Shown: positions 1 through 64,000 of the stretch, piece after piece
Layout: every line of letters starts with the position of its first letter
Numbering within the stretch: the stretch's first letter is position 1
Origin: Paenibacillus sp. YYML68
GTDB taxonomy: Bacteria; Bacillota; Bacilli; Paenibacillales; NBRC-103111
Reading direction: 5' to 3'
Assembly (NCBI RefSeq): GCF_027923405.1
Contig: NZ_BQYI01000001.1
Coordinates: 4,194,501 to 4,258,500 of the forward strand
Length of the DNA stretch: 64,000 bases
Notes under the pieces: model-generated
Told to the model about the DNA's origin: nothing
The model's input: only the letters and a program-made list of their open reading frames with translations
Database searches by the model: none
Translations under genes and position numbers: made by a program

Positions 1-1510
1 CTCTTCTTCCGCGTGCTGCTCGGCTCCTGACCGTCATACTCGTGCTCATGTCCACCCACAGTCTGGAGCAAACGGTGACCCACTATGAGTCGCGGATGGA
101 ATTCATCCGCAACCAGATGCTCAACCTGTATTACAACGAGAAGCTGCGTCTGGTGCACAACCAGTTCGTGACGGGGCAAGGCAAGAACGTTAACTATTTA
201 CTCGTAAGCGAGGTGTGGACGACGATCCGCAGCATGAATGCGAACCCGCTCCTTCCGCTCGATAATACTTCGGCAGATGCTTCATGCGATCTCGCAGCAG
301 AAGCCGCCGAAGCCAGGCAGCACGCGACCGATTGCCGAGCTCGACCGCATTCAACAGAAGCTGACCGAGTACATGTCCTCGATCCGTCATATGGATCTTG
401 ACGATTCATTCGAAGCAGCCTGTTCCGAGCGGAGGCGAGCTGACGGACAGCCCGTTCACGCTCATTCTGTAGCAGCTTCGTCTGCGCTCGAAGGCGATGC
501 CGGAGACGACGATGTCGCCGGTGAAGGCGTCGTATTTTATACGCGAATATATTGATCTGGCCGTCGCTGAACGGTTCCCACAGTCGAGGACGCTGCAGCT
601 GGAGCATGATGAGATCGTGACGGTGCTGTTCGGAGAGGCGGAGCCTAGCGTGCTGATGCCTAAGCTGAACGCGCTGAAGCAGGTGTTCGATCGCGATACG
701 GATTACTATGTCGTGACGATTGCGGTTAGCAGTCGCTATGAGAAGCCGTCACAATTCCAGCAGGCGTATGGAGAGGTGCGGGGGCTGGTGCTACAGCGCA
801 GTCTGCAGGCGGCTACCGAGATTATGACGGAGAAGCGTCCGTCTAGCGAGCATGCGCCCGTCTCCGCGCAGCAGGAGCAGACGCTCTACACCCACATCCG
901 CGAAGGCAATACGAGGCTCACTCAGGAGCTGCTGACCGCCATCGTCGAGCAGATAGACAAGAAGGGCGCGACTGCGCACCAATTCCAGCAGCTCGCGCTG
1001 CGCCTGATAGAGATGCTCGGCGAATGGAGCAGCAAGCAGCAGTTGGAGCTCGCAGACGACTTCGACCTGACGGCGGCGCACGCGATCCGCCAGTGCTTCA
1101 CGAAGGAGGAGCTGCTCGCCTACCTGCAGCGGACGTCCGCCGAGGCCGCCGAGCAGTTCGAGTCGGCGAAGAGCCGTAAGGATGTGCCGCTTGAGGTCGT
1201 CTTCCACTACATGGAGAGCCAGCTCGCCGAGGACATCTCGCTCGAGCAAGCCGCCGAGCGGCTGAGCTGGTCGAGCGGATATTTATCCAACTACATCAAG
1301 CAGAAGACGGGGCAGACGTTCAGCGAGCATCTGCAGACGCTGCGCATGAACCGGGCGATGGAGCTGCTGGGCAGCACGAACAAGCCTGTGAAGGACATCG
1401 CCGCCAGTGTCGGCTACTACAATGTGACGTCCTTCAATCGGCTATTCAAGAAGACTACCGGCTTGTCGCCGGGGGATTATCGGAAGCGGGTGAGCTTGGG
1501 GGTGGAATAA
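1..1510 (+). pseudogene. Decayed AraC-family membrane regulator
   Basis: The last ~335 codons (from about 497) are intact. They end in two AraC-type helix-turn-helix motifs (LEQAAERLSWSSGYLSNYIKQ and VKDIAASVGYYNVTSFNRLFK). Paenibacillus proteins of this kind have an N-terminal membrane-anchored sensor. Here that part is scattered over three frames. A membrane-segment frame (LFFRVLLGS) runs into a stop at 28-30. The next frame carries the extracellular part (MSTHSLEQTVTHYESRMEF) from about 25 to 265. A third (LRQMLHAISQQK...) runs from about 262 to 400. From about 420 the final frame (GGELTDSPFTLIL) meets an in-frame TAG at 470-472, which a single C-to-T change from CAG would explain. All damage lies in the first 480 bases, so decay and poor sequence are both possible. 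The gene begins before the window. A shortened DNA-binding product could start at 497. Confidence 0.7.
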
Positions 1511-1529
1511 CACCAAGAAGTCAGTTCTA

Positions 1530-3053
1530 TTAAACCTGATTTTCCGATTTAAGAAATTGATACAGCTCAATCAATTTATCATAAACACTCTCATCATATG
1601 GCTTATACATTCTAGCAGTATCATAAAATCGGATTGCTCTTGAATATTCACCCTTTGACTTTTCTTTTTCGGCAACCCATAATGCTAATTCTGCTATACG
1701 TGTCATTGTTCGTTCCTTCAGTTCAATGAACCATCTGTCATACACTCCCGGCAAAAAGTTCGTCTCTGGAACTCTGCTTAATAGTTTTAACGCTTCAACG
1801 TATTTCGTATGGTCATTTTGTTGAGTGTCAATTAACTTCATATTTTCAATGAGATCCACGATATCTGACTGAAGCTCACACTTTAACATGACATGTTCAT
1901 GATCTGTATGTAATAGCGTCACATGCGGCAGAGGCACGAACAAGAGCTTCTTCAAGTAATTCAAGTATACCTTCAAATTACGAAGTGCTGTCTTTAATGG
2001 AACGTCTGGGAACAGCGCGTCGCATATTTCTTCTCTCGTACAGGACGGGTGAAAGGTTAAGTAAATTAAGATGTTTTTGGAGTAACGTTGGTTCCATCCA
2101 TCTATGTGCTCTTCACCGTTAATCTGAACTCGGAATGAGTGTATCAAGTCCACTCGTAATGAAATGGTCGATTCAAGCTTGACAGCAGCCTGATAAAATA
2201 ACGTGCTAACGACTTTCGTGAGATCTATCCCGAGGGGTGGTGACTCTGAAGGCAGCATCGTTTCAGGATTGCTTAAGAAATTGTATATTGTTGTCGCCGT
2301 CATTTCCGGTTGGTCAACAAACGTCATATTACTTGAGCTGTTTATGACTCGAAATACACCATGCGGAGCAAGCTTTGACGCAATCTCGATGATGCTCGGT
2401 GGATAAAGCTGATCCTTCTCCCCAGCGATAAAAAGTGTAGGGTGCTTAATATTCGATACAAGCTGGAGCTGTTCAGATGCAGAGTACAGCTCCATGATAC
2501 TAAAGTAGCATTCATAGGTTGTCCTGGAATAGCAACGTATGATTTTATTTACCTCCGGGCTATTAACAGGTTCTAATGTAATATGTTTTGCGATTTCTAT
2601 ACCAACTGGCACTAGTGAACCATTATCTGCAATTTTTTTCCGAAACTCTCTTCCTCTTTCTAGTACAGACTTTGGAAGAACGAAAGTCGCGCCGATAAAG
2701 GCCATCGATTTTACGTAATGTGGAAACTTAAGCGCTAACAAAGCTGATACATTAGTTCCTAGTCCATGTGCCACGATATTAAATGAAGTTAGTTCTAAAA
2801 ATGCAACTAAGGCTCCGATATCCTCTACGAATCCATCAAATGTCGGTTTAGTTGCCAAGTCATCACTCTGACCATGTCCGCTTAAATCAAGAACTACGAT
2901 GCGATAATATTTTCTAAGAATAGGAATCATGCGTTCCCAAAGCGTAGAATCTAGACCCATTCCATGAATAAGCAACAAAGTGTCTTCATTATATGTAATC
3001 GCTTCAAAGATTTCATAGTAAATTCGTCTATCATCCAACTTTAGGTAACTCAC
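1530..3053 (-). CDS. Alpha/beta-hydrolase-fold pseudoenzyme fused to a BTAD/SARP-like regulatory module
   Basis: Residues ~5-262 follow the alpha/beta-hydrolase fold: the oxyanion HGMG motif at 30-33, DLSGHGQSD at 56-64 and the acid-strand motif GEKDQLYP with Asp214. The nucleophile elbow, normally G-x-S-x-G, reads AHGLG at 95-99, so Gly97 replaces serine. No histidine stands where the catalytic one belongs (SSSNMTFVDQPE, 239-250). Residues ~300-372 resemble the winged-helix part of BTAD/SARP regulators, with the typical string TREEICDALFPD...LRNLKVYLNYLKKL. The remaining ~130 residues are helical, TPR/BTAD-like. I infer a ligand-sensing regulator rather than an enzyme. The start is GTG, with GGGGGAG seven bases upstream. 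The gene is AT-richer than its neighbours, which suggests transfer. The target is unknown. Confidence 0.7.
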   Translation of the reverse strand: MSYLKLDDRRIYYEIFEAITYNEDTLLLIHGMGLDSTLWERMIPILRKYYRIVVLDLSGHGQSDDLATKPTFDGFVEDIGALVAFLELTSFNIVAHGLGTNVSALLALKFPHYVKSMAFIGATFVLPKSVLERGREFRKKIADNGSLVPVGIEIAKHITLEPVNSPEVNKIIRCYSRTTYECYFSIMELYSASEQLQLVSNIKHPTLFIAGEKDQLYPPSIIEIASKLAPHGVFRVINSSSNMTFVDQPEMTATTIYNFLSNPETMLPSESPPLGIDLTKVVSTLFYQAAVKLESTISLRVDLIHSFRVQINGEEHIDGWNQRYSKNILIYLTFHPSCTREEICDALFPDVPLKTALRNLKVYLNYLKKLLFVPLPHVTLLHTDHEHVMLKCELQSDIVDLIENMKLIDTQQNDHTKYVEALKLLSRVPETNFLPGVYDRWFIELKERTMTRIAELALWVAEKEKSKGEYSRAIRFYDTARMYKPYDESVYDKLIELYQFLKSENQV

Positions 3054-3134
3054 ATAGACTCCCCCAGCTGTTATTCACAATGAAAGTAATATTTATATTG
3101 TATATGAAAAAACAACCAGTAACCAGTAGCCAGT

Positions 3135-3182
3135 AAGCAAAAACACCCCCTAGCGCGAATTCACTCCTCGCCATAGGGGGCA
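3135..3182 (-). terminator. Terminator of the sulfatase operon
   Basis: An inverted repeat (CCCCCTA ... TAGGGGG, with an inner GCG/CGC pair) lies just beyond the last gene of the leftward operon. On the minus strand it is followed by GTGTTTTTGC. This fits an intrinsic terminator. Confidence 0.6.
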
Positions 3183-3232
3183 TATTGGAACAAGCTCCAT
3201 AGTACCATGCGACTGACTTGATCGGATCACCC

Positions 3233-4765
3233 TTACTTCCTCGTCAACGTCTTCACAATCCCTTCGTTCCTCAGTAGCCGCTGCAGCTTCGCCATGTTGT
3301 CCGCCTGCATAAGCTGGTAGCCCGTTACCGTGTACTCCGGCTGCTCCAGCTCCTCGTAGCTGATCTTCGTCACCTCCGACTGCCACGTCTTCAGACGCGA
3401 GAGCAGCTCGTCTCTCACCGCTCCATAGGCAGGGTCCGCGAACAAGTTATTCATCTCCTGCGGGTCCGTCTCCAGGTGGTACAGCTCTCCCTCCACGACA
3501 TCATCGCGGAACATCGACGTATACTTCAGATAATGGTCATGAAGCAGCCGATCGTGGATGTCCTCCTGATTCGGGTACCAGGTGAGCTTCCACGGTCCCT
3601 TGCGAATCATCAGCGCGGGCTTCGTCTGCAGTCCTCCAGCGAAGAAGTGGGCGAATACCTCCGACTTCCCAGCACCCTCCTCCTTCTCCAGCAGCGGAAG
3701 CAGCGACCTCCCCTGCACACGGCCCGGCACCGCCATGCCTCCAGCATCCAGCAGCGTCGGCATAATATCTACGATTTCCGCGAAGTCGTCGTATGTGCCC
3801 TTATACTTGGAATGCGGGAGCTTGATCATCAGCGGGATCTTCATCACTTCCTCGTACATGACCCCCCACTTCTCGATGAAGCCATGCTCGCCCATCATGC
3901 TGCCGTGGTCCGACGTAAAGACGATGATCGACTGATCATAGAGACCCAGCTGCTTCAGCTTGTCGATCACCTGCCCGACTCGGTCGTCGACATGAGTGAT
4001 CAGGCCGTAGTAGCTGGCGATTGATTGGCGGTAGTCCTCCTCCGTCAATCGGTCGAAGCCGCGGGCGTGGTAATAATAACGGTTCGTCAGAGGCTTCGTC
4101 CGCAGATCCTCATTCCAGCTCGCAGGCAGCGGCATGTCGGAGTACGCATACATCGAGGCATACGGCTCCGTTGGAAAATACGGCGTATGCGGATCGAGCA
4201 GCGACAAGCGATGGAACAACGGTCTATCGCTGTCCTTCAGCTGATCCAGTCGGCTCACATACGCCTCGGTCATGATCGAGTCAGGCGTATCCTCAGGCCG
4301 CATCGCATTGACACCGTGCATGACGAGCGAGATTTCCCCCTGATTCTTGTGAAACACGCTCCGATTCAGCGCCTCTTGATTGTCCGGTCCGAAGACGCTG
4401 GCTTGGACGCCTGGACGCGGATAATGCTCCTCGAAGCCGAAGCTGCCGGGCGTGTTGAAGTGAATTTTGCCATAATTGATCGTATGGTACCCGCCTCTGC
4501 TCATCACTTCATACAGGGACTGCTCATCCTCGATCGGCGCGAAGCCATTGTCCAGCACGCCATGACTGAAGCCGTATCGTCCTGTAGCCAGACTCGTACG
4601 AGCCGGAGCGCACATCGGACAATTCGTATAGGCGTTCGTGAAGACGGCGCAATCTTCGGCCAGCGCATCCAGATGCGGGGTACGTACAATCGGATGACCC
4701 ATGAAGCCCAATGCATCAGCACGCAGCTCGTCCGTCATTATAAAAAAGATATGTGGCTTATGCAT
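3233..4765 (-). CDS. Sulfatase, type I (formylglycine-dependent)
   Basis: A family S1 sulfatase of 510 residues, which hydrolyses sulfate esters, probably on sugars. The N-terminal metal site MTDELRADALG (10-20) and the maturation motif CAPAR (Cys52 to be converted to formylglycine, then LATGRY) are intact. FTSDHGSMMGEHG supplies the C-terminal-side metal ligands. No signal peptide is visible, so it should act in the cytoplasm on imported substrate. The start has GGAGAGGAG about ten bases upstream. It is the last gene of a six-gene leftward operon and lies 45 bases behind another sulfatase. The two differ around the cysteine (CAPAR versus CMPSR), which suggests different sulfate positions. 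No sulfatase-maturing enzyme gene is in the window. The exact substrate cannot be read from sequence. Confidence 0.88.
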   Translation of the reverse strand: MHKPHIFFIMTDELRADALGFMGHPIVRTPHLDALAEDCAVFTNAYTNCPMCAPARTSLATGRYGFSHGVLDNGFAPIEDEQSLYEVMSRGGYHTINYGKIHFNTPGSFGFEEHYPRPGVQASVFGPDNQEALNRSVFHKNQGEISLVMHGVNAMRPEDTPDSIMTEAYVSRLDQLKDSDRPLFHRLSLLDPHTPYFPTEPYASMYAYSDMPLPASWNEDLRTKPLTNRYYYHARGFDRLTEEDYRQSIASYYGLITHVDDRVGQVIDKLKQLGLYDQSIIVFTSDHGSMMGEHGFIEKWGVMYEEVMKIPLMIKLPHSKYKGTYDDFAEIVDIMPTLLDAGGMAVPGRVQGRSLLPLLEKEEGAGKSEVFAHFFAGGLQTKPALMIRKGPWKLTWYPNQEDIHDRLLHDHYLKYTSMFRDDVVEGELYHLETDPQEMNNLFADPAYGAVRDELLSRLKTWQSEVTKISYEELEQPEYTVTGYQLMQADNMAKLQRLLRNEGIVKTLTRK

Positions 4766-4810
4766 AATTCATACGCTCCTCTCCTCCATGCTCACGTGCG
4801 GCTCATGCGT

Positions 4811-6373
4811 CTACACGATCCACTGTCTACGCGGCAGCGGGTCCTCCGTCTCGATCAACGCATCCAGCATCATCTGGAACAGCCGTTCACGTACACTCGG
4901 CTTCAGCAAGTCCGGCCATAAGTTGTGCAGCTCCTCCGGGTCCTTCTCCAGATCGAAGCATTCGGCATAGGTGTAGCTAGGCATATAGGTGAATCGATAT
5001 TGATCGGTAATGATCGATTTCATATGGAACTCGGTCGAGGTCTTGTTAATGACATTGGCTTCGCCCTCTATCTCCAAATTCAAGTGATAGGGCTCATGCC
5101 GATGCTCGATGAGCGCATAGCTGCGATTGCCCTTCGTCTCCCCTGCAGCTACATGACGAAGCGTCGTCCCCTGCACCCCGTACGGTAACGGGTCCGCACC
5201 CGCTGCATCGAGCAGCGTCGGTACCACATCGATGAGACTCGCGACCGAGCTGACACGGCGTCCTTCACTCGCCACACCCGGCCAGCGCACGATGAGCGGC
5301 ACCCGTGTCAAGCCTCGCGTATGCACGGCTCCCTTCAGCCATAGGCTGTGATCGCCGAGCCACTCCCCATGATCGGAGGTGAAGACGATGATCGTATTGT
5401 CGTACAAGCCCCGCTGCTTCAACGCCTCGACGATGCGCCCGATACAATCGTCCACGAGCGTGACATTGCCGTAGTAGTGCGCGATAATCTCCCGCTCCTT
5501 CTCCTCCGAGATCGACGCCCAATGTCCACGGTTCAAGTAATGTCCAACATGACTCGGCGGCTGCTCCCCCCACTCCCCGGCTCGACGGACAGGCAGCGGC
5601 ATGTCCTCTGGCCGGTACATGTCGCAGTACGGCTTCGGCGGATTGAACGGCTCATGAGGCTCCTGGAAGCCAACCCACGCATAGAAGGGCTGGTCCGCAT
5701 CGCCCGATGCTCCGTCGATGAACTCGATCGTCTTCTCCGTAATCCATGTGGACGAATGCAGCTCTAATGGAACGGCCGACTTCCAGCTCGGATAGCGAGG
5801 GTCTGTCGGCTCCAGCGCAGCATCTTGGGCGAATAAGCGAACGTGCTCCGGATGCTCGCGATGCACCCACAGCCCGTAATGCCCGCCGTACATGCCGTAG
5901 CTGCCGTGTCCCATCGACATCTGCACGTGATCGAAGCCGTAATATGGACCCTGGAACTGGCTCCAATACGCCCAGCAGTCGTCGTGCGAGACTCCGTTGT
6001 TCACCTGTACCGCCTCTGGATGGAGCGCCGGATCTCCTGTGTACGGTGTGAAGTGCGCCTTGCCGATCAGGCCGGTCCGATAGCCGCGCTGCTTCAACAG
6101 CTCGGCTATCGTCGTCTCCTCCTCACGAAGTGGGATGCCGTTCCGATATAGCTTATGCGCTCGGTTGTATCTGCCGGTCAGCAAGGTTGCCCGAGAAGGC
6201 ATGCACAGCGGATGTGTGCAATGCGCATTCTCGAACAGCACCCCCTCCTGTGCCAATTGATCCAGATGCGGCGTCCGAACGACACGGTTGCCATAGCAGG
6301 CCAAGCTGTCTGCCCGCTGCTGGTCGGTATGAATGAATAAGATGTTCGGCTGTTGCTGCCGTTGCTCCGTCAT
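4811..6373 (-). CDS. Sulfatase, type I (formylglycine-dependent)
   Basis: A second S1-family sulfatase, 520 residues. The metal-binding start reads FIHTDQQRADSLACYGN (14-30). The formylglycine motif is CMPSR with Cys57, followed by ATLLTGRY. FTSDHGEWLGDH is the later metal/substrate segment. It has no signal peptide. AAAGGGGAG lies six bases before the ATG. It sits 47 bases behind the galactonate dehydratase gene and 45 ahead of the other sulfatase, so it is cotranscribed with them. Together the two enzymes would strip sulfate from a sugar brought in by the adjacent transporter. Substrate position is unknown. Confidence 0.88.
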   Translation of the reverse strand: MTEQRQQQPNILFIHTDQQRADSLACYGNRVVRTPHLDQLAQEGVLFENAHCTHPLCMPSRATLLTGRYNRAHKLYRNGIPLREEETTIAELLKQRGYRTGLIGKAHFTPYTGDPALHPEAVQVNNGVSHDDCWAYWSQFQGPYYGFDHVQMSMGHGSYGMYGGHYGLWVHREHPEHVRLFAQDAALEPTDPRYPSWKSAVPLELHSSTWITEKTIEFIDGASGDADQPFYAWVGFQEPHEPFNPPKPYCDMYRPEDMPLPVRRAGEWGEQPPSHVGHYLNRGHWASISEEKEREIIAHYYGNVTLVDDCIGRIVEALKQRGLYDNTIIVFTSDHGEWLGDHSLWLKGAVHTRGLTRVPLIVRWPGVASEGRRVSSVASLIDVVPTLLDAAGADPLPYGVQGTTLRHVAAGETKGNRSYALIEHRHEPYHLNLEIEGEANVINKTSTEFHMKSIITDQYRFTYMPSYTYAECFDLEKDPEELHNLWPDLLKPSVRERLFQMMLDALIETEDPLPRRQWIV

Positions 6374-6420
6374 GACAGACTCCCCTTTCCTATGTAAAAA
6401 TGACTGCTTTCACTCCGACC

Positions 6421-7539
6421 CTACCATTCTGCGAAGGAGCCGTCATCCTCGTGCCGCCACGTCGGCGATTCCCATTCCCCCGAGTAGCGAAGTGCCTCGA
6501 CCTTTTCCTCATCCAGCTCAATGCCGAGGCCCGGCTTCTGCGACAGCTCGATATAGCCCTTCTCGCATACGAACGGCTCCTTCAGATAGTCCTGACCTAG
6601 CGTAACATGCTCCTGTGCCAAGAAGTTCGATGCATGGGCGGACACCTGGAGGCTGGCAGCCAGATTGATCGGCCCCAGCGGATTGTGCGGTGCGAAGCCC
6701 GCATAATACACCTCCGCCATCGCCGCGATTCTGCGCGCCTCGGAGATACCGCCGCAATGGGCAAGGTCGGGCTGAACGATCGCAGCCGCCTGCTTCTCCA
6801 GCACCTCGCGGAAATCCCATCGACTGTACAGCCGCTCACCCGTGGCGATCGGAATGGACGTCGAGCGGGCGATCGTCGCGAGCGTATCGACATTTTGCGG
6901 CAGACACGGCTCTTCAATGAACAACGGGTAACAGCCCTCCAGCTCCTTGGCAAGCCGGATCGCCATTGCCGGACTCACCCGACCGTGAAAGTCGATCGCC
7001 ATGTCGATATCCGGTCCGATCGCATCCCGGATCGTCTCCATCCGTTGCAGCTGCTTCTTGACATAGGACATCGGCTCGAGGAAGTGCGCCTTCTCCGACA
7101 GTACCGTCTTCACGAGCGTGAAGCCTCTCTGCACGGCCCGCTGCGCCTGCGCGCGGAGCTCCTCCAACGATTCCCCATCGACGTGGGTGTACAGCTTGAT
7201 GCGGTCCCGCACCTTCCCGCCCAGCAGCGTATAGACCGGCACGCCGAGCGACTTCCCGAGAATGTCCCACAGCGCTTGATCGATGCCGCTGATCGCACTG
7301 GTCAAGATCGGACCGCCGCGGTAAAAGGTTCCCCGGTACATCGTCTGCCACAGCCGCTCGATGTCTCTTGGATCTTGACCGATCAGATGCGGCTCCAGCT
7401 CCTTCACAGCCATCTCCACCGTTCTGGAGCGTCCCTCGATCACTGCTTCCCCGAGCCCGGTGATGCCCTCATCGGTATGAATGCGCAGGAAGGAGAAGCG
7501 TGGTCGTACATGAATGATTCCTAGTCTCGTTATTTTCAA
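6421..7539 (-). CDS. dgoD: D-galactonate dehydratase-type enolase-superfamily enzyme
   Basis: A mandelate racemase/muconate lactonizing enzyme of the galactonate-dehydratase type. It removes water from a sugar acid, giving 2-keto-3-deoxygalactonate in E. coli DgoD. I place the start at a TTG (7537-7539) eight bases behind AAGGAG; an earlier GTG at 7548 overlaps that ribosome site. From this start (372 residues) the metal ligands and catalytic residues fall at Asp183, His185, Glu209, Glu235 and His285, which as I recall is exactly the E. coli DgoD numbering. The tail WRHEDDGSFAEW also resembles DgoD. It lies between the sugar permeases and two sulfatases, so the pathway probably runs through a desulfated galactose-type sugar acid. 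The substrate could be another aldonate. Confidence 0.82.
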   Translation of the reverse strand: MKITRLGIIHVRPRFSFLRIHTDEGITGLGEAVIEGRSRTVEMAVKELEPHLIGQDPRDIERLWQTMYRGTFYRGGPILTSAISGIDQALWDILGKSLGVPVYTLLGGKVRDRIKLYTHVDGESLEELRAQAQRAVQRGFTLVKTVLSEKAHFLEPMSYVKKQLQRMETIRDAIGPDIDMAIDFHGRVSPAMAIRLAKELEGCYPLFIEEPCLPQNVDTLATIARSTSIPIATGERLYSRWDFREVLEKQAAAIVQPDLAHCGGISEARRIAAMAEVYYAGFAPHNPLGPINLAASLQVSAHASNFLAQEHVTLGQDYLKEPFVCEKGYIELSQKPGLGIELDEEKVEALRYSGEWESPTWRHEDDGSFAEW

Positions 7540-7605
7540 GCTCAGCACTCCTTATCCATATTCAACGCGTTCGCTCGCCTGCTAAGCGGCAAGCCCCTTT
7601 ACGCT

Positions 7606-8439
7606 TTACCCTTTAACTGCACCTGCCAGGCCTTCGATGAACGACCGCTGGAGCAGCAGGAATACAATCAGAATCGGCAGCACCGACAGCAGCGCGCCTG
7701 CCGCGAAGCCCGACCAATCGACGGAGAACTCGCCGAAGAACGAGTACATGCCGACACCAAGCGTTCGTAATTCGGGCTTGCTTAGAGTGAAGATCAGAGG
7801 CAGCAGGAACGAATTCCACGCCCCGATAAAATTAAAGATCGTCACCGTCCCGATGACCGGAGCCGACAGCGGGAACATCACCTTGACGAACGTGGTTAGA
7901 AATCCAGCGCCATCCATCCGCGCCGACTCCTCCAGCTCAACCGGCACCTTCGCAAAGAAGCCCATAAACAGTAGGATCGCCACGATATGAGCCGGTCCAG
8001 CCTCGGCAAGAATAATGCCCGTGAGCGTATTGTTCAGCCCCATCGCATGGATCAGCTTGAACACCGGGATGACCACGACTCCCTTCGGCAGAAACATCGT
8101 GGCGACCAGAATGCCGACGATCCACCTCTTGCCGGGCATATTCCCTCTGCCCAGTGCGTAGCCCGAAGTGGCCGAGATCAGTACCACCAGGGCGACAACC
8201 GATACGGAGATCACCAGTGTATTGAGGAAGTACGTATCGAAATTCGCCCGCTCCCATGCTCTGCCGAAGTTGCTGAGCGTCCATGTCTTGGGCCAGAGGC
8301 TCAGTCCGTCCATCAGCATTTCGCTGCTCGTCTTGAACGAGGAGGAGATCATCCAGATGAACGGATACGACCATACAAGCGTAAGCAGGATGAAGAGGAT
8401 GTGCGTGCACATGCTTTTTAGGCGATGAATACTCGTCAT
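7606..8439 (-). CDS. Sugar ABC transporter permease, MalG type (CUT1)
   Basis: An inner-membrane permease of 277 residues with six predicted membrane spans. The ATPase-contact loop is typical (EESARMDGAGFLTTFVKVMFPL). GAGGGA precedes the ATG by nine bases. It pairs with the MalF-type permease 13 bases upstream and with the binding lipoprotein. No transport ATPase gene is present. CUT1 systems in Firmicutes often share one MsmX-like ATPase encoded elsewhere. Confidence 0.9.
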   Translation of the reverse strand: MTSIHRLKSMCTHILFILLTLVWSYPFIWMISSSFKTSSEMLMDGLSLWPKTWTLSNFGRAWERANFDTYFLNTLVISVSVVALVVLISATSGYALGRGNMPGKRWIVGILVATMFLPKGVVVIPVFKLIHAMGLNNTLTGIILAEAGPAHIVAILLFMGFFAKVPVELEESARMDGAGFLTTFVKVMFPLSAPVIGTVTIFNFIGAWNSFLLPLIFTLSKPELRTLGVGMYSFFGEFSVDWSGFAAGALLSVLPILIVFLLLQRSFIEGLAGAVKG

Positions 8440-8452
8440 AGCTGTTAATCCC

Positions 8453-9406
8453 TCACTTCCTTCTCAATGTGCGCACAACGACGCCTTGAACGAGCGTAAT
8501 CAGCATAATCGTCAGACCGAACACCAGCCCGGCCGCAGAAGCGAAGCCATAGCGAGGCAGAGACATCTCCGGGTTGAAGGCGTATCGGTACACGAACGTA
8601 TCGACGACGTCGGATGCATAGTTCGGTCCACCCTGCGTCAGAGCTTGAATCAGATCGAACGGATGCAGGCTCTGCATGAAGGTCAGCAGCAGAATGACCG
8701 CCCCGATCGGCGCGACCAGCGGCACCGTTATGGAGAAGAAGGTCCGCTGCCTCGACGCACCGTCGATCCTCGCCGCTTCATACAGATCCTGCGGGATCGT
8801 CTGCAGCGCGGCCAGCCAGTAGATCATGGTAATCCCAATGTTTTTCCATATCGAGATCCCAATCGCGGTCGGAAGCGCCAGCTTCTCCGAGCCGAGGAAG
8901 TTGATCGGCTCAGTCAGCAGGCCGCTGCCGAGCAGCGCTGCATTGATCGGTCCGCCTGCAGGATGCAGCAGCACGTTGAAGACGAGTCCGATCAGCGCCG
9001 TCGTCGTCACGACCGGGAGGAAGATCAGCAGCCGATACGCATTCCGTCCACGCAGCATCGCGTTATTCAGGACGATCGCAAGCAGTAGGGCTAGTGGATA
9101 TTGGATCGCCAGATGGGCCAGTGCGAAGACGTAGTTATTCGTGAAGGCGTTCCAGAAGTAAGGATTGCTCACAGTCTCCCGAAAGTTATCAAGACCGACG
9201 TAATCGGTCGCAGGACCGACCCCGTCCCAATTGAAGAATGCGTAGTAGATGCTCCCGGCCATCGGCCACAGCGTGAACAGGACGAACAGAATGAGCATGG
9301 GCATGATGAACACGTAATGCCAGGCATGACGACGGATACGTCGGAGGAGGAAGGTCTTGCCCTCCAGAGCAAGACCTTCCGGCGCAGCAGTTGTTACAGC
9401 ACTCAT
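8453..9406 (-). CDS. Sugar ABC transporter permease, MalF type (CUT1)
   Basis: The partner permease, 317 residues, with a cytoplasmic N-terminal stretch and six spans. Its EAA loop (LYEAARIDGASRQRTFFSITVPL) is intact. AAGGGGG lies seven bases before the ATG. It follows the binding-protein gene by 12 bases and precedes the MalG-type permease by 13, a tight operon. With its partner it should form the membrane channel for the sulfated oligosaccharide or sugar handled by the downstream enzymes. Confidence 0.9.
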   Translation of the reverse strand: MSAVTTAAPEGLALEGKTFLLRRIRRHAWHYVFIMPMLILFVLFTLWPMAGSIYYAFFNWDGVGPATDYVGLDNFRETVSNPYFWNAFTNNYVFALAHLAIQYPLALLLAIVLNNAMLRGRNAYRLLIFLPVVTTTALIGLVFNVLLHPAGGPINAALLGSGLLTEPINFLGSEKLALPTAIGISIWKNIGITMIYWLAALQTIPQDLYEAARIDGASRQRTFFSITVPLVAPIGAVILLLTFMQSLHPFDLIQALTQGGPNYASDVVDTFVYRYAFNPEMSLPRYGFASAAGLVFGLTIMLITLVQGVVVRTLRRK

Positions 9407-9418
9407 TGCAAGTCCCCC

Positions 9419-10918
9419 TTACTTCAAGTAGTTTTCCATCGGGTTCCAGTCGGCAGGGGCGATGAAGATGTCACGGCTCACACTGCTGCCCTTCCCTTTG
9501 TGCTCTGCAAGCTGCTTCTCGATCACTTGATCAACGAGCGCGTCGAATTCCTTCGCAAGCTTGCCATAGTCCTTGTTGCTGATGATCGACAGGTTGATTA
9601 ATTCCTTCACATCTGGCTTCGGCACACCCGCCATAATGGAGGAGAGCAGCTTCTCGCCATCTGGATGTCGATTACCAGGGTTCGGCGCAATCCGCAGATC
9701 CTCATAGGCAAGGTCAAGCAGCTTCTTCGTCATAGGATGAATATCGTAGTCTCGCCATAGGACGGCCGGCAGGTTGGTCGTCTTCGACCAGCCTTGCTGG
9801 AATTCCTTCGTGCTGAAGAACTCGATCACCTTGAACGCTTCCTTCGGGTGCTTCGACTCCGACGTAATGCCGAAGTACGGATCAGCCGCACCGTACACCG
9901 CCTTATAGCCCTTGCGGCCCGTATCTGGCACAGGTGCGGTCGTCATACCGAGCTTCAAGCTCGGATTCAGCTTCATCATCTCATTGGCATAGAAGAACGG
10001 TCCGATGTACATGGCGACCTTACCGGAGGCGAACTGCGTGAATAACGTCTTGCCATCGACCGACTCCCAGCCAGGGACGTATACCTTCTTCGCCGCCATC
10101 TCCTGGAAGAGCTGCACCGCTTCGGTCAAGGCCGGATTGCTCGCGGCGGACTTACCTGTCTTCGTATCGTAGATCAGGTTGCCTTCCGTCACATGCGCAT
10201 CGTGGTAGCGGTCGTTCGCCGTTTCGTACAGCTCGATCACCTGGATATGCGCGGCGTCCTTGCCATTCAAGGAGAATCCGTACACTTGACCCTTCCCTTG
10301 CTTCGTGATGCTCTCCGCCATCGTCGTCAGCTCCGACCATGTTCTCGGCGGCTCGTTATAGCCGAATTGCTTCAGAATGTCGATATTATAATAGAAGGGA
10401 CGGAAGGCCGGCGTGTTCTGCTCCGTATACGGAATCGAGTACAGCTTGCCATCCAGATACAGCCCGCTATGCGGTGTGAAGAAGGTGGACGGGAAGCGCT
10501 GCTTGAACGAATCGGTGACGAACGCATCCAGCGGCTGAATCCAGCCCTTCTCATAGGAGATGCTCATCTTCGTCGGAAGACTCCCGCTCATCCGAATAAT
10601 GTCAGGCGCCTCGTTCGAGGCGAACATTAGCGAGATCGTATTGCCGTACTGATCCGTTGGGACAAACTGCAGATCGACCTTAATATCTGCATGCCTCTGC
10701 ATGAATTGCTTCAGCTGCTCCTTGTAGAACTCCTCTTCCCCGGATACTCCGATGGGGAGCACGACCTTGACCGTCTTGACCGCTTGCTGGAGCTCTCCAG
10801 CCTTCTCAGCGGTCGGAGTAGAGCCTCCGTCTCCTGAACAGCCTGTAACGGCTGCCGCGATCAAGGTGGCTCCTACTGCAGTAATACCAACCTTCGTTGT
10901 GATGGGCCATAGCTTCAT
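9419..10918 (-). CDS. Extracellular sugar-binding lipoprotein (CUT1)
   Basis: A family 1 solute-binding protein of 499 residues, anchored outside the membrane. A signal peptide ends in a lipobox, VTGC, near residue 27, followed by a Gly/Ser/Thr-rich linker. The body shows the usual fold markers (AHIQVIELYETAND, FASGKVAMYIGPFF, KHPKEAFKVIEFFSTKEFQQGW). AAAGGGAGG stands just ahead of the ATG. It is the first gene of the leftward six-gene operon, divergent from the sensor kinase and response regulator that probably control it. The long Paenibacillus-type sequence is typical of plant or algal oligosaccharide uptake. Confidence 0.9.
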   Translation of the reverse strand: MKLWPITTKVGITAVGATLIAAAVTGCSGDGGSTPTAEKAGELQQAVKTVKVVLPIGVSGEEEFYKEQLKQFMQRHADIKVDLQFVPTDQYGNTISLMFASNEAPDIIRMSGSLPTKMSISYEKGWIQPLDAFVTDSFKQRFPSTFFTPHSGLYLDGKLYSIPYTEQNTPAFRPFYYNIDILKQFGYNEPPRTWSELTTMAESITKQGKGQVYGFSLNGKDAAHIQVIELYETANDRYHDAHVTEGNLIYDTKTGKSAASNPALTEAVQLFQEMAAKKVYVPGWESVDGKTLFTQFASGKVAMYIGPFFYANEMMKLNPSLKLGMTTAPVPDTGRKGYKAVYGAADPYFGITSESKHPKEAFKVIEFFSTKEFQQGWSKTTNLPAVLWRDYDIHPMTKKLLDLAYEDLRIAPNPGNRHPDGEKLLSSIMAGVPKPDVKELINLSIISNKDYGKLAKEFDALVDQVIEKQLAEHKGKGSSVSRDIFIAPADWNPMENYLK

Positions 10919-11031
10919 ATGAATGACCTCCCTTTGTGTGATGCTATAATCATTTCACATTTGGTCTGTCGCTGCATATCCCACAATATTACGAACGATA
11001 GCGTCAATTTTTATGAATGTCGGATCGGGAA

Positions 11032-11060
11032 TTGATCCTCGCCCTCTGTGCTTGTATAGT
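11032..11060 (+). promoter_or_regulatory. Sigma-A-type promoter of the two-component operon
   Basis: TTGATC (11032-11037), a 17-base spacer and TATAGT (11055-11060) lie 47 bases before the sensor-kinase start. This is a good match to a housekeeping promoter, found by eye only. Confidence 0.6.
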
Positions 11061-11106
11061 GTGAATCAGAACAGCTGGCATCACCGACGAATAGGAGTGG
11101 AGGAAG

Positions 11107-12876
11107 ATGAGTCGGATCTCTCTATTATGGAATCAGATTGGCTTCAAAATATTTGTAGCGAGCAGCCTCATCCCGTTCGCTGTCGTCTTCGTATTAGGGT
11201 CGATCGCCTACAGCTACTCGATTCAGACCTTAACGAACAATGAGCACGACAAGATCAATGCGCTCGTCAGCCGCACCGATGAGCTCATTAACGATTCCAT
11301 CCTGCAATGGCGCTACGCCTTCAGCAATATGTCCTATGAGCTGACATCCGACGACTTCTCACCCGATGCGCTGCAGACTTGGGCCGATCAGCAGGTATAT
11401 CCTCCTCATTCGCAATGGGCAGCATGGTACCTGCTCACTCCGGACGGCATGAAGTACGCGACGCAGCAGAGGCCGGAGGAATGGAGTGCGCATCACCGCA
11501 GCGTCTACAATGAGACAGTGGACTCCGCAAGAGATCTAGTGCCCACAGGTCCTTACATGAAGGCTCAGCGCGGGGCGACGATGACGATCTCGACGTCTAT
11601 CGTGAGCACCACGGGGCGGATCGGCGTGCTTGCCGCTGAGCTGGACTTAGCTCGGCTCGCAGATGAGCTCACGAAGTGGAACCGAGACCCCGACATCTCG
11701 ATGCTGCTGCTCAACCGAGAGCTGGTCCCGCTCGTTAGCCAGCTGAAGCTGCATCAGCAGGCGTACAATTCATTGCGGCCGGAGCTCAATGAGTGGCTTC
11801 GCTCACGCCCAACAGCCTCCGAGACGATTGCAACCGAGGACAGCCGCTATCTCGCTGTCAAGAGCGCGGTCGGCTTCCAGGACTGGACGCTAGTTTACTT
11901 TACCGAGGAGCAGCATTTCCTGGCGAAGATCCGTGCGCTGCAGCAGGGAACGCTCCTGTTCACCCTTGTGTTCGCGCTCGTCATGCTGCTGTATTCGTAT
12001 CAGCTTGCCCGATATATTAATAAGCCGATCCGTATGCTCGTGCGCCAGACGCAGCATATTCAGAGAGGAAATCTTCAGGCAAGAGTGAGACTGCAGCGAC
12101 GGGATGAATTCCATACGTTGAACGAGGCATTCAATCGTATGCTGGATCGCATTGAAGCATTGATCGAGGAGAAGACACGCATCGAGGTACAGAAGAAGCA
12201 CTTCCAGCTGAAGGCGCTGCAGTATCAGATTAACCCGCACTTTCTGTTCAATACGCTCAATTCGATCACCTCATTGCTCGATCTGAAGCGAACGGAACAG
12301 ATTCCGGTCGTCATCACGTCACTCGTTCGGCTGTTCCAGCATACGCTCAACAAGGACAAGGAGTGGACGACCATTGCGCAGGAGCTGGCTGCGCTACAGC
12401 AATATGTCGAGCTCCAATCGATACGCTATTCCGGTATATTCCGGGTGCAATATATGATTCCACAGGAGCTGTATCGCTATCGCATTCTCCGAATGACACT
12501 CCAGCCGATCGTCGAGAATGCGATCTTCCACGGTATACAGGAGGATCAAGCGGAGCCAGGCCTCATTACCGTCGGCGGCACGCTTCTTGAGGACGGGAGC
12601 CTACTGCTCTATGTAGAGGATAACGGCTGCGGCATGCCGCCTGAAGCTGTGGACAAGCTGCTGTCCCCGCAGGACAGCCCGTCACAGGCTTCGGAGCCCC
12701 GCAAGCGGCTTAGCGGCTTCAACTCAATCGGTCTGCGGAACGTCCATGAACGACTGCAGCTGCATGACGGAGCGGCGTTCGGTCTGCGCATACGTAGCGA
12801 GCTAGGGAAAGGGACTCGAGTAGACATTCGGTATCCCGCTATATTCATCGAGGTCGGAGAGGAGCACACACCATGA
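11107..12876 (+). CDS. Sensor histidine kinase, YesM type
   Basis: A 589-residue membrane sensor kinase. It has a membrane span at ~15-38, an extracellular sensor domain to ~280 and a second span at ~281-300. A HAMP linker follows (NKPIRMLVRQTQHIQRGNL), then a His_kinase domain with NPHFLFN at 376-382 (phosphorylated His378). The ATP-binding part carries IVENAIFHG and EDNGCGM. GGAGGAAG precedes the ATG. It overlaps the response-regulator start by four bases (ATGA), so the two are translationally coupled. Divergence from the sugar/sulfatase operon implies that it senses that substrate or its binding protein. Confidence 0.92.
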   Translation: MSRISLLWNQIGFKIFVASSLIPFAVVFVLGSIAYSYSIQTLTNNEHDKINALVSRTDELINDSILQWRYAFSNMSYELTSDDFSPDALQTWADQQVYPPHSQWAAWYLLTPDGMKYATQQRPEEWSAHHRSVYNETVDSARDLVPTGPYMKAQRGATMTISTSIVSTTGRIGVLAAELDLARLADELTKWNRDPDISMLLLNRELVPLVSQLKLHQQAYNSLRPELNEWLRSRPTASETIATEDSRYLAVKSAVGFQDWTLVYFTEEQHFLAKIRALQQGTLLFTLVFALVMLLYSYQLARYINKPIRMLVRQTQHIQRGNLQARVRLQRRDEFHTLNEAFNRMLDRIEALIEEKTRIEVQKKHFQLKALQYQINPHFLFNTLNSITSLLDLKRTEQIPVVITSLVRLFQHTLNKDKEWTTIAQELAALQQYVELQSIRYSGIFRVQYMIPQELYRYRILRMTLQPIVENAIFHGIQEDQAEPGLITVGGTLLEDGSLLLYVEDNGCGMPPEAVDKLLSPQDSPSQASEPRKRLSGFNSIGLRNVHERLQLHDGAAFGLRIRSELGKGTRVDIRYPAIFIEVGEEHTP

Positions 12877-14162
12877 GTCATGAGCTGAATATGATTATTG
12901 TCGATGATGAGCCGCTGGCTCGGGAGCGACTGATCAGCACCTTCCCCTTCCGCGAGCACGGCTACCAGCTCATCGGTACGGCAGGAGACGGGGAGAAGGC
13001 GCTGCGCATCTGCAGCGAGCAGCCTGTGCACATCGTCATTACCGATATCGTCATGCCCCGTATGGACGGGCTGGAGCTGACGCAGAGACTGAAGGAGCTA
13101 TACCCGCACATTAAGGTCATCCTGTTATCGAACTATCAGGAGTTTGAATTCGCTAGACAGGCTATGCAGTTCGGAGCGATCGGCTATCTCTTGAAGGTCA
13201 CCTCCGACCATCAGGAGCTGCTGGGCTTGCTGGAGCGAGCGAGGCGTGAGATTATGGCGCAGGAGCATAGACAATCGGAGGAGATTCGGCAACGGCACCA
13301 TTATCAGCAGCATCTGGGGGTGCTTCGACAACATTTCTTACAGGAGCTGCTGAATGAAGTCCCGTACTCGGAGCAGGCGATTCATGAGAAATTCGACTAT
13401 ATGGGCATGCCGCGCCCTAGTTATGCGCTGTCCGTCCTGCTCATCCGGATCGATCGATACGACTCTCTCGTCTCGATGTTCCCTCCGAAGGATATCGCAC
13501 TATTGAAATATGCACTGTCCCAGATGGCTGAGGAGCTTGCCCATGCCTACACTCGTGCAAGCGTACTACCCAAGAATGAGCAGGATATCGTACTGCTCTG
13601 TCATTGGAGCGAGGAAGCGGTTCAGTCCGAAGCGATGCGCCAAGCGGTGTCTTCCTTGACAACCAGGATCGAGCAGAGTGTGCGCACGTACTTGCCCTTC
13701 TCGGTCACGGTAGTTGCGGACAGCAGCTATTCCGTTGTAGCGAAGAATGGCTTCGCAGCGGCCGTCCATCATGCGGTGGAGGCAGCGGAGTCCGTGCTCG
13801 CCAGTCACACGATGCCGGACGCCCTGATCACTGAGCCGATTGCCCGTGAGGATATGCAGCGTGCGCTCGATTACATCTCCGAGCACTACAACGAAGCGCT
13901 GTCGCTCACTGACGTCTGCGAGCAGATCGGCATCAGCCCCAGCTATTTCAGCCATCTGTTCAAGAAGGTCGTCGGGTTCAACTTCTCGGAATATTTGACC
14001 ATCTACCGTGTTCAGCAGGCGAAGCTGTTGCTCACCGATACGTCGATGCAGGTTCAGGATATTGCGAGGAGTGTGGGGATTCCGGATTATAAATATTTCT
14101 CGAAAATTTTCCGTAAATACGCCCATGTGGCGCCTACTGAATTCCGCAATCGGTCGGAGTAA
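12873..14162 (+). CDS. AraC-type response regulator, YesN type
   Basis: 429 residues. The receiver domain (1-~120) has DDE at 11-13 and the phospho-acceptor Asp58 in ITDIVMPRMDG. A variable middle section follows. Two AraC helix-turn-helix motifs (SLTDVCEQIGISPSYFSHLFKK and VQDIARSVGIPDYKYFSKIFRK) end the protein. It forms an operon with the sensor kinase and probably activates the divergent binding-protein promoter. Confidence 0.92.
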   Translation: MSHELNMIIVDDEPLARERLISTFPFREHGYQLIGTAGDGEKALRICSEQPVHIVITDIVMPRMDGLELTQRLKELYPHIKVILLSNYQEFEFARQAMQFGAIGYLLKVTSDHQELLGLLERARREIMAQEHRQSEEIRQRHHYQQHLGVLRQHFLQELLNEVPYSEQAIHEKFDYMGMPRPSYALSVLLIRIDRYDSLVSMFPPKDIALLKYALSQMAEELAHAYTRASVLPKNEQDIVLLCHWSEEAVQSEAMRQAVSSLTTRIEQSVRTYLPFSVTVVADSSYSVVAKNGFAAAVHHAVEAAESVLASHTMPDALITEPIAREDMQRALDYISEHYNEALSLTDVCEQIGISPSYFSHLFKKVVGFNFSEYLTIYRVQQAKLLLTDTSMQVQDIARSVGIPDYKYFSKIFRKYAHVAPTEFRNRSE

Positions 14163-14175
14163 ATGTGGCAATGGC

Positions 14176-14211
14176 AAAAAGCGGCCCCGGAGCACTCCGG
14201 TAGGCCGCTTG
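14176..14211 (-). terminator. Terminator between convergent response regulator and pckA
   Basis: A long GC-rich stem (AAGCGGCC-CCGGA, loop GCAC, TCCGG-TA-GGCCGCTT) lies between two convergent genes. On the minus strand it runs into TTTTTGCC, so it terminates pckA best. It may also work for the rightward operon. Confidence 0.75.
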
Positions 14212-14251
14212 TTCAACTCACGCTTCGTATACCTCGTACTCGGCATCCCAC

Positions 14252-15841
14252 CTACCCACTCACCCTCGGCCCGGCCGCCCGAATATTGTCAGCCACGTCT
14301 GAGAACTTCTCGAAGTTGCGGCTGAACTGCTGGGCCAGCTCTTGAGCCGCCGCCTCATACGCCTTGGCATCCGGCCACGTATGGCGCGGGACGAGCACTT
14401 CATTCGGTACACCCGGGATATAATCGGGTACGAGAACGCCGAAGATCGGGTCGGCTGTCACGGTCACATCCGCCAGAGCTCCAGCCAGCGCAGCCTTCAC
14501 CATCGCCCGCGTGTAGCTGAGCTTCATACGGCTGCCCGTGCCATAGGGACCACTCGTCCAGCCAGTGTTTACCAGATACACCTGCGCGCGATGCTCATCA
14601 AGACGCTGACCGAGCAGCTCCGCATAGACGGTCGGCTGAAGCGGCAGGAACGGCGCTCCGAAGCAGGTCGAGAACGTGGCTACCGGCTGCGTCACCCCGC
14701 GCTCAGTGCCAGCGAGCTTCGACGTATAGCCAGACAAGAAGTAGTACATCGCCTGCTCCTTCGTCAGCCTTGCGATCGGGGGCAGCACCCCCGACGCGTC
14801 AGCAGTGAGGAAGATAATCGTCTTCGGATGACCGCCTACGCCGGGAATCATCGCGTTCGGAATGAAGTCGATCGGATACGCTGCGCGCGTATTCTCCGTC
14901 AACGTCTTGTCAGCATAATCCGGTACGTGCGTCTTGCTATCCAGCACGACGTTCTCGAGCACGGTGCCGAACCGAATCGCCTGCCAGATCTCGGGCTCCT
15001 TCTCAGGCGCTAGGTCGGCGCACTTCGCGTAGCAGCCTCCCTCGAAGTTGAATACGCCCTGCGGTGACCAGCCGTGCTCGTCATCCCCGATCAGGCTCCG
15101 GTTCGGGTCGGCCGACAGCGTCGTCTTCCCTGTGCCTGACAAGCCGAAGAACAACGCCGTGTCACCATCCGCTCCGATATTCGCCGAGCAGTGCATCGGG
15201 AAGACGTCCTGGAACGGTAGCAAATAGTTCAACACGCTGAATATCGATTTCTTCATCTCGCCCGCATATTCCGTGCCGCCGATCAGCACCACCCGCTCCT
15301 CGAACGAGATCGCCACGACGACCTCCGAGTTCGTTCCGTCCTCTGCCGGGTCCGCCTTGAAGCCGGGAGCGGATATAACCGTGAACGCAGGCTTGTGCGA
15401 GCGGAGTTCCTCCTGCATCGGCTTAATGAACAGCTGCTGCGCGAACAGATTGTGCCACGCATATTCACTCACGACGCGGACCGGCAGCCTATAGGCGGCA
15501 TCGGCTCCGGCATAGCCGTCGAATACGAACAGCTCCCGCTGCTCCAAATATTGAAGCGCTTTCCGATATAACCGTCCGAATTGCTCCGTCGTCATCGGCT
15601 GATTCGTGCTTCCCCATGCGACATGAGATGCTGTTATCGAGTCACGAACGATGTATTTATCCTTAGGAGAGCGTCCGGTATAGGTACCCGTCGTCACTTG
15701 AAGCGCACCGGAATCGGTTAAGCTTCCTTCCCGACGATACAAGGCGGCCTCGATCAACTGCGGAACGCTTAGCTGAATAGAAGCACGGTCCGAGCGAATG
15801 ATGTGATCCAGCGTCAATCCGTTAGCATGCCTCAAGCTCAT
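14252..15841 (-). CDS. pckA: Phosphoenolpyruvate carboxykinase (ATP)
   Basis: The first step of gluconeogenesis: oxaloacetate plus ATP to phosphoenolpyruvate, CO2 and ADP, in the cytoplasm. The nucleotide-binding signature [15 protein letters not shown] and the second kinase motif IGDDEHGW are intact, as is the N-terminal TGRSPKDK segment. Two ATGs lie two codons apart. AAGGAGAG touches the first (15847) but stands eight bases from the second (15841), so I choose the second, giving 529 residues, close to the Bacillus enzyme. The gene stands alone, with an AT-rich upstream region shared with a divergent secreted-protein gene. Confidence 0.96.
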
Positions 15842-15847
15842 GGTCAT

Positions 15848-16174
15848 CTCTCCTTGTTCGTGAAATGGTAGTGAAACCAGCCAATTTAATAGTGTGTCTT
15901 ATTTATAAATAATGTATAACATATAAAGACTCAGCTTTACAATAAATTGATTGATATTGGTCATATAAATCATTGTGATCACGAGAGTTTGCGACATTTC
16001 GTGTAATCCAACACCTCTATTATATAAATTTTGTAAATAAAAGTTTTTTACTGTAAATTACTCTATACAATTTATGGGATATAATGGTATAGTTTGTTAT
16101 AGATCGCTGGCCAGCATCTACCGGAAGCTCATTCCTTTCCGATAAGTTCATTTCCAATTGAGGAGGATTTACCG
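15848..16174. promoter_or_regulatory. AT-rich divergent control region
   Basis: No gene is visible in these 327 bases between pckA and the secreted-protein gene. TATAAT at 16080-16085 is a plausible -10 for the rightward gene, though no good -35 stands 17 bases before it. GAGGAGG at about 16160 is the ribosome site of that gene. I see no clear catabolite or riboswitch signature. Confidence 0.4.
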
Positions 16175-16624
16175 ATGTTCACACGTAAATTTCTAAAATT
16201 AACTGGAGTAACACTTATCGCCTCCATGCTTGCTGCATCCTCCGCGCTCGCGATGCCTGCCGAGCAAGATATTCTTGAGCCTGCGAACAACGCCGAATCG
16301 ACGACGTACCAGATGTCCCAGAACGTGTGGACCTCTTATATTCAATACAGCAGCGACATCGACTTCATCACCTTCGTCTCGCCGAAGACGATGAACCAAG
16401 AGATGTGGTTCCTCCCGCCCTACGGCAAAAACTATGCGATCGGCATCTACGAGTACGGCAGTGGCACTCCGCTCGCGTACAAGCAGTCCTACGGCAACTA
16501 TGTGACGATGAACGCTAATCTCGTTGCTGGCAAAAAGTACACGGTGCTCGTCTTCCCGATTGGCGGAACGTACGATACAGAGACGCCTTACTACATCGGA
16601 TTCCCATACTTATTCCCGTACTAA
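16175..16624 (+). CDS. Small secreted protein, possible PPC-like beta domain
   Basis: 149 residues. It has a clear signal peptide (MFTRKFLKLTG then a hydrophobic core, cleavage near SSALA-MPA). The mature part begins EPANNAESTTYQMSQ and continues with SDIDFITFVSP. This resembles pre-peptidase C-terminal (PPC) domains, which open with EPN(D)..A..A and carry a DxDxF strand. No catalytic motif is visible. GAGGAGG lies eight bases before the ATG. A hairpin follows the gene. Function is unknown; it may bind the cell surface or carbohydrate. Confidence 0.7.
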   Translation: MFTRKFLKLTGVTLIASMLAASSALAMPAEQDILEPANNAESTTYQMSQNVWTSYIQYSSDIDFITFVSPKTMNQEMWFLPPYGKNYAIGIYEYGSGTPLAYKQSYGNYVTMNANLVAGKKYTVLVFPIGGTYDTETPYYIGFPYLFPY

Positions 16625-16667
16625 GCGAAGCAACCGATTCATCACTGCTTCTAGCACCAACCCAAAT

Positions 16668-16693
16668 AGGCTGCCGGGTCGCTCCGGCAGCCT
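16668..16693 (+). terminator. Hairpin after the secreted-protein gene
   Basis: AGGCTGCCGG and CCGGCAGCCTG flank a six-base loop about 45 bases past the stop. The following T-run is weak, so its strength is uncertain. Confidence 0.5.
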
Positions 16694-16731
16694 GTCGTTC
16701 ATCCGCTAATAAGTCGGACCTTCTTGTACCC

Positions 16732-16857
16732 TTACACCAATACCGTACGGGAGACGATAACCAGCAGGATGAACAATACCAGGATCGCACCTGTCGACGT
16801 CCACATACCTGCACCCGCACCTACTCCAGCACCTACACCTGCACCTGCATATGCCAT
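16732..16857 (-). CDS. YjcZ-family tiny sporulation protein
   Basis: A 41-residue protein. Its first ~17 residues are Ala/Gly/Val repeats (MAYAGAGVGAGVG...). One membrane helix follows (GAILVLFILLVIVS), then a short tail. The Gly-rich head plus FILLVIV helix is the signature of the YjcZ small sporulation proteins of Bacilli, whose role is unclear. GGAG precedes the ATG at a suitable distance. It lies between the secreted-protein hairpin and the helicase gene. Confidence 0.7.
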   Translation of the reverse strand: MAYAGAGVGAGVGAGAGMWTSTGAILVLFILLVIVSRTVLV

Positions 16858-16994
16858 GAATATCACGCTCCATTATAGATTTGTGAAAGTCACAGCGTCT
16901 GCTGCACTTCCTGATATCACTATATGTCGCGCTGTCCGCATCGGTAAGGGCGAATGTCTCGTAAGCGGTATGCTCGTTCATCCTGTCACAGCGT

Positions 16995-19226
16995 TCAACC
17001 TGACACAGCCATTGATGACACGTCCGTCTCAGCAGACTCGAGCAGCCCCATCTCCAGACACGTCTCGATGAGCAGCACCTTCACCCCGGCAGGAAACTGC
17101 ACATACACCCGGTCCACGGTACGCTTCTCAATCGAGCCGATCCCGAATACGCGATGCTTCACCCGCTTGCCCGGCGCCAGCTCGGCGAGCTCGCGTATCG
17201 CATTCGGGTTACGCTGAACAGACTCCTTGCTAAACACTTGCCTCGATTTCAGACTCGTCTGTGACTTCGGCTCTGGATTCATAATACGGCGCACATCCGC
17301 GACGAACTCGGACTCCACCGTCTTCTCCCCATCGCGCTGGCTGTACGTGATCAGCTCGAGACACTTCTTCGCACGCGTCATGCCGACATAGAACAGCCGA
17401 GTGGCCTCCTCGAGCAGCGCCTTGCTCTCCTTCGCCTTCACATCGTCCTTGGACGGCAGGATGCCGTCGATCAGATCTATCATATACACCTGCTCGAACT
17501 CCAGCCCCTTCGCACTATGGAGCGTTGAGAACGTCACCGCGTTCTGCCCCTTACGATGTCTCGCTCCCCGCAGCACAGACTCCAGATATTTCAGCCTCGC
17601 GGCAAAATCCTCCATCGTCGCAAGTGAATCCGCAATCTCCTCCAGCGTGTTCAGTATGCCGATCAGGTACTCCTTGCGGAAGCCGAGACGGTCGCACATC
17701 TTCTCGATCGCCTTCTCGTAGCCGAGTCGGCTGCGAATCACCTTGATCGCCTGCTGTGGCGGCATCCCCTTCATCTCGCGCAGCGTATCTCGACACTCCT
17801 CGATCAGCTTCACCTGGTAATCGTGCAGCTTCACATGCTGCAGCAGGTTGTCGAACACCGACTCATTGTTCTGAATCTGCTTGACCGCCGCCATCTGCTG
17901 CTTGCTAATGTAACCGCTCAGCTTCAGATGAATTTTCTCCAGCAGCTCTGTCCGCTTATCCGTGAACGTCATCCGCATGAAGTTCAAGATGTCCTCCACC
18001 ACCCAGTGGGAGAAAAACCGGTTATCCGCATCCTTCATATAGAAGGGAATGCCCGCGCGATCAAATTCGTTCATCAATCCGATCGACGACGAATTGTTCC
18101 GATACAGCACCGCGATCTCCGACAGCCTGCTGCACTTCTGAATCTGCTGCACCACATACTTCGCCTGCAGCTTGTAATCGGCCAAGCTCCGAATCGATAT
18201 CGGCTCGTGCTTGCCATTCAGCGTGAACATGCTCTTATCGTACCGATCCTGATTGCGCTTGATGAACTGCGCCGCGACGTGTACGATGTCTTGGGTCGAG
18301 CGGTAATTCTGCTCCATATAGAGGATCGTCGCCTGCGGGTACACCTGCTTGAACTCGAGCAAGTAGGACGGCTCGGCACCGCGCCAGCTGTAGATCGACT
18401 GGTCGTCATCGGCCACGACGCACAGGTTGCCGTGCTGCCGCGCGAGCTTCTCGATGATCGCATGCTGCACGAGCGACGTATCCTGACTCTCGTCGGTCAG
18501 CACATAATCGTACCTGCGCTGGTATTTGCGCAGCAGCTCCGGCTGCTCCTCCAACACCGTATGGCCGATCGTCAGCATATCGTCGAAGTCGATGAGCAGG
18601 TTCGCAGTTCCCGAACGCTTGTACGCCTCATATTCATCTAGAATGCGCACCGCATGCGGGACGCTGCACGGGACGAGCTCCCAGCGATCGCGTGGCAGCA
18701 GTTTATTTTTCACATAGCTGATATAGGTCGTCAGCTCGTCCATCTGATCATCGGTGATGGTATCTCCAGTGATCGAGGCGAACAGCTTACGTAGAATAAG
18801 CTTCTTGTGCAAGGGCGGATTCGCATCCCAGTCGATCGTCTCCTGATCCTCGAGGTCCAGCTCCCCCTCAATGATCTGATAGGCCGTCCCCGTCCGGCGG
18901 TAATGCTCACGCATCACCTCATACGCCAGACTATGTATCGTCGAGAACTGCACAGGTGGCAGCTGCGGGAAGAAGCGCTCGTATCGCGCCTTCATATCTG
19001 AGGCCGCAGCCCGGCTGAACGTCACCGCCTTAATGCGCGAAGGGTGTATTCCCTTCACCTCGATCAAGGCGCCGATGCGCATGATCAGCGTCGTCGTCTT
19101 CCCCGAGCCGGGGGAAGCGAGCAGCAGCAGCGGTCCTTCGGTCTGCAGCACCGCCTGCTTCTGCACATCATTAAGGCTAACGCCGAGCTCCTGCTTTTTC
19201 CGTTCCAAAAAATGATCCATCTCCAT
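16995..19226 (-). CDS. UvrD/PcrA-like superfamily 1 DNA helicase
   Basis: An ATP-driven 3'-5' DNA helicase for repair or recombination, 743 residues from the chosen start. Motifs in order: Walker A ASPGSGKTTTL, VTFSRAAA, DESQD (II), DDDQSIYSWRGAEP (III), QNYRST (IV), STLHSAKGLEF (V) and YVGMTRAKK (VI). The last ~45 residues (KHRVFGIGSIEKRTVDRVYVQF...) match the Tudor-like tail of UvrD/PcrA, which contacts RNA polymerase. An upstream in-frame ATG at 19340 is poorly placed; the ATG at 19226 has GGAGG nine bases ahead. It is not the main PcrA by context (no ligase gene), so it is probably a UvrD paralogue. Confidence 0.9.
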   Translation of the reverse strand: MEMDHFLERKKQELGVSLNDVQKQAVLQTEGPLLLLASPGSGKTTTLIMRIGALIEVKGIHPSRIKAVTFSRAAASDMKARYERFFPQLPPVQFSTIHSLAYEVMREHYRRTGTAYQIIEGELDLEDQETIDWDANPPLHKKLILRKLFASITGDTITDDQMDELTTYISYVKNKLLPRDRWELVPCSVPHAVRILDEYEAYKRSGTANLLIDFDDMLTIGHTVLEEQPELLRKYQRRYDYVLTDESQDTSLVQHAIIEKLARQHGNLCVVADDDQSIYSWRGAEPSYLLEFKQVYPQATILYMEQNYRSTQDIVHVAAQFIKRNQDRYDKSMFTLNGKHEPISIRSLADYKLQAKYVVQQIQKCSRLSEIAVLYRNNSSSIGLMNEFDRAGIPFYMKDADNRFFSHWVVEDILNFMRMTFTDKRTELLEKIHLKLSGYISKQQMAAVKQIQNNESVFDNLLQHVKLHDYQVKLIEECRDTLREMKGMPPQQAIKVIRSRLGYEKAIEKMCDRLGFRKEYLIGILNTLEEIADSLATMEDFAARLKYLESVLRGARHRKGQNAVTFSTLHSAKGLEFEQVYMIDLIDGILPSKDDVKAKESKALLEEATRLFYVGMTRAKKCLELITYSQRDGEKTVESEFVADVRRIMNPEPKSQTSLKSRQVFSKESVQRNPNAIRELAELAPGKRVKHRVFGIGSIEKRTVDRVYVQFPAGVKVLLIETCLEMGLLESAETDVSSMAVSG

Positions 19227-19474
19227 ACGGTCAAGCCTCCATACGACCAAAGCTTCTGTCATTATAGCACAGGGCGACCAGTCATTATGCAGGAGGAAAA
19301 AAGTAGAAGAGATTGACGCGCCGCTTCTCTCCCTTTCCAAATAACAAATAGAAGGAATATGTCAATTCGTGTCGAAGTATCTACATACGTAATCAAATTT
19401 CCGCTTGTCTGGGGCTGATTCGCATATACTACTACATCATCTATGACTTAGTTCCATTTGCCTTCTTAACGTAT

Positions 19475-21019
19475 ATGGCGGCCGAGGTGTATGTTCGCGA
19501 CCCCCGCAACCGTCTGCATTGTATAACAGCTGTCTTGATTGGTCTATTCAGTCTCTTGTTTCTCGGCGGCTTCGTAAGTGATGTATTCCCTGAGCAGGAA
19601 GCGATGACAGGAATGAAGCTGCGATTAATTACCGCCTTCGCTATTATGTCGAGCGGCTTTTATTTTTTTTACTTCGTGCGCAAGTCTTATTCCGGTCGTT
19701 CATTGTCCCAGCATCTCATCGCGCTCATCCCGCTCGTTGGCATCGTTCCGCTGCTCGTACCTATTCCCATGCTGGAATTGCACCATCCCGGTACCGCTTA
19801 CCAGCGTGAGCGACCATTCAGCCCGCTCTATGGGTATCTGATCGTCGTGATTATCGCCTATACGCTGTCTTGGTTCCTCTTCCATATTACGCGCGCCTAT
19901 CGACAGGCGAAGAAGCGGCAATTCAGCAGGCAAGAGCTGCAGCGTCTTAAGCTGATCATGATCGGCAGCATCCTCGTCGGTCCTTGGGTACTGTTGTCCG
20001 AACTGCTCATCAAGCCTATGTTCGTCAACAATCCACTATTCCCGTACTCTGTATTCACTTCATATTGCGTCGTCATGTTCGCCTTCTTCCTGCGAGTCGC
20101 CATGGTCAATTACGACTTCCTATCTACCGCCTCCAAGCGGTATGAGCTGTTGTTCAGCTCCTCAACCGACGCTATCTTCCTTCTGAATGACAGGCTGGAG
20201 CTTGTCGAGATGAACTCGAGCGCGAAGCAGCTGCTGGCATTGACTGGAGATCATGCATGGAAAGGAAAGCCCGTCTTCCATTACGTCACCATTCACGATC
20301 AAGAGATCGTGCAACGTATTATGTCGGCGTTATCCAGCACGGAGCCGTTGCATATGCAGGCTCAGCTGGACAATCACAAGGGCGAGACGTACGACATCGA
20401 ATTCAGCTCCGCTTACATCGATGTAGAGGGACGGACATGGACGTATTTTACCGTTAAGGATCTGAGTGGGCAGAAGGAATATGAACGCAAGCTGTACGAG
20501 CTCGCTTATCAGGATTCATTGACAGGTCTTGTCAACCGCAGACGATTGTACGAGGTGCTGGGCGATCAGCTGCAGGCCCATGAGAAGGAACAGACCGCCG
20601 GCTTCGCTGTGCTCTTGATCGACCTGGATCAATTCAAGTGGGTCAACGATACGTACGGGCACTCGACTGGCGATGAGCTGCTGCAGCGTGTAGCTGATCG
20701 ACTGCGGGACACTGCTCCCGAGCATTGTACGCTCGCTCGCATGGGTGGAGACGAATTTCTACTGCTGCTGCCGCACGACGGTCATGAGCAGGCGGCCGAG
20801 CAGCTGGCTGCCCGACTTGTATCCGCCTTGAATAAGCCCATGTCGCTTAAGCAGACGAAGGCGCAGATCTCGGCCAGCATCGGCATATGCAATGTGCGGC
20901 AAGGAGACTCGCTGGAGCTGGAGGATCTGATCCGCTATGCGGATATCGCGATGTACGAAGCGAAGGCGAACGGGAAGAACGGCTATTGCTTGTTCGATGG
21001 GCAGCCGATTCGGGAATAG
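19475..21019 (+). CDS. Membrane-bound PAS-GGDEF diguanylate cyclase
   Basis: It makes cyclic di-GMP from two GTP. About six membrane spans fill residues 15-205, then comes a PAS-like domain (ELLFSSSTDAIFLLNDRLELVEMN...) and a GGDEF domain with intact MGGDEF. No RxxD inhibitory site precedes it. The start is uncertain. The frame stays open upstream from about 19349 without ATG, GTG or TTG, and the upstream codons read as a hydrophobic segment (RIYYYIIYDLVPFAFLTYM) that looks like the real first span. A CTG or ATT start is possible, or loss of the original start. No good ribosome site stands before 19475. Confidence 0.85.
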   Translation: MAAEVYVRDPRNRLHCITAVLIGLFSLLFLGGFVSDVFPEQEAMTGMKLRLITAFAIMSSGFYFFYFVRKSYSGRSLSQHLIALIPLVGIVPLLVPIPMLELHHPGTAYQRERPFSPLYGYLIVVIIAYTLSWFLFHITRAYRQAKKRQFSRQELQRLKLIMIGSILVGPWVLLSELLIKPMFVNNPLFPYSVFTSYCVVMFAFFLRVAMVNYDFLSTASKRYELLFSSSTDAIFLLNDRLELVEMNSSAKQLLALTGDHAWKGKPVFHYVTIHDQEIVQRIMSALSSTEPLHMQAQLDNHKGETYDIEFSSAYIDVEGRTWTYFTVKDLSGQKEYERKLYELAYQDSLTGLVNRRRLYEVLGDQLQAHEKEQTAGFAVLLIDLDQFKWVNDTYGHSTGDELLQRVADRLRDTAPEHCTLARMGGDEFLLLLPHDGHEQAAEQLAARLVSALNKPMSLKQTKAQISASIGICNVRQGDSLELEDLIRYADIAMYEAKANGKNGYCLFDGQPIRE

Positions 21020-21031
21020 ACGTAACGTTAT

Positions 21032-21071
21032 AAAGGATTCCAAAGCGGTACGACCGCAGCGGAGTCCTTTT
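21032..21071 (+). terminator. Terminator of the diguanylate cyclase gene
   Basis: AAAGGATTCC...GGAGTCCTTTT encloses an inner GCGGT-ACG-ACCGC stem and ends in TTTT, 13 bases after the stop. Confidence 0.75.
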
Positions 21072-21164
21072 GGCATTCATTACTGCTGTAAAGCAGCCGT
21101 TTTGCAGATGGTAAATATATGGTAAGCTATATATAAACATACTGGATTCGGAGTTGTATTCCCC

Positions 21165-21836
21165 ATGGACCAGCTGCTATATTTCATTCTTGGAGCATTG
21201 GATGTCCTTGCACTCCTGACGCTCGCGCTAAAAGCTTTTCGATTTCCACTGCGCACCTACATCGGCTCACTGGTGGTCATTGCAGTCTGTGCCTCGCTGC
21301 TGTCCTACACGAACCGAATGGTGCTTCTGATTCCGGAATGGGACTTACTTGCCCAGCTTATCCTGTTCATTGTATTATTAAGACTGTTGTTGAAGGTCCA
21401 TTGGCATGAAGCCGCTACGATTGCGACCGTCGGGACATTGTTTATTTCACTTATAAGCTGTACCGCCTATGCAACCTTAGTAGCTCTGAAGATATTTGAT
21501 CCATCAATTGCAAACGATAATATAGGTCTAGGCGTCCACCTGATTCAGATCACCTCCGAGGCCGCCTGCTTTCTTACCTGCTACTTCCTCCACCTCAGGA
21601 GGTACGGCTTCACATCCATCGTCATTCCGACCACCAACAAGATCGTGATGCATAAGACTTCCGCTCTAGATAGGCTGATCACAGGCGCAGCTGTTATCTC
21701 TTCCCTCCTCATCGTGCTCGGCATCAATTGGATCATGGTCAATTTTTATTCCGTCATCATCGTTATTCCATCTATTGCAGCAGCACTGATCATTCTCATC
21801 AGAATGTCCTACCAGAAGGAGCTGCAACAGCACTAG
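21165..21836 (+). CDS. 223-residue multispan membrane protein, copy 1
   Basis: A hydrophobic protein with about six to seven predicted spans. It carries the conserved ends MDQLLYFILGALD at the N-terminus and RYGFTSIVIPTTNK...SYQKELQQ at the C-terminus. Two paralogues of exactly the same length follow. The topology recalls the membrane half of AgrC-type sensor kinases, but no kinase domain follows. I do not recognise the family. GGAG lies about ten bases before the ATG. This copy is the most diverged of the three. Confidence 0.8.
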   Translation: MDQLLYFILGALDVLALLTLALKAFRFPLRTYIGSLVVIAVCASLLSYTNRMVLLIPEWDLLAQLILFIVLLRLLLKVHWHEAATIATVGTLFISLISCTAYATLVALKIFDPSIANDNIGLGVHLIQITSEAACFLTCYFLHLRRYGFTSIVIPTTNKIVMHKTSALDRLITGAAVISSLLIVLGINWIMVNFYSVIIVIPSIAAALIILIRMSYQKELQQH

Positions 21837-21868
21837 CTTGAGCCATTCCATACTGCGATTACTATTTC

Positions 21869-21921
21869 AAAAAAGACTGAAAGACACTCAGAGCTTCTTC
21901 CGAGCATCTTCCAGTCTTTTT
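21869..21921 (+). terminator. Terminator after copy 1
   Basis: A 15-bp stem (AAAAAGACTGaAAGA against TCTTCCAGTCTTTTT, one mismatch) ends in TTTTT about 30 bases past the stop. Confidence 0.75.
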
Positions 21922-22208
21922 CTATATCAAATCCGACTTCTCCAGCAATCGCTTCATGGTCGCCGACATCTTAGCTTTTATAATGCTCGCCACCCTCATC
22001 GTATCGATCTACGGCTCAGAGTATGTAGTCTCGTGATCTTGAACACTGCTCATTTGCATGTGCACAGTTTAGTACAGAACTGTTGAATAAAGTCGAATAA
22101 TAGGTTTTAATGTACATTTTAAGTTCTCATTACCTATATAATCACAACACATACACGAAAAATGTGGTAAACTATTAGATAAAAACGAATTCTGGAGATG
22201 CTCGCCTC
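21922..22208 (+). other. Spacer between copies 1 and 2 with a possible gene remnant
   Basis: After the terminator, an open stretch (about 21936-22037) encodes a hydrophobic tail, SSNRFMVADILAFIMLATLI, ending in SIYGSEYVVS and a stop. No ribosome site precedes its ATG, so it is more likely the relic of a membrane protein than a 26-residue peptide gene. The last ~60 bases resemble the leader of copy 3 and probably hold the promoter. Confidence 0.35.
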
Positions 22209-22880
22209 ATGAATCATCTACTTTTCTTCATTCTTGGTGCACTTGATGCTATTGCTGCCTTAACCATCGCGCTTACAGTATTTCGGTTTCCACTTCGCCC
22301 GTATTTAGGCCCCATTCTCATTATCGCCGTGTCAGCTTCGCTGCTATCCTGCTTGAACCGATTAGTGCTCCATATCCCACAATGGGACATGCTGTCTCAG
22401 ATCATCTTATTCATCGTTCTGCTTCGGCTGCTTGTTCGCGTTCGTTGGCATGAATCAGCTGCAATGACAGCGGTCGGCTTCGTGTTCTTAGTACTTGTCG
22501 TTAATCTAACCTTCATACTACTTACACCTCTGCAACTGTTTGAGCAGTCTGACATAGTTAGGAGTACAGGAGCAGACATATACTTGTTCCAAGCATTCAT
22601 CCAGGCCGTCTGCTTTCTTACTAGTTATATTCTGCATAGAGGCCGATACGGGTTCACTTCTATCGTCATTCCGACCAACAATCACGTGATTGCCCAGAAG
22701 TCCTCTCCTCTGGATAAGTTGATCACTGGCGCTTCAATTATCTCATCGGTCTTAATTGTTCTCGCCTTCAACTGGGTCTGGCGTCACCATGAATCCATCA
22801 CGATCGTGATGCCGATCATAGCGGTCGCACTTTTCATTCTCATTCGACTTACGTATCAGAAAGAACTGCAGGAATCCTAA
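22209..22880 (+). CDS. 223-residue multispan membrane protein, copy 2
   Basis: A paralogue of the proteins before and after it. It is nearly identical to copy 3 over the last ~80 residues (RGRYGFTSIVIPTNN, QKSSPLDKLI, LIVLAFNWVWRHHES). The leaders of copies 2 and 3 also match (GAAAAATGTGGTA...GGAGATGCTC), so both share expression signals. Function is unknown. It is followed by hairpin repeats and a strong palindrome, so each copy seems to be its own transcription unit. Confidence 0.8.
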   Translation: MNHLLFFILGALDAIAALTIALTVFRFPLRPYLGPILIIAVSASLLSCLNRLVLHIPQWDMLSQIILFIVLLRLLVRVRWHESAAMTAVGFVFLVLVVNLTFILLTPLQLFEQSDIVRSTGADIYLFQAFIQAVCFLTSYILHRGRYGFTSIVIPTNNHVIAQKSSPLDKLITGASIISSVLIVLAFNWVWRHHESITIVMPIIAVALFILIRLTYQKELQES

Positions 22881-22996
22881 TTGCAACTGTTAGTCCAGAC
22901 CTTTCTCTGGACTCAGTTGTCAAGTCACTTGCAACTGTTAGTCCAGATTTTTCTCTGGACTCAGTTGTCAAGTCAATTGCAACTGTTAGATCAGAT
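22881..22996 (+). repeat. Two and a half 48-bp hairpin-forming direct repeats
   Basis: Units at 22881-22928 and 22929-22976, plus a partial third from 22977, differ at only a few bases. Each unit folds on itself (CAACTG-TT-AGTCCAGA, short loop, TCTGGACT-CAGTTG). Degenerate remains of the same unit follow copy 3 (23948-23991). They could be stacked terminators or attenuating hairpins. Confidence 0.75.
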
Positions 22997-22998
22997 GT

Positions 22999-23025
22999 AT
23001 CCCCTTCGAGCTCGAAGGGGATTTC
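22999..23025 (+). terminator. Palindromic terminator after copy 2
   Basis: A perfect palindrome (ATCCCCTTCGAG and its complement, 22999-23022) is followed by TTTCG. The same palindrome follows copy 3. Confidence 0.7.
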
Positions 23026-23094
23026 GTATCTACATCGAGCATCACTATTGTTATTTAAATATTACACGATATTGCTTTCAGATATTCCAGAAAT

Positions 23095-23124
23095 GCGGCT
23101 GCGGAGCTGCGCACCGATCTGGTC
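23095..23124 (+). pseudogene. Remnant of the 5' end of the downstream GGDEF-EAL gene
   Basis: Thirty bases match 24199-24228, inside the GGDEF-EAL gene (codons for AAAELRTDLI), with two mismatches. They lie downstream of copy 2 at a place equivalent to that gene's position downstream of copy 3. It is a scar of tandem duplication of the block membrane gene, palindrome and start of the signalling gene. Confidence 0.7.
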
Positions 23125-23275
23125 ATGCCCACAGTTTATCACCCAACCGTCGAAAAGCATCGAATGTCGATTTTTATCAAAAACTTATGATTCTAACTAC
23201 CTATAAAATCACAGCAGTTCCGCGAAAAATGTGGTACCCTCTTAGTTAGAAACGAATATTGGAGATGCTCACCTT

Positions 23276-23947
23276 ATGAATCAGCTACTTTACCTCATTC
23301 TTGGTGCACTTGATATTATTGTTATTTTAACAGTCGCGCTCAAAGTATTTCGGTTTCCACTTCGCCCTTATTTAGGCTCCATTCTCATTATCGCAGGGTC
23401 AGCTTCGCTGCTATCCTACTTGAACCGAATAGTGCTCCATATTCAACAATGGGACTTGCCGGCTCAGCATCTTTTAATTATTGTCATGCTTAGGCTTCTA
23501 GTTAAAGTTCGTTGGCATGAAGCGGCTGCGATGACAGCGGTCGGCGCGCTGTTCTTAGTACTTGTCGTTAACCTAACCTTCATACTACTTACACCTCTAC
23601 AACTGTTTGAGCTGTCTACCATAGCTAAGAGTACAGGAGCAGACGCGTACATGCTCCAAGCATTCACCCACGCCGTCTGTTTTCTTACTAGTTATATTCT
23701 GCATAGAGGCCGATACGGGTTCACATCCATCGTCATTCCGACCAACAATCGCGTTATTGCCCAGAAGTCCTCTCCTCTGGATAAGTTGATTATTGGCGCT
23801 TCAATTATCTCATCGGTCTTAATTGTTCTCGCCTTCAACTGGGTCTGGCGTCACCATGAATCCGTTACGATCGTTGTTCCGATCATAGCGGTCGCACTTT
23901 TCATGCTCATTCGACTCACTTATCAGAAAGAACTGCAGGAAGCCTAG
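23276..23947 (+). CDS. 223-residue multispan membrane protein, copy 3
   Basis: The third paralogue, again 223 residues. It begins MNQLLYLILGALDIIVILTVALK and ends LIRLTYQKELQEA. Differences from copy 2 cluster in the first half, whereas the C-terminal spans are almost identical, which points to recent duplication or gene conversion. GGAG lies 13 bases before the ATG. It stands directly upstream of a cyclic di-GMP signalling gene, the likely ancestral arrangement. Function is unknown. Confidence 0.8.
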   Translation: MNQLLYLILGALDIIVILTVALKVFRFPLRPYLGSILIIAGSASLLSYLNRIVLHIQQWDLPAQHLLIIVMLRLLVKVRWHEAAAMTAVGALFLVLVVNLTFILLTPLQLFELSTIAKSTGADAYMLQAFTHAVCFLTSYILHRGRYGFTSIVIPTNNRVIAQKSSPLDKLIIGASIISSVLIVLAFNWVWRHHESVTIVVPIIAVALFMLIRLTYQKELQEA

Positions 23948-23997
23948 TTGCAACTGTCGCAACTGCTTGTCCAGCTAATAATTGCTAGTCCAAAATT

Positions 23998-24025
23998 ATC
24001 CCCTTCGAGCTCGAAGGGGATTTTA
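23998..24025 (+). terminator. Palindromic terminator after copy 3
   Basis: The same 24-bp palindrome as at 22999, here followed by TTTTAG. Confidence 0.7.
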
Positions 24026-24117
24026 GTATCAACATCGAATATGTATATATATCGAAGTCGCTAACACGCATCAGGAGAGAACAGGTATAATTCCCAGCCA
24101 GCAAGAGGTGTTAATGT

Positions 24118-27099
24118 ATGGCGAAACGGACAATTGGAATTTTGACCCCGCTGATAGAAGGTTTCTACTTTAACGGCATGCTGCAAGGTATATATCAAGC
24201 GGCTGCAGAGCTGCGCACCGATCTGATCGTATTCCGTACATGTCACAACAACAACGAAATTGAATACAATCGTTACTTGGCATTCGACCGCATAGATGGC
24301 TGGATCATCATATTGAATGCCGTGCAGGAACCCGCTTACAAGAAGCACATTGAACAAACAGGCAAGCCCGTCATATGCACACCGGATGACCTAGGCATAC
24401 AATCCGCTGTTACGTATACCGTCAGTAACGAACAGGGCGGCTACGAGGCCACGTTACATATGCTTGCGCACGGGCACCGCGACATCGCCTTCGTATATAG
24501 CACCAGTAATGAGGAGAGCGTGCTGCGATACCAGGGCTACTTGCGCGCACTCGAGGAGCATGGCATTCCAATCAATCCTAATCTCATTTACCAAACGCCG
24601 AACCTATGGGAAAAGCACGGAGAGGCGCTAGCCAGTCAGATGAAGGAACGGGGACTGTGCTTCACTGCTTGTATCGTTAGCTCGGATATGATGGCGATCG
24701 GGATTTTGCAATCGTTCAACACATTCGGCATTCGAGTGCCTGAGGATGTAGCGCTATTCAGCTTCGATAACACCGAATATGCCAAGCGGTTCTCGCTCTC
24801 CTCCGTTGCGCAGCCATTGTTCTCGAGGGGCCAATGTATGCTGCAGCATCTAGTTAGCCAGATCGAACATCCGGAACCCCCCTCAACCTATACGATAGTC
24901 CAGCCGATTCAGCTTGTAACAAGGCGCTCCTGTGGGTGTCAGCCAGAAGAGCCGAGTCCAGATATGGAAACGCTTTACCATGAAAATCTGAAGGTTGTTG
25001 AATATTTAACCGATATTGTAAGGCGCAACCAAAACATCGGGCACAATCTGATTCAAGTTAACAATGATACATTGCGCAGTCTGGACTGGCTCACGTACAC
25101 CACCTATACGTGGGGCTGCGTTGCATTGTGGACTCGTGACGGACGTCTTGTTGTCGATAACGTGTACAGCACGAAGCCGCACCCGATGCTAGTCATCGGG
25201 GACGTGTACGAGGAGCTTGCCTTCCCTCCTCCTATGCTGCATGAACTCCTTCAGGATGGGGAAATGATGACCATTCAATCGTTGAAGACGGCGAATCGTG
25301 ACATTGGCTTCCTTGTGCTGATCGGGGACTTCTTCGATGTGCAGCTGACGCGAAGCCTCGGACCGTTCGTCCACTCCATCACACATCCAATCAACCTGCT
25401 CGCCTATGCACTGGAGAGGGAGATGCTGCATGAGGAAGCGCGCGAGCGAGAGAATCGTCTGGAAATTGTGTCCAACACGACCAATGACGGCATATTCGAT
25501 TGGGATCTGACGACGGGGCGGATGGTGTGGAATAAGCAAATTCATCACATCCTGCAACGTGAGGAGCTCGAGATGGGCGCCGATGAATTCATCGAGCGTG
25601 TACACCCCGACGATGTTCCCGCGCTATGTGATGCATTGCAGAATCATTACGAGCACGGCGCGCCGTTCCAGATCGAGTTCCGCATGCTGAAGAACGAGAC
25701 CGAGCAGATCTGGATTCAAGCGGCGGGCGAGGCGATCAAGGACTCGCACGATACACCTTTTCGCATGATCGGTTCAATCGTCGATATTACAGCCCGCAAG
25801 CGAGCAGAGGAGCAAATTCATCGGATGGCGTACACCGATACGCTTACGCAGCTGGCGAACCGCCGCTTCATCTACGAGCGCATCGCCGAGCTGACGATGA
25901 AGGAGGAACGCGCTGCCCTCATTATGCTCGACCTGGATCGATTCAAGGTGATCAACGACAGCATGGGGCATCTCGTCGGAGACGAGCTGCTGCGGCAGGT
26001 TGCGTCGCTCCTGCAGACGGCGGCGGGACCCTCAGAGATCGTGGCCCGACTGGGCGGCGACGAATTCATCATCGTCTGTACGAGACTCGACAATGCCCAG
26101 CACCCGGAGCAGCTGGCAACCCGCATCTTAAGGGCGCTCAATGCGCCGCAGGAGATTAATGGGCATACGGTGTACGCCACTCCGAGCATGGGGATCTGCT
26201 TCTACCCGGAGCATGGCAATAACCGTGAGCAGCTCATCCAGAACGCCGATCTGGCAATGTACCAAGCGAAGGAAGCAGGCAAAAACCGATACCGTATCTA
26301 CCATCCGAGCATGAGCTTGAATTCGATGCAGAAGCTAACTATGGAGAGCTGCTTGCACGGCGCACTCGAGGCTAAGCAATTCGAGCTTCACTACCAGCCG
26401 CAAATCGATATGCATACGAATGCCATCGTCGGCATCGAAGCGCTGATCCGGTGGGTGTCGCCCGTGTTCGGACGTGTATCGCCGCTCGATTTCATTCCGC
26501 TTGCCGAGGAGACGCGGCTGATCATTCCGATCAGCGAATGGATCGTGCGCCGAGCGTGCGAGGACACGAAGCTGCTGCTGGAGCAAGGCTTCGGGGCGCT
26601 CAAGATTTCGGTTAACATATCCGCTCTGCACCTGGCCGAGCCACATTTCGCGGATAGCATCTCAACGATCGTGCAGCAGACCGGGCTAGCGCCAGAGCAG
26701 CTGTGCCTCGAGATTACCGAGCGGATAGCGGTCCAGCAGTGGAGCACGTCAGCCGAGCAGCTGAACGCCTTGCGCCAGCTCGGTATCCGCATCGCGCTCG
26801 ACGACTTCGGCATCGGCAACTCGTCCTTATCGTTCGTCAAGACGCTGCCGCTCGATATGATTAAGATCGATCAGATGTTCGTGCGGGACATCTCGCACAA
26901 CGAGATTAGCCGCGCCATCTTTACGACGATCCAGAACTTGATTGATGATCTGAAGCTGGATAGCTGTGTCGAAGGAATCGAGACCGACGAGCAGCTCGAG
27001 TTCGCGAAGAAGCAGCGCTGCCACATGGCGCAGGGGTATTACATCAGCCGGCCGATGCCTTATGCGGAGCTGGTGGAGTTTTTGCGGGGACGGGGGTAA
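24118..27099 (+). CDS. LacI-type sensor / PAS / GGDEF / EAL protein
   Basis: A 993-residue soluble protein. Residues ~1-280 resemble the sugar-binding half of LacI/GalR regulators (TIGILTPLIEGFYFNGMLQG, SNEQGGYEATLHMLAHGHRDIAF, VSSDMMAIGILQSFNTFGIRVPEDVALFSFD), but the DNA-binding head is absent. A GAF-like stretch and a PAS domain (~440-560) follow. The GGDEF domain has intact RLGGDEF, and the EAL domain has IEALIRW, VNISALH, CLEITER, DDFGIGNSS and KIDQMF. It can therefore in principle both make and degrade cyclic di-GMP. No signal peptide or membrane span is visible, so the LacI part would sense an intracellular ligand. Part of its 5' end is duplicated upstream. Confidence 0.9.
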   Translation: MAKRTIGILTPLIEGFYFNGMLQGIYQAAAELRTDLIVFRTCHNNNEIEYNRYLAFDRIDGWIIILNAVQEPAYKKHIEQTGKPVICTPDDLGIQSAVTYTVSNEQGGYEATLHMLAHGHRDIAFVYSTSNEESVLRYQGYLRALEEHGIPINPNLIYQTPNLWEKHGEALASQMKERGLCFTACIVSSDMMAIGILQSFNTFGIRVPEDVALFSFDNTEYAKRFSLSSVAQPLFSRGQCMLQHLVSQIEHPEPPSTYTIVQPIQLVTRRSCGCQPEEPSPDMETLYHENLKVVEYLTDIVRRNQNIGHNLIQVNNDTLRSLDWLTYTTYTWGCVALWTRDGRLVVDNVYSTKPHPMLVIGDVYEELAFPPPMLHELLQDGEMMTIQSLKTANRDIGFLVLIGDFFDVQLTRSLGPFVHSITHPINLLAYALEREMLHEEARERENRLEIVSNTTNDGIFDWDLTTGRMVWNKQIHHILQREELEMGADEFIERVHPDDVPALCDALQNHYEHGAPFQIEFRMLKNETEQIWIQAAGEAIKDSHDTPFRMIGSIVDITARKRAEEQIHRMAYTDTLTQLANRRFIYERIAELTMKEERAALIMLDLDRFKVINDSMGHLVGDELLRQVASLLQTAAGPSEIVARLGGDEFIIVCTRLDNAQHPEQLATRILRALNAPQEINGHTVYATPSMGICFYPEHGNNREQLIQNADLAMYQAKEAGKNRYRIYHPSMSLNSMQKLTMESCLHGALEAKQFELHYQPQIDMHTNAIVGIEALIRWVSPVFGRVSPLDFIPLAEETRLIIPISEWIVRRACEDTKLLLEQGFGALKISVNISALHLAEPHFADSISTIVQQTGLAPEQLCLEITERIAVQQWSTSAEQLNALRQLGIRIALDDFGIGNSSLSFVKTLPLDMIKIDQMFVRDISHNEISRAIFTTIQNLIDDLKLDSCVEGIETDEQLEFAKKQRCHMAQGYYISRPMPYAELVEFLRGRG

Positions 27100-27370
27100 G
27101 GTATGACGAACAGCGACAGTTCTGGACAATGGTACAAGTCCTTGACTGCCGCTGTTTATTGAGCTAACTTCCACATCCACCATGATTTTCAGTGAAATTC
27201 CATATTACGAAGATGATCATCAAAAAACAGCTCCTGCATTTACCATATTTGTTCACGTAACTTTCCTTTCCCCATCTTTGATGTAGGAACTCCTGTTTCA
27301 AAAATGTTTCAAGTGGTGGGTATATAATAAAGCTAAAGTCCTATTTACAGAGCTGGAAGGGGAATAGTGG

Positions 27371-28228
27371 GTGCAAACTATTGTAACAATCAACCAATTA
27401 GCCATTCTATCAACTATTCAAGAACATCTTGCTATGATTGTTTTTGATACACAAGGGCATGTCATATGGGTAAATGAGAATTTTGCTATTCCTATGGGCT
27501 ACACAAAGGATGAACTGTTAAGCATGCATCATAGCAAGTTCTGTTTGCCGGAGTTCGCCTCAAGTCAGGCTTATCAAGACCTTTGGGCGGGGTTACGTCA
27601 GGGGAAGGCTTTCCAGGACAAGATTGTACGGCTCACAAAAAACGGAAACACTATATCTTTAGAGGCTAGCTACATGCCGGTATATGAAGATGACCGTGTA
27701 GAAGCAATCGTCAAAGTAGCAACTGACATTACCGAGCGTGAGCAGCTTCTTCAGCATAGCACCTCGGAGCTTATGGCGATGGTGCAGGAAATGACCGCGA
27801 ATACAGATGACGTATTGGATTCATCCCAGCGTATAGTGAAGGATATGAATACATTAAACGCTGAATCGGGAAAAGTGAGCGCTCATATTCACAGTGTTCA
27901 GTCTATAATCTCTGTAGTAAAAGACATCGCTTCCCAATCCCACTTACTCGGACTTAATGCAGCAATCGAAGCTGCAAGAGCTGGTGAGCATGGTCGAGGC
28001 TTCGAGGTTGTTGCAGTTGAAGTTAGAAAAATGGCAGACTCCAGTAAACAATCAGCAGAGGAGATGTCTGCTCAATTAAATGAAGTAACCCATTCTGTTA
28101 TTTCGATGACAAAACGTATAGACGATGTAACGAAGAAGATTTCGGTGAACTCACAAGCGATTAGTGAGCTGAAGAAAGCCTACGATCATATCGCAGTTAC
28201 GACGGATCACTTAGCTTCCAATATTTGA
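27371..28228 (+). CDS. Soluble PAS chemoreceptor-like protein
   Basis: 285 residues. A PAS domain (~15-120: [19 protein letters not shown]) is joined directly to a short methyl-accepting signalling domain with the conserved hairpin tip [26 protein letters not shown]. There is no membrane span or HAMP domain, and the helical bundle is short. It should be a cytoplasmic receptor for CheA/CheW, perhaps sensing redox or a small ligand through PAS. The start is GTG, with GGAAGGGG a little upstream. The base composition is more AT-rich than in neighbouring genes. Confidence 0.85.
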
Positions 28229-28424
28229 TTTGAAAGTAAAGCTGATTTCGAATAAGCAGAGAAATAGGCTGGAGCAATGGTTGGGCAAGCGTCAACCAGG
28301 TTCCAGCCTTTGTATAGTTTGAGAATGACTACAATTGGAACTATCGAGGCCCCAATTACCATGCAGAAAAGTGTTTCTTACATGACTTTGTTTACGCTCT
28401 GACGAATTTATTTGCTTGGCTACA
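28229..28424 (+). terminator. Terminator, then empty spacer up to the mobile element
   Basis: A hairpin at about 28268-28305 (AGGCTGGA...TGGTTG, loop, CAACCA...TCCAGCCTTTG) closes the chemoreceptor gene. The rest up to 28418 shows no gene. GCTACA at 28419-28424 is the left copy of the element's target duplication. Confidence 0.65.
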
Positions 28425-28551
28425 TGTGAGTTATAAGATCAGTTGAGACAAAAAAAGCTCATTTAAGGCAGTTTTTATAAGATTTGCTTGAGACAGTTTA
28501 TATCGTTCGATGAGATTAACCACTTGTTTTTATATGATTTTTTTAGACAAT
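28425..28551 (+). repeat. Left-end repeat array of the element
   Basis: TGTGAG is followed by TTATAA-N6-TTGAGAC at 28431, a second copy at 28475 (44 bp on, N7) and two degraded copies at about 28498 and 28530. Probable transposase-binding sites. Confidence 0.75.
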
Positions 28552-28825
28552 CAACGTTCAGCATAACCGCGGCGCATTTAGAGAAATATTTGATATAAGA
28601 AATTCTGATCACCTATGTGGATATCCTCGCTTTTCTCAGACGATTTCCGCCTCCTTTCCGAAAAACGGAAATCCAAAAATGCATCATCAGATCCACATTA
28701 TATTTTAGTTCGTCTCATAGTCATAGGCTTTATATGTAGATATCAGTGAAAAGAACTCAAACCGTCTTGTTAGCCACACCGCTGCAAGTCCAATCTGCCT
28801 GTCCGATTCACTTTCCTGGTCAATT
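28552..28825. other. Non-coding stretch inside the left end
   Basis: I see no gene here. A small inverted repeat at about 28655-28672 (TTTCCG, AAAAA, CGGAAA) lies downstream of the HNH gene on its strand. It lacks a T-run, so it is a weak terminator candidate at best. Confidence 0.4.
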
Positions 28826-29986
28826 CTACATTTGTCGGATCACATCGTAAGCCAGCTTGGATAGCGGTCTTTTGCCGAAGTCCTCGGGATCGAGAGTGTA
28901 GCCGTATTGGAACAGATTCATTTCATGCTGCGTTAATTGATCCAGCCCCATCTGCTCCAGCAGTTTCTGCAGATCGTCCTGATAAGCTTTGCCATAGGCC
29001 TGTTTTTTGTATAAAATCTCCCGGACGCATTCCTTGTGGCTTTGATACAGCTTCTCCAGCTTGAACATGTCGACGCCGTTCTGTAGTATCCGGTGGAGCG
29101 CTCCCGTTCCGCTCATTTCTATCTCAATATCAAAATCCGTATTGCCTCCGATAATCGAATCAATCGAAGCTCCGGCCGCTAATACATATTTGAAGCGGGC
29201 GTCATCCATAAAGCCCCGATCATACGGATACAAAATCTCGACGCCTTTAGCGAGCTTGCAGCGTGAATTGCAAATATGGCAGGAAGGGACAAAATTGAAC
29301 AACGATAACGAGAGCAGCATAAAGACCGATTTCGGATAAAAATGATCTAGGTCCGCCGTCGTTTTGAACTTGATTCCGTCATGATATTGCGTGATGTACT
29401 GCCTATTGCAGTATGGGCATACCTCAACCCCCATACGATTCATAATGCTATGCCTCTGTTCGTCCGGCAGCATGCTATAATTGACGATCCGCCCAATCCC
29501 CTCATTCAGCTTAATCAAATCGGCTTCCACGGCATCGGTGAATGCATCAAAATACTCATCGTTTTCCATATAATTAGGATGGGCCGCCTTGATCCGGTCG
29601 AACCAACTCGATGAGTAGCGAGCTGCATACCGTTCGCGAAATCTTTCCCGCTCTCTTTGCGTCCTAGGGAGTCCTAGCTTATCTAACTCATAATGAATCT
29701 TAAAGGAGCTGTAATAGACCAGCCCACACGTCTGGATGTAATCCTGGAGATCCGCATATCTGGATGTCATATCGCTGAAGGTTCCGGTTAACAGCGTTTC
29801 CAGCAGCGTCTCGTCCAATGCGCTCCCTCTCTCGAAGAGCTCAGTAACGCGCCGCCCGGTGAACGGATTTATAGCAGGACTTGGTGAGGCACACTCTTCC
29901 AGGTAACCGCGCTTAATTATATTCTTCATCTCATTCAGGTATTCGGTAACCTGCCTGGTTATATTGGTTGGATCCAACTTAATCAC
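28826..29986 (-). CDS. HNH endonuclease of a Septu-like (PtuB-like) pair
   Basis: 386 residues. The C-terminal half holds a zinc-supported HNH nuclease: CPYCNRQY (Cys190, Cys193), DLDHFYPKS (His215), NFVPSCHICNSRC (Asn231, Cys236, Cys239). The N-terminal ~180 residues are helical and unassigned. It overlaps the upstream ATPase gene by eight bases, so the two are coupled. An ABC-type ATPase followed by an HNH nuclease is the architecture of Septu (PtuA/PtuB) anti-phage systems. In those the ATPase controls the nuclease, which attacks nucleic acid on infection. PtuB proteins are usually shorter, as I recall, so this may be a divergent subtype. Confidence 0.75.
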   Translation of the reverse strand: MIKLDPTNITRQVTEYLNEMKNIIKRGYLEECASPSPAINPFTGRRVTELFERGSALDETLLETLLTGTFSDMTSRYADLQDYIQTCGLVYYSSFKIHYELDKLGLPRTQRERERFRERYAARYSSSWFDRIKAAHPNYMENDEYFDAFTDAVEADLIKLNEGIGRIVNYSMLPDEQRHSIMNRMGVEVCPYCNRQYITQYHDGIKFKTTADLDHFYPKSVFMLLSLSLFNFVPSCHICNSRCKLAKGVEILYPYDRGFMDDARFKYVLAAGASIDSIIGGNTDFDIEIEMSGTGALHRILQNGVDMFKLEKLYQSHKECVREILYKKQAYGKAYQDDLQKLLEQMGLDQLTQHEMNLFQYGYTLDPEDFGKRPLSKLAYDVIRQM

Positions 29987-31913
29987 GAGAACGTTCCCTC
30001 CGCTTCTTCAGTGCGGCCAATTCCTTTTCCATCCTGACGATCTTGTCCTCCAACTCCCGTTGAGACGCAAACTCTTCCTGTCGAACCGCGAGCTCCGCCG
30101 CTCTGTCCTCTAGCCGCTCCCGCAGCCTCGATCGGATCACCGGCTCGTCAATAGCTGAGATCAAGCCGCTTACCCGTTCGATTTCCGTCCCATCGTACTC
30201 TCTCCACTCGTTGATCCGTTCCATGGTGCGCTTGAACAAGCCCTTAGCAAACTCGCCTACGGGCGAATCGAGGAAAAAATCGTTTTTGACGATATCGTAA
30301 AAGTTGCCCATTAATCCGAAGTCGGCTTTTTTTACGATTCTCTTCAAGTCATGCGACACATTGATACAAGTAATATGCTCCTTAGGAATGTCCGAGACGA
30401 TAAATGGAGAATGCGTGGCTATCACAACTTGAAATTTGATGCCTTCGTTAAGCTCAGCAAGGCGTATGCATTCCGTCAAATAGTGGATATAGCGCCTCGA
30501 CCACTCGGGATGGAAGGAGGCGTCCGGCTCGTCCAACAGCAGTAATATCGTATTCACTTGCTCATGATTGATGGCGACTTGTATCGCCCCGTACACGCTG
30601 ACAAAACTATGAATAAACTCAAGCTCGCCGCTGCTCATGTGCCTGAACGAAACGTCCAAGGAACGCCGAAGCCCGTACTTATTGATGAATCGGTCATATA
30701 AGAGGAGCAGCTCGTGAACAGCGTCATCCATACCCGTGCTGACAAGGACCACCACTTCCGCACCGGATATATAATAGGTGGCCTCTAGCTCTTCGAACGC
30801 AACCTTCATTGCTTTGTAAATGTTGGGGTCGAAATTAATGCCTTCTTTTTCCTGCAGCTTCGGAAGTAGCCACTCCCCCAACAAGTCCAGTAAATCGAAA
30901 AGATACTTGATTCGGGTCGAATAATCATCCGTATCATATGCGATTCCGTTGATCCGATCGATGTATTCCTGCTCCTCCTCTTTGCTAAGATCGCCTAGCA
31001 GGGAATTAAGCCACAGATCCATAACGACAGCTTCCAGGTAGGAAATGATAAACCTGTCCTTGAGACTCCATGGGCTGGGTTGCCTTTTCTTCTTAGGCAA
31101 TATAGGTAACTTATCGTTCTCGAAAAATAAAACGTTACCTTTGCCTTGATAGAACCGGAAGCCAAGCATCTCAAGCTTATCCTCTTGTGTTGTAAAGTCC
31201 GGGAAAATCTTATCGCGCCTTCGAAACTCGCAAACCGCTCTATCGATCGTAAATACGTTCTCCAACTTCTTGTATTCCGCACTCATGAACCGATAAATGC
31301 CGGCAAATAACGTATTGTCCAAATATACGCGTTGATAGCCGATAAACGTATCCTGTGCCCCTATATCCTTTACCTGCCGGAACCAGCTCCGTGTGGGAGC
31401 CTTCGATTGGTACAAGTAAATAAGTCTTTCGTTTTCAGCCGTTCGGCGGCCGTCATGAAATTCACCCGAGGTGTTTCCCTGAACGGTTATTTGCTGCCGC
31501 TCATAACTGAAAGAGATGCACACGCTATAATCCGTGATTCCCTCCGGTAAAACTCGCGCAACATTCTCCAGTAAACCAGGATTCCGGCCCTCGATGACAA
31601 ATGTATCATCTTCGAGATGATAAACAGCAAACCATTGGGCATGTTCGAAAAATTGATTTCTCTGATACTGTTTCATGCCTAGCAGATCCAGCACCGTTGA
31701 CTTACCCGAACCGTTCTTTCCGACAATAAGGTTGATATTGCTTATATGGTCTCCCCATAATCCAGCGTACGGATTAGTCCTATTCTTCGTAAGGCTCAAC
31801 TTCCTATGATGATGGTCATAGTTGATGCGGAAATCGTTTGTGAAAGTAAACTGCTGCTGCCGGAAGCATCTGCCGATTTCGTGAATGTAAAGATACGCTA
31901 AAGTCGGGTGCAT
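29979..31913 (-). CDS. ABC/SMC-like ATPase of a Septu-like (PtuA-like) pair
   Basis: 644 residues. Walker A is GKNGSGKST (65-73). The ABC signature is MSSGEL (~426-431) and Walker B ILLLLDEPDASFHPEW (~456-471). The H-loop histidine is His501 in IATHSPFIVSD. The last ~55 residues form a charged coiled coil, probably for oligomerisation or binding the HNH partner. AAAGGAG lies nine bases before the ATG, and a good promoter stands upstream. No reverse transcriptase or retron RNA lies nearby, so this is a stand-alone Septu-like pair rather than a retron-linked one. Its GC content is higher than that of the neighbouring Gabija-like operon, which suggests a separate origin. Confidence 0.78.
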   Translation of the reverse strand: MHPTLAYLYIHEIGRCFRQQQFTFTNDFRINYDHHHRKLSLTKNRTNPYAGLWGDHISNINLIVGKNGSGKSTVLDLLGMKQYQRNQFFEHAQWFAVYHLEDDTFVIEGRNPGLLENVARVLPEGITDYSVCISFSYERQQITVQGNTSGEFHDGRRTAENERLIYLYQSKAPTRSWFRQVKDIGAQDTFIGYQRVYLDNTLFAGIYRFMSAEYKKLENVFTIDRAVCEFRRRDKIFPDFTTQEDKLEMLGFRFYQGKGNVLFFENDKLPILPKKKRQPSPWSLKDRFIISYLEAVVMDLWLNSLLGDLSKEEEQEYIDRINGIAYDTDDYSTRIKYLFDLLDLLGEWLLPKLQEKEGINFDPNIYKAMKVAFEELEATYYISGAEVVVLVSTGMDDAVHELLLLYDRFINKYGLRRSLDVSFRHMSSGELEFIHSFVSVYGAIQVAINHEQVNTILLLLDEPDASFHPEWSRRYIHYLTECIRLAELNEGIKFQVVIATHSPFIVSDIPKEHITCINVSHDLKRIVKKADFGLMGNFYDIVKNDFFLDSPVGEFAKGLFKRTMERINEWREYDGTEIERVSGLISAIDEPVIRSRLRERLEDRAAELAVRQEEFASQRELEDKIVRMEKELAALKKRRERSRD

Positions 31914-31959
31914 GTTCTTCTACTCCTTTGGAGGGCATGCCTGCTTGACAAATAACATC

Positions 31960-31998
31960 ATTATAAGACACAAAAAGTAGGCTGACAATTGCTGTCAG
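31960..31998 (-). promoter_or_regulatory. Promoter and possible operator of the Septu-like operon
   Basis: On the minus strand TTGTCA (31983-31988), 17 bases and TATAAT (31960-31965) form a near-consensus sigma-A promoter. An inverted repeat CTGACA-N5-TGTCAG (31982-31998) overlaps the -35 and could bind a repressor, for example the XRE protein at the right end of the element. Confidence 0.65.
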
Positions 31999-32168
31999 TC
32001 ACTAAAAAGTCAATCTATCGGATTCCGTTTGCTATCTTCCCCGAAAAACGCAAGTTCTAAGTCATCTCCCTTGTTCGACCCCATTCTACAGGTTAGTTCT
32101 TCAAATCATTCGTTGTTTTAAGGAATAATAAAAACATCTTTATACTCCTTTTAGATAGATTTGTACGC

Positions 32169-32200
32169 AAAATGAACACCTCCCAAAAGGTACTCATTTG
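32169..32200 (-). terminator. Probable terminator of the Gabija-like operon
   Basis: On the minus strand AATGA-GT-ACCT, a short loop and AGGT-GT-TCATT are followed by TTTGCG, 12 bases past the last gene. The rest of 31999-32168 shows no gene. Confidence 0.5.
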
Positions 32201-32211
32201 AGAAATGAAAA

Positions 32212-33930
32212 TTATTCAGTTTGAAAATATGAACAGGTTTGTTTATTTCCAAAAATAACCAGTATAGACTTCGCTCGACTTAAGCCAACATATAATTGTT
32301 CTCTGTGTTCCTGAATATCAATAGAATCCATTCCCCATAAAAAAACTATCTCAGACTCTAATCCCTTAAATCTATTAACTGTTGTTACTAACACTGAACT
32401 ATCATTCCTTTGTTCAATATCTGAAAAGTGATGTCCTCTGGGTAGCGGCTGTTTCTCAAGAGCTTGTAAATATCCCCTTTTGTTTTTAGCATCTACAATT
32501 AATATTGCAATTTTACTAGAGTCAACCTGCTCCTCTAATAATAATTTTTGAATTCTAGAATGAATCTTGTTCGCTTGATTATTTATATTCATTGCAACTT
32601 CAAACTGCGGTTCTAATCCATCTAAATTAGAATGTTCAACGGGGTCACCATTATAATATCTATATGAAGCCTTATGAATTTGAACAGTGTTTCTACAGTT
32701 TCTTGAAAGTGGATATATTTCATCTTCACCTATTGGGAATGTACTCACACGGGAATATAGATTTTGATTATCATCATAAAAGATATAGAAAGGACTAGAC
32801 TTTTCATCAGACAGCATTAATTCAAGGGGCAACCAGTATTCTTCTCTAAAGTCTTGGCCCTCATCACATACTATTGCATCATATCTATCAGCAATAATAT
32901 CCAGAGAGCATGCAAGAGCATTTGGAAGTTGCACATCGAACTCATCTTCACCAGGATATGTTTTTTTTGCATCCTCTAATAAGTCAATACCGCTCATTTC
33001 TTTTGCTTCTTTGATCTTTGTATGACAAAGTTGATGAAAGCTCATAACAGTTAATCCATTAGTATTTTTACAGATTTCAGACAAATGGTCTGCAAGTGGA
33101 CGATTATAACATGTTAATAGTGTTGAAAACCCTTCGCTAGCTAATCGTTTCGCCTTTTCCACAGCAAGTATAGTTTTCCCAGTTCCTGCACCACCACTAA
33201 CTACAACCCGTCGTTTCTTCCTTAATATATCCAACAACTTAACTTGTTCGTTTGTTAGGAGTATCCTTGCTTCTTCTTCAGTTTTTAAACTGTTTGAGAT
33301 TAGGGGGGTGATAAAGAATGATTTTGCGAAAACCTTTTTAAAGATATCTAGCCCCTTATGCCCAATAGGAGTTGTCATTTGATCATCATCAGTCCAAAAA
33401 TCCACACAACCTTCTACCCACTTTTTTATATCCGTTAAGTGATTATTTGTTCCAATTAAAACTGCCGGCATGTCTGGCCTCTCTAAAAGTTTTGAATCCC
33501 TAATATCCGGGAAAAACACTGCATGTCCGTAGGTGATTTTTTTGACTCCAAATAGTTTCCACTCTTCGGTTTCAAAAAGTTTTGTTCGGATAGAATACTT
33601 TGCTTTTAGTGCTTGCCTTATTGGATCTTTTATTAAATTTTTCTGTCCGTAACGATCTGTAGAGAACCATTGATTAGTAGCAGCGTCAAAAGAAAGCCCC
33701 CCACCCTTTACTTCTATACACAAGTATCCAAAATTAGGATGCACAATAACAAAATCAGTTTCTCCATCTTTTGCTTCATCATTTTCTCGTTTAAGAATCC
33801 ATGCAACTTGAGAAAAAACAAAATAACTATTAGGTAATCCTTCTTTTAAAGCTTTATATACCTGAACCTCAGCTTTTGATTCAATCTCAGAAAGTTGTGA
33901 TTCAGTCAAATCCGGTATCATATTAGCCAT
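32212..33930 (-). CDS. NERD-nuclease / superfamily 1 helicase
   Basis: 572 residues. The N-terminal ~150 form a nuclease-related (NERD, PD-(D/E)xK-like) domain with Asp59 in ETDFVIV and the E-x-K pair Glu73/Lys75 in CIEVKGGG. A helicase core follows: Walker A SGGAGTGKTIL (Lys252), Walker B CDEGQDF, SRNCRNT, TTVNRFKGLESE and YVGLSRAKS. GGAGG stands nine bases before the ATG, inside the end of the preceding gene. It is the last gene of a four-gene operon and lies four bases behind the giant ATPase. NERD-helicase fusions are common in defence islands. It probably cuts and unwinds foreign DNA, or processes ends for its partners. Confidence 0.85.
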   Translation of the reverse strand: MANMIPDLTESQLSEIESKAEVQVYKALKEGLPNSYFVFSQVAWILKRENDEAKDGETDFVIVHPNFGYLCIEVKGGGLSFDAATNQWFSTDRYGQKNLIKDPIRQALKAKYSIRTKLFETEEWKLFGVKKITYGHAVFFPDIRDSKLLERPDMPAVLIGTNNHLTDIKKWVEGCVDFWTDDDQMTTPIGHKGLDIFKKVFAKSFFITPLISNSLKTEEEARILLTNEQVKLLDILRKKRRVVVSGGAGTGKTILAVEKAKRLASEGFSTLLTCYNRPLADHLSEICKNTNGLTVMSFHQLCHTKIKEAKEMSGIDLLEDAKKTYPGEDEFDVQLPNALACSLDIIADRYDAIVCDEGQDFREEYWLPLELMLSDEKSSPFYIFYDDNQNLYSRVSTFPIGEDEIYPLSRNCRNTVQIHKASYRYYNGDPVEHSNLDGLEPQFEVAMNINNQANKIHSRIQKLLLEEQVDSSKIAILIVDAKNKRGYLQALEKQPLPRGHHFSDIEQRNDSSVLVTTVNRFKGLESEIVFLWGMDSIDIQEHREQLYVGLSRAKSILVIFGNKQTCSYFQTE

Positions 33931-33934
33931 TTAC

Positions 33935-36900
33935 TTAATCCTCCAAAATATCCATTTGAGTTACATTAATTGGAATTTTCTTTTCACCGCTTTCAAAATC
34001 AACAATTAATAGCTTTAGTTTGCCTTTAATAACTTCACCTTTAATAACTCCTATTCCATGTGTGTGATGATTTATTTTTGTACCTAAAATTAACTTATCT
34101 ATTGGATTATTTGCTTCTGCTATTGCCCTCCAACCGTAATCAAAAACATAATTTGTAATTTTATTATAAGGATCCTGTATTCGGTTAATTCGAACATGTT
34201 GTTCATCCCCGACGAACTCCAAAATGTATAGCCAATATCTATCTGCAAGAACCTTTGCCTTTTTCATTTGGGAGCTTGAAAGTAACACACCATAATTATT
34301 CCATTCTCCAGAAAAACCGAATACTTTTATATACCTATTTATTTCCTCAGAATCGCCACTACATGAAATAACGTCATAGTCTTCTTCCATTTCAGATGAT
34401 AGAGTTGGATTTCTCCCTGTTTTCTCCTCATAATTCAATGTAAGCCTTCTAGATAATAATCGTAATTGTATCTCTTCTTCCCTTTCGACCATTTGCAAAG
34501 AAGGTTCAATTAGATCACTTGAAACATATGAGATCAAACGTTTTTTTTGATTATTAGAAATTAAATTATCTACTTTTGTTAGTGAGCCATTAGATGGCTC
34601 GTAATTATATGCTTCATCAAAATCATCAAAGTTAACTTTATTAGAATTGCTGTCCTCTTTATAACTTCCTTTTGTAAAATTGAAACTTATGGTTCCATTT
34701 TGTCTATTAAGAGCATGCACAATCGCACTATCTTCACCATCTTCTACTTGTATCTCCAAATTACTTCCTTCATCAAGTTGAGGCCAATTCTCATAAAAAT
34801 AATCTTCGCTGATATTTTCATCATCCCTAAAATCTTCGTAGGACTCATACTGAATAACAGTATATCCCTTCGAATATAACCAGCTTTCAATATCAGCACT
34901 AGAAAGTTGTAGTAATAGACCAATCTCTCTATCTTTTCCTTCCATTTCAAAGAGAGAACCTAAAGAACTACTTAAATTATAGAGAGTCAATGGATTTTTA
35001 AAATGCCCAACATAATACAAAGAATTCGTGGACACTTCATAATATGAATCAACATTTTGATTGTATATTATAGTGCCGTAATCATCTGCAAAAGATAAAG
35101 ATAACGAGTCAGCTTTATAAAAGCTAACTTCATTAAGTTTTTTAATAAACTTAGCAAATGTATCGCTTGGATGTTCAGCTTTAATATTTGATAGAAGTGT
35201 AGCAAAGTAATTTGCTTTTTTTTGCAAAGCATTTAGTAGCTCAGTATCATGCTCTGCATCTATTACGTTTAGTTTAAGATTATCGTTCTGAATAATTTTA
35301 ATGTCGAAATAATCAAATAAAATTTCTTTATCCTTTAGTGAATCTGATATTTTCAGAAAATATTTTGAATTAGCGGGCGGTAGATATCCTAAAACGTTAA
35401 AAAAGTATAGTGAAGAATTAGATTGAAAAGAATCATCGGTTGCTAATAATTTCATAGTAACACCATTGCGTTCGCCTACCGGCTTATTGCTTATAATTTG
35501 TTTGTATATAGCTTCGATCTGCTTAAATGTATTTTTATCAACTGTGCAGTCCTCAATTTTTTTAAGTAAATATACACAATCTTGAAGAGTAACTACTCTT
35601 TTAATCCCCAAAAAGTTTTCCTGTTCTTTATTAAAATTGAGAGATTCATGAACAGTGGGATAGTAGTCTCTAACAATACTCCTCAAATTTTCTGAATATA
35701 CCTCAGTAGATTTGTAACACTGTTTGTTATTAGTAGGTATACTAGGATGATTTTGAACAAAGTATTGGAAATAAGAAACTACCGCTTTTGAACCAACATA
35801 AGTATAATAGGTTGTTTTATTGCAATTTGAATGAATCACATCCCATTTTTCACAAATCAATTTCCAATATGATATAGAGAAACTAAAATTATTAGTATAC
35901 TCTAAATAATCAATGAATAACGCATTTTGCAATCCATGCTGCCCAGAAGATTTATAACGACTAGTTATACTTTCATAATAACTCCCATCATTATCTATAT
36001 GGTCGAAATACACCTTCATTAAGGGATATTTCCTAATCGCTTCTGTTCTTTCGATTCTTGATACAACATTATATTTTATTTTTTCTTTAACCCCTATTCT
36101 AACCATCAAGGATTTCCATCGATAAATTTCCTTTTCATTATCCACGTATCCATTTGTTACGTACTTTCCTTCGGGAAGTATTTCTTCGATTTTTAGCTCT
36201 GGATCATAAAAATTAGATAAATAACATTCACTTGGTAACTCTAAAGTTCCTTTTGTGGTTACCAACTTTAATGCTAACAAATTTCTGTAGTCATTATCAT
36301 CTAGTTTGCCTTGCTGATAAACTTTGAATATAAACCTTCCGATAGGTAATGCATTATTAATGTTTATAAGATTGTTTTTTATCATTTCAACAATTGACTT
36401 ACGTATTATTTCTATGTCAGAAGGCTCTCTTACTCCTAATATTTTCAACCATTCTAATAACTCTTTGTTACTTTTAAAGGCTTCAAATAATCCTTCATTT
36501 ATACATGCTAGTCCAACTATATTGTTTATTTCATTATCTCCTTCAGATATCGGAAAATATAAATTTTCTGGAGAGTTTAGCTTATTACTATCACTTAATA
36601 AAAATGCTGACGACCTCAGTGTTCGTGACCAATCAAACTTTTGTTTATAAGAATCCTTTTTAAACAGAAACTGAACAAGATTAATATTGAACTCTAAATT
36701 AGAATTACATAATTCTATAAACCGAGCAGATTTAAAAATCTCGCATAAATCCTTGATTTCAATCTTCTTTACTCCCAAAACTGACAATTTATTCGGATTA
36801 ATAATTTCACAAGCAGCAACTTCATAATTATTATTGTAGTGATTTTTAATTATAGAAGTGTTAAACTCTCCACAAAATCCTGTTGTATCCAAAATACTCT

Positions 36901-38128
36901 GATTAACTTTTAGCAAACCATCTTTATCATGTTTTGGTATAAATGCTGTCTTAGCGATTGCTGCATCTAATCCATCGTTATACGCTTGTTTTAGTTCTGA
37001 TGATCCGACGGATGTATAATGGGGTTTAATCAACTTTGTAAATTCATATACAAATTTATTATCTTCAACCAATTCAGAGATCCATTGTACTTTGCAAATC
37101 GCTATTTGTTTAAAAATAAAGTTATTCCATGCATTCTCAAGTATTTGAGTTCTTTCAGCATTAGTAATAAAGTCACCATTAATCAAAAAGTTGAATTCAC
37201 TTTTGGCCTTTGTTGGTAAATACGAATAAAATAAAGCATTAGATATTTCTTGTAATTCATCATTTAAGACACAGGCTGAAAAAATTATTTTTGTTTTCGT
37301 TGAAAATTTCAATTTATCAGGGCAAACGGTAGAATCAAGAAGCATAACTTTATCTTTCGTTTCTTTATCAACAGGGACAACAAATTCTTTATAAATCCAT
37401 TTGCTTTTTATTTGTCCACTAACTGATATTTCCTTTGAATCATTCCCAATTTTCTCACAGCTAATTTTCTTTTCTTCTTTATTCTTATCAAAGAATGTGA
37501 TCTTTTTAACATGGCGCAAAAACAGCATGATTCTTGGGTCCTCTAATACGCTAAGTATCTCCTTCTTTATCTTTTCTCTGTTACTTACCGCAATAATCGT
37601 AGTAACATAAGAACTATTAAATTCATTACTTAGTTCACTTTCCAACTCAGTTTTCTCAAACCATATAGGAATTATCTGCCATGGATACTCTTGTGTATTT
37701 CTCCACTGATCAAAGTATCTATCGAACTTAAAGGTGAACTTATTTGATATAATAAATACTTGATCACATGTTCCAAAAATCGATTTAAACCCTATCCCTT
37801 TATATCCAGTTTTCTCAATATCTTTCGTTTTACCACTGTCACCACTACCTACATTTGATATCCCTCTTACATCTTCTTTTGTAAAGTGCTTTCCATTATG
37901 GCTAAATATTAAATAGTTATCTAGAAGTTTTAATTCAATTTCTACATCTCCATGAATATTTGCTCCTGGAGAATCGTCAGCATTCTGAATTAATTCAAAA
38001 ATAAATCGATTTGCATCTCCAAATACTGTTTTTGTAAGTATATTCAGAAGACTAGCAAGTGATTTCGAATTACTATCATTTTTAGTTTTATCATCATATA
38101 GATCTTGTACGAATTTTTTCTCTTCCAT
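33935..38128 (-). CDS. Giant sacsin-like GHKL ATPase with C-terminal Tudor-like segment
   Basis: 1,397 residues from the ATG that has AGGAG eleven bases ahead; a longer frame starts at 38239, overlapping the helicase stop as ATGA. The N-terminus matches sacsin/HSP90-type ATPase domains: FELIQNADD (Glu45, Asn49, Asp52), SHNGKHFTKEDVRGI (G1), GSGDSGKTKDIEKTGYKGIGFKSIF (lid and G2). The middle ~1,100 residues are unassigned. The last ~55 (GTKINHHTHGIGVIKGE...LIVDFESGEKKI) resemble the Tudor-like tail of UvrD-type helicases. It lies between a UvrD-like helicase and a NERD helicase. I infer a remodelling ATPase or infection sensor. It is very AT-rich compared with the chromosome. Confidence 0.8.
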   Translation of the reverse strand: MEEKKFVQDLYDDKTKNDSNSKSLASLLNILTKTVFGDANRFIFELIQNADDSPGANIHGDVEIELKLLDNYLIFSHNGKHFTKEDVRGISNVGSGDSGKTKDIEKTGYKGIGFKSIFGTCDQVFIISNKFTFKFDRYFDQWRNTQEYPWQIIPIWFEKTELESELSNEFNSSYVTTIIAVSNREKIKKEILSVLEDPRIMLFLRHVKKITFFDKNKEEKKISCEKIGNDSKEISVSGQIKSKWIYKEFVVPVDKETKDKVMLLDSTVCPDKLKFSTKTKIIFSACVLNDELQEISNALFYSYLPTKAKSEFNFLINGDFITNAERTQILENAWNNFIFKQIAICKVQWISELVEDNKFVYEFTKLIKPHYTSVGSSELKQAYNDGLDAAIAKTAFIPKHDKDGLLKVNQSILDTTGFCGEFNTSIIKNHYNNNYEVAACEIINPNKLSVLGVKKIEIKDLCEIFKSARFIELCNSNLEFNINLVQFLFKKDSYKQKFDWSRTLRSSAFLLSDSNKLNSPENLYFPISEGDNEINNIVGLACINEGLFEAFKSNKELLEWLKILGVREPSDIEIIRKSIVEMIKNNLININNALPIGRFIFKVYQQGKLDDNDYRNLLALKLVTTKGTLELPSECYLSNFYDPELKIEEILPEGKYVTNGYVDNEKEIYRWKSLMVRIGVKEKIKYNVVSRIERTEAIRKYPLMKVYFDHIDNDGSYYESITSRYKSSGQHGLQNALFIDYLEYTNNFSFSISYWKLICEKWDVIHSNCNKTTYYTYVGSKAVVSYFQYFVQNHPSIPTNNKQCYKSTEVYSENLRSIVRDYYPTVHESLNFNKEQENFLGIKRVVTLQDCVYLLKKIEDCTVDKNTFKQIEAIYKQIISNKPVGERNGVTMKLLATDDSFQSNSSLYFFNVLGYLPPANSKYFLKISDSLKDKEILFDYFDIKIIQNDNLKLNVIDAEHDTELLNALQKKANYFATLLSNIKAEHPSDTFAKFIKKLNEVSFYKADSLSLSFADDYGTIIYNQNVDSYYEVSTNSLYYVGHFKNPLTLYNLSSSLGSLFEMEGKDREIGLLLQLSSADIESWLYSKGYTVIQYESYEDFRDDENISEDYFYENWPQLDEGSNLEIQVEDGEDSAIVHALNRQNGTISFNFTKGSYKEDSNSNKVNFDDFDEAYNYEPSNGSLTKVDNLISNNQKKRLISYVSSDLIEPSLQMVEREEEIQLRLLSRRLTLNYEEKTGRNPTLSSEMEEDYDVISCSGDSEEINRYIKVFGFSGEWNNYGVLLSSSQMKKAKVLADRYWLYILEFVGDEQHVRINRIQDPYNKITNYVFDYGWRAIAEANNPIDKLILGTKINHHTHGIGVIKGEVIKGKLKLLIVDFESGEKKIPINVTQMDILED

Positions 38129-38235
38129 GGTGATAATTACTCCTACTTTATATTGAAATAATGAATTTAATCTTCCTTTTAGAAACTTGTCGCCCTGCCG
38201 CGGCATCTTCATGCGACTCACGATTCGAGATGTGC

Positions 38236-39984
38236 TCATTTATCCGGAACATCTAAGCTGCTGAGTTTAGCTAACTCAGTTATACCTGGGCACCAAACAC
38301 AAAGGAACCTTCTTGCTCTGGTAAAAGCTACAAATCCTACACGGGCCTCTTCTTTATCATTTATTTTAAGCCATCCTTCAAGTTCCTTTAAATCTTCAGC
38401 AATAACTAGGATGGAGGTAGCCTCTCTTCCTTTGGCACTGTGTATTGTTGATAGATAGGCTCTTTCAGCCTCATTCGGATCTAGGATGATTTGATCCATT
38501 ACTTGTTGTACTGTTATCTTTTTGATTTCCCTCTTTTGGCTTGGCCAGTCGTAATCAAGGCTCTTAAGTTTAATACCTATTTTAATCCCTAATCTCTTCT
38601 CAGAAAAATCCTTTAGATGCCCCTTTAATGCTTTAAAAAAGCTATCTATAGTCATTACATTGAAATCTTGAGCATTTAACCAAGCAAATACTCCTACCTG
38701 TAGTTTCCTCCATACCATGCGATCATACTTTATTTCAGAAAGATTAATAAAATTGGGATTCTTGTTGAATATTACACGAGCCAATGCAAATTCAATTGCT
38801 TCAATACTTTTGCCATATTCCTGAGAATGGTTCAAGAGTACTGCTTTCAATAATTGATTAATGATTTCGTATCGTCTATAATCAATTTCTTTTAATTTAT
38901 TAAGAAATGGAGCCTGTTCGATCTCATGTCCATTAATCTTATGTTGAATTTCTGTAAGCATTTCATGTTTCCTAGACAGAATTAAAAATGGAATATGCTC
39001 TTGTTCCGAACCAACTTTTAACCTAAGCTCATGAAAAGCTTCAATGGCTTGTTTTGTATTAGCTTTATCCATAAGAAGAATAACGTCTTGATGTATGCCC
39101 GCGTTACTTCCGTTTGCAAATTGCTTAAAAGTAGCTTTCTTGTTATTGAAATCAACAATTGCCGTAGTACTGCGGAAATTATTTGTGAGAGTATATTTCT
39201 TAAATGTACCGGGGTTGCTTAACCTACTTTCAAATATTGTTGGTTCAGCCCCCGTAAAACTAAATATCGACTGGTTAGGATCTCCAACAAAAAAGAAGGA
39301 CGTACTATCTAATAATCGAAATATCTGATCCTGGTAATAAGTTACGTCCTGATATTCGTCAACTAAAATCGCTGAAAAGCGGGAAGTTAGTGCAGCTTTA
39401 AGATGTGGGAACTTTGATAAAAGTTGAAATGCAAAATATATTGTATCTTGTTGGTCAATCTTATGATCATCATGTATCAATTTTTTTAATATTGACATTT
39501 CACCTTCTGTAATTTTGTTTGACCTATAACAAATTAAATCACCGGATTTATCATATCCGATTGATTCTAGTGCAATAACGTTATCTGGTATTTTAAATTT
39601 TCTTGAATCAGAGACACTATTAACATAATATTTAGAGAAACCACGAGGTAACAATTCATAGGTTTGTCCAACTTGCGAAAGTAGATAGCTATAGGGAGCT
39701 ATCAAATACTCATTTAAAAATGAATGTATTGTCCCAATGAAAGTACCCTGCGGTAAGGAGAACTCATTTTCTTTTTGAAGACGTTCAAGTATTTCATCTT
39801 TTGCCGCATTTGTATACGTAATACAAGCAATATTAGAATTAGGTCTGATTGTGTGCTTGCACAAATAAACGAGGCGATCTATTAGTAGCTTTGTTTTCCC
39901 GCTCCCGGGACCAGCCGCGACAATAATACTCTCAGTTACAGGAAGAGTAGCAATTTCTTTTCTCAGTTCTTTGGAATCTTTCAT
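38236..39984 (-). CDS. gajB: UvrD-like helicase, GajB-like
   Basis: 582 residues, superfamily 1 helicase. Motifs: AAGPGSGKTKLL (Walker A, 23-34), ITYTNAAKDE, VDEYQDV (Asp209, Glu210), GDPNQSIFSFTGAEP, NNFRST, STIHSAKGREA, VAFTRARR. Its start codon overlaps the stop of the upstream OLD nuclease by one base (TAATG), so translation is coupled. An OLD-family nuclease followed by a UvrD-like helicase defines Gabija. There, GajA is a sequence-specific nicking nuclease and GajB is thought to be activated by DNA ends. It is slightly longer than the described GajB. Two further genes in the same operon set this locus apart. Confidence 0.8.
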   Translation of the reverse strand: MKDSKELRKEIATLPVTESIIVAAGPGSGKTKLLIDRLVYLCKHTIRPNSNIACITYTNAAKDEILERLQKENEFSLPQGTFIGTIHSFLNEYLIAPYSYLLSQVGQTYELLPRGFSKYYVNSVSDSRKFKIPDNVIALESIGYDKSGDLICYRSNKITEGEMSILKKLIHDDHKIDQQDTIYFAFQLLSKFPHLKAALTSRFSAILVDEYQDVTYYQDQIFRLLDSTSFFFVGDPNQSIFSFTGAEPTIFESRLSNPGTFKKYTLTNNFRSTTAIVDFNNKKATFKQFANGSNAGIHQDVILLMDKANTKQAIEAFHELRLKVGSEQEHIPFLILSRKHEMLTEIQHKINGHEIEQAPFLNKLKEIDYRRYEIINQLLKAVLLNHSQEYGKSIEAIEFALARVIFNKNPNFINLSEIKYDRMVWRKLQVGVFAWLNAQDFNVMTIDSFFKALKGHLKDFSEKRLGIKIGIKLKSLDYDWPSQKREIKKITVQQVMDQIILDPNEAERAYLSTIHSAKGREATSILVIAEDLKELEGWLKINDKEEARVGFVAFTRARRFLCVWCPGITELAKLSSLDVPDK

Positions 39985-41813
39985 TAATCCTCCGAAAGAA
40001 TATCCAAAATATCTGTAATATATTTTGGAATTTTTATTTCTTCACCTAATATTAATTCATCTAGTACATATTGAGCGGCTTCTCCTTTAGTCTCGGCGAC
40101 AATGAGGAAAGCCTCCCTTTCAAATTCATGGCCAGTTAATGTTGCAATTTTTTCTCTTTCATCCTTGGTGCCTAATTCGTATTTAGCTATTAGATTTTTG
40201 AAAAAGCTATGATTCTCAAGTATAAGGTCATATTCAAATGTTTTTAGGTTTGTTTGTATGAATACGTGAGGTAATCCTTTAAAATCATTTATTAAGTTAG
40301 TAGTTCTAGAGCAAGGGCTGGCAGGATTCTGTTTAGTCGGGAACACATCGACCTTGAGTTTTTCATTAGATACTGGATCAATTATCTCACGTTTTTCTGG
40401 ATCACTATCAGTCAATACTGCACATTTTTGGTTAAGACCAGTTTGTCCAAAAAGATGTAAGAATGGTCGGAAAGCGACTCCATCGACAGATATAATTGAT
40501 ACCCCATAGCCTTCTAATGTTTTTATTGGCTCGTTTTTCTTCCTTCCCTTATTCCAATATATTTCTGCCATTTTGGGAATAAGCAATCTTTCAGCAATAC
40601 CCTCTACCAAAAGGGTTTTTCTCCCAAAAAATATATTGGATTTTGTAGCATCTAGCCATCTTTCAAGGTGGCGTTTATATTGTTCTGTCTTTTTATCAAA
40701 GATACTGCCTATTTGTTTTGACTGTATTTTTTCGCCTTCTCTATACATCAGAATTAATGAATTTAAATTAACGGATGATGAGATGTGGGTCGAATGGGAA
40801 GTTACAAGAATTTGGCCAGCTAAAGACTCCTTGAAGAAGTAGTTGCTTAAATACCTTTGTAAATGGGTATGCAAATGCGCTTCAGGTTCTTCAACTGTTA
40901 AAATTGGAAATGTATAATCAATGCCCTTTTTATCTTTTTTATTAAAGTATTGCGCCAGCAATAGACTAATAAAAAGCAAATTATTATATCCTAATCCGTT
41001 AGTTTCTACTGAGTGGACGTTACCATTATTGGGCCCTATTAAGACTTTTAAATTCTTAAGTAATTGCTCGTAACTACTTTCTGCCATCTGAATTTCAGTA
41101 CGTTGGTGTAAATGACCTGTTATTTGTTTTAGATAATCATTAATCGTTGTTTTCGCTTTATCTATTTCACTGGATAACTTTATCTGTTTATTTAACTCTT
41201 GAATTTTCCTAATCACTTCATCTTTATTTATTTCGTCTTGGTCGTAGGAGCTAATAATTTTATGTAACTTACTTGAGGATCTACTTAAATCGGATGTAGC
41301 ATCTCTTAAAGCATCCACACTTTCAAAAGTGAATCGTTGAAGCATCTGATGATCAAATATATCATTTGTTTCCTTTTCACCACCAAAAATAACCCATTCA
41401 TATTGATCAATAGGTATTTTTAAATCTTTAATTAAAGTAGGATTGACTGGTGGTGTTTTTTTACAGTTGCCTTTTGGCCTAAAAATATATGTTAATTTAG
41501 CTTGCCCTGGTTCCTTAGTTAGCCACTTATAAGCAAGTGCCATTTCATCTTCAGTAATTATTTCAGATAATGTAACCTCAACTTTAATCGAAGGCCATAC
41601 TCCATGAACTACTATTTCATTATTAAAATCATCTTGAGTTAATTGTCGGCGTCTCCAACCGTTGTTCGATATAAAAATGAGGGACAATGCATCTAGCATA
41701 TTTGATTTACCAATATTGTTCTCGCCAATTATCACTGACAGTCCCTGGTTGAATTCTATTGTAAAGTCCACAAAAGATTTATAGTTCTGAATACTCAGCT
41801 TAGATATGTACAT
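39984..41813 (-). CDS. gajA: OLD-family ATPase/TOPRIM nuclease, GajA-like
   Basis: 609 residues. The split ABC-type ATPase shows Walker A GENNIGKSN (30-38), Walker B ILTVEEPEAHLH (~304-315) and a H-loop SHSTHIS (~339-345). The TOPRIM nuclease has Glu404 in LLVEGIAERLL, Asp469/Asp471 in LTDSD and Lys524 in NLKTFEYDL, so all key residues are present. In characterised Gabija, GajA nicks DNA when nucleotide levels fall during infection. GGAGG stands seven bases before the ATG. It heads a leftward operon: this gene, gajB-like helicase, sacsin-like ATPase, NERD helicase. A class 2 OLD protein by its helicase partner. Confidence 0.85.
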   Translation of the reverse strand: MYISKLSIQNYKSFVDFTIEFNQGLSVIIGENNIGKSNMLDALSLIFISNNGWRRRQLTQDDFNNEIVVHGVWPSIKVEVTLSEIITEDEMALAYKWLTKEPGQAKLTYIFRPKGNCKKTPPVNPTLIKDLKIPIDQYEWVIFGGEKETNDIFDHQMLQRFTFESVDALRDATSDLSRSSSKLHKIISSYDQDEINKDEVIRKIQELNKQIKLSSEIDKAKTTINDYLKQITGHLHQRTEIQMAESSYEQLLKNLKVLIGPNNGNVHSVETNGLGYNNLLFISLLLAQYFNKKDKKGIDYTFPILTVEEPEAHLHTHLQRYLSNYFFKESLAGQILVTSHSTHISSSVNLNSLILMYREGEKIQSKQIGSIFDKKTEQYKRHLERWLDATKSNIFFGRKTLLVEGIAERLLIPKMAEIYWNKGRKKNEPIKTLEGYGVSIISVDGVAFRPFLHLFGQTGLNQKCAVLTDSDPEKREIIDPVSNEKLKVDVFPTKQNPASPCSRTTNLINDFKGLPHVFIQTNLKTFEYDLILENHSFFKNLIAKYELGTKDEREKIATLTGHEFEREAFLIVAETKGEAAQYVLDELILGEEIKIPKYITDILDILSED

Positions 41814-42002
41814 TCGTTACCCTCCTGCCGGTCCATTTTAATTAAAGAGCTTCTTCCTACAATTTTACACTAAAGCCCTTTGTCTTTCTGTCGATTTTTG
41901 TAACCTAATAGAGAATTTTGTTAGTATAGCGCTCAAAGTAATAAAGGTGAGCGTCAAATAGTCCCCACCTAGCGGTGGGAGCGAACCTGATGTATGCTAC
42001 GA

Positions 42003-42359
42003 TTACTTCTTATTCATACTGCATTCAGCCGGGAGCGATCCCGACCATGGCATGAATGAATCGAGTGTTGATTCATCAAGCGGATCAGGCAACTGAGGCA
42101 ACTGCTCGAATAGATACTTCAAGTAGTTGTACGGATGCAGTCCGTTTTCCTTGGCTGTCTCAATCACGCTATAGATGACAGCGCTCGCCTTCGCTCCTCG
42201 CGGCGTGTTCGCGAACAGCCAGTTCTTCCGGCCGATCACAAACGGTTTAATGGAGCGTTCACTTCGATTGTTGTCGATCTCCAGCCATCCATCTTCCATG
42301 AAGGCCGTCAACTTCTCCCACTGGTTCAAGCTGTAGGCGATCGCCTGTCCATATGCCAC
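42003..42359 (-). pseudogene. C-terminal fragment of an IS66-type transposase
   Basis: 118 residues match the end of IS66 transposases (WLEIDNNRSERSIKPFVIGRKNWLFANTPRGA, then an IS66 C-terminal tail, LHPYNYLKYLFEQLP). The N-terminal two thirds are gone. A hairpin (CCCCACC, TAGC, GGTGGG) and GGTGAGCGTC at about 41946 may mark the old IS end. It lies between the defence operon and the regulators, so an IS has helped shape this side of the element. Confidence 0.8.
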
Positions 42360-42512
42360 CCTGTTTCTTTTCTATATTATTGAGTAATTCGACAGAATAG
42401 GCTTTGTTTCCTTGTCCCGAGACAACTTAAAATCTATATAGAAGGATTTCCTAAATATTGTGTCGAAGCAAGTATCGTTCAACTGATCGTTTTGAGAATG
42501 AGGAGGATTGAC

Positions 42513-43260
42513 ATGAATACACAATCCCTTAACCCTTCATTTGAATTTCTTTTTTCATCCGTCTTTCACGATGAAATTGTTCAAGCTGTAATAAAATTGA
42601 GGCAACGATATACCTATACTCCAAATAAGTACTTAACTATTAAGGAAGTCTCTTCGATAACTGGAATCGGAACCTATACTTTAAGACAGCTTACTTATGC
42701 TAGAGCGATGCCTCATAGGCTTGTTAAGTCTCGGATCATGTTTGTTGAAAATGAAATAAAGGCAACAATTGATTGTTATAAGGATAATGGCTGGGCTGAC
42801 CCCAATCATGATTGGGATGTCAAAGAAGCTCAAAATGAGATTAATACTTTTCAAAAGTCAAAGGAGGGATCTATTTTGATTGAGGAAATAATCAGGAAGA
42901 TAATAAGGGAAGAATTAAATAGTTTCTTACGGGAAATTCAGAGCACCAAAAAAAAACGGAGAAAATTTTTATGGAAGAACGATTCTAACTATAAAAGAAT
43001 CTGCACAGCATTTTAGAACAAGTCCATCGACAATTTATAGTTTAATTAAAGAGGATGGAATGCCTCATTTGAAATTACAGAGCAGGTTCTACGTTGTACT
43101 TGAGGAAGCCGAGGCATTTATATGGCGAGAAACGGCGAAATCTTATGCAATTAAAGGGAACATATACTGGCAGAGGATTTTACAAAGACTTGATTGGGAA
43201 GAAAAAGAGCGTGAAAATGCATATACAAAAGCTTTGAAAAGACTTGAGGAAGGAATCTAA
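42513..43260 (+). CDS. Protein with two excisionase-like HTH domains, split by a frameshift at a run of nine A
   Basis: GGAGG lies six bases before the ATG at 42513. The first frame runs to 43016 and holds one HTH_17/excisionase-like domain (LTIKEVSSITGIGTYTLRQLTYARAMPH...). From the nine-A run at 42948-42956 the next frame continues without a stop through a second, related domain (LTIKESAQHFRTSPSTIYSLIKEDGMPH...) to 43260. Removing one A joins them into a 248-residue protein. The duplicated domain pattern makes the joint product credible. The break could be transcriptional slippage, a mutation or a sequencing error. It lies within the element's right part; a DNA-binding role in regulation or target choice is possible. 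Confidence 0.6.
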
Positions 43261-43264
43261 TGGT

Positions 43265-43453
43265 TCAATCAAGCATCTTTTTCTCAAAATCAAGGCTTAT
43301 TCGGTATATACCGTAAATTAATGTGCCTATTAAAAAACTTTCAACTTCATGCAAATATTCTCCGGAAAGAATTGACCCTGTTCCCCATCCGACGAATATG
43401 ACAGTTATTATTTTTAAGATCACTCCTTCATTCTTATCTAACCATCCCATCAT
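43265..43453 (-). CDS. Small membrane protein coupled to the XRE regulator
   Basis: 62 residues with two predicted membrane segments (VILKIITVIFVGWGTGSIL and ESFLIGTLIYGIYRI). Its ATG overlaps the stop of the XRE gene as ATGA. I do not recognise the family. Small two-span proteins beside repressors occur in phages and mobile elements, sometimes as toxins or sensors, but nothing here proves that. Confidence 0.65.
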   Translation of the reverse strand: MMGWLDKNEGVILKIITVIFVGWGTGSILSGEYLHEVESFLIGTLIYGIYRISLDFEKKMLD

Positions 43454-43812
43454 TTAGAATCCCTACTCCTCTTCTGTAATTTATAGTCGACAAATTCTAC
43501 AACACGTTCTTGCTCGTCTAAATTCAACTTTTTAAACATTGACATAAGTTTAATCTCTGCTGAAGTTAGTGAAAAGGCATACTCACCCTCAGGTCGTAAT
43601 GGATCAGACGACTTTTGAACTCCCTCGATCAACAACCAATTAAGATCAAACCCATATTTGTTTCTCAACGCAATTAAAGTATCGGCGGATGGCTTGCTGT
43701 TACCTTTTTCTATTTCATTTAGATTACCTTGTGATATACCAAGAGCTGTTGAAAATTCAACATGGCTTAAATTATGTAATTTTCGAAAAGCCTTTATTTT
43801 TTCACCGATCAT
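43450..43812 (-). CDS. XRE-family repressor-like regulator
   Basis: 120 residues. The N-terminal helix-turn-helix (KIKAFRKLHNLSHVEFSTALGISQGNLNEIEKGNSKPSADTL) is typical of lambda-Cro/XRE proteins. The C-terminal half is short and helical, without a peptidase domain. AAAGGATGA lies about nine bases ahead. It probably autoregulates and may control other genes of the element. Confidence 0.85.
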   Translation of the reverse strand: MIGEKIKAFRKLHNLSHVEFSTALGISQGNLNEIEKGNSKPSADTLIALRNKYGFDLNWLLIEGVQKSSDPLRPEGEYAFSLTSAEIKLMSMFKKLNLDEQERVVEFVDYKLQKRSRDSK

Positions 43813-44029
43813 GATAGGCTCATCCTTTCTTATTCTTTTCCCAAACTAATGGTGAATAATCCTCGTCGAAAATGGAAATGGTTCCTACGGTTTGTCCGAA
43901 TTATGGATATAAAATTTTACCAGGTCTAAAAGTACCACTTTTTTATCATTCATCTTAGAATTTTTTAAGCTCATGTATAAACCAAATGGCAGCAAATCCT
44001 TGTATTACAAGGTTTTTGATGCCATCTGG
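43813..44029. other. Non-coding right end with a long hairpin
   Basis: No gene seen. At 43981-44030 ACCAAATGGCA pairs with TGCCATCTGGT (one mismatch) around an inner CCTTGT-ATT-ACAAGG stem. It could shield the end from transcription or be part of the transposon end. Confidence 0.5.
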
Positions 44030-44101
44030 TTGTCTCGTTTTGATGTTATAAACAATCTCAAACTATCTTATAACCAGTCTCAATTTACGTTATAACTAAC
44101 A
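44030..44101 (-). repeat. Right-end array of three contiguous 22-bp repeats
   Basis: Read inwards from 44101: TGTTAG, then TTATAA boxes starting at 44095, 44073 and 44051, exactly 22 bp apart. Each is followed by TTGAGAC or a close variant. GCTACA outside (44102-44107) repeats the left flank. Confidence 0.8.
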
Positions 44102-44110
44102 GCTACATGT

Positions 44111-44944
44111 TCAACTACGTTGGATTCCCCGCTGCCGCATCGCCTCAAACAGCACCACCGTCGCGGCCATCGCTGCATTCAGCGACTCGGCGCGGCCCGC
44201 CATCGGGATGAGCACGCGCTTGCTTGCGAGCTGGTCGACCTCGATCGATACGCCTTGTCCCTCGTTACCGATCACGAACCACGTCGACGGTCGCAGGTCG
44301 CACGCATACAGCGGCTCAGCTCCGTCCAGACTCATGCTTACGATCTGAATGCCCTGCGCCGCTGCCTCTGGCAAGCATGCCGCCAGCTCCGCCTGCGTGA
44401 CGATCGGCAGATGGAACAGCGAGCCCATCGTCGAGCGCACCGTCTTCGGATTGTACAGGTCAACGGTCCCCTTGCCGAGCACGACGCCGCTCGCCCCGAC
44501 CGCGTCGGCGCTGCGAATGATCGTGCCGAGGTTGCCCGGGTCCTGCAGGCCGTCGACGACGACGACGAGCCCGCCCTGCGTGCTGCGCTTCAGCACGTCG
44601 CCAAGCTGCCACGGCAGCTTCGGCACGATCGCGAACACCGGCTGCGGCGTCAGCGTGTCTGTACACTTCGCGAGCACCTGCTCGCTAACGGGCACGCACT
44701 CGATGCCCAGCTCCCGCGCTTCAGCCAGCACCGCGGCGCATGCGGCCGCCTTCTCCTCTGCGTACACGACCGTCTCGGGCTGCAGCTCCGAGCGGAGCGC
44801 CTCCTCGACCAGGTGCAGCCCTTCGATCAGGAAGCGGCCTGTTTTTTCTCTACCTTTGCGGCTGAGCAGCTCCGTCCATTGCTTCACGCGCGGATTTTGC
44901 AGCGAGCGGATCGGCTCAGCCTGTTTACCTCTAGCATCCATCAA
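44111..44944 (-). CDS. ysgA: TrmH/SpoU-family RNA 2'-O-methyltransferase, YsgA-like
   Basis: 277 residues. An N-terminal RNA-binding segment (NPRVKQWTELLSRKGREKTGRFLIEG) precedes the SPOUT knot with its three motifs: DPGNLGTIIRSADA, FVIGNEGQGV and IPMAGRAESLNAAMAA. It transfers a methyl group from S-adenosylmethionine to a ribose in rRNA or tRNA; the exact site is not readable. In Bacillus the ysgA gene lies beside sspI, as nearly here. The defence element sits four to nine bases past the stop codon. Confidence 0.85.
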   Translation of the reverse strand: MMDARGKQAEPIRSLQNPRVKQWTELLSRKGREKTGRFLIEGLHLVEEALRSELQPETVVYAEEKAAACAAVLAEARELGIECVPVSEQVLAKCTDTLTPQPVFAIVPKLPWQLGDVLKRSTQGGLVVVVDGLQDPGNLGTIIRSADAVGASGVVLGKGTVDLYNPKTVRSTMGSLFHLPIVTQAELAACLPEAAAQGIQIVSMSLDGAEPLYACDLRPSTWFVIGNEGQGVSIEVDQLASKRVLIPMAGRAESLNAAMAATVVLFEAMRQRGIQRS

Positions 44945-44977
44945 TGTAGCTTCCTCAATTCTGTCATATTCAGCACC

Positions 44978-45637
44978 TTACTCCGCGAACGTCTTCTCGA
45001 ACGTCTCCAGATCCTCATTCTTCCCGACGATAACGAGCACGTCGTTCTCCTTGATCAGATCCTCTGCGTAAGGCGCAATATTCATCTTATCTCCGGTCTT
45101 GATGCCCATCACGTTGCACCCGAATCTCGCGCGGATGTCCAGCTGTCTTAAGCTGCGCCCGACCATCGGCCTCGACGCCCGAATCTCGACGATGCTGTAA
45201 TCGTCGGACAATTCGATATGGTCAATAATGTTGGACGAGATCAGGTTGTGGGCAACCCGTGTACCCATATCCCGCTCTGGGAAAATCACCTTGTCCGCGC
45301 CTACCTTGCGCAGCACCTTGCCGTGCAGCTCATTCTGCGCCTTGACGATCACCTTCGGCACGCCGATCTCCTTCACGATAATCGTCGTCAGAATGCTTGC
45401 CTGTATATCTTGCCCAATCGCTACGACGACGACGTCAAAGTTACGCAGTCCGAGCGAGCGCAGCGTCTCCTCATCCGTCGAATCCGCCTGCACGACATGC
45501 GTGACAATATACGATACCTCTTGAATGCGATGCTCGTCACTATCAATGGCAAGCACCTCAAAGCCCATATTCGACAGCGTCTTCGCTACACTGGAGCCGA
45601 ATCGGCCCATACCGATTACCGCGTACTGCTTCTTCAT
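44978..45637 (-). CDS. KtrA/KtrC-type potassium-channel regulatory subunit
   Basis: 219 residues. The N-terminal RCK domain has the Rossmann motif YAVIGMGRFGSSVA, with IDSDE as nucleotide contact. The C-terminal RCK_C domain (EIRASRPMVGRSLRQLDIRARFGCNVMGIKTGD) is where cyclic di-AMP binds in KtrA/C relatives. It gates a Ktr-type potassium transporter in the membrane. The true start at 45637 has GGGAGG ten bases ahead; a longer frame from 45715 has no ribosome site. The transport subunit gene is not adjacent, as for ktrC of B. subtilis. Confidence 0.88.
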   Translation of the reverse strand: MKKQYAVIGMGRFGSSVAKTLSNMGFEVLAIDSDEHRIQEVSYIVTHVVQADSTDEETLRSLGLRNFDVVVVAIGQDIQASILTTIIVKEIGVPKVIVKAQNELHGKVLRKVGADKVIFPERDMGTRVAHNLISSNIIDHIELSDDYSIVEIRASRPMVGRSLRQLDIRARFGCNVMGIKTGDKMNIAPYAEDLIKENDVLVIVGKNEDLETFEKTFAE

Positions 45638-45711
45638 GAATGCTGCGCCTCCCACTCCCTTGGGTGTTATTTCCATTATATAAGGCAGCTCGCCTTGCGT
45701 CCAATAGTTCA

Positions 45712-45741
45712 GCATGAAATCGAGCAGCCATGCACATACTA
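45712..45741 (+). promoter_or_regulatory. Sigma-G promoter of sspI
   Basis: GCATG (45712-45716), exactly 18 bases and CATACTA (45735-45741) match the forespore sigma-G consensus gHATR-N18-CATHHTA in full. It is placed 37 bases before sspI. Confidence 0.8.
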
Positions 45742-45778
45742 CAACAGGTACGAATGCCGAGAATCGGAGGTAATAATC

Positions 45779-45982
45779 ATGAACTTAAACTTAAGACAAG
45801 CTATTGTTCAGCGTATGCATGATAAGAATGACGAAGAATTGTTCGGCGTCATCGCAGACTCGATCGGTGCCGAGGAACGGGTGCTACCTGGCCTTGGCGT
45901 CCTGTTCGAAATTATATGGCAGCACAGCGAGGCAGAGCAGCAGTCGCAGATGGTCACAACGTTGAAGGAGCATCTGCACTAG
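45779..45982 (+). CDS. sspI: Small acid-soluble spore protein SspI
   Basis: 67 residues, MNLNLRQAIVQRM...VLPGLGVLFEIIWQHS..., matching SspI, a minor spore-core protein made in the forespore. GGAGG lies eight bases before the ATG, and a consensus sigma-G promoter stands upstream. A much longer open frame covers this region, but only this part has a start signal and family match. Confidence 0.92.
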   Translation: MNLNLRQAIVQRMHDKNDEELFGVIADSIGAEERVLPGLGVLFEIIWQHSEAEQQSQMVTTLKEHLH

Positions 45983-46088
45983 TTCAGCGTTACGGGAACC
46001 TACTACTTGCTTTTCACCAGAACGCACTAGATTCGAACCAACCCCAACCGGCAGCTCACTTCCATCTGGAGGCTGGGCTGCCCTTTCC

Positions 46089-47165
46089 TCACCTAGTAAC
46101 ATCCGTAGCGCTTGACGCCCTGACGACCAGCTTCGTCTGCAGCCTCTCGTCTATATGTCCATCTGACAGGCTGTCATCCTCTTGGCCGATCCGCTCCAGC
46201 ACGCGCCTTGCCGCTAGTCGCCCCATCTCATAGAACGGTACCATCACACTGCTCAGCGGCGGGTCCGTCACTCGGGCCGCGTCGGAATTGTCATAGCCGA
46301 TGATCGCATAGTCGTGTCCTGGAAAATATCCCTGCTCCCGCAAGCCTTGGATGAGCCCGATCGCCATACGATCGTTCGAGGCGAACACCGCATCCAGCTC
46401 TTGAATATAAGTCGCCATCTGCGTGGCCGCCCGATAGCCGCTCGTTCGACTGTAATTGCCCTCGTAATACAGCCCCTCGGGCATCTGCGTGTAATCCTCG
46501 ACATGAGCTTCCAGCAGACCCGCTTCCTTCATCGCCCGCACGTAGCCGCGGAACCGGTCTGCGCTGTTCGAATACTCAGCCGAGCCGTTCAAGAAGGCAA
46601 TGCGCCTAGCGCCTTGCTCTATTAATGCTCGCACCGCGTCATAGCTGCCTGCCTCATGATCGGCTTCAACCACATGGAAGCGCTCCCCGACGAAGCGCTG
46701 ATTCACCAGACAGTACGGATAACCGCCCTCGTGCAGACTACGAATCGCTGCTCTCTCGGGGGGCGTATCAGTAGCGCCGAGAATGAGACATGCATCCATC
46801 TTGTACGAGCGGAAGAAGGCGCTATAGTTGCTCTCCTCACCCGGCGAGCGGAACATGAGCAGCATATCGTAGCCGGATTCCTTCGACTGTTCGCCGATCC
46901 CGCTCAGCACCTCGGAGAAATAATAGGTTGAAAAAATGTGCACCTTCGGCACATACGGCAGCACGACGCCAATATTGCCGCTGCGCCGCCTTGCGAAGCT
47001 CTGCGCAATGGCGTTCGGATGGTAATGCAGCTCCTCCGCCGCCTTCATGACGCGTTGCTTGGTCGATTCACGCATCGGGCCGACTCCGTTGAACACACGG
47101 GATACCGTCGCCTCCGATACTCCGGCCAATGCGGCCACTTCTTTACGAGTTACGATCGCTCGCAC
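46089..47165 (-). CDS. LacI-family transcription regulator
   Basis: 358 residues. The N-terminal LacI helix-turn-helix (TRKEVAALAGVSEATVSRVFNG) and hinge helix are followed by a sugar-binding domain (YDMLLMFRSPGEE, VFASNDRMAIGLIQGLREQG, IIGYDNSDAARVTDPPLSSV). The start is GTG with a purine-rich stretch directly ahead, so the exact start is uncertain. No sugar operon is adjacent, so the target is unknown. Confidence 0.88.
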   Translation of the reverse strand: MRAIVTRKEVAALAGVSEATVSRVFNGVGPMRESTKQRVMKAAEELHYHPNAIAQSFARRRSGNIGVVLPYVPKVHIFSTYYFSEVLSGIGEQSKESGYDMLLMFRSPGEESNYSAFFRSYKMDACLILGATDTPPERAAIRSLHEGGYPYCLVNQRFVGERFHVVEADHEAGSYDAVRALIEQGARRIAFLNGSAEYSNSADRFRGYVRAMKEAGLLEAHVEDYTQMPEGLYYEGNYSRTSGYRAATQMATYIQELDAVFASNDRMAIGLIQGLREQGYFPGHDYAIIGYDNSDAARVTDPPLSSVMVPFYEMGRLAARRVLERIGQEDDSLSDGHIDERLQTKLVVRASSATDVTR

Positions 47166-47221
47166 CTCACTTTCATTGTTAAGTAGAGCCTGTCCCCTAC
47201 AGCGGATGGAAAGGACGGCTG

Positions 47222-48001
47222 CTAGAGCCGTCCATATGCCTTGGCGTACCGGCTGATGCGCCGGAATACGCTCTTATCTTTAATTTTACGGAATATATAA
47301 GGATCGGGGCACGTGTTAACCTCCAAAATCCACGGATACAAGCTCTCATCCAGAGCGATGTCGAGCCCGACCTCCTTCACACCCGGGTACCGCATCTGCA
47401 TACGTTGTCCAACCTCTACCCCGAGCAGCCGAAGTCTGCGCGTAAGCTGGCTGCGCGCCGCACTGCTTGCATAGGTGCCCAGTAGCTCGTGTAGATCCTT
47501 CACCGTGCCGCCGTTATGCACATTCGTGACTGCTTTATCGGGTGCCGCGACACGTCCGGCGATGCCAGTCGTCTCCCATTTGTTCGCAGGCGACTTCTGC
47601 GCCATCACTCGCAGGTCGAAGCGGCGTCCTTTATATTTTAACAGATGTATCCCCTTCTGAGCTAAATATTTACGCTTTTTGATCAGCTGAAACAACGAAT
47701 CGCGTAATTCATCGAACGATTTGAACGTTCGTACGGTCGTACCGGCATGATACGAGTATTCGGCGCGATCGAGATGGTGCTCAATGCGAATGACCCCATC
47801 ACCGAACATGCCCCGATTCGGCTTAATGTAGATCATCTTGTACTGCTTCAGCATGCTCTGCAGCGTGCCCGGCGTTAAGATTCTCGTATCCGGAACATGC
47901 CTTGCAATGGAGCTCTTCTTCATCAGTGCTTGCGTCTTTGACCACTTGCTGGACACATATCGGCAACAACGTATTTTTTTATTTGCTGACTTTCGCTTCA
48001 C
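47222..48001 (-). CDS. YheC/YheD-family ATP-grasp protein
   Basis: 259 residues. The ATP-grasp core is seen in YIKPNRGMFGDGVIRI, FDLRVMAQK and the metal site LYPWILEVNTCPDP. YheC/D proteins are spore-coat-associated in Bacillus and of unknown chemistry. The start is probably GTG at 48001 with AAAGGTGG about twelve bases ahead. It runs in the same direction as the glycosyltransferase gene 66 bases upstream and may be cotranscribed. Confidence 0.8.
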   Translation of the reverse strand: MKRKSANKKIRCCRYVSSKWSKTQALMKKSSIARHVPDTRILTPGTLQSMLKQYKMIYIKPNRGMFGDGVIRIEHHLDRAEYSYHAGTTVRTFKSFDELRDSLFQLIKKRKYLAQKGIHLLKYKGRRFDLRVMAQKSPANKWETTGIAGRVAAPDKAVTNVHNGGTVKDLHELLGTYASSAARSQLTRRLRLLGVEVGQRMQMRYPGVKEVGLDIALDESLYPWILEVNTCPDPYIFRKIKDKSVFRRISRYAKAYGRL

Positions 48002-48067
48002 TGTTGACCCGAACCACCTTTCGCTTCATGTACACGTTCGTCTGATTAAGCGAGGCCGACGCCTCAC

Positions 48068-49213
48068 TCAACGCTTCGCCCGGCTGCCCCGCTCCCGGTA
48101 CAGCTCTGCCAGTCGGCTAGCGGTCAGCTCCCAGCTGAAGCGACTCTTCACCGTACGCCGCCCCGCCTTCGCAAGACGTGCGGCGAGCCTAGGCGACCGC
48201 TGCAGCTTCCGGATCGCCGAAGCATACGCCTTAGGCGAGCGGTACTTCGTCACGAGCAGCCCGTTCTGACGATGCTGCACGATCTCGCGGATGCCGCCAT
48301 TCGCAGCGGCAATGACCGGCACGCCCGATGCCATCGCCTCAACGTTCACGAGGCCGAACGCCTCGTGGCCTTGCGACGGACAGACGAGGCAGTCCGCCTC
48401 GCGGTAGACGTCCGGCATCCTCTTATGTGGCACCGAGCCGAGGAATTGCACACGTAGCCGAAGACTTGCGGCGAGCCGCTTGAGCCTTGCGGCATATGGA
48501 CCCGTTACCGGTCCGCCTGCGATTGTCAGCGACAGGCTCCGTCCTACGCTTGCCGCCTCCGCCTGCTTGACGGCCTTCATCAGCACAGGAATGCCCTTCT
48601 GCCGCACGAGCCGCCCGGCATACAGGACGCGGAAGGCGGCCGACCGTGCTGCAGAACGACGTTTCGCCTGGCGGAATGCCTCCGTATCGACGCCGAGCCA
48701 TACCTCGCGAATGCGCCTTGCGACAGACGGGAACCGCGCCGACAGCTTCTCCCGAAGCGATGCGCTGTTCGCGACGATGCCATGGACCGCCGACAGACAG
48801 GCGGAGGCGTTCTTGCGTTTGATTTTGCGAGGCGAGACGAAGGTGAGGGAATGAAGGAACAGCCATACGGGCGTGCCGGGCAGCGCTCGCTGTACAGCGG
48901 CAGCCAGCTTCGGTCGATTGTCGACCTGCACGGCATCGAAGCGTCCACCACGGTGAGCACGCTGCTGCAGCGACTGCACCGCCTTCAGCACCGCCTTCTG
49001 GTACTCCCCCTCTGAGCCCGACGGCACGCGAACAATGGTCAAGCGGCTGGACATCTCGGACCTGTTCGGATATTTCGGGTGTCTGCGGCTGATGACCGTC
49101 ACCTCGTGCTTCTTCGCTAGTCTGTTTGCGATTGCCCAGATGCATATTTCGACCGACCCTCCGAGAAGCGGAGGCACCGGAATTTGCTCAGGCGCTATAA
49201 TTAAGATCCTCAC
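48068..49213 (-). CDS. Family 4 glycosyltransferase
   Basis: 381 residues, GT-B fold. The N-terminal acceptor side begins MRILIIAPEQIPVPPLLGGSVE. The donor site shows YAGRLVRQKG and the E-x7-E motif in EAFGLVNVEAMASG. It transfers a sugar from a nucleotide donor. With the adjacent ATP-grasp protein it may act on a spore-surface polymer, which is inference from context only. Confidence 0.85.
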   Translation of the reverse strand: MRILIIAPEQIPVPPLLGGSVEICIWAIANRLAKKHEVTVISRRHPKYPNRSEMSSRLTIVRVPSGSEGEYQKAVLKAVQSLQQRAHRGGRFDAVQVDNRPKLAAAVQRALPGTPVWLFLHSLTFVSPRKIKRKNASACLSAVHGIVANSASLREKLSARFPSVARRIREVWLGVDTEAFRQAKRRSAARSAAFRVLYAGRLVRQKGIPVLMKAVKQAEAASVGRSLSLTIAGGPVTGPYAARLKRLAASLRLRVQFLGSVPHKRMPDVYREADCLVCPSQGHEAFGLVNVEAMASGVPVIAAANGGIREIVQHRQNGLLVTKYRSPKAYASAIRKLQRSPRLAARLAKAGRRTVKSRFSWELTASRLAELYRERGSRAKR

Positions 49214-49325
49214 GGGAATGCTCCCTGCCCTTCTGAGGCTGACATACGCTCATCATGATATTGCCCTTAGTATCGTATGCCTGCAGTCGTCTTGGCGTCC
49301 GTGTCGTGCGTCTAGATGGGCGCAC

Positions 49326-49372
49326 AAAAAGCCTTCACCACCCGCCCTGAAGGGCGAAAGCAGCGAAGGCTG
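49326..49372 (-). terminator. Terminator of prfC
   Basis: On the minus strand AGCCTTC...CGCCCT-TC-AGGGCG...GAAGGCT runs into TTTTTG, 50 bases past the prfC stop. Confidence 0.8.
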
Positions 49373-49422
49373 TTGCAATACGTCATCGAATACTCAGGTC
49401 ACCACAGTACAGTCGACTCGAC

Positions 49423-51009
49423 TTAAGGCGCCGTCTCTAGAAACTTCAGCGTCGGGTTCTTCTCCGTCGACGTGCGCAGCGCATACTCGTTCTCGAACAG
49501 CGCCACGTAGTTGTCGTTCTTGTCCTTCACGAGCTGCGAATTGATGCGGAACTTCGAAGGGTCGATGTCGTCGCCGACGAGCCAGCGGGCGAATTGGTAC
49601 GTCATGCGCGACAGCTGCACATCGACGCCGTATTCCCCCTTCATCCGGTACTCGAACACCTCGAACTGGAGCTGACCGACGACACCGAGAATGAGATCCT
49701 CGAAGCCGATCGTCTTGAAGACCTGAATCGTGCCCTCCTCCGTCAGCTGGTCAACACCCTTCTGGAACTGCTTATGCTTCAGCGCGTTCTTGACCGTCAC
49801 CTTGGAGAACAGCTCTGGCGAGAACGTCGGCAGCTCGTCGAACTCGAGCACGCCCGCTTGGCTGAGCGTATCGCCGATGCGGAAGATGCCCGGATCGAAC
49901 AGACCGATGATGTCGCCCGGGAACGCCTCGTCCACGATGTCGCGATCCTGCGCGAGAAACTGCTGCGGCTGCGACAGCTTGATGTCCTTGCCCGCACGCA
50001 CGTGCTTCACGCTCATGCCGCGCTCGAACTTCCCCGAGCAGATGCGCAGGAACGCGAGACGGTCGCGGTGAGCCGGGTTCATGTTCGCCTGAATCTTGAA
50101 CACGTAGCCCGTGAACTTCTCATTGAGCGGCTCGATGATGCTACCGTCGCTGGTCTTGCGTGATGTCGGCGCAGGCGCGAGCTGCAGGAAGTTCTCGAGG
50201 AACGTCTGCACGCCGAAGTTGTTGATCGCACTGCCGAAGAACACTGGCGTCAGCTCTCCGGTACGCACCTTCTCATAATCGAACTCGTCACCCGCCACGT
50301 CGAGCAGCTCCAGATCCTGCACGAGCTGATCGTAGAAGAACTCGCCTGCAATCTCCTTCACGATCGGGTCCTCATAGCCGCTGACCTTCTTCACCTTAAT
50401 CTCGCGGTGGTCGTCGCCCTGGAACAGCTCCACCTGCGTCAGCTTGCGGTCGTACACGCCGCAGAACTGCTTGCCCATGCCGATCGGCCAGTTCATCGGG
50501 TACGAGCGGATGCCGAGCAAGTTCTCCAGCTCCTCCAGCAGCTCGAACGGATTACGTCCCTCACGGTCCAGCTTGTTAATGAAGGTGAAGATCGGAATGC
50601 CGCGCATCCGGCACACCTGGAACAGCTTCTTCGTCTGTGCCTCGACACCCTTCGCCGAGTCGATCAGCATGACCGCGCTATCCGCCGCTGTCAGCGTCCG
50701 GTACGTGTCCTCACTGAAGTCCTGATGACCCGGTGTATCGAGAATGTTCACCCGATGTCCGTTGTAATCGAACTGCATCACGCTGGACGTAACCGAGATT
50801 CCGCGCTGCTTCTCGATCTCCATCCAGTCGCTCGTCGCGTGACGGCTCGCCTTGCGTCCCTTCACCGTACCCGCCAGACGAATCGCGCCTCCGAACAGCA
50901 GCAGCTTCTCGGTGAGTGTCGTTTTTCCCGCATCCGGGTGAGAAATAATGGCGAACGTTCTGCGCTTCTGAACCTCTTCAGACAGCTTCTTGCTTATATC
51001 TGTACTCAT
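49423..51009 (-). CDS. prfC: Peptide chain release factor 3
   Basis: 528 residues. A translational GTPase that recycles release factors 1 and 2 from the ribosome. GTP-binding motifs: SHPDAGKTTLTEK, DTPGHQDFSEDT, NKLDREGRNP. The switch stretch KQRGISVTSSVMQFDY is typical of RF3. Full length, with the C-terminal domains (VVGQLQFEVFEYRMKGEYGVDV) complete. Monocistronic, with its own terminator. Confidence 0.96.
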   Translation of the reverse strand: MSTDISKKLSEEVQKRRTFAIISHPDAGKTTLTEKLLLFGGAIRLAGTVKGRKASRHATSDWMEIEKQRGISVTSSVMQFDYNGHRVNILDTPGHQDFSEDTYRTLTAADSAVMLIDSAKGVEAQTKKLFQVCRMRGIPIFTFINKLDREGRNPFELLEELENLLGIRSYPMNWPIGMGKQFCGVYDRKLTQVELFQGDDHREIKVKKVSGYEDPIVKEIAGEFFYDQLVQDLELLDVAGDEFDYEKVRTGELTPVFFGSAINNFGVQTFLENFLQLAPAPTSRKTSDGSIIEPLNEKFTGYVFKIQANMNPAHRDRLAFLRICSGKFERGMSVKHVRAGKDIKLSQPQQFLAQDRDIVDEAFPGDIIGLFDPGIFRIGDTLSQAGVLEFDELPTFSPELFSKVTVKNALKHKQFQKGVDQLTEEGTIQVFKTIGFEDLILGVVGQLQFEVFEYRMKGEYGVDVQLSRMTYQFARWLVGDDIDPSKFRINSQLVKDKNDNYVALFENEYALRTSTEKNPTLKFLETAP

Positions 51010-51061
51010 AGTCGGTCTAGTTCCTTCCTTGGCCTTAAGTTTATTTATGAATCAACGAGTG

Positions 51062-52123
51062 TTAGGCGAACGGGACTGTCCAGTCCGCTTCCTTCACCCA
51101 CTTACGCGAAGCGAATTCCCGGCCTCTCAGCCTGACCCGATCCGCGAACACCTCGACGTACATCCCTTGCGCCTTCTCCTTCGCCACATGCTCATACTTC
51201 TCATTCAGCACGCGGCCAACCGACGAGTTGTGGAAGTAATGGAACCCTTCCTTCACATAATGCTCGCCCTTCCCTGCAAAATCCTGATGCCGATGTCCGC
51301 AGAACACGAACACGTTCTTGTACGGCTTCAAAATCGCGCGCAGCCGCTGCGCCGGGATCAGCTGGTGACTCTTGCCGTCCTGACCAGCAGGCGGCAGCGG
51401 CTGGTGCGTCAGAATGAACACCGGACTACCGTCCTTGTGCGGAGCGAGCTGCTGCTCCAGCCAGCGAAGCTGCTCCTCGGAGTACCAGGCGCCCTCGCCC
51501 ACCTCCGGCCGCTCCTGCACGTACGTCTCTTGCGACAGCGCGATCAGATGATGTCCATTCACCCATGCGTCATGATAAGGCTTCTTCAGGCCAAAAAACT
51601 GCTGGAACCGCTCCCGAGACTGCCAATCCGTCTTGCCATGCGGCATCGTCTTCGGATTGAACTGCCCGCTCCGGTCCAGCCAGACGTGGTAATAGTCGTG
51701 GTTACCCATATTGGCGTACACTGGCGGCAGCTTGTAGGCCGCTAGCAGCTTGCGCAGCTCCCCGTACTCCTCATCCGTACCGTATTCGGTCAAGTCACCC
51801 GTAAGCGCAATCGCACCTACTCTCGTATCCATCTGCTCGATGTCGGTCAGTGCCTGCTTCAGATGCCGGATCGTGCCGGGGTCGTGCTTCGATATATGAA
51901 GATCGCTGAGTACCATGAAGGCGAATAACGGCACCGCCTCGGCCTCTTGCCGCGGCTCGCGCTGTTCTGCGCGAGCTCCGTCCGCCGCCTGCGATCGTGC
52001 GCCTCCATCCAGCAGTCGGCTCGACCGGCCCATACGCTCCATCAGCTCCAAGAAGCCGACGACCAGCGCCGCCCCCCATGCCAGAAGGCCAAGCAGCCAG
52101 ACGACGAATGCTCGCCTCGTCAT
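51062..52123 (-). CDS. Membrane-anchored calcineurin-type metallophosphoesterase
   Basis: 353 residues. An N-terminal membrane anchor (VVWLLGLLAWGAALVVGFLEL) precedes a low-complexity linker. The two-metal phosphoesterase core has SDLHISKHD, GDLTEYG, GNHDYYH, THQPLPP and CGHRHQDF, all intact. It should act outside the membrane or on its surface. The substrate is unknown. Confidence 0.88.
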   Translation of the reverse strand: MTRRAFVVWLLGLLAWGAALVVGFLELMERMGRSSRLLDGGARSQAADGARAEQREPRQEAEAVPLFAFMVLSDLHISKHDPGTIRHLKQALTDIEQMDTRVGAIALTGDLTEYGTDEEYGELRKLLAAYKLPPVYANMGNHDYYHVWLDRSGQFNPKTMPHGKTDWQSRERFQQFFGLKKPYHDAWVNGHHLIALSQETYVQERPEVGEGAWYSEEQLRWLEQQLAPHKDGSPVFILTHQPLPPAGQDGKSHQLIPAQRLRAILKPYKNVFVFCGHRHQDFAGKGEHYVKEGFHYFHNSSVGRVLNEKYEHVAKEKAQGMYVEVFADRVRLRGREFASRKWVKEADWTVPFA

Positions 52124-52188
52124 ATGTGCTCCCTCCCTGCTCGCTGAGGCTTACACTCCATCATACCATATTTGTGAGAATGAAAAAA

Positions 52189-52233
52189 AGAGACTGTCCA
52201 GCAGCAGCCAACAGCCGCCCCCGAACAATCTCT
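52189..52233 (-). terminator. Terminator of the cyclase gene
   Basis: On the minus strand AGAGATTGT pairs with ACAGTCTCT (one G-T pair) and is followed by TTTTTTT. Confidence 0.7.
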
Positions 52234-52248
52234 CTATGCTACTCAAAC

Positions 52249-52872
52249 CTAAGAGCCAAGCAGGAACGCTCTCGCCGGAGCCGCCTCAATGCCCTCCAGC
52301 TTCAGCGGAGCGAGCACGAAGAAGTACGTGCCAGCCGGCACGTCCGCGAGCCGCAGCCCCTCGAGAATGAGCACGTTATTACGCATCAGCGTACGGTGTG
52401 TGCCGTACTCCGGCTGCGAGCGCTCGATGCCGAGCGCATCCGTGCCAACGCCCTTAATCCCGAGCTCGGCCAAATATTGCGCCCCGTCCTCCTTCAGGAA
52501 GATGAAGTCCAGCTCGAACTTATCGGTGAACGAATTGCTTGTCTTGAATAGAATCCATTCGCCCTTCTGAATCGCCAATGGCTCCAGGTCCGCCTTCGTC
52601 ACGCCGTCCACGACATGCGTCAGGTCGAGCACACGCGCCGTTCCGATCAAGTCCTGCAGCGGGATCGTCTCAATCGTCGCCCCGTCCTTGAGCATGTGCA
52701 GCGGCGCATCCAGATGCGTGCCCGTATGCGCGTCAAGACTGATGCGCGTCTCGTACGTTTGGCCCGTCTCGTGATTGCCTGTATTCTCGAAGCTAGGGCG
52801 CTTCGCATCCCTATCCTTCCACACCATCATGTCACGATGAATTGTCATCGAGATATCGTACAGCTTGAACAT
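52249..52872 (-). CDS. Cyclase/kynurenine-formamidase-fold hydrolase
   Basis: 207 residues. The metal site HTGTHLDAPLH near residues 50-60 is the signature of the cyclase family (PF04199), which includes bacterial arylformamidase KynB. The start is the ATG nine bases behind GGAGG; an earlier GTG abuts that site. No tryptophan-degradation genes are nearby, so the substrate is open. Confidence 0.82.
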   Translation of the reverse strand: MFKLYDISMTIHRDMMVWKDRDAKRPSFENTGNHETGQTYETRISLDAHTGTHLDAPLHMLKDGATIETIPLQDLIGTARVLDLTHVVDGVTKADLEPLAIQKGEWILFKTSNSFTDKFELDFIFLKEDGAQYLAELGIKGVGTDALGIERSQPEYGTHRTLMRNNVLILEGLRLADVPAGTYFFVLAPLKLEGIEAAPARAFLLGS

Positions 52873-52906
52873 CGTCCGCACCCTCCTTATTGAACCGCTA
52901 GTCTTC

Positions 52907-52931
52907 GCTTAGCGCTGCATAGACTCCTACG
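52907..52931. repeat. Imperfect copy of the zwf 3' end
   Basis: Twenty-five bases here match 52951-52975, the end of zwf including its stop codon, with five mismatches. It looks like a small tandem duplication. Confidence 0.5.
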
Positions 52932-52952
52932 TCGTCAGTTCTTACATGAAGC

Positions 52953-54473
52953 TTAGCGCTGCGTGAACTCCCACGCCACCTCGTTCTCGTCCTGCCCGTT
53001 CACCGGCCACCACTTGAAGCCGTCCTGCGTCACGAGCTTCTGCCCGCGCTCCGGTCCCCATGTGCCTGCTGCGTACGTCTGGAGATCGTCTGCGCCTTCC
53101 TTCCACGCCGACTCGATCTGGTCGACATACTTCCACGCCAGTGCAACCTCGTCCCATCGGGTGAAATACGTCGAGTCGCCGCGCGCCGCATCGTAGAGCA
53201 GCCGCTCGTACGCCTCAGGCGTGTTCAGTCCGACCTGGCAGCTCTGGCAGAAGTCCATCGCCACCGGCACGATCACACCCTCAGAGCCCGGCTGCTTCGC
53301 ATTCATCTTGAAGTAGATGCCCTCCATCGGGTTGACGCGGAAGACGAGCAGGTTCGGCTCGAGCTTATGCTTCGTCGACAAGTACACGTTGTTCGGCACG
53401 TTCTTGAACTCCACCACGACCTCGGTCGTCTTCACCGGCAGCCGCTTGCCTGTCCGAATGTAGAACGGTACGCCAGCCCAGCGGAAGTTATCCACGAATA
53501 CCCGCGCGGCAAAATACGTCTCCGTCGCCGACTCCGGATTCACCTTGTCCTCCTGACGATACCCCGGCACCTGCTGCCCCTTCATCGTGCCTTGCGAATA
53601 TTGACCGCGAACGGTGTTCGCCCGCACATCCGCAGCGCTCTCGAAGCCGCGCAGACTGCGCAGCACCTTCACCTTCTCATCGCGGATATCCTCCGGATGC
53701 ATCCGGCTTGGCGGCTCCATCGCCATAATTGCGAGCATCTGCAGCATATGGTTCTGACCCATATCGCGCAGCGCGCCCGAGCGGTCGTAGTAGCCGCCGC
53801 GCTCCTCGACGCCGACCGTTTCACTCAGCGTAATCTGAATGTTGCTAATATATTTGTTGTTCCACAGCGGCTCGAAGAACGCATTCGCGAAGCGTACAAC
53901 GTTGATGTTCTGCACCATTTCTTTGCCGAGATAATGGTCAATGCGGTATATATCCTGCTCCTCGAACACTTGGCGAATCTCCGCATTCAGCTTCTCAGCC
54001 GACTTCAGATCATAGCCGAATGGCTTCTCAATAACGACGCGGTGCCAGCCCTCCGTCTCGAGCAGCCCGCCTGCCTTCAGGTTGTGCGACACAGGACCGA
54101 ACAGCTCTGGCGCGAGCGCGAGGTAGGACAGCTTGTTGCCGCCCGCATCGAACTTCTCGTCGAGCCGATCCGTCAGCGCCTTCAGCTCACGGAAGCTGTT
54201 CACATCGTTAATATCTAATGACATGTATTCAAAATGGTCAGCGAACGACTCCCACCGCTCGTCCTTGGTGACGTTGTAACGCGCGAACTCTTTAATAGAC
54301 TCCAGCACGTCCTCGCGGAACTCCTCATTCGTGCGCGAACGACGGGCAAGGCCGACGACGGCGAACTTCTCTCCGAGCTTACGTTCGCGGTACAAGCTGT
54401 AGAACGCCGGGAACAGCTTGCGGCGTGCCAGATCCCCTGTAGCTCCGAATATTAGAAACACAGCATTGGTCAT
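52953..54473 (-). CDS. zwf: Glucose-6-phosphate 1-dehydrogenase
   Basis: The first enzyme of the oxidative pentose phosphate pathway: glucose 6-phosphate plus NADP to 6-phosphogluconolactone. The nucleotide-binding motif FGATGDLARRK and the active-site signature RIDHYLGKE are intact. The ATG at 54473 has a GAGGGA site ahead and gives 506 residues; another ATG four codons earlier is too close to its purine stretch. Monocistronic. Confidence 0.96.
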   Translation of the reverse strand: MTNAVFLIFGATGDLARRKLFPAFYSLYRERKLGEKFAVVGLARRSRTNEEFREDVLESIKEFARYNVTKDERWESFADHFEYMSLDINDVNSFRELKALTDRLDEKFDAGGNKLSYLALAPELFGPVSHNLKAGGLLETEGWHRVVIEKPFGYDLKSAEKLNAEIRQVFEEQDIYRIDHYLGKEMVQNINVVRFANAFFEPLWNNKYISNIQITLSETVGVEERGGYYDRSGALRDMGQNHMLQMLAIMAMEPPSRMHPEDIRDEKVKVLRSLRGFESAADVRANTVRGQYSQGTMKGQQVPGYRQEDKVNPESATETYFAARVFVDNFRWAGVPFYIRTGKRLPVKTTEVVVEFKNVPNNVYLSTKHKLEPNLLVFRVNPMEGIYFKMNAKQPGSEGVIVPVAMDFCQSCQVGLNTPEAYERLLYDAARGDSTYFTRWDEVALAWKYVDQIESAWKEGADDLQTYAAGTWGPERGQKLVTQDGFKWWPVNGQDENEVAWEFTQR

Positions 54474-54531
54474 AATTTCCCTCATTCTCTCTCATCATTT
54501 TCCTTAAGCATAACGAAAATGAGACACAGTT

Positions 54532-55377
54532 TCAATACTCCGTTGTAATAAGCGGTGCTCCGATCGTCAGCCTGCTCTTGCCTGTCCGCGAATCGCGATG
54601 CTGCGCCGTCTGGAAGCTCAGCTTATTCGCCCCGCTGCTCGCGTAGCCCCGCAGCTCCTGCGACCCGTAGGAGACGCTGACCGTTCCGACGTCCTCATAG
54701 CGCTCAAGCTCGCTACCGCCAAGCTTGGCGGCAACCGCGCCTAAGATCGCCTCAGCCTCGTGCTCTTGCTTGTGCTCCTGCCCATGCTCTGGCTCCTGTC
54801 CACGCTCCAGCTCGCGGCCATCCAGCTCTCCCTGGATCATCACGTTCCAGCTCGCCTGCCAGCCAAGTCCGGCCATCGCCTCATCCACCCGCGCTTGTAG
54901 TGCCACGACCGCGTCCGACCGCTCCAGCGGGAACGACTCGCACTCCAGCTTCACGATGCCGTACAGCTCACCTGGCTGCAGCTCGGTCAGCAGCAGCGTC
55001 TGCATGCAGCCGCGCAGCTCCTCTGTCAGCGCACCGCTCTGGCGGTATACCGGATGTCCGGACTGCTCACCCCCTTCGCCAGCTGCTGTTAGGCCGAGCT
55101 GCTCCCCCCATTTCTCACCTAATAACAGCAGTCCTCCCACATGCTCCATATCGTTCACCTGAATGGGACCGGTCTTCTTCAGCGTCAGCCTGACAGCGGC
55201 GTCTTGACCGAATGCCTCTCTCGCAGCCGCCAGCAGCTTCTTCGTATCCTCATGTGCTCCCTCTGCACGAGCCGAGGCTTGTACCTGTACCGCCGCCCAC
55301 ACACTAATTACGAGCACCATAGCCAGCACAGCCGCCATCATCGAACGCTTCGTCATCACCAGATCCCATCCTCTCAA
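54532..55377 (-). CDS. ywmB: YwmB-family exported protein
   Basis: 281 residues. An N-terminal signal/anchor (MMAAVLAMVLVISVWAAVQVQA) is followed by a two-domain body and a typical end, SRLTIGAPLITTEY. This matches the YwmB family, whose structure resembles TATA-binding proteins although its role is unknown. A Glu/His/Gln-rich insert (EPEHGQEHKQEHEAEA) splits the second half and looks like local repeat expansion. The start could be an ATG at codon 8. Confidence 0.65.
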   Translation of the reverse strand: MRGWDLVMTKRSMMAAVLAMVLVISVWAAVQVQASARAEGAHEDTKKLLAAAREAFGQDAAVRLTLKKTGPIQVNDMEHVGGLLLLGEKWGEQLGLTAAGEGGEQSGHPVYRQSGALTEELRGCMQTLLLTELQPGELYGIVKLECESFPLERSDAVVALQARVDEAMAGLGWQASWNVMIQGELDGRELERGQEPEHGQEHKQEHEAEAILGAVAAKLGGSELERYEDVGTVSVSYGSQELRGYASSGANKLSFQTAQHRDSRTGKSRLTIGAPLITTEY

Positions 55378-55561
55378 GCCGAATCTATCACTCTAGCAAT
55401 CAGCTTGCCCGGATTCGTATCGAGTTATACGGTGCGTTACAGCTTACTCCACATTTAGGCGCATTCACCTGGGCATTCGTCCATAACACAAGGGCGGATG
55501 CCGCATAGTCTGAAGTGTAGGCTATTACTCAATCGAACTTACGACGGAGGTGATTTCGATC

Positions 55562-55954
55562 ATGAAACGCATTTACCCGATCTGCGAGGCAGAATGCGCG
55601 CCTCATTACGGCAAGCCGGTATGTGTCATTCTTCGTGACGGAACCGAAGTGATGGGCGTCATGTCCTGCATCGAGAACGGCAAGCTGATCCTCGGTACAG
55701 ACAACACGGCTGAGGCTGAAGTCGAGGCGCTAACGAATGCTGCACTGCCAGCAGCGAAGCGCTCCAAGCGTTCCTCTAAGCTCAGAACGTCCTCTTCCAA
55801 GCTGAAGCGCGCAGCTTCGAGCAAGGCACGCAAGCAGCAGGTTACGACATCTGCATACCCTTACGGTCCATACCCCTATCCGTATCCAGGCTTCCGCGCA
55901 GGACGCATCGCTCTCGACCTTGCGCTCATCACCCTGCTACTCATTCTGATCTAG
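55562..55954 (+). CDS. Small basic protein with Sm-like head and hydrophobic tail
   Basis: 130 residues from the ATG eight bases behind GGAGGTGA. Residues ~10-50 (GKPVCVILRDGTEVMGVMSCIENGKLILG) read like an Sm-like beta strand pattern. A Lys/Ser/Arg-rich linker, a Tyr-Pro repeat (YPYGPYPYPYPGF) and a hydrophobic C-terminus (LDLALITLLLILI) follow. The composition is like that of spore-coat proteins. I do not recognise the family. Confidence 0.65.
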   Translation: MKRIYPICEAECAPHYGKPVCVILRDGTEVMGVMSCIENGKLILGTDNTAEAEVEALTNAALPAAKRSKRSSKLRTSSSKLKRAASSKARKQQVTTSAYPYGPYPYPYPGFRAGRIALDLALITLLLILI

Positions 55955-55962
55955 AAGAATTA

Positions 55963-56019
55963 CCAAAAAACCAAGTCCCTTGCGGCGCTATTTGTCGCCC
56001 GAGGTACTTGGTTTTTTTT
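55963..56019. terminator. Strong bidirectional terminator
   Basis: AAAAAACCAAGT...GGCG, a loop, CGCC...ACTTGGTTTTTTTT lies between two convergent genes, with A and T runs on both sides. Confidence 0.9.
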
Positions 56020-56034
56020 CATCCACATAGCCAT

Positions 56035-56493
56035 CTATTCAAGTATACCGCTCTGCAAGCTCTTCACCATCAGCATACATCTCAAGTTACGGTCGTAGTA
56101 AGCCGGACGATAGCCAAGACGCTCATAGAACATTCTCGCCTTCCCGTTCGCCTCATCGACCCACAGCGCCGCTTCCTTCAGCCCCTTCACCTGCGCCTTC
56201 CGCTCGGCCAGCTGCATCATCCGCTTGCCGATGCCCTTCCCTTGGTATCTCGGATGCACCGCCAGCAGATCGACCGTTACCCGCTCCCGGTCCAGTTTCA
56301 GCGTAATGAACCCTGCCGCCTGCCGCCCTGCCGTCACCTCGACATACGTCTCGGCTCTTCTTAGCCGCTTGCGCAGCTCCGGACGTGTCAGCTTCAAGCC
56401 CGGCTTCGTTAGTCTCGCATAGGGAAGCAGCTCCTCCTCCACTAGCTGAAAAATGACGCTGTCATCCTTCGATGGTACTCGTTTGCGCAGCAT
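56035..56493 (-). CDS. GNAT-family acetyltransferase
   Basis: 152 residues. The acetyl-CoA site shows VDLLAVHPRYQGKGIGKRMMQLAE (motif A) and ARMFYERLGYRPAYYDRNL (motif B). The acceptor is unknown. Full-length for the family. Confidence 0.88.
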   Translation of the reverse strand: MLRKRVPSKDDSVIFQLVEEELLPYARLTKPGLKLTRPELRKRLRRAETYVEVTAGRQAAGFITLKLDRERVTVDLLAVHPRYQGKGIGKRMMQLAERKAQVKGLKEAALWVDEANGKARMFYERLGYRPAYYDRNLRCMLMVKSLQSGILE

Positions 56494-56575
56494 TGCAGCC
56501 GACCGCCTTTCACCCGCTTCGTAAGCTTTTCCTATAGCTTATGAGCGACAAGGGCGAAATGGCAGGGTAACCGCC

Positions 56576-56665
56576 TTATTTTTTATATTTTTTCGCGACA
56601 AATTGCATGAAGGCTACACAGATCACCAACACACCGGAAATGACGATGATTTGAACCCAGTTCAT
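56576..56665 (-). CDS. 29-residue single-span membrane protein
   Basis: MNWVQIIVISGVLVICVAFM then QFVAKKYKK: one membrane helix and a basic tail. AAAGGAG lies ten bases before the ATG. Its very small size makes it a prediction only. Such proteins are common in spore-formers. Confidence 0.55.
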   Translation of the reverse strand: MNWVQIIVISGVLVICVAFMQFVAKKYKK

Positions 56666-56824
56666 CAGAGGTAAGCTCCTTTACGTTCAATGGTCGATAG
56701 AACATCATACCGAATTGTTGCGATGAGTGTCAAGTGCCAACTATTTACGAACGGCTGTCGCTCGCGTATAATGTTGGTAAGGGAAGAAGCTACAGCCAAT
56801 TCGCAATTGAAGGAGGGGGAACAC

Positions 56825-57517
56825 ATGTTCATTACACCGATCAGTAACGCATTCCGTTCGTATGAGGTGCACACGCAATGGGTAGCCCTCGACCAGGCGA
56901 AGCAGGCTCGGGCCGTCGGACCTGTACGCTCGAAGCAGCCCGGACTGCCGATCATGCCAGAGCTGACCTACAAGCACGATCACTTCGCCAAGCAGACCGC
57001 TCAAGAGCTGTCCGGCGTTATAGATAAAGGCGAGCAGCTGAAGCAAGCCGCTCAAGCTGCAGCCAAGCGCACACCAACGGACGACGCCCAGCTAGCCGAG
57101 ACTGCCGAGCAGGTCGTTCAGAGCTACAACAAGCTCGCTTCCGCTCTATCGGAAGCCGGTCCGCTCCTGCGCCCAGCGGCGAAGAAGCTAGGTGCTAAGC
57201 TATCTGACGAGACGCTGCGCGATATCGGCATTGAGCGGCAGCAGGACGGCACGCTTCAAGTCGATCAACAGCGGCTGCGGGAGGCGGTAAGCGACTCGCC
57301 CGAGCAAGCCAAGGAGCTGCTTCAAGGACCGAACGGACTGCTTGCGCAGCTGGTCGATGCCGCTGAGTCGTTCAGCTCGTCATCCGCAGCTTCTCTGATC
57401 GACACGAGTCACGCTGCCTACCGTTCGCACACCAACTACACCGCAAGCGCCGTGTACGGCCTCCAGACGTATTTGGCCTCACCGATGCGCGGCACACTGC
57501 TGGATGTGCTCATGTAG
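56825..57517 (+). CDS. FliD C-terminus-like protein
   Basis: 230 residues from the ATG behind AAGGAGGGGG; the open frame extends further upstream without signals. The helical middle (VVQSYNKLASALSEAG) and the string DGTLQVDQQRLREAVSDSPEQAKELLQGPNGLLAQLVDAAESF echo the C-terminal domain of the flagellar cap protein FliD. No flagellar genes are adjacent. Function is unknown. A perfect palindromic terminator follows. Confidence 0.65.
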   Translation: MFITPISNAFRSYEVHTQWVALDQAKQARAVGPVRSKQPGLPIMPELTYKHDHFAKQTAQELSGVIDKGEQLKQAAQAAAKRTPTDDAQLAETAEQVVQSYNKLASALSEAGPLLRPAAKKLGAKLSDETLRDIGIERQQDGTLQVDQQRLREAVSDSPEQAKELLQGPNGLLAQLVDAAESFSSSSAASLIDTSHAAYRSHTNYTASAVYGLQTYLASPMRGTLLDVLM

Positions 57518-57555
57518 CGTATGTCTGCTGGATATTGGCAGACGTTCATATGGAT

Positions 57556-57586
57556 GATAAAAGCGGCCGAGCTCGGCCGCTTTTAT
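57556..57586. terminator. Perfect palindromic terminator
   Basis: AAAAGCGGCCGAG followed by its complement, flanked by A and T runs, works on both strands between convergent genes. Confidence 0.9.
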
Positions 57587-57720
57587 GTTTCTGTCCGAGT
57601 AGGACGTAGCGCTCTGATCTGCCTTCTCATCAACAGGTACACATAGTATGAGCAACTCCTCGCAGCCGTCCTGTTTTCTCGTCATCTGGCTGCGAGCAGC
57701 TCCTCTCACTGGCTCTGCCA

Positions 57721-58005
57721 CTACGTCAGCAGGCTGCGACGAACGAGCAGCGACTGCCTCATCGCCTCGCGCTTCACCTGGGCAGTCTGTGGATCAGTCT
57801 CCAGCTGAAACCAGCTGTCTGATCGATACAACTCCAGCAGCGTTCGTTCGGCTGCCAGCCGAGCTGCACCTTCATTTTGCAGCAAGTAGAAAGCGATCTG
57901 GTAGCTGTAGGTCTCATACCGCCTCAAGCAGTCTGTCTTATCGCTGAAGCTCAGCCTCGATCTCGTCCTCGGCTCCCTCTTTTCTCGCCGCAACAAGCCT
58001 AACAT
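57721..58005 (-). CDS. Hypothetical basic helical protein
   Basis: 94 residues from the ATG at 58005, eight bases behind AGGGGG. The N-terminus is basic (LLRREKREPRTRSR) and the rest helical (SYQIAFYLLQNEGAARLAAERTLLELYRSDSWFQ), faintly like a truncated sigma-factor region. I do not recognise it. Confidence 0.55.
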   Translation of the reverse strand: MLGLLRREKREPRTRSRLSFSDKTDCLRRYETYSYQIAFYLLQNEGAARLAAERTLLELYRSDSWFQLETDPQTAQVKREAMRQSLLVRRSLLT

Positions 58006-58151
58006 TTCCATATTCCCCCTCACGTCCCAATACGTGCTTGCTCTTATACACCATTAGACGACGTAAGCAGGTGAAACCACTCGGTGCTTTATAAAATTTC
58101 ACAAATAACCAATGGTTGATAAACGAAGGCTGGCTGTGGTCTACTTACCTA

Positions 58152-58691
58152 TTACAGAGTAAGCTTGATCGTCCGAATGACCTCGCCAGACTTATCGAGA
58201 AAATGAACATAAGACGGCTGCTTCAACGCTTCTTCCTGAATCTGCACTTTGACTATGAAATATTCGCTCTCAGGGAATTCCAGCTCGGGATGATCGTCGT
58301 TCACCGAAGCTACCGCTTGGTGTATTCCCAACGTATTGCGCCCTGACAGAAACAGATAACTCACATTGTTCGTATCTACCTTGCGAATGTCGATCCAGCT
58401 CGTTCCGGTGCTGGCAGAGTGTAGCTTGTAGCGACCATTCCATCCCTCCTCGAACTCAGCCAGTCCCACGTAATTCCACGCCCGATACAGCACGTGGAGC
58501 TTATGACCCGTCTGTTCGACCAGCTTCAGGTCGATCTCTGCATGCTCTGCGTGCAGTCGAGTGGCAATGGCAGCTCGAAGCTCGGAGTGATGGTCGCGCG
58601 TTGGGTAATGCTTTAGACCCATCAAGTAAGTTACAGCCATCCCCGCTACAATCAACATAGACATCACGAGCATTGTGCTATAGCGCTTCAT
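58152..58691 (-). CDS. Hypothetical membrane-anchored protein
   Basis: 179 residues from the ATG eight bases behind GGAG. One N-terminal membrane anchor (MLVMSMLIVAGMAVTYLMG) precedes an extracytoplasmic part of mixed strands (LHVLYRAWNYVGLAEFEEGWNGRYK). No cysteine lipobox. Function is unknown. Confidence 0.7.
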   Translation of the reverse strand: MKRYSTMLVMSMLIVAGMAVTYLMGLKHYPTRDHHSELRAAIATRLHAEHAEIDLKLVEQTGHKLHVLYRAWNYVGLAEFEEGWNGRYKLHSASTGTSWIDIRKVDTNNVSYLFLSGRNTLGIHQAVASVNDDHPELEFPESEYFIVKVQIQEEALKQPSYVHFLDKSGEVIRTIKLTL

Positions 58692-58863
58692 AACGTATTC
58701 TCCAGACACTCATTTTGTTTGCCTCCCCCACTACATTACCATTCACACTTCACCCCTGTAAATGATTACCTCCCGCTTCAATACATTCTCCTTCTATGCC
58801 TAATTCCTCGGATTATAGTACAATAGATTCCAACAATCGAACTTATCCGAAGGAGTCCTTCCG

Positions 58864-59697
58864 GTGCAAGACCAAATCCAAGCTCTCATTCAGCGCTTCA
58901 TGCACTATCACGGCTACACCCCTGACCTCGTGACGCCTCGCACGTTCAGCGAGAAGCTGCAGTGGATCAAGCTGCACGGCCAGCTCGAGCGGTTCGCACC
59001 CTATGCAGACAAATACGAGGTGCGCGAATATGTAGCGCGGACGATTGGCGAGCCCCATCTCATCCCGCTCATAGGCGTGTACGAGCGCACACAGGACGTC
59101 GACCTCGACAGCCTGCCCAGCGCCTTCATCATGAAGGCAACGCACGGCTCCGGCTGGAACCGGATCGTCCACGATAAGCAGACCGTCGATTGGGCAGACA
59201 CATGTGCCCAGCTGGATCAATGGCTCGCGACGAGCTTCGGCGAGCAATCAGGGGAAGCGTGCTACACGCCAATACGCGGTCGAGTCGTCATCGAGGAGCT
59301 CATCACCGATCCGCTTGGTGATCTCAAGGATTACAAGCTCTTCTGCTTCCACGGCAAGGTGAGAATGATTCAGGTCGATGCGGAGCGGTACGGCGATCAT
59401 AAGCGTAACTTATATGACGCGGAGTGGACCCAGCTTCCGGCTCGGCTGCGCTTCGATAACATCACCGAGCCTGTCGAGAAGCCTGCGCAGCTCGATGAGT
59501 TGATCGCCATCGCCGAGAGGCTGGCGGAGCCGTTCCCATTCGTTCGCGTTGACCTGTATTATACGAGCGGCCGCATCTACTTCGGAGAGCTGACGTTCGC
59601 ACCTGGAAATGGCTTCCTTAAGTTCGAGCCGTTCGCTTACGACCAGCTGCTCGGAGAGTGGCTGGATTTGAGTAAGTGTCAAATTCATCACACCTAG
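58864..59697 (+). CDS. TupA-like ATP-grasp protein
   Basis: 277 residues. The pattern TPRTFSEKLQWIKLHG, FIMKATHGSGWN, VIEELI, DYKLFCFHGKVRMIQVDAERY and YFGELTFAPGNGFLKFEP is that of TupA-like ATP-grasp enzymes, which occur in polysaccharide (teichuronopeptide, capsule) gene sets. The start is GTG behind AAGGAG. It stands alone. Its acceptor is unknown. Confidence 0.85.
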   Translation: MQDQIQALIQRFMHYHGYTPDLVTPRTFSEKLQWIKLHGQLERFAPYADKYEVREYVARTIGEPHLIPLIGVYERTQDVDLDSLPSAFIMKATHGSGWNRIVHDKQTVDWADTCAQLDQWLATSFGEQSGEACYTPIRGRVVIEELITDPLGDLKDYKLFCFHGKVRMIQVDAERYGDHKRNLYDAEWTQLPARLRFDNITEPVEKPAQLDELIAIAERLAEPFPFVRVDLYYTSGRIYFGELTFAPGNGFLKFEPFAYDQLLGEWLDLSKCQIHHT

Positions 59698-59908
59698 GAC
59701 GTGTCTGAAAACTATCGAATAAAGTGGTTAGAAATAAACGATGAACAGTGGGAACAAATTAAAGACATGTTCCCGCCCTATCGAACAGGACCAAATTAAG
59801 TGATCGAACTATGTTTAAGGCCATTCTTTGGATCAAGTCATTGCTGGCGTTTGTTTATGATGCGTCCATCTTCAGGTTTAACTCAATAATGAGTTTTCAG
59901 ACATCGCC
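59697..59908 (+). mobile_element. 212-bp remnant of an IS5-family element
   Basis: The ends are inverted copies (GTGTCTGAAAACT at the left, AGTTTTCAGACAT at the right). Between them two short frames read like the start of IS5-type transposases: EINDEQWEQIKDMFPPYRTG, then, in another frame, DRTMFKAILWI. Most of the gene is deleted, leaving a MITE-like relic. Confidence 0.75.
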
Positions 59909-59987
59909 TATATAGATGCATCTTGCTGCAGAGCTTGTAGCACGGTTATTTATTTCACTAACCTTCATACCACATGTCCTCAATATT

Positions 59988-60420
59988 CTATTCGTATTCG
60001 CTATCAAAATTTAAATATTGATAATCATTAATTTCATCTAATTCATTTAATAACTTTCTATATTTCAACTGGACGGACTTTTCTGGTCTCGCCTCTAACT
60101 TAGTTTCTATGAAATTTCTTACATATTCACTCGCTTGCGTATTAATTATTGAATGAATAAATCTCCATATTTCTTCTTCATAACAATATGATATTTTTTC
60201 GAAAGCTAAATCGAACATTTTCTCGAAAGTTAATGTGTCTGCTACGGGTCTCTCTTTTATTAACTCGTATAATTTTGATATATTTTTATCTGTGATAGCT
60301 TTATCATATTCCAACAATATATACTCATCAAATTTTTGGTTATTATAGGAGTTAATCATCTTAATAAACTTCGAAGTGTTTTTATTTTCAACTTCATTAC
60401 CCATAAAATCATAGTCATGC
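59988..60420 (-). pseudogene. C-terminal part of a gene interrupted by a transposon
   Basis: An AT-rich reading frame (HDYDFMGNEVENKNTSKFIKM...YLNFDSEYE) ends at 59988. Its upstream part lies beyond the transposon at 63608-63852. Removing 60421-63600 and one copy of the 7-bp duplication joins them in frame as ...LNSEDWHDYDFMGNE.... The predicted protein is acidic and helical. I do not recognise it; proteins of this look include immunity proteins, but that is a guess. Confidence 0.75.
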
Positions 60421-60625
60421 TGTCGTCGCTCACTTCCAATGTCGGAAGATGGGCGGCTATTTCTCATATACGCTGACGGTACAGCAAGGATATAATTGGC
60501 GGAGGGGCAGCCTGAATGTGCCGACAATCATAAGGAGTTAAGGCGATTGACAAAAAAACAGGGAGACGTCAAGGTTTGGCGGCCTCGTCTCCCTGTTCAC
60601 CACAGCTTTCGCCTCTATTATCGTA

Positions 60626-61231
60626 GTGGATTGGGACATCGATGTAAAGAGCTATTTATTACGATGCGAGGACGGCTTGCCGGAAGCCGACCGGCCTGTC
60701 GGATGCAAGCACTGTCACTCCGAGCGCAAGCCGCATCGGCACGGGAAGTTTACGCGTATGCTGTACACGCTGGAGGAGGCGCTCTCCATCCCTATATTCC
60801 GTTTTCGATGTCCAGACTGCGAGCGTGCGATTAGCATCGTGCCTTCTTTCGTGGAGCGGCATCATCAGGCAGCGGTCGATGTCAAGGAGACCGTCGTCCT
60901 CGCGGGAGAGGATGGCTTGAGCTTGTCTGAGATCGCAGCAGAAAGCCAGGCGTATGCGGGCGGACCCTACGCCGAGAAGACGCTATGGCGATGGCGTCGA
61001 TGCTGGGAGCAGCGTCGAATTGCGCAAGAAGCTCGGGTGTGGGCAACGCTTTTTCATGAAGGCATGGATGCGGCCTTACCTCGCGAACGCCGCTCTGCCT
61101 GGAAGGCGCTGTGGGCCGCTTGGCGTCAGCTTGAACGCCCGGGCAGGCTCCTTTCTGTCTTCTTGCGAATGGAGCGCTCATTTCAGGTGACGGTAGGCCC
61201 ACTTCATCCCACAAAAGCTGGGTATGGCTGA
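60626..61231 (+). CDS. Transposon-encoded zinc-binding protein, DUF6431-like
   Basis: About 201 residues. Two CxxC-type pairs (CKHCHSERKPHRHGKF and FRCPDCERAIS) suggest a zinc ribbon. The rest is helical and basic. Proteins of this look accompany DDE/AAA transposons in Bacilli (DUF6431, from memory). The start is unclear: the frame is open before the GTG at 60626 (ASIIVVDWDIDVK) but has no standard start or ribosome site. Confidence 0.6.
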   Translation: MDWDIDVKSYLLRCEDGLPEADRPVGCKHCHSERKPHRHGKFTRMLYTLEEALSIPIFRFRCPDCERAISIVPSFVERHHQAAVDVKETVVLAGEDGLSLSEIAAESQAYAGGPYAEKTLWRWRRCWEQRRIAQEARVWATLFHEGMDAALPRERRSAWKALWAAWRQLERPGRLLSVFLRMERSFQVTVGPLHPTKAGYG

Positions 61232-61302
61232 GGGTGCCTCTTTCCCCTCACAATGGACGGAGGATACCCTGTACCCATGAACATGCTGAAGGAGGATGAA
61301 CC

Positions 61303-62688
61303 ATGTCTCATCAGATTACAAAGGAACAGATTGCCCTAGCGCGGTATGCGCTTATTGCCCCCATCGTCAGCCGTCAAACCCCGCTTGCGCCGGGGGAGCT
61401 GGGAGCGTGGCTTCGCGAAACCGCAAGCCGCATGTACGAGCTTCCCGGAAGTCGTCGTCAGCAGGTCAGCGTTCGGACGCTGGAACGGTACCTAGAAGCG
61501 TACCGCAAGGGGGGATGGGAGGCGCTGATGCCGCGCGAGCGAGCAACAGACGGACGTACCCGGCTGGCTCCAAGCTTACTGCAGCAAGCCATTGAGCTGC
61601 GACGGCAACGGCCAGCTCGCAGCGTGGAGCAGCTGATCTTCCTGCTCGAAGAGAGCGGAGCAGCCGCCCCGGGCCAAATCGCCGTTAGCACATTAGCCAG
61701 GCACCTCAGACGAGCTGGCGTCAGCCGCGGACAAGTCATAGAAGCGAGTTCGGCTCAGACGTTTCGCCGCTTTGAGGCGGAAGATATATTAGAGCTGCTG
61801 CAGGCAGACTTCAAGCACTTCGTCTACTTGCCTGATCCGAAGGAGCCGAAGAAGAAGCGAAAGACCATTCTGCTGGCCATCCTCGATGACTACAGCCGAT
61901 ACGTGGTGCAGGCTCAAATCTATTGGGACGAGCAACTGCCTCGGCTAGAGGACAGCTTGAAAAAAGCAATCCTCCGTCACGGCATTCCGGAGATGTTCTA
62001 TTGTGACAACGGCTCCGCTTTCTCGGCTCACCATTTAGCCCGTATTTGCGGGCGGCTCGGCATTGAGCTTCGGCATAGTAGACCTTACCGGCCTCAAGGT
62101 CGTGGGAAGGTAGAGCGTCTGTTCCAGTTTGTCGATAGCAGCTTCCGCCCCGAGGTGCAGGCGCTCATCGACCGGGGAGAAGTGACGACGCTGGAGGACG
62201 TAAACCAAGCGCTTCGCAGCTGGCTGGATGGTTACTACCATCTCCGCGTGCACAGCAGCACGAAACAGACGCCGCATGAACGCTTCGAGGCAAGCACGAA
62301 GGCGCGCAAGCGCAGGCCGCTTACCGAGTTGAATGAGATGTTCCTATGGGAAGAGGAGCGCACCGTAGACAAAACCGGCTGTATCCAGCTGTCCGGTAAC
62401 ACCTATGAGGTCGACAGCGAGCTTGCCCGTAAGCGAATCGCGCTTCGATACGATCCGTACGACTTGACAGAGCTGCAGGTCTGGTTCGAGGGCAAGCGAT
62501 ACGCCGATGCGGTGCCGATCGATCTGAAAAAGCGTCGCAAGCGCAAGCCGGATGAAGTGAAGCCTGTAGAGGTCGAGACGTCGGCGGAGACATTGTCGTT
62601 CGTTGAGCTTGCCGAGAAGAAGCGTCAGGCGCAGTGGGAGCAAGATGAAGTGAGCTATGCACAGCGTCAAGGTGGTGAGGTGCGATGA
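61303..62688 (+). CDS. DDE (rve-type) transposase, TnsB/IS481-like
   Basis: 461 residues. Two helix-turn-helix regions (~25-150) bind the ends. The RNase H-like core has Asp (LLQADFKHFVY), Asp (YCDNGSAFS) and Glu (QGRGKVERLFQ). A Mu-type beta-barrel tail (GCIQLSGNTYEVDSELARKR) follows. AAGGAGG lies before the ATG. It overlaps the ATPase start by four bases (ATGA). Confidence 0.92.
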   Translation: MSHQITKEQIALARYALIAPIVSRQTPLAPGELGAWLRETASRMYELPGSRRQQVSVRTLERYLEAYRKGGWEALMPRERATDGRTRLAPSLLQQAIELRRQRPARSVEQLIFLLEESGAAAPGQIAVSTLARHLRRAGVSRGQVIEASSAQTFRRFEAEDILELLQADFKHFVYLPDPKEPKKKRKTILLAILDDYSRYVVQAQIYWDEQLPRLEDSLKKAILRHGIPEMFYCDNGSAFSAHHLARICGRLGIELRHSRPYRPQGRGKVERLFQFVDSSFRPEVQALIDRGEVTTLEDVNQALRSWLDGYYHLRVHSSTKQTPHERFEASTKARKRRPLTELNEMFLWEEERTVDKTGCIQLSGNTYEVDSELARKRIALRYDPYDLTELQVWFEGKRYADAVPIDLKKRRKRKPDEVKPVEVETSAETLSFVELAEKKRQAQWEQDEVSYAQRQGGEVR

Positions 62689-63476
62689 CACGACGTCCCT
62701 TTACGCGCGAGGTGGAGCCGTGCTACGAGTTTCAAGGACACCGGGAAGCGTACGCCCGACTAAGCATGGCGGTCGAGAACCGGCTGCTCGGTGTCTTGAC
62801 CGGTGAAGTGGGCAGCGGAAAATCCGCTCTATTGCGGCGTTTATTCCGATCGCTGGACACGATGCGCACACATCCGATCTACATCAGCATGGCGGACCTG
62901 AAGCCAAGAGACTTTTACGGACAGCTTCTGGCGCACGTCGATGAAGAGGCCCCTTACTCCGTCGCGAAGGCGCGTCGGTTGTGGGGCGAGGTGATGTCTC
63001 GGCGGGAGGCGCAGGGAGAGCGCAACATTCTCGTCGTCATCGACGAAGCTCACGAAATGAACGAAGCGATGCTGCTGGAGCTGCGCTTTGTGATGAGTCA
63101 CCAGATGGATGCGAGGTCGCTATTCCCTGTACTGCTTGCGGGTCAGCCGGAGCTACGGAAGAAGCTACGCTTGAAGAAGTATGAGTCGATTAGCCAGCGC
63201 ATCGGCATCCAGTACCATCTAAGCGGGATGAGCCGTGAGGAGACGGCGGGCTACGTCCGTCATCATATGGGAGCGGCTGAGCTGCAGCGGCCTGTGTTTT
63301 CCGACAGTGCGATCCAGATGCTGCACGCAGCAAGCCAGGGCATCCCACGAGTGGTGAACCAAATTTGCAGCCAAGCGCTCTATGACGTCGAGCGTTCGGA
63401 CGCCGAAGTAGTCGAGGATGGGCACATTGGGCGTGTGCTGTCTGATATGGACCGACAGCGAGGGACGGCGGGATAA
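62685..63476 (+). CDS. AAA ATPase, TnsC/ExeA-like transposition protein
   Basis: 263 residues. Walker A is LTGEVGSGKSALLRRL, Walker B NILVVIDEAHEM and sensor 1 FPVLLAGQPELRKKL. The arginine-finger region QGIPRVVNQIC is typical of ExeA/TnsC-type proteins. It would select target DNA and activate the DDE transposase, with which it is translationally coupled. Confidence 0.9.
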   Translation: MTRRPFTREVEPCYEFQGHREAYARLSMAVENRLLGVLTGEVGSGKSALLRRLFRSLDTMRTHPIYISMADLKPRDFYGQLLAHVDEEAPYSVAKARRLWGEVMSRREAQGERNILVVIDEAHEMNEAMLLELRFVMSHQMDARSLFPVLLAGQPELRKKLRLKKYESISQRIGIQYHLSGMSREETAGYVRHHMGAAELQRPVFSDSAIQMLHAASQGIPRVVNQICSQALYDVERSDAEVVEDGHIGRVLSDMDRQRGTAG

Positions 63477-63544
63477 CCGCCGTTTTTCCGCTACTGCGAT
63501 GATTGGCGTTAGCATTCTCAATGGAGTGACGTGGCTGACGCACA

Positions 63545-63596
63545 AACGCTCACGTCATTGGCGGTGATGATTGCACCGACAAATTACGTGAGCGTT
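63545..63596. repeat. 11-bp inverted repeat at the transposon right end
   Basis: AACGCTCACGT (63545-63555) and ACGTGAGCGTT (63586-63596) are perfect inverted copies. The outer one is part of the terminal repeat. Probably two transposase sites facing each other. Confidence 0.7.
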
Positions 63597-63607
63597 GACA
63601 GTCATGC

Positions 63608-63852
63608 CAATCTTCACTATTCAAGATATTATCTCTATTATCCACATTAGGTGTATAGAGTGAAATTGAGAGTTTCAGAAGCTTGTCTCCCATATCTGAT
63701 AGCTCACCGATTTTGTCCAAAGCATCGAATAAAGAGACAACTAAGTTTTGTTCCTTAAAGTAAGATCTGTTTTCTGTATCAATGTTTTGTGATATTTTTT
63801 TTAATAGTTCACTTAGTTCTGCCTCATTTAATCTATAACCTGAATCAGTAGC
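63608..63852 (-). pseudogene. Upstream part of the transposon-interrupted gene
   Basis: On the minus strand the frame reads NATDSGYRLNEAELSELLKK...LYTPNVDNRDNILNSEDW and joins the part at 59988-60420 once the transposon is removed. Its start is missing: from about 63853 the sequence changes to another insertion sequence. The gene therefore appears to be hit twice. Confidence 0.7.
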
Positions 63853-64000
63853 GTTGCATAAAAACTAACACGCGAACAGATTGGACAAATTGTGCTATTA
63901 TTGTAATAAATAGGTCGTACTCTGTAACAAAAAACTCCTAAAATTAGGGTAACAGGTAGCCCTGTCCAAATCCCTAACTTAGGAGATACGCATGGACAAG
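63853..64000 (+). mobile_element. Left end of another insertion sequence (continues past the window)
   Basis: From about 63853 (GTTGCATAAAAACTAACACG) non-coding sequence leads to an ATG at 63992 (MDK...) behind AGGAG. The short start and layout resemble IS4-type elements, but the family cannot be fixed from three codons. A long hairpin hides the ribosome site. Confidence 0.5.
63935..63985 (+). promoter_or_regulatory. Hairpin covering the transposase ribosome site
   Basis: CTCCTAAAATTAGGG pairs with CCCTAACTTAGGAG (one mismatch), enclosing ACAGG...CCTGT. The AGGAG site lies in the 3' arm. In several IS elements such hairpins block translation of transcripts that enter from outside. Confidence 0.6.

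What the first reader, a model, noticed from the sequence alone, without database searches (positions are those of the whole stretch)
32212..41813. Gabija-like pair in one operon with a sacsin-like giant ATPase and a NERD helicase
Four genes are packed head to tail (1-bp overlap; ATGA overlap or 107-bp gap depending on the start; 4-bp gap) with one apparent terminator. The first two make a Gabija-type set with all key residues present. The last two, a GHKL/sacsin-type ATPase of ~1,400 residues and a NERD nuclease-helicase, are not part of described Gabija. The whole may be an extended or composite defence system, or two systems sharing one promoter.
Basis: partly seen in the sequence, partly recalled or inferred. 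Interest (0 to 1): 0.85.

Follow-up and report, generated by a model that had tools for sequence, protein, structure and literature searches.

The report
Gabija beside two-gene Tiamat-like module
Four tightly packed bacterial genes turn out to be two neighbouring phage-defence modules: an ordinary Gabija pair, and a giant switch protein of the Tiamat family together with a nuclease-helicase that seems to be its dedicated partner, which gives a testable idea of how the poorly understood Tiamat system works.

Summary
All four genes are present, intact and packed as described, but the four-gene unit is not a conserved system. Genes 1-2 are a standard Gabija pair. Gene 3 is a Tiamat ATPase (PADLOC TmtA, E 3e-276). 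Gene 4 belongs to one clade of NERD nuclease-helicases. In a genome scan made with gene 4 alone, 24 of 24 clade members with readable upstream sequence lie directly behind a TmtA-type gene; 0 of 11 more distant NERD-helicases do. GajA was found beside none of these 36, and none of 19 other GajA places in Bacilli has a full TmtA or this NERD-helicase nearby. So: Gabija next to a two-gene TmtA + NERD-helicase module. The shared TmtA C-terminus is a PD-(D/E)XK (NOV_C) domain plus a UvrD/PcrA-type Tudor domain, which I did not find in NERD-helicase. Trees show that heads were exchanged against a tail + NERD-helicase cassette. In this window the NOV_C site is lost (IEVKG became IKVFG) while the NERD site is intact. 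Best model: TmtA is the ATP-driven sensor and scaffold, NERD-helicase the effector in trans. Phage protection is untested. My literature searches of the held library found no description of the pair.

The parts
39984..41813 (-). gajA: OLD-type ABC ATPase with TOPRIM nuclease domain, 609 aa
   Evidence: PADLOC GajA 3.8e-141; Pfam AAA_15 and OLD-like_TOPRIM; PDB GajA chains 8e-8; motifs
38236..39984 (-). gajB: UvrD-type helicase, 582 aa
   Evidence: PADLOC GajB 2.8e-66; PDB GajB 8jqb 3.3e-21
38129..38235 (-). 107-bp gap between gajB and the likely tmtA start; holds a ribosome-binding-site-like AGGAG
   Evidence: sequence; PADLOC alignment start; single copy in the genome
33935..38128 (-). tmtA: Tiamat-type giant ATPase, 1397 aa from M38 (the longest ORF starts at 38239, 1434 aa)
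   Evidence: PADLOC TmtA PDLC03972 3e-276, 3.3e-276 from M38
37703..38044 (-). sacsin/GHKL (Hsp90-type) ATPase domain of TmtA, residues 66-179 of the 1434-aa ORF
   Evidence: Pfam SACS 3e-11, NCBIfam P_loop_sacsin 1.7e-21; profile of 25 TmtA rows hits sacsin structures 5v47 8.8e-17
34190..34438 (-). NOV_C (DUF3883) PD-(D/E)XK domain of TmtA, residues 1268-1350; active-site motif IEVKG replaced by IKVFG at 34316-34330
   Evidence: Pfam NOV_C; alignment; fold match to SPARDA nuclease 9qcc Z 12.3 and Hjc 2wcw Z 10.3
33944..34102 (-). C-terminal UvrD/PcrA-type Tudor domain of TmtA, about residues 1380-1432
   Evidence: profile hits to UvrD C-terminal domain structures 7egs 5.2e-4, 6yi2 6.9e-4; Foldseek first match 5dma 2.6e-3; VIA Z 7.3 and 7.2; Pfam PcrA_UvrD_tudor in 6 of 25 relatives, not in the window's own row
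32212..33930 (-). NERD-helicase, 572 aa: N-terminal NERD nuclease (residues 18-123) and SF1 UvrD/Schlafen-like helicase
   Evidence: Pfam NERD 2e-11, UvrD_C; PADLOC RTasNERD-Hel 2.7e-70; catalytic residues invariant in 28 of 28 rows; AlphaFold pLDDT 87, Foldseek SLFN11 6.1e-21 and UvrD 4.3e-14
31982..31998 (-). terminator-like hairpin behind the NERD-helicase gene
   Evidence: consensus match only
28826..31913 (-). neighbouring candidate system PDC-M62 (AAA ATPase 29979-31913 and HNH-like protein 28826-29986), not part of the pair
   Evidence: PADLOC PDC-M62A 6.9e-41, PDC-M62B 3.9e-51; promoter-like site 31988-31960 in front

Best explanation
Two defence modules lie head to tail. Module 1 is Gabija (GajA + GajB). 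Module 2 is a two-gene variant of Tiamat: TmtA plus its own NERD-helicase. Shown: the pairing, the overlapping or near-touching genes, the domain make-up, the lost NOV_C site here, and the exchange of heads against a tail + NERD-helicase cassette. Inferred: the two proteins form a complex. The GHKL/sacsin ATPase head of TmtA acts as an ATP-driven clamp or switch that senses infection. Its C-terminal PD-(D/E)XK-Tudor end docks the NERD-helicase, or brings the complex to transcribing RNA polymerase as the like domain of UvrD/PcrA does. The released NERD-helicase then tracks along and cuts nucleic acid. In this window the NOV_C domain can no longer cut, so NERD would be the only nuclease of module 2.
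For: Gene 4 alone used as bait: 36 loci. 25 have a NERD-helicase of 40% identity or more; 24 of 24 evaluable have a TmtA-type gene directly upstream. In L074 the contig begins 154 bp upstream, and these bases end in a peptide like the TmtA end of L075 from the same MAG. 11 loci with identity of 33% or less: none directly adjacent. In 22 of 25 pairs (24 plus plasmid L045) the NERD-helicase start lies before the TmtA stop codon; 3 have gaps of 2-3 bp (in L094 the aligned position is not a start codon). The TmtA-linked NERD-helicases form one branch, support 99, of a 45-row tree. Heads: AU test rejects window + L060 group as one clade, p 1.65e-5; the window head joins L051 and L048, which have no such partner. 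NERD-helicase: AU test rejects L045 + L060 group without the window, p 0.004; in the tail tree the window joins the L060 group, support 92.9, unstarred. Independent test in 369 gammaproteobacterial genomes: a third Tudor-bearing TmtA end (G764) also has the NERD-helicase behind it, while 3 TmtA-like genes without the Tudor part do not. Tudor. NOV_C E and K present in 27 of 27 other NOV_C rows, both lost only here; NERD residues intact in 28 of 28. Gabija absent from the 36 loci.
Against: No phage or biochemical test exists here. The Tudor part is neither necessary nor sufficient proof of docking: Microvirga L046 has NOV_C + Tudor but no NERD-helicase within about 10 kb, and the published PcrA-binding motif (strict form) occurs in none of the TmtA or NERD-helicase proteins tested. 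The Tudor fold match is of middling strength (Z 7.3 over 53 residues; the window's own row is not called by Pfam). The C-terminal model is moderate (pLDDT 74, pTM 0.54). Many of the 24 loci are close relatives (about 50-77% alike), so they are not 24 independent events; several are MAGs. The distance correlation of NERD-helicase with the TmtA tail (r 0.90) is no better than with the middle part (0.90). Trees are quick ones with long branches, and the tested groups were picked after seeing identities. In the window Gabija and the pair share one strand and a low GC of about 0.29-0.35, so a local functional link is not excluded.
Confidence: 0.72

Rival explanations
1. One composite four-gene system: Gabija extended by a sacsin-type ATPase and a NERD-helicase that act together.
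For: Head-to-tail order, one strand, short gaps and similar low GC; defence genes of all four kinds intact.
Against: No GajA in 36 NERD-helicase loci; GajA family found in only 4 of 25 genomes or records that carry the pair, and in none of these beside it as far as positions can be read; 19 other GajA places in Bacilli without full TmtA or NERD-helicase nearby. The four-gene order was seen only here. The 107-bp gap separates gajB from tmtA.
Confidence: 0.08
2. TmtA is a complete single-gene system and the NERD-helicase is a passenger or a separate one-gene defence that travels with it.
For: TmtA genes without a NERD-helicase exist (L046, L047, L048, L157) and PADLOC treats TmtA as Tiamat on its own (label recalled, models). 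NERD-helicases occur with other partners such as DrmA/DrmB operons.
Against: The link is restricted to one NERD-helicase clade and is 24 of 24 there; genes overlap by 20 bases in 20 of 25 pairs; tail and NERD-helicase stay together while heads change; this window's TmtA has lost its own NOV_C site.
Confidence: 0.17
3. The NERD-helicase is the accessory helicase of a reverse-transcriptase (DRT) or DISARM-type system that has lost its other genes.
For: Its best PADLOC model is named RTasNERD-Hel; related NERD-helicases sit in DrmA/DrmB operons.
Against: The three reverse transcriptases of this genome lie at 1.68, 2.87 and 3.69 Mb, the window at 4.19-4.26 Mb; the DrmAB-linked NERD-helicases form other branches of the tree.
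Confidence: 0.03

Closest known systems
Gabija (GajAB)
   Same: GajA with OLD-type ATPase and TOPRIM, GajB UvrD-type helicase, adjacent, motifs intact.
   Different: Nothing defining; it merely has tmtA and a NERD-helicase gene behind it.
Tiamat (TmtA)
   Same: TmtA profile match over nearly the whole protein; sacsin/GHKL head and NOV_C end.
   Different: Comes with a dedicated NERD-helicase gene and a UvrD-type Tudor end; NOV_C active site lost in this copy. Tiamat is handled as a one-gene system in PADLOC (recalled).
NERD-helicases of other systems (PADLOC RTasNERD-Hel and C3a187; DISARM-like DrmAB operons; the TALON system of PMC12458937 has a NERD nuclease)
   Same: NERD nuclease; in the DrmAB-linked ones also the same NERD + SF1 helicase architecture, 24-33% identity.
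   Different: Other partners, other branches of the tree. Of PMC12458937 I saw the abstract and passages only.
UvrD/PcrA helicase and its Tudor domain
   Same: SF1 helicase core in the NERD-helicase; the Tudor domain in TmtA matches the UvrD/PcrA C-terminal one.
   Different: Helicase and Tudor domain are in two different proteins here.
Nuclease-helicase defence complexes such as Hachiman (HamAB), Gabija, Schlafen-like helicases
   Same: General logic of ATPase sensing coupled to a nuclease-helicase; the helicase fold is nearest to human SLFN11. Hachiman known from a search listing abstract only.
   Different: Sensor here is a GHKL/Hsp90-type ATPase of about 1,400 residues.

Membership tests
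Gabija | GajA: OLD-type ABC ATPase plus TOPRIM domain | tested here: met
   Pfam AAA_15, OLD-like_TOPRIM; PADLOC GajA 3.8e-141; motifs
Gabija | adjacent GajB UvrD-type helicase | tested here: met
   1-bp overlap; PADLOC GajB 2.8e-66; GajB structures 3.3e-21
Gabija | GajA-GajB complex and phage protection | not testable with these tools
   needs biochemistry and phage challenge
Tiamat | TmtA protein: match to TmtA profile over most of its length | tested here: met
   PDLC03972, residues 38-1366 on model 1-1293 of 1302, 918 bits
Tiamat | stands as a single gene without partner (definition recalled from PADLOC/DefenseFinder, not from a call) | tested here: not met
   dedicated NERD-helicase behind tmtA in 24 of 24 evaluable relatives of gene 4
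Tiamat | NOV_C PD-(D/E)XK active site | tested here: not met
   IKVFG instead of IEVKG; 27 of 27 other NOV_C rows keep E and K. Whether the site is a defining feature of Tiamat is not established
Tiamat | protection against phage | not testable with these tools
DRT (reverse-transcriptase systems with RTasNERD-Hel) | reverse transcriptase gene beside the NERD-helicase | tested here: not met
   RVT_1 matches of the genome lie outside the window
DISARM-like DrmAB operons with NERD-helicase | DrmA helicase and DrmB (DUF1998) beside the NERD-helicase | tested here: not met
   neighbours scanned are GajAB, TmtA, PDC-M62AB; no Drm model among the rows listed (best 25 per protein)

The most novel reading that the evidence does not exclude
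Tiamat is in general the sensor half of a family of two-part systems: a GHKL/Hsp90-type clamp (TmtA) that works with a separately encoded SF1 nuclease-helicase, with heads and effector cassettes exchanged between lineages. In the NERD-helicase branch TmtA carries the RNA-polymerase-docking Tudor domain that UvrD/PcrA helicases normally carry themselves, so the system would patrol transcription and cut phage nucleic acid during transcription. Hints beyond the main branch: a TmtA without Tudor followed by a UvrD-type helicase (G642), a TmtA-type fragment followed by an SF1 helicase protein of 1254 aa (G722), and a TmtA head fused to a caspase-like domain with a CHAT-domain gene behind it (G034).
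Probability: 0.28. Interest if true: 0.82.

Novelty: new variant of a known kind. Interest (0 to 1): 0.6.

Why it matters
The mechanism of Tiamat is listed as unknown in the papers I could see passages of (PMC12926258, PMC10482375, PMC10740426). A dedicated nuclease-helicase partner, a lost nuclease site in one copy, and a UvrD-type Tudor domain on the switch protein turn this into simple deletion and point-mutant tests. It also warns annotators: gene finders that call TmtA alone would cut this system in half, and the NERD-helicase would be labelled as part of a reverse-transcriptase system.

Tried and rejected
Composite Gabija: rejected on co-occurrence. Reverse-transcriptase system: rejected. 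Docking of the Tudor domain on the NERD-helicase through the published PcrA-binding motif [VIL]-D-x-x-T-G-E-[VIL]-[VILT] (PMC8318588, passages): 0 strict matches in all proteins tested; a TGE turn occurs in the NOV_C hairpin of most relatives but not in the window, so this gives no support.

Phage records: 2 weak or distant NERD-helicase matches, no match for L060 TmtA. The TmtA profile search in Bacilli rings in 163 of 398 genomes mostly through short GHKL (HtpG-like) or NOV_C matches and in 7 of 14 control genomes, so it was not used for counting. NERD-helicase searches in Bacilli and in the order score only the best 3-4 first-look candidates per genome; in 276 genomes of the order 2 others matched, one in a DrmAB operon (L163) and one without a recognised partner among the queries used (L164). 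The GajA search has the same limit; 3 of its 19 stretches were short because contigs end (L118, L126, L134).

Limits of the pairing count: 24 of 25; L074 was set aside before the count because its contig starts 154 bp upstream. L079 is cut by its contig end, L082 is split into two frames, L094 is interrupted. L089 (distant group) has a TmtA-head-like match (27%, 362 aa) on the opposite strand about 7 kb away. L124 (GajA group) has a 721-aa GHKL protein about 2 kb upstream of GajA, which is not a full TmtA.

Literature: searches for Tiamat+Gabija+NERD, TmtA+Tiamat, sacsin+NERD+helicase, NERD+reverse transcriptases+helicase+defense systems returned no paper; the original Tiamat paper is not held. 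So 'not described' means not found in this library.
Full report
What is there. The window is part of a complete 5.09-Mb genome of the class Bacilli, as drawn by the genome tool. Four ORFs on the - strand match the finding exactly. By profile they are GajA (3.8e-141), GajB (2.8e-66), TmtA of Tiamat (3e-276) and a NERD-helicase whose best model is RTasNERD-Hel (2.7e-70). Pfam agrees: AAA_15 and OLD-like TOPRIM; UvrD; sacsin domain and NOV_C; NERD and UvrD_C. The likely start of tmtA is M38 at 38128, leaving 107 bp behind gajB. Behind gene 4 follow a hairpin, a promoter-like site and a further candidate defence pair, PDC-M62AB. The GC content falls from about 0.53-0.60 in the right flank (0.50-0.58 in the left) to 0.29-0.35 over genes 1-4, while PDC-M62AB has 0.44-0.49: an acquired island made of at least two compositions.

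Is the four-gene set a system? No evidence for it. The TmtA query found no other match in the genus (1 of 25 genomes, the window's own) and in the family 4 of 104 genomes match at 1e-3, two of them weakly (41 and 19 bits). A scan of about 85,000 species genomes with gene 4 and its Sphingomonas relative as bait returned 36 loci. None holds a GajA by tblastn at 1e-6; one (L063) has a GajB-like helicase match about 9 kb away. The GajA family was found at 1e-20 in 4 of 25 genomes or records with the pair; the plasmid one lies tens of kilobases away, and the positions of the other three (on contigs that cannot be, or need not be, those of the pair) do not place them beside it. Conversely 19 GajA places in 18 other Bacilli genomes out of 398 searched were read with flanks: none has a NERD-helicase match or a full-length TmtA; one has a 721-aa GHKL protein, one has PDC-M62AB next to it.

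Genes 3 and 4 belong together. Among the 36 loci, 25 have a NERD-helicase at 40% identity or more. In 24 a TmtA-type gene lies directly upstream in the same direction; the 25th contig starts 154 bp upstream and is not evaluable, though these bases end in a TmtA-like end peptide. Of the 11 loci at 33% or less, none has TmtA directly adjacent; 10 NERD-helicases of the wider set (from Bacilli, plasmids and this scan) sit in DrmA/DrmB operons and 4 in a Chloroflexota operon. A Sphingomonas naphthae plasmid has the pair with a 2-bp gap and no Gabija beside it. In 20 of 25 pairs the genes overlap by 20 bases, in 2 by 8, and in 3 the gap is 2-3 bases. The hosts are mostly Pseudomonadota, with two Geobacteraceae, a Phycisphaerae MAG, a Roizmanbacteria MAG and the window. 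The NERD-helicase tree puts the TmtA-linked ones on one branch with support 99.

A cassette with exchangeable heads. The window's TmtA head and middle match L051 from the same bacterial family (171 and 148 bits), whose own C-terminus is caspase-like (PADLOC caspase 1.3e-9). The heads of NERD-linked TmtAs score at most 72 bits and their middles give nothing. Its C-terminus matches the NERD-linked TmtAs at 78-135 bits and not L051 or L048. PADLOC puts the heads in different TmtA subfamilies: window PDLC03972, L045 PDLC03969, L081 PDLC03966. In the head tree the window joins L051 and L048, and L081 joins L157 and L158, neither set having the NERD-helicase; window + L060 group as one clade is rejected (p 1.65e-5). 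In the NERD-helicase tree the window goes with the L060 group, and L045 + L060 group without the window is rejected (p 0.004). In the tail tree it also goes with the L060 group, support 92.9, not starred. So the tail and the NERD-helicase moved together under different heads. Caveats: quick trees, long branches, groups chosen after seeing identities. Distances of NERD-helicase and TmtA parts correlate (tail 0.90, middle 0.90, head 0.81; 21 pairs), which by itself fits plain co-inheritance.

What the C-terminus is. All 25 members of the C-terminal alignment match NOV_C, and 6 of 25 match Pfam PcrA_UvrD_tudor. The profile hits UvrD C-terminal domain structures 7egs (5.2e-4), 6yi2 (6.9e-4) and 9dqs (7.2e-3). 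The AlphaFold model of the window's piece (pLDDT 74, pTM 0.54) has Foldseek first matches to the PcrA Tudor domain (5dma, 2.6e-3) and Holliday junction resolvases; none reaches 1e-3. VIA gives SPARDA nuclease Z 12.3 and Hjc Z 10.3 for NOV_C, UvrD1/PcrA Tudor Z 7.3 and 7.2. NOV_C/DUF3883 has been called a restriction-endonuclease domain (PMC3710099, passages). The UvrD/PcrA Tudor domain binds RNA polymerase and UvrB (PMC8318588, abstract and passages; titles and abstracts of PMC5397179 and PMC7585439 in the listing). In the window the conserved IEVKG is IKVFG, while E and K are kept in 27 of 27 other NOV_C rows (L051, caspase-like, not counted); the NERD residues E21, E57, D59, E73, K75 and the helicase motifs are invariant in 28 of 28. 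The NERD-helicase model is good (pLDDT 87) and nearest to SLFN11 and UvrD.

Independent check. The C-terminal profile was run on 369 gammaproteobacterial genomes: 11 match. Two are genomes already in the set. G764 has a TmtA end fragment with the Tudor part, cut by what looks like an insertion element, and a NERD-helicase (53% identical) behind it. G606, G642 and G722 have TmtA-like proteins whose match stops before the Tudor part; none has this NERD-helicase behind it, but G642 has a 710-aa UvrD-type helicase and G722 a 1254-aa SF1 helicase protein next door. The other 5 matches are short NOV_C matches in ORFs of 1171-1255 aa that I did not follow. Against a simple rule: Microvirga L046 has NOV_C and Tudor but no NERD-helicase nearby.

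Mechanism. Gabija should work as described for Gabija. For module 2 the most likely scheme is a GHKL clamp (TmtA) as sensor and scaffold, and a NERD-helicase as the effector that moves along and cuts nucleic acid. Complex formation, the trigger, the substrate and the role of the Tudor domain are inferred, not shown.

Verdict. Ordinary Gabija next to a two-gene, head-swapped variant of Tiamat. The pairing and the domain exchange are the new points; the mechanism of Tiamat is given as unknown in the papers seen, and my searches found no description of the pair.

Noticed in passing
window 28826-31913: A PDC-M62-type pair (AAA ATPase + HNH-like protein) follows gene 4 with a strong promoter-like site (31988-31960); in another Bacilli genome (L125) PDC-M62AB also lies beside Gabija.
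   Followed up: partly
window 42003-42359: IS66 transposase C-terminal remnant directly upstream of gajA, a possible trace of how the island arrived.
   Followed up: no
window 42492-43016 and 43450-43812; L053 3498-4659: A divergent pair of HTH proteins upstream of the island; relatives of both (49% identity for the first) also lie upstream of an 1875-aa ORF with a TmtA-type match in genome G215.
   Followed up: partly
L051 7015-16897: A TmtA of the same bacterial family ends in a caspase-like domain and is followed by a 1305-aa CHAT-domain protein: the same head with a protease-type end.
   Followed up: partly
L158 4461-11516; L160 740-7213: TmtA-type genes without the Tudor part followed by other SF1 helicase genes (710 aa UvrD type; 1254 aa).
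   Followed up: partly
L054, L056, L057, L058, L087, L088, L089, L092, L049, L050: NERD-helicases of other branches sit in DrmA/DrmB operons, in Bacilli and Alphaproteobacteria.
   Followed up: partly
L090, L091, L093, L095: A four-locus Chloroflexota operon with a NERD-helicase and conserved flanking genes without PADLOC match for the two tested; may relate to the TALON system of PMC12458937.
   Followed up: no
L124: A 721-aa GHKL protein lies about 2 kb upstream of GajA in genome G363.
   Followed up: no
own genome C1:4331973-4332290 and C1:1255813-1256103: Two further NERD-domain proteins elsewhere in this genome.
   Followed up: no
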